Source: Thermoclostridium sp. (GTDB taxonomy: Bacteria > Bacillota > Clostridia > DSM-8532). Taken from it: a DNA stretch of 37,217 bases. The notes beneath the pieces are model-generated. The model was given only the letters and a program-made list of their open reading frames with translations. It was not told the origin of the DNA and searched no databases. The position numbers and the translations under genes were made by a program. This document shows positions 1-37,217 of this stretch, piece after piece; within the stretch, counting starts at the first letter, position 1; each line of letters opens with the position of its first letter. The stretch is from contig JAGOJH010000022.1 in assembly GCA_017995215.1 (NCBI GenBank), positions 1 through 37,217 of the forward strand, in the 5' to 3' direction.

Positions 1-139
1 ACCATAAACCATACAATAATGCAACAAATATTACTAATAAGTTAGGTTATACACAACATATTGTATAAAGCCTTTATTTTCAATATCTTCATCATTGTTA
101 TGTTAATATCTTGTAAACTACCGCTAGGGGGGACTTGAT

Positions 140-1705
140 ATGAGAAAGGTGAACCGGAAACAAGTATATTCGTTTGTTTCGCTGCTGATGATTCTTTGCT
201 TATCTGCATCCATGGTAGTACAGGTAACTGCTGCAACACCGCCGACTACAATAAGCGCTCCTGAGAATTTTGCCGCAACCAACTACGGTGGAGGGAGTTT
301 GGTCTGTACACTGAGCGCTCCGGACGATTTAAGAGCACTGGTCAACCAGACTGATGAGGAACGCGGATATAAAATGGGTGAACTGGCTCAGGTTGATTTT
401 AAAACGGACAATGGAAACTGGCATTATTCAGCAGACTGGGATAACTTATCAACCTACAAAAAATATGCGCTCAATTTTCATTCTGCCTTAATGGGCGGTG
501 ATTATCAACAGTTTATTGGGCATAGCAGCTTCCAGTTTAAAGTAGCATTCCCGGATGAAAAAAATGTACCGATCCCAAAGGCTTATGATAGCTGGGACTG
601 GTATAAAAGCCATTCCATCACCGTAAGAGCGCGTTTTGCCATTGAATTCGGCAACGGAAACCTTGTGTTTTCCGACTGGACAAAAGAATATATCATCAGT
701 GATGCCGTTAAAATGGATTATAAGAAAATCATGGAAGAAAACGCCCCTGTGCTTTTGTCTTCGAAAATTGAAAAATTAGGCGTCAAGAAAGTGCCAACGG
801 TTTTATTAACACTGGATCAGCATCCCGATGCCGTGCAACTGTTCAACGCCGCTTCAGGGAATGAAATGTGGACAGAGGTTTGGTTAAGGAAGGAAGGGGA
901 TGCGGATTTTAAAAATGTCGGTTCCGCTCGTTTCAGCCAGGAAATCATTTATTTGGATGTAAGCGCATACTTTGACAAGCAGTTGGAAAATTATGATGAC
1001 CAGGCTTATGAAGTGAAGGTGCGCTACAAAATTGATGAACGGGATTATCAGCAATCTGGTAATACAAAGAATATGGTTGTACTGAACAGCCGCTTCTCCA
1101 ACACGCTTTCTTATGGAATGCCGGGCTGGAGTGATGCCTCCGAATGGGCGACACCGGAACTGATGAAGGCCGGAGACATGGGCCTTATTCCCGAAAGCCT
1201 TAAAGGGGCGGATATGAAGAAAAACATCACGCGTGAGGAATTTGCTGAAGTTGCCTTGCTGATGTATCAAAAAGCCACCGGAATATTGGATACCCAGCCC
1301 ATTTCTCCGAACCCCTTTACTGACACCACCAACCCCCAGATCCTGAAGGCATTCAAATTGGGCATCGTCAAGGGTGTCAGTGCAACCGAATTCCTGCCTG
1401 AAGCCCTGATTAATCGTGAACAGGTGGCCGCCATCCTGGCCCGCACCATCCGATTGATTGCGCCCGATGCCGATTACTCGGTGGAGGGAGCCCCGGAATT
1501 CAGCGACCGCGGAGACATCTCGAACTGGGCGCTGAACGACTGCCTGTATATGGCTAAAATAGGGATTATCAAGGGTTCAACCGGAAAGTTTATGCCCCGT
1601 GCCATCACCGATGCCGAAAAGGCATTAGGCTATGCCAATACCTCCAGAGAGCAGGCCCTGGCCATGAGCGTCCGCGTGATCGAGAAGCTCAACGAAGGGA
1701 AATAA
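140..1705 (+). CDS. S-layer homology (SLH) domain surface protein
   Basis: The 521-residue product is a secreted protein predicted to bind the cell wall through C-terminal SLH repeats, which in this family bind pyruvylated secondary wall polymer. A Sec signal peptide is visible: basic start, hydrophobic stretch at about residues 10-30, likely cleavage near VTAA. Residues 40-320 hold two beta-rich regions of similar style that I cannot assign to a named domain. Three SLH-like repeats follow, near residues 330-380, 390-445 and 453-515, the last two with FTDT and FSDR openings. The start is supported by AGGGGGGA at 126-133, six bases upstream. A weak possible promoter (TTGTAT at 61, TATCTT at 84, 17-bp spacer) lies upstream. 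A terminator follows, so the gene is probably monocistronic. The SLH call is firm; the role of the N-terminal half is unknown. Confidence 0.9.
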   Translation: MRKVNRKQVYSFVSLLMILCLSASMVVQVTAATPPTTISAPENFAATNYGGGSLVCTLSAPDDLRALVNQTDEERGYKMGELAQVDFKTDNGNWHYSADWDNLSTYKKYALNFHSALMGGDYQQFIGHSSFQFKVAFPDEKNVPIPKAYDSWDWYKSHSITVRARFAIEFGNGNLVFSDWTKEYIISDAVKMDYKKIMEENAPVLLSSKIEKLGVKKVPTVLLTLDQHPDAVQLFNAASGNEMWTEVWLRKEGDADFKNVGSARFSQEIIYLDVSAYFDKQLENYDDQAYEVKVRYKIDERDYQQSGNTKNMVVLNSRFSNTLSYGMPGWSDASEWATPELMKAGDMGLIPESLKGADMKKNITREEFAEVALLMYQKATGILDTQPISPNPFTDTTNPQILKAFKLGIVKGVSATEFLPEALINREQVAAILARTIRLIAPDADYSVEGAPEFSDRGDISNWALNDCLYMAKIGIIKGSTGKFMPRAITDAEKALGYANTSREQALAMSVRVIEKLNEGK

Positions 1706-1791
1706 ATGCCTGCCGGCTCGTTCATGCTTTGCTGCTACATCCTTCTGCGATGTGCATTGCAGGGTTGAACCGAATAAAGGATCAATAACTG

Positions 1792-1832
1792 CAATCCCTG
1801 AAGCTGTGATATGCTTTCAGGGATTGTTTTTT
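1792..1832 (+). terminator. Rho-independent terminator after the SLH gene
   Basis: An 11-bp perfect stem (1792-1802 with 1816-1826, CAATCCCTGAA/TTCAGGGATTG) is followed directly by six T residues. It separates the SLH gene from the next gene. It also contains the upstream-most possible ATG of that gene (1811), which argues against that start. Confidence 0.9.
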
Positions 1833-1900
1833 ACCTTACCTTACAGACAAATGGGAAAAAAAACGGTATATACAGTGAAACATTAAGGAGGAAGCTGAGA

Positions 1901-4504
1901 ATGAAGAAAAAAATGCTGATCACGATTGTGTGTATCGTTGGAATTGTTATCATGGGGTTGCTTGTGTTGATGGGAATGGCAGCTAAATACAACGGACGGT
2001 GGTGCTTTGATGCATACGGCTTCCTGCTTAAAAACAGGTTCGGTTTTGTAAAGGTCTATCAGGTGACCGATTCCACAGCGCTGCGTGCAGAAGACTATGA
2101 TGGCTTCATTCTTGGGGATACACTTGTTTTCGGACTGGGCAAACTGAAGCTTGACAAACAGGGAGATGGTTTGGATCTGATCGATAATGGCTCTCAAACG
2201 GTATACTCATCAAAGAAAGTGGAGCAGAACTTCCTGGATGCAAGAAAGATGGTTTCTGGAGATCCGCGGGATCAATTCCTGCATTTTTATAAAACTCTGC
2301 AAGAGAATTATGCTTTTACCGGCTTGTATGATGTGGATTTTGATGCGGCATACCACCTGTATTCGGGACTTATCGATGAAAACACAAAGGATGAGGCCCT
2401 GTATCAGTACATGTGTGCAATGCTCAGCCCCTTAAACGATGATCATGTTTACCTTGAAGCTGGAGATAAAACCTATTCACCCTACATAAACCCATCGGAG
2501 TTCTGGGGAGATTCAGCGAAGGTTCAGGAGCTGGTTAACCTGATCAAGGCCAAATATCTGAAGGACTTTTATATGTTCAAGGATTCGCCCGTGAGGTACG
2601 CAACACTAAATGACGATACCGGGTATATCATTTTATCCGGGATGGGTACTGAAACCCTCGACCCGGTACGCACGACCCAAAGGGCATTCAACCGGATTAT
2701 CAAAGAATTCCAGGATAAAAAGACCATCGTGATCGACATCCGGTTCAACGGCGGAGGGTTTGATGCCGCCTCTTTGGCGATCTGCGGATATTTTACACAA
2801 ACCCCTTATCTGGCTTATCAGAAGCAGGCCTTTTATAAGGGCAGTTATACTGAACCCCAGGACATTTACGTTCAACCGAACGATTTATATTACGACGGCG
2901 ACATCATCCTGCTCACAGGCAAATATACAGTCAGTGCCGCTGAAACCTTTGCCCAAACGATGGCGGCTAACCCAAGCGGAAAGGTTACGGTTGCCGGTGA
3001 AGGGACGAAAGGCTTTTATTCAGATTGCTTTCCCAGAAAAATCAAAGAGAGCTGGTATTTTGGTTTGTCCAACGAGCGGTATTCGAAAGACGGGAAGATG
3101 TTTGAAGGAACCAGTGTTGAACCCGATGTGGATATCCCGGTTCAGTATAGTGATGTGCAAGATGGGATCGACCCGGCTCTGGAATGGATATTGAATGGGT
3201 GCAGGGACATCCCCCGAAAAAAGGCCGATACACCAACGCCAGAGCCGAAAAACCCGATGGAAATCAATGTTTGGGATTACGCAGATGGGTTGTTGCGTGG
3301 CATTGAGAAATACAAGGAGCTTCACCCGGATTGTCCATATACCTTCAAGCCGTTTTCTTTTGCCACCGCTGATGTTTCCTACCAGGGCTATTTGGAAGAA
3401 ACTCTGGTGAATGGCGGTGACTGGATTCCGGATATTTTTCTGGCTGAAAGCTCCTTTATATACAAGTACACAACAGGGAAATACCGTCAATATGTATTAC
3501 CCTATGAAGAACTTGGGATGAATGTGGATGAACTGCTTCGGAAAGCGGAAATCCCGCAGTATGCAATTGATTGGGGCACGAATTCCGAAGGCGAGCTGGT
3601 TGGACTGGGATGGCAGTCCACCGGGTCAGCGTTCATTTATCGCCGTTCCATTGCTCTTGACGTGTGGGGAACCGATGATCCGGCGGTGATTGGCCCTGAG
3701 ATAGGGCCCGGATGGAATCAATTCTTTGCTGCAGCAGAAAAATTGAAATTGAAAGGCTTTAGTATTGTATCCGGAACCGATACCCTATGGAAGCCGACCT
3801 CCAATACCGCTAAAAAAGGTTGGGTGGTAGATGGCAAGCTTTATATGGATCCGGCAAGAGTAGCTTTTCTGGATATTGCAAAGAAGCTGACGGACAACGA
3901 GTATTGTAATGGTTCCAGGATGTGGCTGGACGACTGGTTTTCTGAAATGCAGGGAATAGGGAAAAGGCCTGTCTTTGGCTTTATGGGCCCAGCCTGGATG
4001 GCGAATTATCTAATGAAGTCCAATTCGGGCGGAGAAAAACCCGGCGAAGGAACCTACGGCGACTGGGCTGTTTGCTTGCCACCCGAAGGTTTTGCATGGG
4101 GCGGTGAATTTGTGCTGGTGAACAAGGCGACAAAGCACCGGGAAATTATCGCGGATATTCTGAAGTGGCTCATCATGGACACCTCGGAGTCGGGGTATCC
4201 ATATCTTTTTGCCAGTGGTGAAGGTTATTACCAAGGTACCAAGGACACAGTATTGTCCCCTGTTGTGATGCGAAAACTGGATGGCTCGGTTGATTTTTTA
4301 GCAGGCCAGAACATGTATGATATTTTTATACCCGCGATGGAGATGGCGAACGGGAAACTGCTCAACGAGTTTGATGAAACTCTGGATTATGCTTGGAATG
4401 AACAGGTGGAGCGGTATGCAAAAGGGTATATCACAAAGGAAGAAGCCGTAGAGAATTTCAAACGGCGTGTTGCTGAAGAGTTGGAAAATATCATCGTGGA
4501 ATGA
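1901..4504 (+). CDS. Membrane-anchored S41-family protease fused to an extracellular solute-binding protein
   Basis: The 867-residue protein begins with an uncleaved-looking signal anchor (about residues 5-26). The first half is an S41 (C-terminal processing/Tsp-like) peptidase: it has DIRFNGGG near residue 278, a candidate nucleophile Ser345 in TVSAAE, and Lys370 in GEGTKG. The 25-residue Ser-Lys spacing matches the serine-lysine dyad of the Tsp/CtpA family. After a Pro-rich linker (TPTPEP, about residue 445), residues 452-867 look like a family 1 ABC solute-binding protein. Its signs are an NVWDYADG-type start, aromatic-rich pocket segments, GFMGPAW and GEFVLVNKATK. I chose the start at 1901 because AAGGAGG (1885-1891) lies just upstream; an ATG at 1811 sits inside a terminator. 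No PDZ domain is obvious. No ABC permease or ATPase is adjacent, so the binding domain may sense or present a ligand to the protease. Both halves are recognised by motif and overall pattern only. Confidence 0.82.
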   Translation: MKKKMLITIVCIVGIVIMGLLVLMGMAAKYNGRWCFDAYGFLLKNRFGFVKVYQVTDSTALRAEDYDGFILGDTLVFGLGKLKLDKQGDGLDLIDNGSQTVYSSKKVEQNFLDARKMVSGDPRDQFLHFYKTLQENYAFTGLYDVDFDAAYHLYSGLIDENTKDEALYQYMCAMLSPLNDDHVYLEAGDKTYSPYINPSEFWGDSAKVQELVNLIKAKYLKDFYMFKDSPVRYATLNDDTGYIILSGMGTETLDPVRTTQRAFNRIIKEFQDKKTIVIDIRFNGGGFDAASLAICGYFTQTPYLAYQKQAFYKGSYTEPQDIYVQPNDLYYDGDIILLTGKYTVSAAETFAQTMAANPSGKVTVAGEGTKGFYSDCFPRKIKESWYFGLSNERYSKDGKMFEGTSVEPDVDIPVQYSDVQDGIDPALEWILNGCRDIPRKKADTPTPEPKNPMEINVWDYADGLLRGIEKYKELHPDCPYTFKPFSFATADVSYQGYLEETLVNGGDWIPDIFLAESSFIYKYTTGKYRQYVLPYEELGMNVDELLRKAEIPQYAIDWGTNSEGELVGLGWQSTGSAFIYRRSIALDVWGTDDPAVIGPEIGPGWNQFFAAAEKLKLKGFSIVSGTDTLWKPTSNTAKKGWVVDGKLYMDPARVAFLDIAKKLTDNEYCNGSRMWLDDWFSEMQGIGKRPVFGFMGPAWMANYLMKSNSGGEKPGEGTYGDWAVCLPPEGFAWGGEFVLVNKATKHREIIADILKWLIMDTSESGYPYLFASGEGYYQGTKDTVLSPVVMRKLDGSVDFLAGQNMYDIFIPAMEMANGKLLNEFDETLDYAWNEQVERYAKGYITKEEAVENFKRRVAEELENIIVE

Positions 4505-4556
4505 ACCTTTGAACGAGCTGGTGCCCGGGTATTTTCAAAAGGGTAATAAAAAACTG

Positions 4557-4587
4557 TTGACATTCCTCTAAGGGGAAGCTTTATGCT
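4557..4587 (+). promoter_or_regulatory. MerR-type promoter/operator with 19-bp spacer
   Basis: TTGACA (4557-4562) and TATGCT (4582-4587) are separated by 19 bp instead of the usual 17. The spacer carries a dyad TTCCTCT-A-AGGGGAA (4563-4577) with one mismatched pair. Over-long spacers holding a dyad are the hallmark of promoters activated by MerR-family proteins through DNA distortion. A MerR-family gene lies convergently just beyond the gene this promoter drives, so it is the obvious candidate regulator. Confidence 0.8.
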
Positions 4588-4639
4588 GAAGACATGGCAG
4601 CGATTTGCCATTACTTTCACCTGATGGAGGAATGTTTTT

Positions 4640-5536
4640 ATGAATAAGGCAATGGTACCGTTACAACAGATTGAAATGTCCGGCAAGAAGACTTTTTCCC
4701 GCGAGATGACAAGATTTGTGCTTTTCATTTTCCCAATAGCATACCTGGCAATTATCAGTGCCGTAATCGTGCATGAGGTTGCAGGCCATGGGTTGGTTGC
4801 CTCCCTTTTAGGAGGTAAATTCACCGGCTTTGGTATTCTGGTAGATGGGATGGGATGGGCCTTCATCGATTTTAGTACCATGGGAGCAACCGGCCAGGTT
4901 CTTGTGCTGCTTGCCGGTGCATTTTTTACAAACCTGTTTGCTGCTGTTTTCTTCACTCTTGCTATCCGTTTCTCAGAGCAATGCCTGACGTCCATGACAT
5001 TTCTGGTTTTTGCTTTTGCTTTTTTAATGGATGGGGTACCGTACTTTTTCTGGGATGCAATTTACGCAGGTGGGATAGGGGACATTTCAAACATCCTGAA
5101 AATTTACCCTTCAGATTGGGTGCGGGGAATTACGGTAGTCATTACCGGTCTGTTCGGTTTGGCAGGAATTTTCCTTTTCAACTGGCTATTTTTTAAGCAG
5201 GCTGTCAGCCGGTTTGCATCAAAAGAACCATACCGTTTAAGGGAAAGAATCGTCATCGCTTCTGTGTTATTTATCATTCAAGTGCTTGGATGGGTTTCCT
5301 TCGATTGGAATCAATTAATCCCCGTACCGGAGCTGGGAGCTTTACCTACTTTGATTCCGATTGCCCTTACCTTTGCAGTTTTGTTCGGTATCCTGCTTTA
5401 TCAAAGCAAGAAAAGATTCGAAGTGCCAGAGGTTCAACCAATCCGGTGGAAGGCCTCAATACTGATACCCTGGTGCGTATGTATTCTGCTGGTATCAATG
5501 GTTATTCTGTGGTTTCAAAATGGTGTATATTTCTAA
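4640..5536 (+). CDS. Polytopic membrane protein, M50 (site-2 protease)-like, with HExxxH motif
   Basis: The 298-residue protein has about six to seven hydrophobic segments. The first, at about residues 30-50, carries His45-Glu46-Val-Ala-Gly-His50. Site-2 proteases use HExxH in the first core helix; here the second His is one residue further on (HExxxH). LAGAFFTN near residue 95 and FLMDGVPYFFWD near residue 130 recall the later Asn- and Asp-bearing motifs of M50 enzymes. The fit is suggestive, not proof: it may be a divergent intramembrane metalloprotease or a catalytically dead relative. The start has GGAGG at 4626-4630, nine bases upstream. The stop overlaps the convergent MerR gene by four bases. 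The MerR-type promoter upstream suggests induction by a small molecule or membrane stress. Confidence 0.65.
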   Translation: MNKAMVPLQQIEMSGKKTFSREMTRFVLFIFPIAYLAIISAVIVHEVAGHGLVASLLGGKFTGFGILVDGMGWAFIDFSTMGATGQVLVLLAGAFFTNLFAAVFFTLAIRFSEQCLTSMTFLVFAFAFLMDGVPYFFWDAIYAGGIGDISNILKIYPSDWVRGITVVITGLFGLAGIFLFNWLFFKQAVSRFASKEPYRLRERIVIASVLFIIQVLGWVSFDWNQLIPVPELGALPTLIPIALTFAVLFGILLYQSKKRFEVPEVQPIRWKASILIPWCVCILLVSMVILWFQNGVYF

Positions 5537-6321
5537 ATTCGTATTTGAAGCTCCCACTGGGTATGCTCTGTATGGAAAAGGTTGGTCAGCAACTCGGTTT
5601 GAACAATACCCAGAGGCGTAAGTTCTCTTGAAGCGAGATAATCATTGATCAGAGCCTGTTTGTCAATGGCACTTTCCTCGGTGAAATTCACACACAGGTA
5701 GGTTCCTTCAGGAATTGAAATGCAATGCTCACTCGCTACGGGTTTTGCAACAGAAGTAAAGATCTGGTCCGGCAGGGTGCTGTTTTCACAGATCTTAAAA
5801 AGAACACCGTTTTCATAGGTGGCAATTCCCTGCAAGTGATCCACCAGCATGTCCAGTGTGGAGAAATCATCCAAATACTCCTGCGGGTCAGTATGTTCAA
5901 TCCAGGGTTTTGCAATGATATGGCGCTGCGGTATTTTCCGCGTATAAACAGCATCCTGGGAAGCACTGTTTTGTGCTGCCAGCATATTTTCCCGGATGTA
6001 ATCGATTCCAGTGATTACATTTTGCAGCTTTTGCAGCTTTTCCAAAGCTTTTTCCCTCTGGGACTGTAAAAGCGTGATCAGCCCGGTGGAATCCTGCTTC
6101 TGAAAAAGTGGAATCAGATCATTGGGGCTGATTTCAAGGTTCCTTGCAGCTTTTATTATATCGATATGCAACAGCTGGCTTGGATGATAATAGCGGTATT
6201 GATTTGACTGATCCACTGAATATGGTTTCAGAAGCCCGATATCATCATAAAAACGCAAGGCTTTAGCCGTAATGCCTTTCATTTTTGAGATTTCCCCAAT
6301 TGTGAATAAATACTTATTCAT
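5533..6321 (-). CDS. MerR-family transcriptional regulator with GyrI-like effector domain
   Basis: The 262-residue regulator has the MerR winged helix at about residues 4-72 (FTIGEISKMKGI, ALRFYDDIGLLKP, YRYYHPSQL). A dimerisation coiled coil follows at about residues 75-115, and the C-terminal half resembles the GyrI-like/BmrR effector-binding fold (RKIPQRHIIAK onward, and PEGTYLCVNF, then a TELL...E pattern near the end). BmrR-like proteins bind lipophilic or cationic compounds and activate promoters with 19-bp spacers. Such a promoter sits at 4557-4587 in front of the convergent membrane-protein gene. The start has GGAG seven bases upstream. Its own promoter (6447-6475) has a normal 17-bp spacer, so simple MerR-type autoactivation is not indicated. 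Confidence 0.9.
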   Translation of the reverse strand: MNKYLFTIGEISKMKGITAKALRFYDDIGLLKPYSVDQSNQYRYYHPSQLLHIDIIKAARNLEISPNDLIPLFQKQDSTGLITLLQSQREKALEKLQKLQNVITGIDYIRENMLAAQNSASQDAVYTRKIPQRHIIAKPWIEHTDPQEYLDDFSTLDMLVDHLQGIATYENGVLFKICENSTLPDQIFTSVAKPVASEHCISIPEGTYLCVNFTEESAIDKQALINDYLASRELTPLGIVQTELLTNLFHTEHTQWELQIRI

Positions 6322-6446
6322 GAATTTCTCCGTACTTCTATCTACAACAATTTCATTTCCCTAAAGTGTGGCGGGAAGCGTCATTTCTGAATACTCCGGC
6401 ATGTTCCAGCGGATAAGGTAAGCTGGCTTATTGAACATATAATGTT

Positions 6447-6475
6447 ATTATAACCATCAGCACATGCTCTGTCAA
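6447..6475 (-). promoter_or_regulatory. Near-consensus sigma-A promoter for the MerR gene
   Basis: On the minus strand TTGACA (6475-6470) and TATAAT (6452-6447) match consensus fully with a 17-bp spacer. The start codon lies about 125 bases downstream. No terminator-like hairpin is obvious in this leader. Confidence 0.8.
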
Positions 6476-6570
6476 AATAAAGGGGGACAGAAACTTTCTA
6501 AGAACAGATATTTTATTCAGCACCTCAATATCTTCTTCGCTGACATCTATAACCTCTGGGTAACTTTTTC

Positions 6571-6600
6571 TTGAATGAAAATCCAATTTAACGATATAAT
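6571..6600 (+). promoter_or_regulatory. Sigma-A promoter for the M29 aminopeptidase
   Basis: TTGAAT (6571-6576) and TATAAT (6595-6600) are separated by 18 bp, giving a leader of roughly 30 bases before the ribosome binding site at 6624. Confidence 0.7.
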
Positions 6601-6637
6601 CAATTTGAAGCTATAATGAGTTTGGAGGATGAATAAT

Positions 6638-7873
6638 ATGGATAGTATATTTCAACAGCTTTTTAATAAATATGCGCGACTTGTCGTGAAAACCGGAGTG
6701 AATATACAGCCGGGTCAGGTGCTGGTGATATCATCGCCCATTGAATGTGCAGAGTTCGCTCGCTCCATGGCCGAAGCGGCATACCTTGAAGGTGCTCGGG
6801 ATGTTGTGATGAAATGGAATGATGAACTAAGCTCAAAGTTGCGTTATCTTCATGCCCCGGAGGATGTTTTCGAGCAATTCCCACAGTGGGAAAAAGAGCT
6901 ATATCTATTAAACGCGAACAACAATGCTGCTTTTATCAGCATAGCTGCTTCAGACCCGGAGCTAATGCGTGATGTAGAAGCCGAAAGGCTTTCAAAAGCA
7001 TCAAGAAGTCGAAGCACCGCGTTAAGAGAGTATTACGATAGAATCATTAGCAATCGCAATACATGGTGTGTTGCTTCCGTTCCCACCGTATCGTGGGCCA
7101 GAAAGGTTTTTCCCGGAGTGGATGCAGACACAGCGGTTGAAAAGCTCTGGAACCTGATTTTTCAGGCTGTGCGCGTAGATGCGGAAGATCCCGTGGCCGC
7201 ATGGGACATCCATAAGAATCAACTGAAGCAGCGCCTGGATTTCCTTAATGCCAGCAAGTTTAAAATGCTGCATTATCAAAATTCTGCCGGGACCGATTTA
7301 ACCATTGAACTGCCCGAGGAACACATCTGGCTTGGAGGGGCGGATAAAACCCCGGAGGGCGTGGAGTTTATAGCCAACATGCCCACCGAAGAGGTGTTTA
7401 CGCTGCCCTTCAAATATGGTGTCAATGGCAGGGTTGTTTCCACGATGCCGCTAAATTATCTTGGAAAGCTCATCGAAAACTTTTCCTTCACGTTTAAAGA
7501 CGGAAAGGTAGTTGAGATGAAGGCTGAAAAGGAATATGACGCCCTGAAAAAAATGCTTGAAACAGATGAAAACTCGGCTTATCTGGGTGAAGTAGCGCTT
7601 GTTCCTTATCATTCCCCCATATCCAATACGAAGGTATTGTTCTATAATACACTGTTTGATGAGAATGCTTCCTGCCACCTGGCATTGGGTGAAGCATATC
7701 CTGTATGTTTGAAAAATGGCGAAAACATGACAAAGGACGAACTTGAAAAAGCTGGTGTGAACAGCTCGCTGAATCATGAGGATTTCATGATCGGCAGTGA
7801 GGATCTGAACATTACCGGTGTAACCGCAGAAGGAAAAAAAGTGCCAATTTTTGTGAATGGTAACTGGGCATGA
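6638..7873 (+). CDS. M29-family metal-dependent aminopeptidase (AmpS/PepS type)
   Basis: The 411-residue product matches the thermophilic-aminopeptidase family, cytoplasmic dinuclear-metal enzymes that remove N-terminal residues from peptides. Recognisable family segments are GVNIQPGQVLVI near the N-terminus and AEAAYLEGARDV. The metal-binding C-terminal half has NMPTEEVFT, LGEVALVP, NTLFDENASCHLALG and NHEDFMIGS, which supply the expected Glu, Glu, His and His/Asp ligands. Length is typical. I prefer the ATG at 6638 to the in-frame ATG at 6629: GGAGG (6624-6628) would abut the latter with no spacing but lies nine bases from the former. The gene has its own promoter and terminator, so it is likely transcribed alone. 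It probably serves peptide turnover. Confidence 0.93.
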   Translation: MDSIFQQLFNKYARLVVKTGVNIQPGQVLVISSPIECAEFARSMAEAAYLEGARDVVMKWNDELSSKLRYLHAPEDVFEQFPQWEKELYLLNANNNAAFISIAASDPELMRDVEAERLSKASRSRSTALREYYDRIISNRNTWCVASVPTVSWARKVFPGVDADTAVEKLWNLIFQAVRVDAEDPVAAWDIHKNQLKQRLDFLNASKFKMLHYQNSAGTDLTIELPEEHIWLGGADKTPEGVEFIANMPTEEVFTLPFKYGVNGRVVSTMPLNYLGKLIENFSFTFKDGKVVEMKAEKEYDALKKMLETDENSAYLGEVALVPYHSPISNTKVLFYNTLFDENASCHLALGEAYPVCLKNGENMTKDELEKAGVNSSLNHEDFMIGSEDLNITGVTAEGKKVPIFVNGNWA

Positions 7874-7904
7874 GGGTTCATCCCCCATCTTAAATAATCT
7901 ATAT

Positions 7905-7938
7905 ACGGTAATGGAGAAACTGATCCATTACCGTTTTT
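7905..7938 (+). terminator. Rho-independent terminator after the aminopeptidase
   Basis: An 11-bp perfect stem (7905-7915 with 7924-7934, ACGGTAATGGA/TCCATTACCGT) with an 8-base loop is followed by TTTTT and further T-rich sequence. Confidence 0.92.
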
Positions 7939-8021
7939 CATTTTTTCCCGCAATTGAACACCGGGGGATTCTATTCCCATTATTCTACAAAATGACCCAT
8001 AATAACAAAAATAAATATATT

Positions 8022-8062
8022 TTCATTACTATCTGTAAAAACGCTATAATCCGCTGTATAAT
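8022..8062 (+). promoter_or_regulatory. Possible tandem promoters upstream of the large exported protein
   Basis: Two TATAAT hexamers (8045-8050 and 8057-8062) lie 12 bp apart. Each has a poor -35 at 17 bp: TTCATT at 8022-8027 and TGTAAA at 8034-8039. The resulting leader would be about 125 bases. It contains a modest hairpin (GCATC at about 8138 with GATGC at about 8159) but no riboswitch I recognise. The rest of the 7874-8197 gap holds the preceding terminator and AT-rich sequence. Confidence 0.5.
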
Positions 8063-8197
8063 AGTGCTTAGAGAGTTTCTTTGAGGTGTATCAGAAAATA
8101 ATGTTGATTCAGCAGAAAAAAACACGGCAGGCCCAGTGCATCCTTCGATACCTGTAAAGATGCTTTCACATATCGAATATTTCCAGGGGGGGATTCT

Positions 8198-11100
8198 ATG
8201 TTTTACAAAGCTTGTTTTGTAAAATCAGTGGTTTTTTTTGTCTGCATTCTGGTCAGTGTTTTGGTGATTTTCACAGGTGTAACAGGAAGCTATGCGTCAG
8301 AATATGTTCCCGTAGCAGGCGAGTGGGTTCTCGAGGGGGCACCGGAGCTTTTACCGGTTGAGTATTATGAGCCGGTTGGGCAGCTGGAAGAGGACGGTAC
8401 CGGCTTTACAGAGGCCAGGTTCTCCATATCGCAGGGCAGTGCCAGTTATTATGACAGGGAAATCAAATATGTGAATTATGACAACACCCTGGATGAATCG
8501 ATTTCAGAGGCCACGTTCAGCTTTACGGCTCCTCCGGAAAGGCTTCAGGTGGGAGAGCGATTGCAGTTCACGATCAACGGAACGTTTACCGGTTACAGTA
8601 CGGATAATTTCTATAGCGGGAATGCCTTTATGCAGTATGAAGCAGCTCTTATTGATAAGACAGGAGATTTTAGCGATTTCGGAGCATTTCATGACAATTT
8701 TGTTTTAACGCTTTCCGGCAAAAAAACCGAAACGATTGTTTGTACCATGACCGTGCCCGAGTGGTATGATGAAATTGATTCCCTTAAAATCGCCTGTACG
8801 GTTGGCGGCGAAACAGGCATGCAAAACCTGTTGTATACATATCGGTTTAAAAGCAGCAATCAGCGCCCCCTTGTTCTGACTTGCGAAATCTATGACGTAA
8901 AGTGCAATCCGATGCCATATCTGAATGTAATGGTCTCCGGCCAGATAACAGATGGAAATGATGTGACCGATTTGGGCAGCCAACAGCTTCAAACAGATAT
9001 CGCGGGGGTTCTGGAATGGAAAACCGAAATCCCTTGGGACGCGAAGGGAAAGCTGGAGATCCGCGTGGATATGTCGTTGCAATGCTGGATCAAGGACGCG
9101 TTCTCCTCAAGAAATGATAAAACCGTCTATTATCTGCATGAATTCGCCAAATCGAATGATGTCCCTGTTTCCTTTGCAACAATCCTTGAGATGGATATGG
9201 AAAGCTCCGATTTTTCCGGAACGGATACCGTATGGCTGGGCAGGCATATCAATTTCGGCTTTCTGAAGACCGCCAATCCGGCATTCAGCTACGCCGATAA
9301 GGATACTCCCGACAAGGTGGATTACGAAGATTCCAATGCTGCGGCGCTTCCTGCCATGAGCTATATCTATAATCAGGTTTTCAGCGCTATCTATACCGGC
9401 GTTAAGGTGTTTGATGAGAAGGAAACTCTTTTGGAAACAGCTCCAATCCTTGCCGTCGATTGCAATTATACCGGCGGATCCTCACATTTTACCGGCAATG
9501 GTAGCTCTCCGAGGATAAGGTTGAGTCCTGCAGATATGGTGCTGACCGATCATGCACGGTATGATGTGCTTCATGAATGCGGCCATTATTTTGACTGGAT
9601 CACTGCCGGGGGTAAGTTTCATTGCCTGCCGGCAAGCGCCAGCCTCGTGAACGTGAATCACGGCGGCTATATGAACGATACCAGCAGTGACTCGGTTCTG
9701 GAAGGGTTTGCTTCATGGTATGCCTGCAATGTCCAGAAATATGGCTTCTTCCCCGTACCAAGGCCTGATGTGATGGGGCTTTTCGGCAGCATCGCCGACC
9801 CTTCGCTGCCATGGGTTGAAAACGGAATCCGTGAGGAGTTTTCAGTTGCAAGAGCCTTTTGGGCAGCCGAGACCGCTCTTGGAACCCAGGAAACCTGGAA
9901 ACTGGCCTTGAAAGAACAATACAACAGCCTCACAGGGTACTATAACGATTTAATCACGGCAGCCGTGTTCCTTCCCGAAGGAAGTGAAGCAGCCGACATC
10001 GCCATTAAAAAAGCTTTTTATGAGAACGGCTTATACCAGCTGAGCGCGGGAAATGGTGCATATGATCTGAATGAACCCTTTCGGGACAGCGGCAACCCGG
10101 GCAATAGACGATACGATCCCAATGAACTGTTTGCCGATATCCCGGCAAGCCTGCCTGCTTCTGCCAGCCAGACAACAGATCTTGGCAGTCCATCCGACAG
10201 CGCAAGGACAAGAAACACCAGCTATAAGCTGGAAAACAGCTATATTTCATTATCGGGCTCAGTTCCTGATTATGTGAAGGTGACTGTAAGGCCTGATGGA
10301 AAGCAAGCCTGGTCATGTCTGGAGGCTGTTTTCGATAATAAGGTTTATATTGGGCTCCCTCAGTGGGGCGGGAAGGGAATCGCTGAAGTTTCAATCCCCG
10401 GGGGAGATACCATATTCACCGGTGAAATCGGTGAAATGCATGCTCAATTGCTGGAAACCTTTCAGCAGGACACGGTGTTGGCTTCTGTCGAGGTTCCACA
10501 GAGTGCTCTTGCAGATGCTCCGGTGGTACCCGGTCCTACAGGTGGCTCCCCGGATGCCCCGGGAGTCCTGGTTGTCAATGAAAGTTTAAAACAGGCAACT
10601 GTAGAGCTTACGGTGAATCCAATACCTTTTTATGATATGCAGGAAGATGAATTACAGCAAATCATTCAGGAGAATACAAGCAGACTGGAAAACATTGATA
10701 ATGTAAACAGGGATGAAGGAGACGAAGACGACAAGGACCTGCTCGTATCCGGCAGGACCAATGGGAATAAAGGGGATGGAGGCGATAACGGCGGTGGCGG
10801 AAGTACTCTAACCATTTTGCTGATTATCGGTGCTGCCGTGATCCTGTTGATCATCGTTCTGGTTGCAGCTGCCAGGAAAAAGTCCAAGGCTGCTCAGGGG
10901 TTTAACACTCATAGCCAATCCATGAACCAACAGAATATTCCTGGCACAACTTACAACCAACCTCCGGCATATCAGCAGCAGTATCCTCAAAATACACAAT
11001 ACCTGCAATACCAGCAGCAACATCCACAAAATGCACAATATCCGCAATACCAGCAACCCGGTCAGCCTTCACAACATTCAACAGTGAAACCGGTTAAGTT

Positions 11101-11236
11101 CTGCAGGCAATGCGGGCAAGCATTAAATATGGATGGTATTTGTGAAAACTGCACACAAGCAAAATGCGGAAGATGCGGAACCATCAACCAGCCTGACAAC
11201 CTGTTTTGCGTGAAATGTGGTAATAAGCTGAAATAA
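8198..11236 (+). CDS. Large exported membrane-anchored protein with HExxH peptidase motif and C-terminal double zinc ribbon
   Basis: The 1012-residue protein starts with a signal peptide (about residues 1-33, cleavage near SYA-S). Two beta-rich, Ig- or Big-like regions follow at about 90-230 and 230-315. A probable gluzincin peptidase region has His459-Glu-Cys-Gly-His463 and a candidate third ligand Glu502 in VLEGFASW. Another beta-rich part, an acidic and Gly-rich linker (about 840-866) and one transmembrane helix (about 868-893) come next. After the helix and a basic stop-transfer, a Gln/Tyr/Pro-rich tail holds two near-perfect 13-residue repeats. The last 46 residues carry four CxxC pairs, forming two zinc ribbons. 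With the N-terminus exported, these ribbons should be cytoplasmic. The start follows a G-rich ribosome binding site. I do not know this architecture as a named family. The substrate is unknown. Confidence 0.8.
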   Translation: MFYKACFVKSVVFFVCILVSVLVIFTGVTGSYASEYVPVAGEWVLEGAPELLPVEYYEPVGQLEEDGTGFTEARFSISQGSASYYDREIKYVNYDNTLDESISEATFSFTAPPERLQVGERLQFTINGTFTGYSTDNFYSGNAFMQYEAALIDKTGDFSDFGAFHDNFVLTLSGKKTETIVCTMTVPEWYDEIDSLKIACTVGGETGMQNLLYTYRFKSSNQRPLVLTCEIYDVKCNPMPYLNVMVSGQITDGNDVTDLGSQQLQTDIAGVLEWKTEIPWDAKGKLEIRVDMSLQCWIKDAFSSRNDKTVYYLHEFAKSNDVPVSFATILEMDMESSDFSGTDTVWLGRHINFGFLKTANPAFSYADKDTPDKVDYEDSNAAALPAMSYIYNQVFSAIYTGVKVFDEKETLLETAPILAVDCNYTGGSSHFTGNGSSPRIRLSPADMVLTDHARYDVLHECGHYFDWITAGGKFHCLPASASLVNVNHGGYMNDTSSDSVLEGFASWYACNVQKYGFFPVPRPDVMGLFGSIADPSLPWVENGIREEFSVARAFWAAETALGTQETWKLALKEQYNSLTGYYNDLITAAVFLPEGSEAADIAIKKAFYENGLYQLSAGNGAYDLNEPFRDSGNPGNRRYDPNELFADIPASLPASASQTTDLGSPSDSARTRNTSYKLENSYISLSGSVPDYVKVTVRPDGKQAWSCLEAVFDNKVYIGLPQWGGKGIAEVSIPGGDTIFTGEIGEMHAQLLETFQQDTVLASVEVPQSALADAPVVPGPTGGSPDAPGVLVVNESLKQATVELTVNPIPFYDMQEDELQQIIQENTSRLENIDNVNRDEGDEDDKDLLVSGRTNGNKGDGGDNGGGGSTLTILLIIGAAVILLIIVLVAAARKKSKAAQGFNTHSQSMNQQNIPGTTYNQPPAYQQQYPQNTQYLQYQQQHPQNAQYPQYQQPGQPSQHSTVKPVKFCRQCGQALNMDGICENCTQAKCGRCGTINQPDNLFCVKCGNKLK
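10970..11047 (+). repeat. Two tandem 39-bp repeats encoding a Gln/Tyr-rich 13-residue unit
   Basis: Units at 10970-11008 and 11009-11047 encode YQQQYPQNTQYLQ and YQQQHPQNAQYPQ, and a third partial unit starts at 11048. They lie in the cytoplasmic tail between the membrane helix and the zinc ribbons. Such repeats may vary in copy number between strains. Confidence 0.85.
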
Positions 11237-11280
11237 CTTCACTGCTTTTGGAGACCATCTCTTTTCTTCTTGTATGAATA

Positions 11281-11373
11281 TGGCGCCTGACAAAACGGCA
11301 TGAGAATCAAATGTTCTCCTGCCGTTCTATCAAGCATGTTTTCAAGAATGACAGGTGCCATTTGCATTTTTGT
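11281..11373 (+). terminator. Nested double-hairpin element, possible terminator of the preceding gene
   Basis: An outer 12-bp stem (11281-11292 with 11349-11360, one mismatch, one G-T pair) encloses a second stem of 13 positions (11294-11306 with 11314-11326, one mismatch). The outer stem is followed by TTTGCATTTTTG. The T tract fits an intrinsic terminator, but the nested form is more elaborate than usual and might be a structured RNA. Confidence 0.55.
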
Positions 11374-11689
11374 ATTCTCCCTCCTGCCTATGCTTGCCCA
11401 CTACAGAAAAGATATAGTATAGTGGAAGGGGGGAGACAGGAACATAAGCGAATTGACAGTTCAGCAGGATGCACTCTTTTAAGGGCAGTTACGCCGGATG
11501 GTTGCCCCGTTTGAGGGCCTGGCATCCAATAAGGTCGCCAAAGTCCTTGCAGGAGAAGGAATGCGATTGTTGGCAGTATAGATTTTAAACTTTTTGTGTT
11601 AAGCGAAAAATTATGGGAATAAATATGTAATAGGATCATTTTTGACATCATTTCAAATAGAATAAAAAATAGAACAGGGAGAGGATATC
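11374..11689. other. Intergenic region upstream of desulfoferrodoxin
   Basis: It contains a -10-like GATATAGTATAG (11411-11422) followed by a G-rich tract. A GGATGC/GCATCC pair (about 11468-11473 and 11522-11527) encloses an inner GGGCA/TGCCC hairpin. One plus-strand frame is open from about 11484 to 11583 and reads MVAPFEGLASNKVAKVLAGE without a ribosome binding site, so it may be a decayed gene end. A TTGACA at 11642-11647, with a weak -10 at about 11665, could serve the next gene. Confidence 0.4.
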
Positions 11690-12088
11690 ATGAATCGAGA
11701 ACAACAGAAATTCTACATTTGCAAGCATTGCGGCAATATTATCGGTCTTATCAACAATGCAGGTGTTCCATTGGTTTGCTGTGGGGAAGAAATGACAGAG
11801 CTTGTACCAAACACAGTGGATGCTTCCGTTGAAAAGCATGTTCCTGTCATTAAGGCAGAGGGCAGAAAGGTGACTGTGGAAATTGGTTCTGCAGAGCATC
11901 CCATGACAGCGCAGCATTATATCATGTGGGTTTATATTCAAACCGCAAAAGGCGGACAGCGCAAGAACCTTATACCGGATTCAAAGCCCAGAGTTGAATT
12001 TATACTAACCGATGATGACAAGCTGGAGATCGCATACGCCTACTGTAACCTGCATGGACTGTGGAAAGCGGACTATACCCAGGCTTAA
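11690..12088 (+). CDS. dfx: Desulfoferrodoxin (two-iron superoxide reductase)
   Basis: The 132-residue cytoplasmic enzyme reduces superoxide to hydrogen peroxide without making oxygen, a defence typical of anaerobes. The N-terminal desulforedoxin domain has Cys11, Cys14, Cys30 and Cys31 (CKHC and CC) for the FeS4 centre. The SOR domain has the Glu48-Lys49-His50 motif, His70, His76, Cys119 and His122 (CNLHG), giving the His4-Cys iron site. All ligands are present, so it is a full class I enzyme. The start has GGGAGAGGA a few bases upstream. It lies next to a ferritin gene, consistent with joint handling of oxidants and iron. No clear PerR box was seen. Confidence 0.97.
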   Translation: MNREQQKFYICKHCGNIIGLINNAGVPLVCCGEEMTELVPNTVDASVEKHVPVIKAEGRKVTVEIGSAEHPMTAQHYIMWVYIQTAKGGQRKNLIPDSKPRVEFILTDDDKLEIAYAYCNLHGLWKADYTQA

Positions 12089-12249
12089 GCTCGCCAAGCA
12101 CCAAGCCTGACAGCTATGATGTAAAGGTTTGTTACATATTGTTAGAATGCAGCTGCAATAATATCCTTTATGTTTGATATGAGCGACAGGTAAAGATTTG
12201 ATCACAGTCTATAAACCCTTGGAAGAAATTAATAAAGAGAGGATGTGAT

Positions 12250-12768
12250 ATGATGTTAAATCAGGAGATCGCAAAGCTTTTGAATGAACAGGTGAACAAA
12301 GAGTTTTATTCTGCATATCTATATCTGGACTTTGCAGGATATTATGCAGATCAAAACCTGAATGGTTTCGAAAACTGGTATTTTATACAAGCCAAGGAAG
12401 AACGGGATCATGCGCTGTTGTTCCGCCAGTACTTGCTGAATAACGGCGAATCAGTCGTCCTTGATCAGATTGCCGCGCCAAACCAGAAATATGAGAATTT
12501 CCGGGTACCATTGGTGAAAGGCCTGGAACATGAGCAGTATGTAACGGATTCCATCAACACCATCTATGCGGCAGCTTTTAAAATTCATGACTTCCGCACC
12601 ATGCAGTTCCTGGATTGGTTCATCAAGGAGCAGGGTGAAGAAGAAAAGAATGCGGATGAAAATATTAAAAAGTTCGATTTGTTTGGTGCAGACCCCAAAG
12701 GACTTTATATGCTGGACAGTGAAATGAAGGCAAGGGTATATGCTCCTCCTTCACTTATTTTGAATTAA
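12250..12768 (+). CDS. ftnA: Bacterial non-heme ferritin
   Basis: The 172-residue protein fits the ferritin subunit length. Ferroxidase-centre residues are visible: Glu in NKEFYSAYLYLDFAGYY, the EERDHA motif with Glu and His, a further Glu in LEHEQYV, and the Gln/Glu of KEQGEEEK. Subunits assemble into a 24-mer shell that oxidises and stores iron in the cytoplasm. Two adjacent ATGs (12250, 12253) follow an AGAGAGGA site; the second may be the true start. It is 160 bp after desulfoferrodoxin on the same strand with no clear terminator between, so co-transcription is possible. A hairpin follows the stop. Confidence 0.96.
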   Translation: MMLNQEIAKLLNEQVNKEFYSAYLYLDFAGYYADQNLNGFENWYFIQAKEERDHALLFRQYLLNNGESVVLDQIAAPNQKYENFRVPLVKGLEHEQYVTDSINTIYAAAFKIHDFRTMQFLDWFIKEQGEEEKNADENIKKFDLFGADPKGLYMLDSEMKARVYAPPSLILN

Positions 12769-12784
12769 AACATGAAAGATAAAC

Positions 12785-12815
12785 AGGGGACAGTTCCGGC
12801 AAAGAACCGTCCCCT
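12785..12815. terminator. Hairpin between convergent genes, possible bidirectional terminator or mobile hairpin
   Basis: A 12-position stem with one A-C mismatch (12785-12796 with 12804-12815, AGGGGACAGTTC/GAACCGTCCCCT) lies between the ferritin stop and the stop of the convergent gene at 12821. Flanking T runs are weak on both strands. The GGGGAC...GTCCCC form resembles dispersed hairpin repeats seen in other Bacillota genomes, but that is only an impression. Confidence 0.6.
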
Positions 12816-12820
12816 CCGTT

Positions 12821-13378
12821 TTAATCGCGTCTAATATATGGTTTACAGAGTATTTCATCCACGCATAGCTTTCTGATGTTTCTGGTAGTGGCGGCACGCA
12901 TCAGAAGTGCGGTATCCGCATTTTTGCCGGTACCCGCGATGGCAATCACAGCTTCACCGGCTTTTACAAGGCCTGCGTCAGCGGCCATCAGGGTGATCTC
13001 ATAGCAAACCTTCACCCCTTCACTGAAACAGCGCAGAAAATCCGCAATGATGGAAGGAATGCCGGAACCATACAGTTTTTCAGTATGAAACAGCATTGTT
13101 CCAAAATGTACTTTATGCCCGCTTTCCTGCAATGTCTGAACGATATCGGCAGGGAAACGGTTGTCTTCACTTGAAAAACCATACTGATGAGGGATTACTA
13201 CAAGTGTAATATCCTTCCCGGCAAAATAATGCATCGCATTTAAAGCGGTCTGGCCAGTAGTGGAAGCCAGGATAATTTTGGTGATTCCCGCTTCCACTGC
13301 CCTTTGCTCTGCAAGTGCAAACGTTTCAAGGCTGTGATCCTCATTGATTGTTTCAAAATATGTTATATCTTTTTTCAT
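12821..13378 (-). CDS. Stand-alone pyruvate kinase C-terminal (alpha/beta) domain-like protein
   Basis: The 185-residue product resembles the pyruvate kinase C-terminal domain alone. Signs are LETFALAEQRAVEAGITKI, ILASTTGQTALNA near residue 40, an IPHQYGF segment, and a GEAVIAIAGTGKNADTALL segment near residue 145. In pyruvate kinases this domain binds allosteric effectors; alone it cannot catalyse the kinase reaction. Its function is unknown, with ligand sensing an inference from the fold. The start has GAGG seven bases upstream and a promoter at 13417-13445. Confidence 0.75.
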   Translation of the reverse strand: MKKDITYFETINEDHSLETFALAEQRAVEAGITKIILASTTGQTALNAMHYFAGKDITLVVIPHQYGFSSEDNRFPADIVQTLQESGHKVHFGTMLFHTEKLYGSGIPSIIADFLRCFSEGVKVCYEITLMAADAGLVKAGEAVIAIAGTGKNADTALLMRAATTRNIRKLCVDEILCKPYIRRD

Positions 13379-13416
13379 AACAGATCCTCATCTTCTTTTT
13401 ATGGTCTACATTTTAT

Positions 13417-13445
13417 GTTATACTATCTTCATACTCAGAAAGCAA
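13417..13445 (-). promoter_or_regulatory. Sigma-A promoter for the pyruvate-kinase-C-domain gene
   Basis: On the minus strand TTGCTT (13445-13440) and TATAAC (13422-13417) are separated by 17 bp, about 40 bp upstream of the start codon. Confidence 0.6.
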
Positions 13446-13542
13446 GTACGGCTTAGCTTTTTTGTAACTGAGTCTCCAGCTGGAACGTGGGCACAGCAGC
13501 ATTACCGCGGTTTCACAGATTCATGACAATGAAGAGGGAAAC

Positions 13543-14778
13543 ATGATGACGACACAGAATAAAACCGTACGCAAACCCAGTGCACTGTTATTCTATCCTG
13601 CAGGTTTTCTGGGAAAGCTTTACTATCGGTTTGCTTTCAAACATAAGGTGAACAAATCAGCCATAAAAGGTTTGAAACCACCATATCTGGCAGTAGCAAA
13701 TCACAGCTGCTGGCTTGACTATTTGATTACCGCCCTCAGCATATATCCGGTCAGAATGAATTACGTTGGTGCATACAACTTTTTCAGGGACAAGGTTTTA
13801 AGTAAAGTGTTCAACTGGATGGGGGTTATCTCAAAATACCAGTTTACCAATGACCTTGCTGCGGTTAAGAAGATGAAGTATGTCATCCAAAAGGGTGGAG
13901 TGGTAGCAATCTTCCCCAACGGATGCCTGTCCAATGAGGGCAGACCGGGAGGCTTCGCTGTTTTTGGCATCGCCAAGCTGGTTAAATTTCTCAATGTCCC
14001 CGTCATCGCTATCCGGACAGACGGAGGATATCTTACCCGGCCAAGATGGACCAAACATGCCCGTCGCGGCAAACTGGAAACCACGATCAAACCTATTCTG
14101 ACAGTACAGGAAATCCAGACGTTTACCGAGGAGCAAATTTACGCGGCGGTGACGGGAGCGCTGGATTTTGACGATTATCAGTGGCAAAGAGAGAGAAGAA
14201 TACCCTACAAAGGCAAAAAAGTAGCAGAAGGCGTTGAATACGTACTGTATAAATGCCCGAAATGCAACAGTGAGTTTACGCTTCGCTCGGAAGAGGACAA
14301 GCTTTTTTGTAATGCGTGCGGGAACACGGTAAGGATGAACCAGTATTTGTTTTTTGAGCCCGAAAGCCACGACACGGTCTATTTTGACGGGATTGACAAA
14401 TGGTACGACTTTCAGAAAGTGCATCTGGAAAGGGAAATTGAAAACCCTGATTTTCATATGTCTGCGCAAACAAAGCTTCTTTGTGCGGAACCCGGAAAAT
14501 ATGGCTATCAGTACCTGGGGAATGGTACCGTAAGCATCACCAGGGAATCCATAACCTATAACGGTTGCGTAAATGGGGAAGAAAAAACACTGGTATATGC
14601 GATGAAAAATATTCTTATGGTTCCGTATGCCGCAGGCGAGTATATCGAGGTAGCAAAGGGAGCCGATATCAGCCGTTTCGTGTTCGACGATCTCAGGCAG
14701 CAGATTAAATGGGTGATGGCTGTAAGACAGATTCGGGATAAGTATTATGAAAAATCCCATGTCATGAACAAAGGATGA
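13543..14778 (+). CDS. PlsC-type 1-acyl-glycerophosphate acyltransferase-like protein with C-terminal zinc ribbon
   Basis: The first 200 residues match the PlsC acyltransferase family, membrane-associated enzymes that esterify lysophospholipids or related acceptors. The catalytic box is present as His54-x4-Asp59 (NHSCWLD). The second box reads FPNGCLSNEG, where most relatives have FPEG, so a Glu normally contacting substrate is replaced by Asn. After about residue 200 come a CPKC...CNAC zinc ribbon (residues 236-262) and a beta-rich C-terminal region of about 140 residues that I cannot assign. That makes it about twice the size of a minimal PlsC. The start has GAGGGA upstream, with two ATGs (13543, 13546). 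The acceptor is unknown. Confidence 0.82.
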   Translation: MMTTQNKTVRKPSALLFYPAGFLGKLYYRFAFKHKVNKSAIKGLKPPYLAVANHSCWLDYLITALSIYPVRMNYVGAYNFFRDKVLSKVFNWMGVISKYQFTNDLAAVKKMKYVIQKGGVVAIFPNGCLSNEGRPGGFAVFGIAKLVKFLNVPVIAIRTDGGYLTRPRWTKHARRGKLETTIKPILTVQEIQTFTEEQIYAAVTGALDFDDYQWQRERRIPYKGKKVAEGVEYVLYKCPKCNSEFTLRSEEDKLFCNACGNTVRMNQYLFFEPESHDTVYFDGIDKWYDFQKVHLEREIENPDFHMSAQTKLLCAEPGKYGYQYLGNGTVSITRESITYNGCVNGEEKTLVYAMKNILMVPYAAGEYIEVAKGADISRFVFDDLRQQIKWVMAVRQIRDKYYEKSHVMNKG

Positions 14779-14874
14779 ACTGCCTCCCACGAAGCGTTCA
14801 AAACCATATTGGTTGAAAATTGCTGAGATGTGTGGGCTTCAAAATGTATTGAACAGTAACCAGGAGGAGTATGC

Positions 14875-16317
14875 ATGAAGAAAAAGGATGGACTGCTGGC
14901 AAAGCTGGCCTATGGCTGCGGTGATATTTACGGAGGAGGATCCTTCCTCATTGTCGGTGTTCTGATTTTGGTATTCCTCACCGATGTAGAGGGATTATCC
15001 GGAACCCTGGCCGGAATCATCATTTTTATCGGAAAGGCCTGGGATGCAGTGACCGACCCGTTCATGGGCATCCTGTCCGACAGAACCAAATCCCGTCATG
15101 GACGGCGCAAGGTGTATTTTCTTTATGGCGGCATTCCCGTACTGCTGTCCTGGATAATGCTTTGGTATTCTTTCGGTATTTCTGGAACCACTGGGAAGTT
15201 CATTTACTATACTTTTGCTTACATCTTTTTCTCGACCGCATTTACAATTGTGATGATCCCGTATAACGCAATTCTTGCGGATATGACCACAGACTACAAC
15301 AAAAGAAGCTCATTTACCGGTGTCCGCCTTGGCTTTTCAGCCGCAGCGGCGATTATATGTGCAGTGGTGCCTGCCATGATAACCGGAGCATATGCAGATC
15401 CCAAACAGGGCTATCTTGTGATGGCAATTGTATTCGGAGTTGTTTTTGCACTGGCCTGGTTTTTTGTTTACCTGGGAACATGGGAAAACACAAAAAACCC
15501 GAACGAGGTGGGGTTTTCGTGGAAAGACTGGCTTTCGGTGTTTAAAAACAAGTCCTTCCTGTATTATATCCGGATCTTTATCACATCCCAGATGGCCATT
15601 GATATTACCATGGCGCTGGCAGTGTATTTTTTAAATGTTTCCATCCGCAAGGAGCACCTTTTTGTTCCGACGATGGCTGCCATTCTGGTGGTTCAGCTTG
15701 TTTTCATCGCTGTGTTTTCCATTTTGGCCCAGAAGTTCAGCAAGAAAACACCTGCCATGGTCGGAGCGGTGGTTTGGATGGTGGCAAACCTGGTGATTAT
15801 GATGTTCTCGCCGCAGACACCGGATATCGTGATCATTGCCGTTTGCGCCCTGATCGGCATTGGAGCTGCAGGCTGTAATTTTGTTTCATGGTCAATTTTA
15901 CCGGACATCTCGGACGTGGATGAGTTGATGACGGGAAAACGTCGTGAGGGTTTGTATTCCGGGGTTTCCACCTTTTTAAGAAAGCTGGCTGGCGGGCTTG
16001 CAGTAGGGGGGATCGGCCTATTGCTTGATATCTTCAAGTACAGCGAACAAGCTGTTCAAACAGGGCAAATACAAACATTAACGGATATTGGTGTAAAGCT
16101 GATGTTCTGTGCTCTGCCCATCGTGTTTTTGCTGTTCATGCTGGTTTCTCTGAAAGGATACAAGCTGGGTAAGAAGGAATACGACATACTGCATCAAGTA
16201 CTGGGAACATACAGGGATGCCGGTCATGTGGAACAAGCCAACCCCGAAGCCGTACAAGTCTGCGAGGTGTTAACCGGTGCCGATAAGGCATCCTTTTATG
16301 GGAAAAATATTAAGTAA
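14875..16317 (+). CDS. GPH-family (MelB-like) sugar:cation symporter
   Basis: The 480-residue protein has about 12 transmembrane segments and the glycoside-pentoside-hexuronide signature. It shows GDIYGGG near the N-terminus, the KAWDAVTDPFMGILSDRT segment with the conserved Asp pair of helix II used for cation binding in MelB, and the SRHGRRK loop. The C-terminal cytoplasmic tail of about 50 residues is polar. It probably imports a glycoside, or an unmodified sugar, with Na+ or H+. AGGAGG lies eight bases before the start. A GH27 glycosidase lies two genes downstream, which suggests an alpha-galactoside or similar substrate; the substrate itself is inference. Confidence 0.9.
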   Translation: MKKKDGLLAKLAYGCGDIYGGGSFLIVGVLILVFLTDVEGLSGTLAGIIIFIGKAWDAVTDPFMGILSDRTKSRHGRRKVYFLYGGIPVLLSWIMLWYSFGISGTTGKFIYYTFAYIFFSTAFTIVMIPYNAILADMTTDYNKRSSFTGVRLGFSAAAAIICAVVPAMITGAYADPKQGYLVMAIVFGVVFALAWFFVYLGTWENTKNPNEVGFSWKDWLSVFKNKSFLYYIRIFITSQMAIDITMALAVYFLNVSIRKEHLFVPTMAAILVVQLVFIAVFSILAQKFSKKTPAMVGAVVWMVANLVIMMFSPQTPDIVIIAVCALIGIGAAGCNFVSWSILPDISDVDELMTGKRREGLYSGVSTFLRKLAGGLAVGGIGLLLDIFKYSEQAVQTGQIQTLTDIGVKLMFCALPIVFLLFMLVSLKGYKLGKKEYDILHQVLGTYRDAGHVEQANPEAVQVCEVLTGADKASFYGKNIK

Positions 16318-16480
16318 GTAGCCTGTTACTGCACATAAAATATACAACATATGTTTTTAAAACCACAAAGAGATAAAAATAGAGGTTGTAAGAATTCATC
16401 ACGATATCGAAACTGGAATAGCAAATATGATTACGAATGTAAAATAATATTTAGACTAACACAAGGAGGATATATTTGGT

Positions 16481-17476
16481 ATGAACATAAATAATCTTGT
16501 GGGTAAGGAATTCAGTGGAGTGATTTCCCTATCTATAGACGGAAATAGAATATTTCAAGGTGCGTATGGTTTTGCAGATCAGGCCAATGGAATTCCCAAC
16601 AGGATCGATACAAGGTTTGCTACAGCTTCAGCGGGGAAGGTATTTGTTGCAGCTGCCATCTTAAGCCTTATTGAAAAAAATCTCATTCGCTTTGAATCCT
16701 CCATCGGGGAGATATTGAAATTTGATTTGAAGCAGATTGACCCGGAAATTACTGTCAGACAATTATTAAATCATACTTCTGGCATTCCTGACTATTTTGA
16801 CGAATCAGTGATGAAGGACTATGAAGAGCTATGGATAGATACGCCAAATTACCGCATACGAAAGTCATCAGATTTAATCCCTTTATTTATTGATAAACCG
16901 ATGATGTATCCGAAAGGTGAAAGGTTCCAATACAACAATACTGGATATGTTGTTCTGGGGCTGATTATTGAGGAGATAACAGGAAAGCCTTTTGATGCTT
17001 ATTTACAGGAAACAATATTTGATCCTTGCAAAATGACGGATACGGGTTATTATGAACTTGATAAGTTACCTGCAAGGTGTGCCTTTTCTTACATTTTTGA
17101 TCAGGAGAATAACGATTATCGCACAAATATCTTCTCTGTTGATGCTAAGGGAAGCGGCGCAGGCGGCGCATTTACAACAGCGGCGGATGTTGAGAAATTC
17201 TGGGCTGCACTGACAGGTGGCAGACTCATCAGTGAGAAATTTATTAAAATGATGCTATCCCCCCAAGTCTCAGAAGGATGCTATGGTTACGGAGTGTGGC
17301 TAATAAATGGTGAAACACCTTCTTTTCAGGGGTGTGATCCCGGAGTGAATTTCATAACATCATATAGTTTAGATACGCGGATAATCATTACAATATTAAG
17401 CAATATCGATTACGATGTGGAAGAGTTACATAATAGTATTCTCAGTGAAATAACTGGACACGGCATGAATGGATAG
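16481..17476 (+). CDS. Serine hydrolase of the beta-lactamase (class C/penicillin-binding-like) family
   Basis: The 331-residue protein has the SxxK nucleophile motif Ser50-Ala-Gly-Lys53 and the Tyr151-x-Asn153 motif (YNNTGY). The usual KTG/HTG third motif is represented by a Gly-rich segment (GSGAGGAFTT, about residue 225). Family members include esterases, D-aminopeptidases and peptidases, so the substrate cannot be set. There is no signal peptide, so it is probably cytoplasmic. AAGGAGGA lies ten bases upstream. The gene and its upstream region look more AT-rich than the neighbours, hinting at separate origin. The frame stays open for 54 codons beyond the TAG stop. Confidence 0.85.
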   Translation: MNINNLVGKEFSGVISLSIDGNRIFQGAYGFADQANGIPNRIDTRFATASAGKVFVAAAILSLIEKNLIRFESSIGEILKFDLKQIDPEITVRQLLNHTSGIPDYFDESVMKDYEELWIDTPNYRIRKSSDLIPLFIDKPMMYPKGERFQYNNTGYVVLGLIIEEITGKPFDAYLQETIFDPCKMTDTGYYELDKLPARCAFSYIFDQENNDYRTNIFSVDAKGSGAGGAFTTAADVEKFWAALTGGRLISEKFIKMMLSPQVSEGCYGYGVWLINGETPSFQGCDPGVNFITSYSLDTRIIITILSNIDYDVEELHNSILSEITGHGMNG

Positions 17477-17645
17477 AAAAGACCATTTCCTGAAGCTTTC
17501 TCCATGAAAGCATTGAATGCTGACGAACTAAATGCAATGCAAAATACGGGTTGGATTAAATCAAAACCCGGTGGTGATGGTACAGTTGCTTTGCTCCCAT
17601 TCAGGCAAGCTTGCCGAAAACTCAATCAGGAAGGAAGTTAGGAAT

Positions 17646-18971
17646 ATGTTTGATAAGAATGCCGCCGCAAAAAATCCGCCCATGGGGTGGAATAGCTATG
17701 ACTATTATGATACCACCGTCTGCGAGCAGGATGTGCGAGCGAATGCTGAATATATGGCAGAGCATCTAAAGCCATTCGGTTATGAATATGTAGTGGTTGA
17801 TATTCAATGGTCTGACCCCGATGCGGGGAAAAATCGCCCGCAGGAGCAGTATATCAGCTTTAGTCACATCTGCCTTGATGAATATTCCAGGCAACTTCCC
17901 GCGGAAAACCGTTTTCCTTCATCAAGGAACGGAGCGGGTTTTAAACCCCTTGCGGATTTTATTCACAGACTTGGCCTGAAGTTCGGGATCCATATTATGC
18001 GCGGAATCCCGAGATACGCAGCACATACCCATATGAAGCTCAAAGGTACTGAAGCCACGGCAAACCAGATCGCAAGTCCTTATTCCATCAGTAAATGGAA
18101 TGGAGACATGTATGGCGTACTGCATGACAGAGTCGGCGCTCAGGAATATTATAACTCCCTGTTTGAACTGTATGCCCTGTGGGGTGTGGATTTCGTCAAG
18201 GTGGATGATATCTGTAACACCAACATGTATGAAAAAAATCCCTATTCCGCGGAAAAGGAAATTGAAATGATCCACAAGGCCATTGCTGCCTGCGGCAGGC
18301 CCATGGTTTTAAGCCTTTCTCCCGGTCCTGCCGTCATTGAAAAGGCGTGGCATCTGGAGAAATACGCGAATATGTGGCGTATCACCGACGATTTCTGGGA
18401 TAACTGGGTTTTGCTGAAGGCCATGTTTGAGCGCTGTGAGGTGTGGCAGAAGCATGTGTCCGAAGGCTGTTTCCCTGATTGCGACATGTTGCCGGTGGGA
18501 CGGCTCGGAAAGGGCTTTTTACATGAGCGCAGCACAAACTTCACCTTTGACGAGCAGAAGACCATGCTGACGCTTTGGTGCATGTTCCGCTCGCCGCTGA
18601 TGATCGGCGCAGAGCTGCCTATGCTGGATAAGCCCACACTGGAGCTGCTAACAAACCGAGAAGTGCTTTATATGGCGACAGATTGCCATGGAGCCCGTCA
18701 GGTTACCCGTGATAACGGGCACGCCGTATGGACCTGTAACGATAATCACAGCAACGACTGCTTTGTGGCGTTGTTCAATTTGTCCGAGCAGGATAAAGCG
18801 ATGGAGGCATCCCTTTCGGCTATTGGTATTTCGAAGGTAGCCGCACTGGAGGATTTATGGGAGCACCGGACGGTTGAACTCCCACATATTTGGCAGATGA
18901 TTGAGGAGGGCTCCGGAATTTCAGCCATCGTACCCGCTCATGGCGTTGTTCTTTATAGAGTGAAGGTATAG
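17646..18971 (+). CDS. GH27-family glycoside hydrolase (alpha-galactosidase-like)
   Basis: The 441-residue protein matches GH27/clan D. It opens with PPMGWNSYDYYD and VVVDIQWSDP, then the nucleophile motif FVKVDD (Asp187) and the acid/base motif RITDDFWD (Asp248 or Asp249). The family includes alpha-galactosidases, alpha-N-acetylgalactosaminidases and isomalto-dextranases, so the exact sugar is open. A beta-sandwich C-terminal part ends the protein. No signal peptide is present, so substrate is probably imported first, consistent with the nearby GPH symporter. I start at 17646 because GGAAGGAAG lies just upstream; an in-frame ATG at 17532 would add 38 residues without a family match or binding site. 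Confidence 0.9.
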   Translation: MFDKNAAAKNPPMGWNSYDYYDTTVCEQDVRANAEYMAEHLKPFGYEYVVVDIQWSDPDAGKNRPQEQYISFSHICLDEYSRQLPAENRFPSSRNGAGFKPLADFIHRLGLKFGIHIMRGIPRYAAHTHMKLKGTEATANQIASPYSISKWNGDMYGVLHDRVGAQEYYNSLFELYALWGVDFVKVDDICNTNMYEKNPYSAEKEIEMIHKAIAACGRPMVLSLSPGPAVIEKAWHLEKYANMWRITDDFWDNWVLLKAMFERCEVWQKHVSEGCFPDCDMLPVGRLGKGFLHERSTNFTFDEQKTMLTLWCMFRSPLMIGAELPMLDKPTLELLTNREVLYMATDCHGARQVTRDNGHAVWTCNDNHSNDCFVALFNLSEQDKAMEASLSAIGISKVAALEDLWEHRTVELPHIWQMIEEGSGISAIVPAHGVVLYRVKV

Positions 18972-19030
18972 GTTTTGGGACATGTCTGCTATTTACCACC
19001 AGGATTTCATGGTCGGTTTCTTTCGTGAAT

Positions 19031-19180
19031 ATGAGCCCAACACCCTTTGACGACATTGCAAAAATTATCATTCGCGAAGCAGACACTGGTATAATATTAT
19101 TATCAGAACAGGCGTTCTCTGAACGCCAAAGATCATTTAGTATACCGACAGCTTCCCTGCCGGGCAAAATGGAAGTGTGA
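19031..19180 (+). CDS. Possible 49-residue peptide ORF upstream of the ABC exporter genes
   Basis: ATG at 19031 to TGA at 19178-19180 encodes a peptide starting MSPTPFDDIAKII, with mixed hydrophobic and acidic residues. It ends three bases before the exporter's TTG start, and its last codons overlap that gene's GGAAG site, which would fit coupled translation. Against it: no clear ribosome binding site, no double-Gly leader, and the promoter at 19087-19095 lies inside it. It may be a peptide, a decayed gene end or chance. Confidence 0.3.
   Translation: MSPTPFDDIAKIIIREADTGIILLSEQAFSERQRSFSIPTASLPGKMEV
19087..19095 (+). promoter_or_regulatory. Extended -10 promoter for the ABC exporter operon
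   Basis: TGGTATAAT is an extended -10 (TGn before TATAAT). No good -35 is present, as expected for this class. A perfect 7-bp hairpin (GGCGTTC 19111-19117 with GAACGCC 19121-19127) would lie near the 5' end of the transcript. Confidence 0.55.
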
Positions 19181-19183
19181 CGA

Positions 19184-21019
19184 TTGAAGAAGCAGAAGGG
19201 TACTCAAAAAACGCGTGTAACAAAAAACGTTCTATATGCCGTTAAAATGTTATGGGGCATCAACAAGGGCATCGTCATTCACACGGCGTTGGTGAATGCG
19301 GTGGAATACTTTGGCTGGGTCTTTTACAGCATGTTTTTTATCCGTTATCTCGTCAGTGCCATCGAGCGTCAGGAAAGCTTTGGTCATATGGTGGGGTTCA
19401 TTGCGCTGTCGGGCTTTGTGTTCTTCCTGTTCGCGCTGTATAACGCATACATCGAGGGCAGCTTCCGCCCCATCGCGGCTGCAGATCTCTATCATAAGCT
19501 GTATGAAAAGCTTTATCGAAAAGCAGGCAGTGTTGAGTTGAAGTGTTACGAAGACAGCAGCTTTTACAACCAATACACACTGGCTATCGACAAAGCGGAT
19601 GAAAAACTGTTTTCCATCGTATTAAACATTTTCGGTATCATATTTGGCGGGGGAGCGGCCCTCACGGTGTTTATCACCATGTATACCATTGATAAAACGG
19701 CAGTGCTTTTTGTGGCTTTCCCCATGATCGGTAATTTTGTTTTCGGGTACATCTGCAACAAGCTTATATATCAGCGCGATCAGGAAATGGTTCCATACCG
19801 GCGCAGGCTTGAGTATGTGAACCGTGTCATGCATCTGGCCGATTTTTCCAAGGAAATTCGCCTCTCCAACGTCTTTACCCTGATGAAGCATAAATACCTG
19901 GAAGCGATGAATGGTATATTTGATACGGTTGAGAAGTATGCTTTCAAGATAAACCTGCCCCTCTGGTTCCGACACTATTTTACCTTTACGATCATCTTTG
20001 AAGGGGTGCTGTTATACGGAGCTTATCGCACCATCGTCAGCAAAACCATGAGCCTGTCCGACCTGGCCGTGTTGTCCAGCGCCATGGTTTCGGCCACCTG
20101 GATATTGATTGGATTTACCCAAAACATTCTGGAAACTGTGAAGCAGGGGATATTTGTGGAAAACCTGCGGGTGTTCATGGAATATCAGCCAATGCTGCCC
20201 GAAGACCAGGACGGGATTCTTCCCGATCGTGAAATAGAATCCATTGAATTTAAAAACGTCAGCTTTGCCTATCAGGAGGGCGGCGAGGATACCCTCAAAA
20301 ACCTTTCCTTCAAGCTAAAGGGCCGAACAAACCTGGCCCTTGTTGGCCACAACGGTGCCGGAAAAACGACGATTATCAAGCTGCTGTTCCGGCTTTATGA
20401 CCCCACCGAGGGGGAAATCCTTCTCAATGGCCGCAACATCAGGGATTACAACCTGAAGGCCTATCGCGATTTGTTTGCGGCTGCCTTTCAGGATTATAAG
20501 GTATTTGCCTTCAGCATAAAAGAGAATGTGATGATGCGCAGCGTTACATCAGAAGATGATTCAGCGGTTGAGGACGCGCTGAAGAAAGCCGGTGTTTATG
20601 AAAAGGTGATGTCCCTGCCAAAGAAGGCGGATACCATTCTGACGAAGGAATTTGATGAGGATGGCGCTCTTTTATCGGGTGGTGAGTACCAGAAAATTGT
20701 TGTTGCCAGGGCATTTGTCAGGGATGTTCCCATTAAGGTGTTTGACGAACCGTCCAGCGCATTGGATCCCATCGCTGAATATGAGCTTTATGAAAGCATT
20801 TTAAAGGACAGTGTCGGAAAAACCGTGGTTTTTATCTCCCACAGGCTATCGTCGGTGCGCAACGCAGACTTGATTCTGATGCTGGAAAATGGAGAAATCA
20901 TCGAGCGCGGTACCCATCCGGAGCTGATGGACCAAAACGGAAAATACGCGGATATGTATCATAAACAGGCGAAAAACTACCTGGCGGTAGAAGACCTGAA
21001 GGAGGTCAGCGTAGGATGA
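19184..21019 (+). CDS. ABC half-exporter, membrane and ATPase domains (first subunit)
   Basis: The 611-residue protein has an N-terminal exporter-type membrane domain with six expected helices (to about residue 330) and a C-terminal ATPase domain. Walker A is GHNGAGKTT near residue 388, the signature is LSGGEYQK near residue 497, Walker B is KVFDEPSSALDP with the catalytic Glu, and the H-loop is FISHRLS. It starts at TTG, with GGAAG upstream; no ATG start is in reach. Its stop overlaps the next gene's start (ATGA), so translation is coupled and a heterodimer with that product is likely. The cargo is unknown; relatives export peptides, lipids or drugs. Confidence 0.93.
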   Translation: MKKQKGTQKTRVTKNVLYAVKMLWGINKGIVIHTALVNAVEYFGWVFYSMFFIRYLVSAIERQESFGHMVGFIALSGFVFFLFALYNAYIEGSFRPIAAADLYHKLYEKLYRKAGSVELKCYEDSSFYNQYTLAIDKADEKLFSIVLNIFGIIFGGGAALTVFITMYTIDKTAVLFVAFPMIGNFVFGYICNKLIYQRDQEMVPYRRRLEYVNRVMHLADFSKEIRLSNVFTLMKHKYLEAMNGIFDTVEKYAFKINLPLWFRHYFTFTIIFEGVLLYGAYRTIVSKTMSLSDLAVLSSAMVSATWILIGFTQNILETVKQGIFVENLRVFMEYQPMLPEDQDGILPDREIESIEFKNVSFAYQEGGEDTLKNLSFKLKGRTNLALVGHNGAGKTTIIKLLFRLYDPTEGEILLNGRNIRDYNLKAYRDLFAAAFQDYKVFAFSIKENVMMRSVTSEDDSAVEDALKKAGVYEKVMSLPKKADTILTKEFDEDGALLSGGEYQKIVVARAFVRDVPIKVFDEPSSALDPIAEYELYESILKDSVGKTVVFISHRLSSVRNADLILMLENGEIIERGTHPELMDQNGKYADMYHKQAKNYLAVEDLKEVSVG

Positions 21020-22839
21020 AAAAGGACAACAAGCCAAAACAGAGCCTGAAAAAAGTACTGTCCAACAATTGGTTCATTTTGAAGCTTTCCTTCCAGGCCG
21101 CTCCGTTTTTTATGTGCTTCATGATCTTTGATGTGATAAAGCAGCAAGCGCTCGTCTTTCTTGAGCATACCTATGGCATCCAGTATGTTCTTGAGGCTGC
21201 GGAATTTGGAAAGCCCTTCAGCGCTGTGCTGCGCTTTCTTGGGATCGTAATGGCCGCATGGGCTGTTTCCTTTATCATTGGAGGCATCTATCAAAATCGT
21301 GTGTCCCTGAAAGCGATGCCAAAAATAGAGAAAAAACTGAAGGATATGATGTACGCCAAGGTGAAGGAGCTGGACCTGGAATGCTATGATAATCCGGAGT
21401 TTTACGATGAGTTTGTGCTGTCCATCTCCGAGGCTGAAAAGTCCATCCTCAGAACCCATCAAATTCTCGAATCCTTTTTTGCCGGTTTAACGGCTCTTAT
21501 CACAAGAGGGGTTTTCTTCCTGTCTGCAGATGCACTTTCCTTTGTTTTTGTACTGGCCTCCTTTGGCCTCACCTTTTTGTTCTCACAGATACGCAACAAG
21601 GTCATCTTTCAGAACAGGGTGGAGAAGAACTCTCCTGAAAGAAAACGTGCGTATGTTCATCGCGTCTTTTACCTGCATGATTACGCCAAGGAAATTCGGT
21701 TGAATCGTAAAATTACAAAACGCTTATATGAAGAGTTTGACAGCACGAACCAACAAATCGGAAATATTGAAAGAAAATATGCAAAAAAACGATCCGTATT
21801 AAACTTTGTGGTCAACTATCTGACCAATGATTTCATCAGTGATGTTATCTATATCACCTACCTGGTTTTCCGCGCCGCTGTGCAGCATGTCATCTCATAC
21901 AGCAACGTGGTGGTTCTTTGGAACACTTCCGGCGGCTTGAAACATAGTCTGCGTGAAATCACAAAGGTTTTTCCGCAGCTTTCGGAAAACAGCCTGTACA
22001 TCGAAAAAATACGCAATTTCCTGCGGTATGATCAAAAAATATCCAGCAAAAGTAACCTTCCCGTTCCACAAGCTCGCGGAGTCCTGGAACTGAAGGATGT
22101 TTCTTTTCGCTACAGTGAAAAAGACGGCTATATCCTGAAAAATATCAACCTGACCATCCATCCGGAAGAGAAGGTGGCTCTGGTGGGCTATAACGGTGCC
22201 GGAAAGACAACCCTGATAAAATTGATCATGCGCCTGTATGATCCCAACGAAGGGCAGATCCTTTACAATGGTGTGGATATTCGTGACTATGACGTGAATG
22301 GATACAGGGAGCATATCGGAACCATATTTCAAGACTTTAAAATATTCGCCGCAACCGTGGGGGAAAATGTGGTGCTGGATGAAGACGAAGCTGCTGTTGA
22401 AAAGAAATATAAACCAGCGGTTCTTCAAGCACTTGATTACAGCGGGTTTACCGACAAGCTGGGGAAACTGCCCCAGGGCCTGGCTACCGAACTGACCACT
22501 GAATTTGAGAAAGATGGCATTGATTTATCGGGCGGTGAAAGTCAGAAGCTCGCCATTGCCCGCGCGTTCTATAAGGATGCCCGGATCGTAATACTCGATG
22601 AACCCTCCAGCGCCCTTGACCCCATTGCCGAGTATCAACTGAACAGAACCATGCTGCAGGCCGCCGAAGGGAAATCGGTTGTGTTCATCTCACACAGGCT
22701 TTCTACAACCCGTCACGCCAACCGTATCTTTATGATGGAACATGGAAGGCTCATTGAAGAAGGCACCCACGACGAACTGGTAAGCCTGAAAGGCAAATAC
22801 GCCGCCATGTGGAAAGCCCAGGCCGGAAAATACATCTGA
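21016..22839 (+). CDS. ABC half-exporter, membrane and ATPase domains (second subunit)
   Basis: The 607-residue protein has the same architecture as the gene before it. Walker A is GYNGAGKTT near residue 391, the signature is LSGGESQK near residue 505, Walker B is RIVILDEPSSALDP with the catalytic Glu, and the H-loop is FISHRLS. Because both subunits keep catalytic Glu and signature motifs, both ATP sites look competent, unlike many heterodimeric exporters with one degenerate site. The membrane domain has the CYDNPEFYDEF motif common in clostridial exporters. The ATGA overlap with the upstream gene implies coupled translation. No substrate or immunity gene is adjacent except the doubtful small ORF at 19031. 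Confidence 0.93.
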   Translation: MKKDNKPKQSLKKVLSNNWFILKLSFQAAPFFMCFMIFDVIKQQALVFLEHTYGIQYVLEAAEFGKPFSAVLRFLGIVMAAWAVSFIIGGIYQNRVSLKAMPKIEKKLKDMMYAKVKELDLECYDNPEFYDEFVLSISEAEKSILRTHQILESFFAGLTALITRGVFFLSADALSFVFVLASFGLTFLFSQIRNKVIFQNRVEKNSPERKRAYVHRVFYLHDYAKEIRLNRKITKRLYEEFDSTNQQIGNIERKYAKKRSVLNFVVNYLTNDFISDVIYITYLVFRAAVQHVISYSNVVVLWNTSGGLKHSLREITKVFPQLSENSLYIEKIRNFLRYDQKISSKSNLPVPQARGVLELKDVSFRYSEKDGYILKNINLTIHPEEKVALVGYNGAGKTTLIKLIMRLYDPNEGQILYNGVDIRDYDVNGYREHIGTIFQDFKIFAATVGENVVLDEDEAAVEKKYKPAVLQALDYSGFTDKLGKLPQGLATELTTEFEKDGIDLSGGESQKLAIARAFYKDARIVILDEPSSALDPIAEYQLNRTMLQAAEGKSVVFISHRLSTTRHANRIFMMEHGRLIEEGTHDELVSLKGKYAAMWKAQAGKYI

Positions 22840-22921
22840 TAGCATGCTTATCCCTGTTACTATAGGGTATGTTCCATGAGGTTTGCCAAAAGAGACTTAC
22901 GCTTTTTATGTAACTTGAATA

Positions 22922-22950
22922 TTGACTGTGATCTGTGTTTTTAATACAAT
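22922..22950 (+). promoter_or_regulatory. Sigma-A promoter for the DUF362 lipoprotein-permease operon
   Basis: TTGACT (22922-22927) and TACAAT (22945-22950) are separated by 17 bp, giving a leader of about 40 bases. AAGGAGAG lies before the ATG at 22997. Confidence 0.8.
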
Positions 22951-22996
22951 GATTGCATACATTGACACTCAATAAACCCAAGGAGAGTGATTTAAA

Positions 22997-24022
22997 ATGA
23001 AAAAACGGATAATAATTCTTATAACCATCATTCTTGCTGTATCCTTCATGACAGGCTGTAACAAAAGAACCGCTGAAACTGACGTAGAGCCCCAAACAAC
23101 GCCTGCAGTAAACACGGTTGCTCCCACAGAAGCTGTTGGACCCGAGGCGAAGGTGACCTATGACAAACCCAAGGTGTTTATGACCTCCGACATCAGCACG
23201 GAAGGCTTAATGGCTGTTTATGAAGCACTCGGGCGCCCGGCGGAAGGGAAAACGGCCATAAAGCTGCACTTTGGAGAGCCTGGAAACAAAAACTATATTT
23301 CACCGGATTTGTTGAAGGATCTGGTCATTGCCGTGGACGGGACCTTCACTGACAGCAATACATATTACGGCGGCAAGCGCATGCAAACTGCCGCACATTT
23401 GCAGGCTGCTGAGGATCACGGGTTTACTTATGCACCGGTAGATATCCTTGATGCAGATGGTGAGATCATGCTTCCAATTACCGGTGGAAAGCGTTTGACG
23501 GAAGTTCCTGTTGGCTCCCATTACGAAAACTATGACTTCATCATTTCCATTGCCCATTTTAAAGGTCATGAGATGGCGGGCTTTGGGGGAACCTTTAAAA
23601 ACCTTGCCGTGGGTATAGCCTCTGTGAACGGAAAGAAGGCTATCCATGCCGAACCCGGGGGTGGAATGTTCTCGACACAGGGGGAGGCCTTCCTGGAAAA
23701 AATCGTCGAGGTCACCAAAGCAATTCTGGAGGACAAGGGCGACAAAATGGTCTTTATCAATGTCATGAACAACCTTTCCGTAGACTGCGACTGTGCTTCC
23801 AGTCCTGCCAAACCCAAAATGTCGGATATCGGAATTCTTGCTTCTCTGGACCCTGTTGCGCTGGATCAAGCCAGTGTAGACTTGGTCTTTGCAGCACCGG
23901 AAAGTGAGAGCAAGGATCTGGTTAACAGAATAAAATGGAAACAGGGGCAGAATCTGCTGGACTATGCACAGGAGCTTGGCCTCGGAAGCAAGGAATATGA
24001 ATTGGTGAAGCTGGATGATTGA
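22997..24022 (+). CDS. DUF362-domain lipoprotein
   Basis: The 341-residue protein has a lipoprotein signal peptide ending in the lipobox MTGC (Cys21) and a Thr/Pro-rich linker. From about residue 55 it has the DUF362 fold, recognised by KLHFGEPGNKNY, the IVAVDGTFTDSNT-like region, ISIAHFKGHEMAGFGG and the C-terminal SLDPVALDQASVDLV. DUF362 proteins often carry extra ferredoxin domains; here only a CDC pair (DCDCASS) is present, so an Fe-S role is not shown. The biochemical function of the family is unknown. It overlaps the following permease gene by eight bases, so the two are probably one unit, with this protein outside the membrane. Confidence 0.85.
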   Translation: MKKRIIILITIILAVSFMTGCNKRTAETDVEPQTTPAVNTVAPTEAVGPEAKVTYDKPKVFMTSDISTEGLMAVYEALGRPAEGKTAIKLHFGEPGNKNYISPDLLKDLVIAVDGTFTDSNTYYGGKRMQTAAHLQAAEDHGFTYAPVDILDADGEIMLPITGGKRLTEVPVGSHYENYDFIISIAHFKGHEMAGFGGTFKNLAVGIASVNGKKAIHAEPGGGMFSTQGEAFLEKIVEVTKAILEDKGDKMVFINVMNNLSVDCDCASSPAKPKMSDIGILASLDPVALDQASVDLVFAAPESESKDLVNRIKWKQGQNLLDYAQELGLGSKEYELVKLDD

Positions 24023-24917
24023 TGCAATCCGGCGTGAACTCATCTATTTCTGGTATTACTTCACCATCCAGTTTGATCAGATTTTTCGGTATTGGGCGTT
24101 GGGTATTGTATTAGGCTCGGTGATTTCCGTATTCGGAAAGGATAAAATCCACAGGCTTTTTTCTGCATTGCAGGAAAAACGTCTGGGAGTATTGGGGGTT
24201 ATACCGGCAAGCCTGATTGGAATTGCCTCTCCTTTGTGTATGTATGGAACCATTCCCATCGCTGCATCCTTCTCTGAAAAAGGCATGAGGGATGACTGGC
24301 TGGCGGCCTTCATGATGAGTTCGATTTTATTGAACCCGCAATTGATGATCTACAGTGCAGCCCTTGGAACCACAGCCCTGCTCATACGGTTTGTCTCCTG
24401 CTTTTTATGTGGCATAGCAGCGGGGCTGTGTGTCCGGTTCATCTACAGGAAAAAAAGCTTCTTCAATTTTTCTGGCTTTACACAACAGACCAATCGAGAC
24501 ACGGATCCCAATCTTCTTTTACGCCTTCTGAAGAACATCTGGAGAAATGTCAGGGCAACCGGCCTTTACTTTATAGCCGGTATTGTGCTGTCTGCACTGT
24601 TTCAGCAATATGTGCCCGCCGATGCCTTTGCTTCAATTTTTGGCAGCCAAAGGGGCTTTGGAGTTCTAATGGCGGCCACAATAGGAGTGCCGCTGTATGT
24701 TTGCGGCGGCGGAACGATTCCCTTGCTGGCAGATTGGCTGCAGTCCGGCATGAGCATGGGAGCAGCCGCAGCTTTCATGATTACCGGGCCTGCCACGAAG
24801 ATCACAAACCTCGGAGCGGTTAAAATAGTTTTAGGCGCAAAACGCTTTGCACTATACATTCTTTTTTCAATTCTCTTTGCGCTGGTAACAGGGCTGTTGG
24901 TCGATTTTTTTCTTTAA
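24015..24917 (+). CDS. Predicted permease, ArsP/DUF318 family
   Basis: The 300-residue protein has about eight transmembrane segments in two similar halves. Family hallmarks are GIASPLCMYGTIPIAASF with its buried Cys, SSILLNPQLMIYSAALG, and the second-half counterpart PLYVCGGGTIPLLADWLQ followed by FMITGPATKITNLGAV. Characterised relatives (ArsP) export trivalent organoarsenicals, but most members are uncharacterised, so the substrate is open. The start overlaps the end of the DUF362 gene by eight bases. It converges on the radical SAM gene with only 25 bp between stops and no clear terminator. Confidence 0.85.
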   Translation: MIDAIRRELIYFWYYFTIQFDQIFRYWALGIVLGSVISVFGKDKIHRLFSALQEKRLGVLGVIPASLIGIASPLCMYGTIPIAASFSEKGMRDDWLAAFMMSSILLNPQLMIYSAALGTTALLIRFVSCFLCGIAAGLCVRFIYRKKSFFNFSGFTQQTNRDTDPNLLLRLLKNIWRNVRATGLYFIAGIVLSALFQQYVPADAFASIFGSQRGFGVLMAATIGVPLYVCGGGTIPLLADWLQSGMSMGAAAAFMITGPATKITNLGAVKIVLGAKRFALYILFSILFALVTGLLVDFFL

Positions 24918-24942
24918 ATGCTTTTTGAATTGTATAGGACTG

Positions 24943-26067
24943 TCACTCTTTCTTTGGAAGGTGATCATCCACAAACGAAACAAGAGGATAAGCGTTATTA
25001 TAATGCTTTTGAATGAACATGGGGCTTTTTTTGCGATAAAGCCTTTCAGCCAGCCTGTCGGCGATGGGAATCAACAGCTGCTCGTGAGCGCAAACCAGCG
25101 GGGAGACAACTTCAGGGAAGCCTGTGGTTTGTTTGTTTAAGCAGCTGCAATGATGATTGCAGCGGTATTTTAGCGCACAGTCTTTGCACTCATCCTTCCT
25201 GTTTTTTGCCCTCTCATAAAGGATATCCCGATTGACCGTATCCAGACCGGCCCATACATCACCTATTTTATACTGTGGATCATCCACAAATTGAACACAG
25301 GGATAAAGGATACCATCGCTGCTGACAGAGATTTGGTGTTTTCCCAGCTCACATTGCTCGCTGCAATAAGCGTCGCCATGGACATGCGTTTTTATTTTTT
25401 CGTCAAAGGGGCTGAAGTAAAATTTATTTTCCTTAAGGGTCCAGTCATAATACAGCTCTGCAAGGCGCTGATATTGCTTGCGAAGCCTTGCAAAGTCATT
25501 TTCGGACCATACGGTCATGGAGTTCAATGTTGTGATAATATACCGAAATTTCTTCCGTGCCAGGTATTCAACAGAATCAGCAAAAAAATCTACCGTGTCC
25601 GGATTAAGGGTCAACATGACCGGAGTGTATGGGCTTGCTTCCAACAACAGATCGACGATACTGTTCAGCCTGTCGAAAGTCCCGTTTCCAGCCCTATCTT
25701 TCCGGTGCATATCGTGGCTTTCATGGATTCCGTCATGGCTGATGGTGATAAAGATACCATTTTGCTGCGCGAAATGAATAAAATCCTGATCCAACAGAAG
25801 CCCATTGGTGGTCAGCTTAAACATATAACGCACACCCTCGTGCTGATGCCTCCATTGACAGTATGCAACCAGTTCGCAGATGAAATCCTTCCTCAGAAGA
25901 GGTTCTCCGCCATAAAACATAATACCGGTCAGAGGATCCCCGGCGCAGGTCAAATCTGCTGCTTTTCTTGCGATTTCCAGGGACATGTTCATTGGTGTAC
26001 CCTTATGAACGTAACAGTAATCACAGTCCATATTGCATTCATTCGTCAGATGAAGCGTATAATGCAT
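24943..26067 (-). CDS. Radical SAM/SPASM-domain protein, probable peptide or protein maturase
   Basis: The 374-residue enzyme has the radical SAM CxxxCxxC motif as Cys11, Cys15, Cys18 (CNMDCDYC), a GGEP motif (FYGGEPLL) and the TTNGLLL segment. The C-terminus carries the full seven-Cys SPASM pattern: C-x12-G-x4-C (QCELG...YPC), C-x2-C-x5-C-x3-C (CKDCALKYRCNHHC) and a final Cys (LVCAHE). It therefore should hold three [4Fe-4S] clusters. SPASM enzymes modify peptide or protein side chains, such as sactionine, other cross-link or formylglycine formation. It lies 13 bases after a lipoprotein-like gene on the same strand. I could not place it in a named subfamily, so substrate and chemistry are inference. 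Confidence 0.9.
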   Translation of the reverse strand: MHYTLHLTNECNMDCDYCYVHKGTPMNMSLEIARKAADLTCAGDPLTGIMFYGGEPLLRKDFICELVAYCQWRHQHEGVRYMFKLTTNGLLLDQDFIHFAQQNGIFITISHDGIHESHDMHRKDRAGNGTFDRLNSIVDLLLEASPYTPVMLTLNPDTVDFFADSVEYLARKKFRYIITTLNSMTVWSENDFARLRKQYQRLAELYYDWTLKENKFYFSPFDEKIKTHVHGDAYCSEQCELGKHQISVSSDGILYPCVQFVDDPQYKIGDVWAGLDTVNRDILYERAKNRKDECKDCALKYRCNHHCSCLNKQTTGFPEVVSPLVCAHEQLLIPIADRLAERLYRKKSPMFIQKHYNNAYPLVSFVDDHLPKKE

Positions 26068-26079
26068 GAAAACTCCTTG

Positions 26080-26688
26080 TTAAATCACGCCCTGCGTCTT
26101 CAGCCAATCCAGGAAGGTTGTGATCTGGAGCTTCAAATCCTCTTCGCTGTATGCTTCATGGAAGATACCAACCTTCAGCTCGCCCGATTCTGCCATTAGC
26201 GTTTCATTTGTTATGTTCAGACTGGCAAGGGAATCTTCATTTTGTTTCAGCCATTCGTCATAATCCTCCCGGTTCAGGTACTCAAACCCAACCTTCTTGT
26301 CGGCGTCAAGCCCATCCAGAGTGACTTTATAGGGAACCTGCTCCAACGTTGCTTCACTGCTGCCCTTCTTAAAGGCATTCATCGGAACAACCAGATCCAA
26401 AGTGTCTGTGGTTTCCTTCAGAGAAATGGAATGCTCCTGAAGTGCATTCTGAATGATGGAATAAACTTGCTGCTCCGTAAGGGGTTCAGGAGCAAGGGGT
26501 ACCCCCGCGGTACGGAAATTATCACCGCAGCCTGACAGCAATGCTGCAAAAGCGCCGGTGGTCAGCAAACCCGCTGCAAAACGGCTCTTCCACCGGGATG
26601 GCAGGGTTGATCGAAGGCCGATACTGTTAAATTCCTCCAAGCGTGGGTAAAATGGAGCCTTGTATTTTTTCACAATCATTTTATTCAT
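26080..26688 (-). CDS. Lipoprotein-like protein, possible substrate of the radical SAM enzyme
   Basis: The 202-residue protein has an unusual N-terminus. About 36 polar and basic residues (MNKMIVKKYKAPFYPRLEEF onward) precede a hydrophobic stretch and a lipobox-like LLSGC with Cys54, much later than in ordinary lipoproteins. The rest (about 55-202) is acidic, with one Cys in total, and matches nothing I recognise. I chose 26688 because AAGGAG lies 11 bases upstream; a longer frame to 26760 has none. The operon with a SPASM enzyme suggests the long leader could be a recognition region and the protein a modified target, but the near absence of Cys rules out a thioether-rich product. It may instead be an ordinary lipoprotein partner. 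Confidence 0.7.
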   Translation of the reverse strand: MNKMIVKKYKAPFYPRLEEFNSIGLRSTLPSRWKSRFAAGLLTTGAFAALLSGCGDNFRTAGVPLAPEPLTEQQVYSIIQNALQEHSISLKETTDTLDLVVPMNAFKKGSSEATLEQVPYKVTLDGLDADKKVGFEYLNREDYDEWLKQNEDSLASLNITNETLMAESGELKVGIFHEAYSEEDLKLQITTFLDWLKTQGVI

Positions 26689-26731
26689 GAAAAAAGAAAC
26701 TCCTTTCCGGTATTGTGTATATTCTAATACC

Positions 26732-26760
26732 ATTATGCTACAAAATACTGTTCCATACAA
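26732..26760 (-). promoter_or_regulatory. Promoter for the lipoprotein-radical SAM operon
   Basis: On the minus strand TTGTAT (26760-26755) and CATAAT (26737-26732) are separated by 17 bp, about 45 bp upstream of the start codon. Confidence 0.6.
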
Positions 26761-26984
26761 GCATGATATGGGTATGACTCAACCGCTGCCGCAAATGTTC
26801 CTTATCCGGACGAAGGGCAAAAATTTTTCCTGATGCTGATAAAGCCTAAGATATAGAAGGTCATTTGATAACAACATTTGTTCATATTTCTCTTGAAATA
26901 GGACATACAGCTGTCACAAAAATGTGGTAGGATATACTTGCAGATAAGACTTCTGCAAATCTAAATTCATTGGGGGTCAAACAG

Positions 26985-28073
26985 ATGACACAGTATTATG
27001 TGCAGGATATCGCAGGTAATTATTTAAAGAATGTTGTGGATACTCCAACTCAATTGAAAGCAGACAAGTACTTTTTGCATGGCGCAGATGAAGAAGAGCT
27101 GCAAAGCGGTTACTTCGAACTGCAGTCTGTTATCAAAAGCCTGTATAAGGATATTATGTTAAGCCCGAAAGAATTTGACATGCTGATGAAGGAAAATACA
27201 GTACCAAATGCTAAAAATGCCGAATACACGCAAAGCCATGCCAGCTTCCTTCGGGTCCCTAATCTTTTGCTGCTATTGGGATACAAAGGGGAACTGCAAT
27301 CAGACATGACCATTACAATTCACGGGAATACCTTTCTCAATGGTGCAAAGGAATTGAAAATTACTAAACCACAGTTTTTTTTGAAGAAGCTTGAAGATTA
27401 TGGATTTGAAACGGAAGGAGCATCAAAGACAATACAGGCGGGTGACATACTCAAGATAAGCTATCCGCAAAACCGTTTTATGCTGACAGCCCTGACATCC
27501 ATGGCCGAATCCATGATGAACATCCTTGGAAATGATCTGAAAAAGCAAAAGAATCATTTCTATATGATGGATTATCGGTTAATGGAAAGTGAAAAACCGA
27601 AAGAACCGAAATTGACCTTTGAACATGTGCATCATGCATTAACGGATGAACAGAAAAAGCTTGCGATGAGCTTAAATCACTTTATTGTCCAATATGCAAA
27701 GCCTGTTGTCAGAATGGGCGGTCTCAGCCGGAATGATTGGACTTGCGCATATCAGCTGAATTCAAATAAAAGAGTTATTCTATCCTTAATCGTCAAACAG
27801 GACGAATTATCGGTGAAATTGAATCTGGAGCATATTCGCCAATACATCGACAGCGTGCAGCAATATCCCAAAGAGATCGGAGAGGCAATCAAATCGGGCG
27901 GATGGGAATGCGGTCATTGTCACAGTAACTGTGCAGGCGCGTTTACTTTCGAATACGAGGGGAAGACATATAACAAATGCCGTTGTGGTTCCTTTGAATT
28001 CGCTCATTTAAAAGATGATACGCTACATTACTATATAGAACTGTTAGAAAAGGAAATAAAAGCCTGGGCATAA
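26985..28073 (+). CDS. Hypothetical protein with C-terminal Cys-rich (zinc-ribbon-like) region
   Basis: The 362-residue cytoplasmic protein has no signal peptide or membrane helix. I do not recognise its N-terminal 200 residues. The C-terminal half has NDWTCAYQLNSNKRVILSLI and VKLNLEHIRQY, then a CGHC...C...CRC cluster (WECGHCHSNCAGAF, NKCRCGSFEF) that could bind a metal. The ATG at 26985 follows GGGGGT by eight bases; a TTG at 26970 is also in frame but less likely. A possible promoter is CTGTCA (26911) with TATACT (26933). A terminator follows directly, so it is probably transcribed alone. No function is proposed. Confidence 0.75.
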   Translation: MTQYYVQDIAGNYLKNVVDTPTQLKADKYFLHGADEEELQSGYFELQSVIKSLYKDIMLSPKEFDMLMKENTVPNAKNAEYTQSHASFLRVPNLLLLLGYKGELQSDMTITIHGNTFLNGAKELKITKPQFFLKKLEDYGFETEGASKTIQAGDILKISYPQNRFMLTALTSMAESMMNILGNDLKKQKNHFYMMDYRLMESEKPKEPKLTFEHVHHALTDEQKKLAMSLNHFIVQYAKPVVRMGGLSRNDWTCAYQLNSNKRVILSLIVKQDELSVKLNLEHIRQYIDSVQQYPKEIGEAIKSGGWECGHCHSNCAGAFTFEYEGKTYNKCRCGSFEFAHLKDDTLHYYIELLEKEIKAWA

Positions 28074-28086
28074 TGGAAGGAACAGC

Positions 28087-28116
28087 TGGAACCGGCATTG
28101 ATGCTGGTTCCATTTT
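28087..28116 (+). terminator. Rho-independent terminator after the hypothetical gene
   Basis: An 11-bp stem with one G-T pair (28087-28097 with 28102-28112, TGGAACCGGCA/TGCTGGTTCCA) and a 4-base loop is followed by TTTTA. Confidence 0.85.
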
Positions 28117-28209
28117 AAATACAATTAAATGCCAAACTCGAGATAAGCCGTTGTTATAAACTGCGTTCACCGCAGTATATTATATGGAATGCTTTTAAGG
28201 GTTGGTTCG

Positions 28210-29280
28210 ATGAAAAATGAGGGTGTAACTACCTTCAAGGTGGCTGCAGTTTACATCGGCACAATTGTGGGCGCGGGCTTTGCCACTGGCCAGGAGGTAC
28301 TTCAGTTCTTCAACCGGTTTGGCATCTGGGGCCTGGGGGGGTTGGCGGTCGCAACCATCCTGTTTATCGTTTTCGGGTATATCATCATGGACCTGGGCAG
28401 GGTGCTCAATGCCCGATCCCATCTGGAGGTTATCCGGTACTCCGGGGGAAATATCCTGGGCACGTTTATCGACATTGTGATCACAATTTTCTTATTTGGG
28501 TCTTTAACTGCGATGATTGCAGGAACGGGAGCCCTTTTTGAACAGCAACTGAAACTGTCACCCCTGCTGGGCAGCACTTTTATGGTAGTCATCACCGTGT
28601 TAACGGTTCTTACAGGAATTGATGGTGTGATCAATTCCATCAGTTGCGTTGTGCCATTTCTGTTAACATCAGTATTGGGAATCAGCGCTTATTCTGTCAT
28701 CAATCATTCCCTGAACCTGGAGGTTATACCCGTGATTCAGGGGCACAGCGGAATTGTCAACCACTGGCTTGCAGCAGCTGTTTTGTATGTTTCCTATAAC
28801 ACGGTTATTTCAGTAGCCGTTCTGGGGCCTTTGGGAATGAACGCACGAAGCAAAAAAGCTGTTTGGAATGGCGCCCTGCTGGGTGGGTTGGGTCTTGGGG
28901 CCGGAGCCATGATGATTTACATGGCACTGGCAAGCCAGAGCACACAGATAGAAAACCTCGAAGTGCCGATGATCTATATCGCCGGAGAAATAGCCCCGAT
29001 TATTCAAATTTTGTATGCTGTTATTTTAATCGCAGAAATATATACAACAGCAGTGGGAGCATTGTTTGGCTTTTCGTCCAGAGTGATTGGCATGCAAAAA
29101 AAGCCGCGAACAGGAAAGATTTTAGTGGTACTCACCGCAGCAGCTGCTTTACTTGCAAGCAGGCTGGGCTTTTCAATTCTGGTCAGATATCTTTATCCAT
29201 TGGTAGGATATTGCGGTGTAGCCCTGCTGGGCGCATTGGTTATCACGACCCTAAAAGAAAACAAATCATTACTCTTATAG
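28210..29280 (+). CDS. ykvI: YkvI-family membrane transporter
   Basis: The 356-residue protein has about ten transmembrane segments and starts with the family hallmark YIGTIVGAGFATGQEVLQFF, where the Gly-rich unwound helix recalls LeuT-fold transporters. The middle holds GIDGVINSISCVVPFLL and the end RYLYPLVGYCG. YkvI proteins are widespread in Bacillota and have no proven substrate. I chose the ATG at 28210, preceded by AAGGG nine bases upstream; the in-frame ATG at 28189 lacks a site and would add seven unconserved residues. No terminator is evident after the gene. Confidence 0.88.
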   Translation: MKNEGVTTFKVAAVYIGTIVGAGFATGQEVLQFFNRFGIWGLGGLAVATILFIVFGYIIMDLGRVLNARSHLEVIRYSGGNILGTFIDIVITIFLFGSLTAMIAGTGALFEQQLKLSPLLGSTFMVVITVLTVLTGIDGVINSISCVVPFLLTSVLGISAYSVINHSLNLEVIPVIQGHSGIVNHWLAAAVLYVSYNTVISVAVLGPLGMNARSKKAVWNGALLGGLGLGAGAMMIYMALASQSTQIENLEVPMIYIAGEIAPIIQILYAVILIAEIYTTAVGALFGFSSRVIGMQKKPRTGKILVVLTAAAALLASRLGFSILVRYLYPLVGYCGVALLGALVITTLKENKSLLL

Positions 29281-29403
29281 CTAAAAATAAGCTTATACAA
29301 TCGAGAATATATGCATTTCCGTTTTCTAGGGGGAGAAAGGGGAGTGTTATAACTCTTGACTCTCAAGATTTAGAATTGCCCAATGTCTTTTCCTATCCTT
29401 GTA

Positions 29404-29432
29404 TTGCAGGTCATTTATTCTGCTGATATAAT
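29404..29432 (+). promoter_or_regulatory. Sigma-A promoter for the small PQ-loop-like membrane protein
   Basis: TTGCAG (29404-29409) and TATAAT (29427-29432) are separated by 17 bp. A short hairpin (CCAGTC 29445-29450 with GACTGG 29457-29462) followed by T-rich sequence lies at the start of the transcript, before the gene at 29505. Confidence 0.7.
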
Positions 29433-29504
29433 GGCTGTAGCTTTCCAGTCCTTTCAGACTGGGTCTTTTTCTGTATACTTATTCAACAATGGGAGGAATT
29501 TTGC

Positions 29505-29795
29505 TTGTCAGAGGTCTTTGAAGCTGCAATGGTCATATGCTTTGGTATCTCCTGGCCTGTATCCATTATAAAATCCTACAAGTCAGGAACCAACAAAGGG
29601 AAAAGTATTGTTTTTATAATGTTCATCATCTTTGGATATGTTTGCGGGATTCTCAGCAAGATTTTCTCCGGAAAAATAACTTATGTGTTTGTTTTTTATG
29701 TCTTGAACTTTATTATGGTTACTATTGATTGCGCATTATACTTTCGTAATGCGAGGCTGGACAAGTTTCGTGAGCCTTCCGGAATTTCGAAATAA
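29505..29795 (+). CDS. Small PQ-loop/SemiSWEET-like membrane protein
   Basis: The 96-residue protein has three predicted membrane helices (about 6-22, 34-53 and 60-81). SWPVSIIKSYKSGTNKGKS is a loop resembling the PQ-loop signature, with WP in place of PQ. Similar small proteins are common in clostridia, and SemiSWEETs dimerise to move sugars, but no substrate is known here. It starts at TTG (29505) with GGGAGGA seven bases upstream; there is no ATG near the expected N-terminus. Confidence 0.8.
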   Translation: MSEVFEAAMVICFGISWPVSIIKSYKSGTNKGKSIVFIMFIIFGYVCGILSKIFSGKITYVFVFYVLNFIMVTIDCALYFRNARLDKFREPSGISK

Positions 29796-29824
29796 AAAAC
29801 AGAATATTGTGTTTTCTTGCCTTA

Positions 29825-29849
29825 CAAAAAAGAGGGGTGTATGCCCCCT
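29825..29849 (-). terminator. Rho-independent terminator after the pectate-lyase-like gene
   Basis: Read on the minus strand, a 5-bp GC-rich stem (29849-29845 with 29837-29833) is followed by CTTTTTTG. It lies 26 bases after the stop codon. Confidence 0.75.
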
Positions 29850-29874
29850 TATCACTGATGCATTCATTCACAGG

Positions 29875-31599
29875 CTAAGCTTGATAAATAATTTCCGGCA
29901 TGACACCCAGTACTTCAGACCAGCCAAGATCATTTTTCCCAGCAAGATGATAGCTGTCATTGACCAAATCAGTTCTGTTCTTCAGTGGACTATTGGCTGC
30001 CAATACACCGAAATTGGGGTTGGCCGGGTCCAGACTGACAAAATCGCCGGAACTTACCGTAACCCCCAGGTTCCACGAGTTTGTATTTTGTATTGAGTTT
30101 CCATATAACGTATCCATCGTTCCACCGGCATAGCTTAAACAGTTTTGCACCAATATTTGTTCTTCACCATAAGCAGATACATCGGAAAAGAAATTTCGGT
30201 TTAAATTGCCAACCCCGGTGCAATGAATGAAAGCTGTTTCCAAAGCCTGATTATTTGTATAGCCCATCACTCGGGCATAAGCGGATAAACACCCGATGGC
30301 CTTGCCGACAGCACCGCCATCAACTACCGTATCCGCGCGGATACCATTCCCCGGACCCATCTTAAAGTTCATACCGTCGCCCTGTACAGAGGGATTCCCA
30401 ACCAGAGCCTTCTCAGCGGTCCTGTTTCTGGCTCCCTGATATTGGGATTCAGTTCTGCCTGAATAAAATGCTTTGCAGTGATATAGGCTGGCTATGTTTG
30501 CTCTGAACATATCAAATCCGTCATCGCTGTTCGCATGGGCAGTACATTTTATGTAGTGATTTTCAACGCCTTCGTTTTCGAATCCGTCCGCGCTGCCCCC
30601 GGGAGAATCTCCAAACAGCATGGAGTCAAAATCGTAATTATACGCAGAAGTGCAGCCGATGAATTGATTGAACGAAGCAGCCTCACCGGTTGTATTGCCG
30701 GATACATCAGAACAAAGCATCCCCACGTCCGCACCGTCAATGGCAGCGCAATTGATAATCATGCTGTAATTGCACTGAGGGCCTAAGTCAATTCCGAAAT
30801 ACGGTGAATTCACCGAATTGAGGTTCATGACGATACAGTAGGGGGCATTGACATAAATATTTGGTGTTCGGTTGTTCTTGGGGATAGCAGTACCATTTGC
30901 ATTCACCACACGCCGGTTGATTCCGTTAATCGACACATCTCCGTCATAGCCCACAAGCCAGGTTGTACTCTTGTTTAAATTCACCGCTTCTGTATAGGTT
31001 CCGCCCTTTATAAAAATAATGTCATGGCGGTTGTTCTGTGCCAAAGCGATAGCCGCAGTAATGGTTCGTTTTGCGGTTCCCGGGGTTAAGCCGTCTGCAT
31101 CATTATTGCCCTCTTGAGAATTAACATAATATTTGTTTCCGAAATCGATCACCAGGTTGGAAAACAAGGGGATGTTCAAGTTAACCCGGGTTTGTGATAT
31201 TAACAGAGATACATCATTTTTCACATCATTTGCAAAGGTTAAAATATCAGTCGTTTCATTTGTACCTGTATCTATATCATCAATTTGCGCCTTCAACATT
31301 TGAATGTTGTCTACCAGTACATTGTAATCATACGCCGTAAAACGTCGGGCTACTTCAGTATTGGCGGGCCAAGGAAGAGGGGGGCCTTCAAAACCACGGG
31401 TTACCAAACTCAACACATTACCGCTTTTTGCACCATAGAAAATGGTTTCAGCAGCATTACCGGATCCTACCACTGCGAGATTTGGGGCATCCGGCAGTAC
31501 TGAACCGTTTGCGACGGTAATGGAAGTGGCTGCAGCCGTTACTGTTGCCGTCAGTACTGTTGCCGGACCATTGATATTCCCTTTATACATGGTTTCCAT
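29875..31599 (-). CDS. Right-handed beta-helix, pectate-lyase-like protein with phage-tail-type N-terminus
   Basis: The 574-residue protein has no signal peptide. Residues 1-110 (TVTAAATSITVANGS, AETIFYGAKSGNVLSLVTRG, then AYDYNVLVDNIQML) resemble the N-termini of phage tail or baseplate-associated proteins. From about residue 145 (FGNKYYVNSQEG, DADGLTPGTAKRTITAAI) a parallel beta-helix begins, with features of family 9 pectate lyases such as ENEGVENHYIKCTAHANSDD and DDGFDMFRAN. A polysaccharide-cleaving tailspike is the best reading. A strong AGGAGG lies seven bases before the start and a terminator follows. No other phage genes are near, so it may be a leftover or a domesticated surface enzyme. 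The exact substrate is unknown. Confidence 0.8.
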   Translation of the reverse strand: METMYKGNINGPATVLTATVTAAATSITVANGSVLPDAPNLAVVGSGNAAETIFYGAKSGNVLSLVTRGFEGPPLPWPANTEVARRFTAYDYNVLVDNIQMLKAQIDDIDTGTNETTDILTFANDVKNDVSLLISQTRVNLNIPLFSNLVIDFGNKYYVNSQEGNNDADGLTPGTAKRTITAAIALAQNNRHDIIFIKGGTYTEAVNLNKSTTWLVGYDGDVSINGINRRVVNANGTAIPKNNRTPNIYVNAPYCIVMNLNSVNSPYFGIDLGPQCNYSMIINCAAIDGADVGMLCSDVSGNTTGEAASFNQFIGCTSAYNYDFDSMLFGDSPGGSADGFENEGVENHYIKCTAHANSDDGFDMFRANIASLYHCKAFYSGRTESQYQGARNRTAEKALVGNPSVQGDGMNFKMGPGNGIRADTVVDGGAVGKAIGCLSAYARVMGYTNNQALETAFIHCTGVGNLNRNFFSDVSAYGEEQILVQNCLSYAGGTMDTLYGNSIQNTNSWNLGVTVSSGDFVSLDPANPNFGVLAANSPLKNRTDLVNDSYHLAGKNDLGWSEVLGVMPEIIYQA

Positions 31600-31630
31600 T
31601 GGATGACCTCCTGGGCATATTGCTCCAAAT

Positions 31631-31659
31631 AAAGTGTGGCATTTTATTTACCACACTTT
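31631..31659. repeat. Perfect 9-bp inverted repeat in the pectate-lyase leader
   Basis: AAAGTGTGG (31631-31639) and CCACACTTT (31651-31659) are separated by 11 bases. On the minus strand the hairpin would form in the leader a short way before the AGGAGG of the beta-helix gene. It could be an operator or an mRNA structure. The rest of 31600-31712 shows nothing else. Confidence 0.6.
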
Positions 31660-31712
31660 CTGAAAGCACAAATATATCTCCACAAATCAGTATATGCACA
31701 GGAGATTGTTTC

Positions 31713-31832
31713 GTGAACGCCAACAGAGCCATGCCAGAGAAATACTCAAAATTATTTTTAGTCTGTAATCGTCGTCAGCCTTTCCAATGGCTCATAAACC
31801 TGAATACCAATGAGCAGGTGAAATATTATTGA
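31713..31832 (+). CDS. Possible small ORF of 39 residues
   Basis: A GTG start at 31713 has GGAGA eight bases upstream and reads to TGA at 31830-31832. The peptide contains KYSKLFLVCNRRQPFQWLIN, basic and mixed hydrophobic, without a signal peptide. I recognise no family. Its stop overlaps the -35 of the next promoter. It could be a real small protein or the end of a lost gene. Confidence 0.35.
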   Translation: MNANRAMPEKYSKLFLVCNRRQPFQWLINLNTNEQVKYY

Positions 31833-31856
31833 CATAAGAGACAAAAGAGATAAGAT
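31829..31856 (+). promoter_or_regulatory. Sigma-A promoter for the 103-residue hypothetical gene
   Basis: TTGACA (31829-31834) and TAAGAT (31851-31856) are separated by 16 bp, about 35 bp before the ATG at 31892. Confidence 0.6.
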
Positions 31857-31891
31857 AGAAACAGGAATATTTTTGCAAGGAAAATGAAAGT

Positions 31892-32203
31892 ATGGCAGTA
31901 AAAAAGAAAGATATCAAGCTGGGGACAAAGCTTCAGGTTCTTACGGCCGCTCACCTTCCGCCGGAACTCAAGGCGGAAAAGGGACACATACTGCAGGTTC
32001 ATTTTGTTTCAGATGCATATGGTCTGGATGATCATATTCAAAAATATGATGAAGCGCTGATTATCAAGGTCGATAATATGAATACCGAGGCGTTTGAAAA
32101 CATCGTGATTCAAGGTAAGGGAAAGAAGCTGAAAGGCGTGAAACTCTATAAAGAAAACAGAAAACTAAAAAATTGTGAACACAGGGAGAACCTGAAAGGA
32201 TGA
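31892..32203 (+). CDS. Hypothetical small basic protein
   Basis: The 103-residue product is Lys-rich (MAVKKKDIKLGTKLQVL, QGKGKKLKGVKLYKENRK), with no signal peptide or membrane helix. The pattern of alternating hydrophobics and a KLGTKLQVL start suggests a small beta-barrel, but I recognise no family. AAGGAAAA upstream is a modest ribosome binding site. It converges on the CPA2 antiporter gene with 23 bp between stops. Confidence 0.6.
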   Translation: MAVKKKDIKLGTKLQVLTAAHLPPELKAEKGHILQVHFVSDAYGLDDHIQKYDEALIIKVDNMNTEAFENIVIQGKGKKLKGVKLYKENRKLKNCEHRENLKG

Positions 32204-32226
32204 ATCCAAGACTTTCAGCCTCTAAA

Positions 32227-33402
32227 TCATGATTCCGCAATTTCTCCTGCTTTTTTCAGGCCGATCTTAGTTATAGCCGGGCCGACCAGCTCGTAAATGA
32301 AAGTGGCGCAAAGAATGACGGCACGAATGGAAGCACCATATTCCGGAAGGGTCTGGGAGGCTATCAGCGAAAGACCGATTGCAACACCAGCCTGGGGCAC
32401 CAGTGTCAGCCCGATATATTTTTTTACCACGGCAGGTGCTTTTGACAAAACCGCACCGAGCCAAGCACCGGAGAATTTTCCAATAACCCTGACCACCACA
32501 TAGAGAATTCCAATCAGTCCGATCTTTGGCAGGTAAGTGATGTCCAAGCCAGCCCCTGAAACCACAAAGAACATCAAAAAGATGGGTGGGGTAAACATAT
32601 CGGAAATCCTGAAAACAGAACCAGCAGATTCACTGACATTTACCAGCATCGCTCCCATACACATGCAAAGCAGCAGGGGAGACAGCCCCAGCATGGAAGC
32701 CAGTGAGGAGCCCAGCAAAACAAAACCGGCAGTGACAATCAACCTATTGGAATCCTTTTTAAAATATCGCAGCGGCAGTTTGAAAAGGATTCCCAATAAA
32801 AAACCAAGGATCACTGAACCAATAATTTCAATAAAGGGAGATAAAATCGACATAACCAATGAAGCTTGTCCAGGATGCAGCAACGTGTTTACCACTGCCA
32901 TGGAAAAACCGAATGCGATCAATGCCACCGCATCGTCAAGTGCAACAACACTCAGTAATGTTTCGGTAACAGGTCCCTTTGCCTTGTACTGCCTGACCAC
33001 CATCAACGTGGCAGCTGGAGCGGTGGCAGAGGCAATAGCACCCAAAAGAAGAGATATTTCAAAATCAAATCCGAAAAGAACCAGTACTAAGGTTACCAGA
33101 ATTGTAGCTGCCAATCCTTCAAAAACAGCGATGATAATCGGCGCAGCACCAACTTTTTTTAGATAGGATACTTTGAACTCCGAACCGATGGAAAAAGCGA
33201 TGAAAGCCAGGGCTATTTCGGAGATTAACTCCATTTGGCTCACTAAATCAACAGAAAGCAGTTTCAAGCAGCTGGGGCCAATCAGTAACCCCGCAATTAA
33301 ATAACCGGTTACATTCGGAAGCTTGATGAACTTTACCATGCGCCCGAAAATAAGCCCTGAAAACAACAACAGGGCGAGATAGAATAATGTATTGAAAGTC
33401 AT
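32227..33402 (-). CDS. CPA2-family (Kef/NapA-like) cation:proton antiporter
   Basis: The 391-residue membrane protein has about 12-13 helices and the CPA2 features. These are VTGYLIAGLLIGPSCLKLL at about residues 30-48, IALAFIAFSIGSEF, the LLGAIASATAPAATL segment and ALDDAVALIAFGFS with paired Asp residues of the NhaA/NapA-type ion site. The C-terminus lacks the Rossmann RCK domain of Kef channels. It exchanges Na+ or K+ for H+, ion not determinable. It overlaps the upstream PII-like gene by four bases, so the two are translationally coupled and that protein may gate it. Confidence 0.9.
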   Translation of the reverse strand: MTFNTLFYLALLLFSGLIFGRMVKFIKLPNVTGYLIAGLLIGPSCLKLLSVDLVSQMELISEIALAFIAFSIGSEFKVSYLKKVGAAPIIIAVFEGLAATILVTLVLVLFGFDFEISLLLGAIASATAPAATLMVVRQYKAKGPVTETLLSVVALDDAVALIAFGFSMAVVNTLLHPGQASLVMSILSPFIEIIGSVILGFLLGILFKLPLRYFKKDSNRLIVTAGFVLLGSSLASMLGLSPLLLCMCMGAMLVNVSESAGSVFRISDMFTPPIFLMFFVVSGAGLDITYLPKIGLIGILYVVVRVIGKFSGAWLGAVLSKAPAVVKKYIGLTLVPQAGVAIGLSLIASQTLPEYGASIRAVILCATFIYELVGPAITKIGLKKAGEIAES

Positions 33403-33743
33403 TCCTGAAAGCCAACCCCCTCGGCAGTAAGTACTGGTAATGTAAACAACACCGCCGTATCCGGCTGTGACAGATCTCCAATAACTTCCCGGACAACCCT
33501 TCTGACCGTATCCACCTGTTCATCCTTCAGCACCATGAAAATCGTTTTGCTTTCCTGGTGATCCAGATCCAACAGGAAACGGATGGATGCAAAAATGGGA
33601 TAATCATTGCTTCTTTTTGCAAGCTCCTTTACCATTCCGATACTGTTTAAAATGGTTGCACCTGTAATCCCCTGGTCCATCAAGCCTTCCAGAAAACCAT
33701 CCAGCTTCTCTACTTTGTTCAGTACAATGATCACTAATTTCAT
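33399..33743 (-). CDS. PII-like (GlnB-fold) regulatory protein paired with the CPA2 antiporter
   Basis: The 114-residue protein fits the PII ferredoxin-like fold: MKLVIIVLNKVEKLDGFLEG as first strand and helix, GITGATILNSIGMV, then KDEQVDTVRRVVREVIGD and VLFTLPV at the C-terminus, matching PII segment order. The T-loop is not of the GlnB type and lacks the uridylylated Tyr context, so it belongs with PII-like proteins that often bind nucleotides and control transporters. I prefer the ATG at 33743 (AGGAG eight bases upstream); an in-frame GTG at 33752 also has an AAGGAGG site. It is first in a two-gene operon with the antiporter. Confidence 0.75.
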   Translation of the reverse strand: MKLVIIVLNKVEKLDGFLEGLMDQGITGATILNSIGMVKELAKRSNDYPIFASIRFLLDLDHQESKTIFMVLKDEQVDTVRRVVREVIGDLSQPDTAVLFTLPVLTAEGVGFQE

Positions 33744-34170
33744 GCCATTCACTCCTGTAAGCCCTCCTTAAAAGATAAATAAACTGTTTGCATTTCCTGT
33801 TCACAGAACCCGCTAGTCTGCTGCAGAACCTGTGAATTCCATGCTACATATTTACCCAATATATATTTCAAGGATAGCACAATTATAAATATTACTCCTG
33901 TAAATCAAAGGAATCAATCAATATTCTTAACAAAATTGAAGTTGCATTACCCTAAAAAACCGTATGTTTTTCATAAAAAACAGGATCCTTCATTTCGTTG
34001 AAGATAACAGACTGTGCCTGGTTATTCCCTGACCTGTTACGCCATGGAGATATTTACCGGTGAGCCCGGCATCAGGCTTTCTTGTTCTGCACAATCCTCT
34101 ATGATATGATAAGAACATAATAAAACAGTGTTCGTCATTTTGTGCAAAAGAGAAAAAGTGGGTGAGGTCT
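33744..34170. other. Divergent intergenic region between the PII-like and NlpC/P60 genes
   Basis: It holds the plus-strand promoter at 34082-34110. On the minus strand TATAAT (about 33885-33880) lacks a good -35 at normal spacing and is only a weak candidate for the antiporter operon. The middle is AT-rich, with no ORF that has a ribosome binding site, and no clear structured element was seen. Confidence 0.45.
34082..34110 (+). promoter_or_regulatory. Sigma-A promoter for the NlpC/P60 lipoprotein
   Basis: TTGTTC (34082-34087) and TATGAT (34105-34110) are separated by 17 bp, about 60 bp before the start codon. Confidence 0.65.
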
Positions 34171-35772
34171 ATGAGAAAAACCTTTGTCATATTCTTATTA
34201 CTGTCTGTTCTGTTAACATCCTGTAACGGGAAAGAACGGGGGGTAGTAAATGTGAACCAAACCGATAGTAAAAGCAACCAAACAGAGGGTACAGACCAAT
34301 CGAGCGGGCTTGAACCTTCCAAAGCTCCATCGCTTCAAGCGGGTGAACTCGATCAACCGGGGGGTCCGAAGGGCGATTCCGGCAGTACTGCTGAACAGGG
34401 TTCAAGTGGTCAGGCCAAGCCTGAAGCTGATAAAAACAATACAAACAATACGCTTCCAAAGCCGGAAAATGAGACCCGCAGTGACCAGCAAACTCCTCAA
34501 GCCGATAAGTACATCGGTCCTGAAATAACCGGTGTAACCGCACAAATGCAAAAAGCTGCTTTTTGGATAGACGGGCTTCAGCTCGCCGACGAAATAATAC
34601 TGAGCAAAAATGAAATAGCTTCATACAATGCAGAGAATTTTAAACGTCTGCCTTTTTTATCGGATCCACTGGATCAGCCTCAAACAATATCCGCAGAAGA
34701 AGTGCGACAATGGATTCAGGGGCTGAGCAAAACTCCATCTTCCATCCGTTATGATGCAAACGGAAACGAATACAAGGCTTCCGACTACGAAACCATGAGG
34801 CAGAACTTGAATCTGGAAGCAATCCCCTCTACCACTACAGTGCAGTTTGGATTCACTGTGAAAAGAACCTTGATGCGTACCTGGCCTTCACCAAAAGGCT
34901 CTTTTTCCAGGCCATCTGATCAGAAAAGCGACTATTTTACAGAAACGGCCGTTTACCCTGCTGAACCGGTTTGCATTTATCATGCCAGCAAGGATGGGAA
35001 ATGGTTGTTTGCAGGCATATACCATTACAAAGCTTGGATATCAACCGAAGATGTGGCGTTATGTAACAAAGATGAGTTGGCACAGTTCCAAGCAGAACCA
35101 AACAAACTGGTTATCACGGGAGCGAAGCTTTTCACGCCTGGAGCAGGCGAACCCCGGTCCTCACAGATACAGCTGGACATGGGGGTTTCCCTGCCCGTTC
35201 AGAACGAAAATCAGCAGGAATACTCCGTGGTTTATCCGGTTAAAGATGATGGCGGAGAACTGGAATATGTCTCTGTGAAGCTTGCCCAATCCTCCGAGGT
35301 GTCAAAGGGCTATTTGGATTACACCACTGCTGAGGTGCTGAACCAGGCATTCAAGTTCATCGGTGAGCCGTACGGTTGGGGAGGGATGAACAACGCGAGA
35401 GACTGTACAGCTTTTCTGGTGGATATTTACCGCTCCTTTGGCATTCGTCTTCCCCGAAATTCCGATCAACAGGAGCAAATAACAGGGGCTATATCGCTGA
35501 AAGGAAAGGACCGAAGCGAGCGTCTGAAGATTATAGAGAGCCTTCGTCCCGGTTCCGCCCTTTATATGCCGGGGCATGCCATGATGTATTTGGGTGAATA
35601 TGAGGGCAAACACTACATCATCCATGATGTAGCTTCAGTTTACGAAAAAAGCAAGGGGGGAGAGCTGAAGCAGATAGTTCTGTATCAGGCTGCAGTTACC
35701 CCGCTGGAGGTATTTAATTCAAAAGGGGCCGAGTATATCATGCTCTTGTCCACAGTGGCAGAACTTGATTAG
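34171..35772 (+). CDS. NlpC/P60-family lipoprotein (putative peptidoglycan hydrolase) with SH3-like region
   Basis: The 533-residue protein has a lipoprotein signal peptide with lipobox LTSC and a long Ser/Gln/Pro-rich linker to about residue 110. An SH3-like region follows at about 230-310 (RTLMRTWPSPKGSFSRPSDQ, CIYHASKDGKWLFAG, KAWISTEDV). A C-terminal NlpC/P60 domain has catalytic Cys412 (ARDCTAF), His469 (PGHAMMYLG) and His485 (IIHDV). Such enzymes cut peptidoglycan stem peptides, usually after D-Glu. I chose the ATG at 34171; a GTG at 34162 in the same frame adds three residues and is also possible. The next gene on the same strand is another wall-active lipoprotein. Confidence 0.92.
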   Translation: MRKTFVIFLLLSVLLTSCNGKERGVVNVNQTDSKSNQTEGTDQSSGLEPSKAPSLQAGELDQPGGPKGDSGSTAEQGSSGQAKPEADKNNTNNTLPKPENETRSDQQTPQADKYIGPEITGVTAQMQKAAFWIDGLQLADEIILSKNEIASYNAENFKRLPFLSDPLDQPQTISAEEVRQWIQGLSKTPSSIRYDANGNEYKASDYETMRQNLNLEAIPSTTTVQFGFTVKRTLMRTWPSPKGSFSRPSDQKSDYFTETAVYPAEPVCIYHASKDGKWLFAGIYHYKAWISTEDVALCNKDELAQFQAEPNKLVITGAKLFTPGAGEPRSSQIQLDMGVSLPVQNENQQEYSVVYPVKDDGGELEYVSVKLAQSSEVSKGYLDYTTAEVLNQAFKFIGEPYGWGGMNNARDCTAFLVDIYRSFGIRLPRNSDQQEQITGAISLKGKDRSERLKIIESLRPGSALYMPGHAMMYLGEYEGKHYIIHDVASVYEKSKGGELKQIVLYQAAVTPLEVFNSKGAEYIMLLSTVAELD

Positions 35773-35894
35773 AGAACATATGGGAAGAGGGCTATATGCC
35801 AGGGATAAGCAGTCACTGCCTCCTAAAAGAACATACTGTATGTAAAATCGGGACAAACCTCTAACCTGGTGCAAAAACATCTCAGGAGAAACAG

Positions 35895-37217
35895 ATGAAA
35901 TATAAAAAAAGTGTATTACGGTTTACAATTATCATATCAGTTTTCATGCTGCTGGGTGGCTGTAACAAACCAGAAGCACTCACAGGGAATCCTGCAGAAG
36001 AAATTCAAAGCACTACACCCGCCATTGTTTCGAGGGAGCAGCAGGAAATCCGGGATGTTCCGGTTACGGATACTCTGGTTGAACCCCCGGGAGTTCAGGT
36101 AGACTCGAATATTCCCTGTACGGGTATTCCAGGTCAGGATGAACCGGCTATAGGGGACAAGCCCATTCAACAGGTAAAGGGGCTGGTTCGCCTGGAGGAT
36201 ATCGATCCCGACATTGCTATTGAACTAAAATATGCTACAACCGATAATTTTACTAAACAAAAGGTTTACCCCCTGGACATCTGCGTGCTGCAGAAGCAGA
36301 CAGCCGGTAAGCTGGCAAAAGTCAATGCCGAGCTGATGCAATCGGGATACCGTATCAAGGTGTGGGATGCGTACAGGCCACTGGCTGTTCAGCGGATATT
36401 CTGGGAACTTGTCCCCGATTCAAAGTTTGTGGCAAACCCAGATAAAGGAGGCTCCAAACACAATCGTGGTACTGCCGTGGATGTTACGCTCATAGATATG
36501 GAAGGGAATGAACTGGAAATGCCGTCGGGCTTTGACGACTTTTCCGGGAAGGGATCCAGGAAAAGCACCGATATGTCCGAGCTTGCAAAAAAAAATATGA
36601 AGTTGCTAACCGATGCCATGGTTCGAAATGGTTTTACCACCATCACATCGGAATGGTGGCACTATAACGACAGCGATTCCGATAAATTCGAGGCGATTGA
36701 TGTGGATCTGGAAGAGTTTCTGCAGGGAGATGCTCCTGTTAACGACCATGGCCTGGTGATAGACCCGTATGCCGGCAAGCTGAACCGTATTCCCGGCCTT
36801 GGTGACTCGAAACAGGTTTTGCTGGTTATTGCCGATGGCACCGATACAATTAAGGCTGAAGCCCGTGCTTATGAAAAAGTCAACGAGAGCTGGCAGCCCT
36901 CGTTCGAACCGATGCCTGCAGTGCTAGGTTCAAAAGGCCTTTCATACAGCAAAAAAGAAGGCGATAAAAAATCACCCATCGGGGTGTATGCTCTGAAAAG
37001 ATCCTTCGGCAGGGTTGAGAACCCTGGCACAAAGCTTACTTATACGCAGTTTTATCAAAATGACTTTTGGGTGGATGACATTCAGTCTGAATTATATAAC
37101 ACCTTCCAGGAAGGCCCTGCCAACGGAAGGTGGAGCTCTGCGGAAGACTTGTTTGCCATAGGCAACAGGTACAAATACTTCGTGGTGGTAGAGTATAATA
37201 CGGTTAACCCGCTTCCC
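35895..37217 (+). CDS. Lipoprotein fusing a VanX-type D-Ala-D-Ala dipeptidase to a YkuD-like region (partial at window end)
   Basis: The 441 codons visible stay open to the last base, so the C-terminus is missing. A lipoprotein signal peptide ends in LGGC (Cys23). After a linker, residues 105-275 match the M15D dipeptidase family: DAYRP with Arg161, SKHNRGTAVD (His189, Asp196) and EWWHY (Glu253, His256), the zinc and catalytic residues of VanX. From about residue 285 a second domain starts with LLVIADGTDTIKAEARAYEK and contains KKSPIGVYALKRSFGR. That is typical of YkuD-type L,D-transpeptidase-like proteins; their catalytic His and Cys would lie beyond the window. The start has AGGAG six bases upstream. 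No vanH, vanA or two-component genes are near, so a wall-remodelling role is more likely than glycopeptide resistance. Confidence 0.88.
   Translation, partial: MKYKKSVLRFTIIISVFMLLGGCNKPEALTGNPAEEIQSTTPAIVSREQQEIRDVPVTDTLVEPPGVQVDSNIPCTGIPGQDEPAIGDKPIQQVKGLVRLEDIDPDIAIELKYATTDNFTKQKVYPLDICVLQKQTAGKLAKVNAELMQSGYRIKVWDAYRPLAVQRIFWELVPDSKFVANPDKGGSKHNRGTAVDVTLIDMEGNELEMPSGFDDFSGKGSRKSTDMSELAKKNMKLLTDAMVRNGFTTITSEWWHYNDSDSDKFEAIDVDLEEFLQGDAPVNDHGLVIDPYAGKLNRIPGLGDSKQVLLVIADGTDTIKAEARAYEKVNESWQPSFEPMPAVLGSKGLSYSKKEGDKKSPIGVYALKRSFGRVENPGTKLTYTQFYQNDFWVDDIQSELYNTFQEGPANGRWSSAEDLFAIGNRYKYFVVVEYNTVNPLP

Follow-up and report, generated by a model that had tools for sequence, protein, structure and literature searches.

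Most known substrates of SPASM enzymes are short peptides, which are trimmed and then released. The anaerobic sulfatase-maturating enzyme (TIGR03942; structure 4k37) is a SPASM enzyme that acts on a whole exported protein; its substrates are not known to carry a dedicated leader. QhpD, the maturase of quinohemoprotein amine dehydrogenase, belongs to the SPASM enzymes as well and introduces cross-links into a protein subunit. PapB makes Cys-Asp/Glu thioethers; the peptide PapA contains Cys-X3-Asp/Glu motifs (PMC9413430). The SCIFF maturase CteB carries an N-terminal RRE, and its auxiliary cluster I (Aux I) has an open site that is bound by a substrate Cys, the function of this cluster being described as not clear; in SkfB and PqqE a CxC provides the Aux I ligand pair (PMC6231123). 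The precursor TvgA, on which the SPASM-type enzyme TvgB acts, has TVGG repeats, belongs to a five-gene cluster and is not an exported lipoprotein (PMC9062424). In the family TIGR04134 (lipo_with_rSAM) a putative lipoprotein is paired with a radical SAM partner enzyme.

Here we describe a radical SAM/SPASM enzyme that is encoded next to an exported lipoprotein precursor (in the following, the cargo) on a stretch of 37,217 nucleotides from Thermoclostridium sp., referred to as the window. The pair is one case of a conserved and widespread two-gene module. Judged from the sequences, its enzyme would behave as a maturase that is guided by a leader and acts on proteins destined for export. That the enzyme modifies the cargo is very probable and that the leader guides the enzyme is probable; for the module as a whole, leader-guided modification of an exported protein by the radical SAM/SPASM enzyme is the explanation that we favour and regard as moderately likely.

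With PapB the enzyme shares the SPASM architecture and a leader-bearing ribosomal substrate, but its cargo is an exported protein without the motifs of PapA. With CteB it shares two auxiliary clusters, whereas its substrate would not be a small Cys-rich peptide. As in the maturation of sulfatases the putative substrate is a whole exported protein; however, there is no sulfatase near the window pair. QhpD likewise is a SPASM enzyme acting on a protein, but the companion genes of the QhpD system are not seen here. TvgA, with its short Gly-containing repeats, resembles the short cargos described below. The pairing of a radical SAM enzyme with a putative lipoprotein recalls TIGR04134, yet none of ten cargos matched this NCBIfam model at E up to 1 (up to 0.1 for the window cargo).

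The gene pair in the window

Both genes lie on the minus strand. The cargo gene (26080..26688; 609 bases including the stop codon, ATG at 26688) encodes 202 amino acids and is followed by the enzyme gene (24943..26067; 1125 bases, ATG at 26067) for 374 amino acids. Both have good Shine-Dalgarno sites: AAAGGAG at 26700..26706 for the cargo gene, and for the enzyme gene a site within the spacer CAAGGAGTTTTC (26068..26079, minus strand). The original prediction had recognized the upstream protein of 202 residues; the 13 bases it gave for the gap are 12, counted from the stop codon to the ATG of the enzyme, and its far end at 26760 is the limit of the open reading frame, at a TTG that lies 72 bases past the likely start.

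The enzyme contains the predicted CxxxCxxC of the radical SAM cluster (C11, C15 and C18 in residues 11-18; 26014..26037, minus strand) and a full seven-Cys SPASM pattern in residues 239-326 (25090..25353, minus strand), C239-x17-C257 (with G-x4-C), C294-x2-C297-x5-C303-x3-C307 and C326, to which an eighth Cys, C309 in a CxC, can be added. It thus belongs to the radical SAM superfamily and its SPASM branch; the Pfam matches to Radical_SAM (2.4e-15) and SPASM (8.3e-5) are both above the gathering score. By analogy with the anaerobic sulfatase-maturating enzyme, SkfB and PqqE (PMC6231123), the putative ligands of Aux I are C239, C257, C307 and C309, and those of Aux II are C294, C297, C303 and C326. 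Many RiPP maturation systems, though not all, bind the leader by an RRE. Since the enzyme begins only 10 residues before CxxxCxxC, it has no fused N-terminal RRE. A PqqD-like domain, which could act as an RRE in trans, is not common to the pair-bearing genomes: three of seven have one, unfused to the enzyme, and the other four gave none.

The cargo begins with a leader (residues 1-35, MNKMIVKKYKAPFYPRLEEFNSIGLRSTLPSRWKS; 26584..26688, minus strand) showing the family motif YxxPxYP...LLxxLPxRW. There follow a hydrophobic segment (residues 36-53; 26530..26583, minus strand) with the lipobox LLSG ahead of Cys54 (26527..26529, minus strand), the predicted lipid-attachment Cys, then the residues GDNF, the linker RTAGVPLAPEP (residues 59-69; 26482..26514, minus strand), and a globular domain (residues 70-202; 26083..26481, minus strand) that includes a conserved C-terminal helix (182-198). 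A lipobox Cys at the end of a hydrophobic segment gives the cargo the features of a bacterial lipoprotein. The leader, put at about 36 residues before, contains eight Lys/Arg versus two Asp/Glu; the mature part, with 27 Asp/Glu versus 12 Lys/Arg, is acidic as predicted, and Cys54 is indeed the only Cys of the protein.

Relationship of the enzyme to catalogued families

The best NCBIfam match of the enzyme is PapB (NF047865), with 216 bits against a cut-off of 340. PapB is also the top family for six relatives, so that the seven enzymes scanned score between 161 and 225 bits, all below this cut-off. The next-nearest catalogued families are the nif11 and SCIFF maturases; scores for the SCIFF maturase (TIGR03974; 143 bits, cut-off 425), QhpD (TIGR03906; 134 bits, cut-off 453) and the anaerobic sulfatase maturase (105 bits, cut-off 349) are likewise too low, and among the best 25 families listed there is none whose cut-off is reached. 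The solved structure nearest by sequence is that of CteB (5wgg; E 5e-32).

Recurrence of the pair

From a scan of GTDB contigs the best 80 enzyme loci were taken. According to their record titles, mostly of metagenome-assembled genomes (MAGs), they come from Bacillota, Bacteroidota, Planctomycetota, Hydrogenedentes, Deltaproteobacteria, Lentisphaeria, Kiritimatiellae, Sumerlaeota, Armatimonadota and others. A leader-bearing cargo adjoins the enzyme in 74 of the 80, a count from a partner set for which a profile was built iteratively from the genes around the enzyme, so that it favours finding partners there. Three loci are cut off at a contig edge, and three (L053, L072 and L079) have no cargo, one of these being a truncated enzyme gene. 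The cargo gene is usually located directly upstream of the enzyme gene, sometimes directly downstream, and often there are two or three copies. As most of the related loci also have the pair, its occurrence in the window is not due to chance.

When whole genomes were searched with the profile of the cargo, an approach free of the bias mentioned, long cargos were found in nine of 391 genomes of the window's class. Close homologues of the enzyme are present in 16 of the 391, and all nine cargo genomes are among these 16 (hypergeometric 2e-14, relatedness ignored). In six of the other seven (enzymes L019-L025) a short or divergent leader-bearing cargo lies beside the enzyme; in the seventh (L024) the enzyme frame is broken and no leader was recognized. 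Homologues regularly lacking the partner, which the original prediction had named as evidence against it, were therefore not encountered, and its suggestion that a whole lipoprotein is the substrate appears likely from the comparison, the cargo being a regular partner with a conserved leader. A few cargos are away from an enzyme: L119, which is on another contig, and probably L114, which is near a contig start. In the window's genus, further radical SAM genes (L005-L010) have no cargo next to them.

Distances between enzymes and between mature cargos are correlated (Mantel r 0.80 for 50 pairs, 0 of 2000 permutations), as is expected of a co-inherited pair. With the gene of a putative maturase next to that of a putative substrate, whose leader is conserved and can be separated from the rest, the module is arranged like a RiPP precursor/maturase pair. 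A third conserved gene is not apparent at the loci; the gene clusters considered as a third partner looked like opposite-strand frames of the two genes or like local synteny. Our literature search, whose coverage left out most subscription papers, returned no paper on the pair.

Cargo types

In long cargos of approximately 200-300 amino acids, some longer, the leader is followed by a hydrophobic segment, in most cases with a lipobox, by a Gly-rich stretch and by a folded domain that has LRxQVxDFxxWLKxQGVI at its end. Most of them have an additional conserved Cys in the motif HGxGxGSxGC directly after the lipobox. Short cargos (66-357 amino acids) are acidic, in most cases give no match to the long domain and show the repeat [LT]xG[DE]VA[IV]; [LT]xG occurs 98 times in them compared with a mean of 37 and a maximum of 55 in shuffled sequences. 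The cargos L103, L104, L090 and L095, encoded downstream of the enzyme, lack a lipobox, combine a YPK leader with hydrophobic segments that come further on, and apparently form a third type. In L074, L075 and L080 two HxGGxG...LTEQEA units are found within one cargo protein.

For the cargos no NCBIfam or Pfam model is above its cut-off, a PDB profile search with the cargo gave nothing under 0.4, and Foldseek with two cargo models gave nothing under E 0.1. The best VIA-align score (Z 6.0) is an ordinary value, from which neither a known fold nor a new one follows.

Proposed mechanism

We propose that the cargo is synthesized with its N-terminal leader fused ahead of an ordinary lipoprotein signal peptide and that, still in the cytosol, the leader would be recognized by the adjacent radical SAM/SPASM enzyme, which would then alter the cargo. 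The site would most likely be in a flexible Gly-containing segment between lipobox and folded domain, represented by RTAGVPLAPEP in the window cargo and by HGxGxGSxGC, HxGGxG or the repeated [LT]xG[DE]VA[IV] in its relatives. Export would follow, in which signal peptidase (II for the window cargo, probably I for members without a lipobox) would remove leader and signal together, the end product being a modified and usually anchored protein. Against this mechanism count the three loci without a cargo, the cargos that lie away from an enzyme, and the finding of neither a fused RRE nor, in four of seven genomes, a PqqD-like domain.

If this is true, surface proteins of full size are brought to a radical enzyme by a leader that the ordinary export machinery afterwards removes, which would extend SPASM chemistry to the cell surface; common to unrelated cargos, the leader could be used as a tag by which selected proteins are modified. 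More widely, it is about as likely as not that these enzymes are an uncatalogued radical SAM class, spread over many phyla, which modifies whole exported proteins, with a leader that stands before the Sec signal and is portable between unrelated cargos, with signal peptidase as the leader protease, and with one branch lacking Aux I.

Aux I and the cargo cysteine

Eleven enzymes (L018, L069, L072-L077, L079, L082 and L084) have lost exactly C239, C257, C307 and C309 and have kept C294, C297, C303 and C326, which by the analogy given above reads as the loss of Aux I with retention of Aux II. The loss maps to one change on the tree, on a single branch with support 100; by their titles many of the 11 are from related MAG series. 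All 17 cargo segments in the nine loci of this clade are without the Gly-Cys of HGxGxGSxGC. In the sister lineage (L051/L054) the cluster is kept and Cys cargos are present. With Aux I and the cargo Cys lost together, the clade offers a natural test of Aux I function.

These findings bear on the question whether the enzyme could be a thioether maturase of the ranthipeptide or sactipeptide type, in which case the Cys of HGxGxGSxGC would be handled by Aux I and joined to a residue close by; those members that do not have this Cys would then be derived, either using other acceptors or being degenerate. The joint loss is consistent with such a function, as are the Gly-Cys in 38 cargos from 32 loci (counted in the alignment), the CxC and the substrate-bound Aux I site known from the enzymes mentioned in the introduction, and the closeness to PapB, itself a thioether-forming enzyme, and then to the nif11 and SCIFF maturases. 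On the other side, the joint loss is one event only, the enzyme scores far below the PapB cut-off, the short cargos also lack the motif, and 20 cargo segments in 13 loci, that of the window included, have no such Cys although Aux I is kept. Because of the single event and of these 20 segments, Cys chemistry cannot be the whole story, and we consider it rather doubtful that the enzymes are thioether maturases in general. Thioether formation in the Cys-bearing members is a tentative suggestion of about the same weight. The mature part of the window cargo has no Cys after Cys54, and its product would therefore contain no thioether unless Cys54 itself were used. In excluding a thioether from the single Cys, the original prediction may thus hold for the window member, but a thioether may be formed elsewhere in the family, in which most long cargos have the extra Cys.

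The leader

In 86 non-redundant cargo segments two Pro of the leader are present in 100%, another Pro in 95% and the Trp in 92%, whereas the lipobox Cys reaches 77%. The leader precedes the signal peptide and should be discarded on export, yet it is strongly conserved, which argues for a role in the cytosol. The short cargos begin with a related leader (NYKKPLYAIG; YxPxYPKK) despite an unrelated cargo body. In ten genomes the leader profile found no kind of protein except these cargos; as the rows of the profile include them, only the absence of other proteins is informative. The genome of the window has exactly one match.

The same data speak against the explanation that there is no modification at all, that enzyme and lipoprotein share a pathway, and that the long N-terminus serves export or placement in the membrane. 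Lipoproteins are often encoded in mixed operons, which would agree with this explanation. However, an export role fits poorly with specific Pro and Trp that are invariant across phyla, with a leader found on unrelated cargos and nowhere else in the ten genomes, and with loci that show no third conserved gene. We therefore regard a shared pathway without modification as improbable.

The target region

The leader has a mean information of 2.02 bits and the Gly motif one of 2.07, compared with 0.99 for the linker that precedes the Gly motif and 2.38 for the C-terminal motif. The structure predicted for the window cargo is mostly confident in residues 70-202 and falls under 50 in residues 56-59. 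The C-terminal segment (Gln 100%, Phe 99%, Leu 97%) could on its conservation be the target itself, or another residue of the folded domain could be. In the model, however, it forms a confident helix of the domain (pLDDT above 90), and the short cargos, leader-bearing as well, do not have it; we read its conservation as structural for these reasons, which also explains it, and a target there is hardly probable. The original prediction had proposed to align leader and C-terminus in search of conserved target residues: the leader turned out to be conserved, whereas the C-terminus appears to be structural.

We place the likely target in the Gly-containing stretch because the Gly motif is as conserved as the leader and the C-terminal motif is helical. 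Since the Gly motif differs between branches, its role as target is one that we infer, and whether the Gly stretch, whose position is taken by RTAGVPLAPEP in the window cargo, is the modification site we judge to be an even question. That the lipobox Cys54 itself is the target, with the reaction regulating lipidation, is very improbable: it is the only Cys of the window cargo, but at this position 77% of the relatives have a Cys, about a quarter of the cargos thus lacking it, and L044, L060 and two L102 cargos, without a lipobox Cys, look like substrates of signal peptidase I.

Neighbouring genes

Convergent with the pair, a gene for a DUF362 lipoprotein-like protein overlaps a gene for an ArsP_1 permease (together 22997-24917, plus strand); the permease is similar to the SO_0444/SaoE efflux proteins, below the cut-offs of these families. 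On the other side of the pair, a gene at 26970-28073 (plus strand) encodes a protein of 367 amino acids that belongs to no known family and has a cluster of Cys (CGHCHSNC...CRC) at its C-terminus. In the related genome G002 (locus L002) the frame past the cargo resembles the window gene at 28189-29280, and the 367-residue protein may be absent there. Further away (29875-31599, minus strand) is encoded a protein of 574 amino acids without a Pfam match, which by reading looks repetitive and beta-helix-like, with a phage-tail-like N-terminus.
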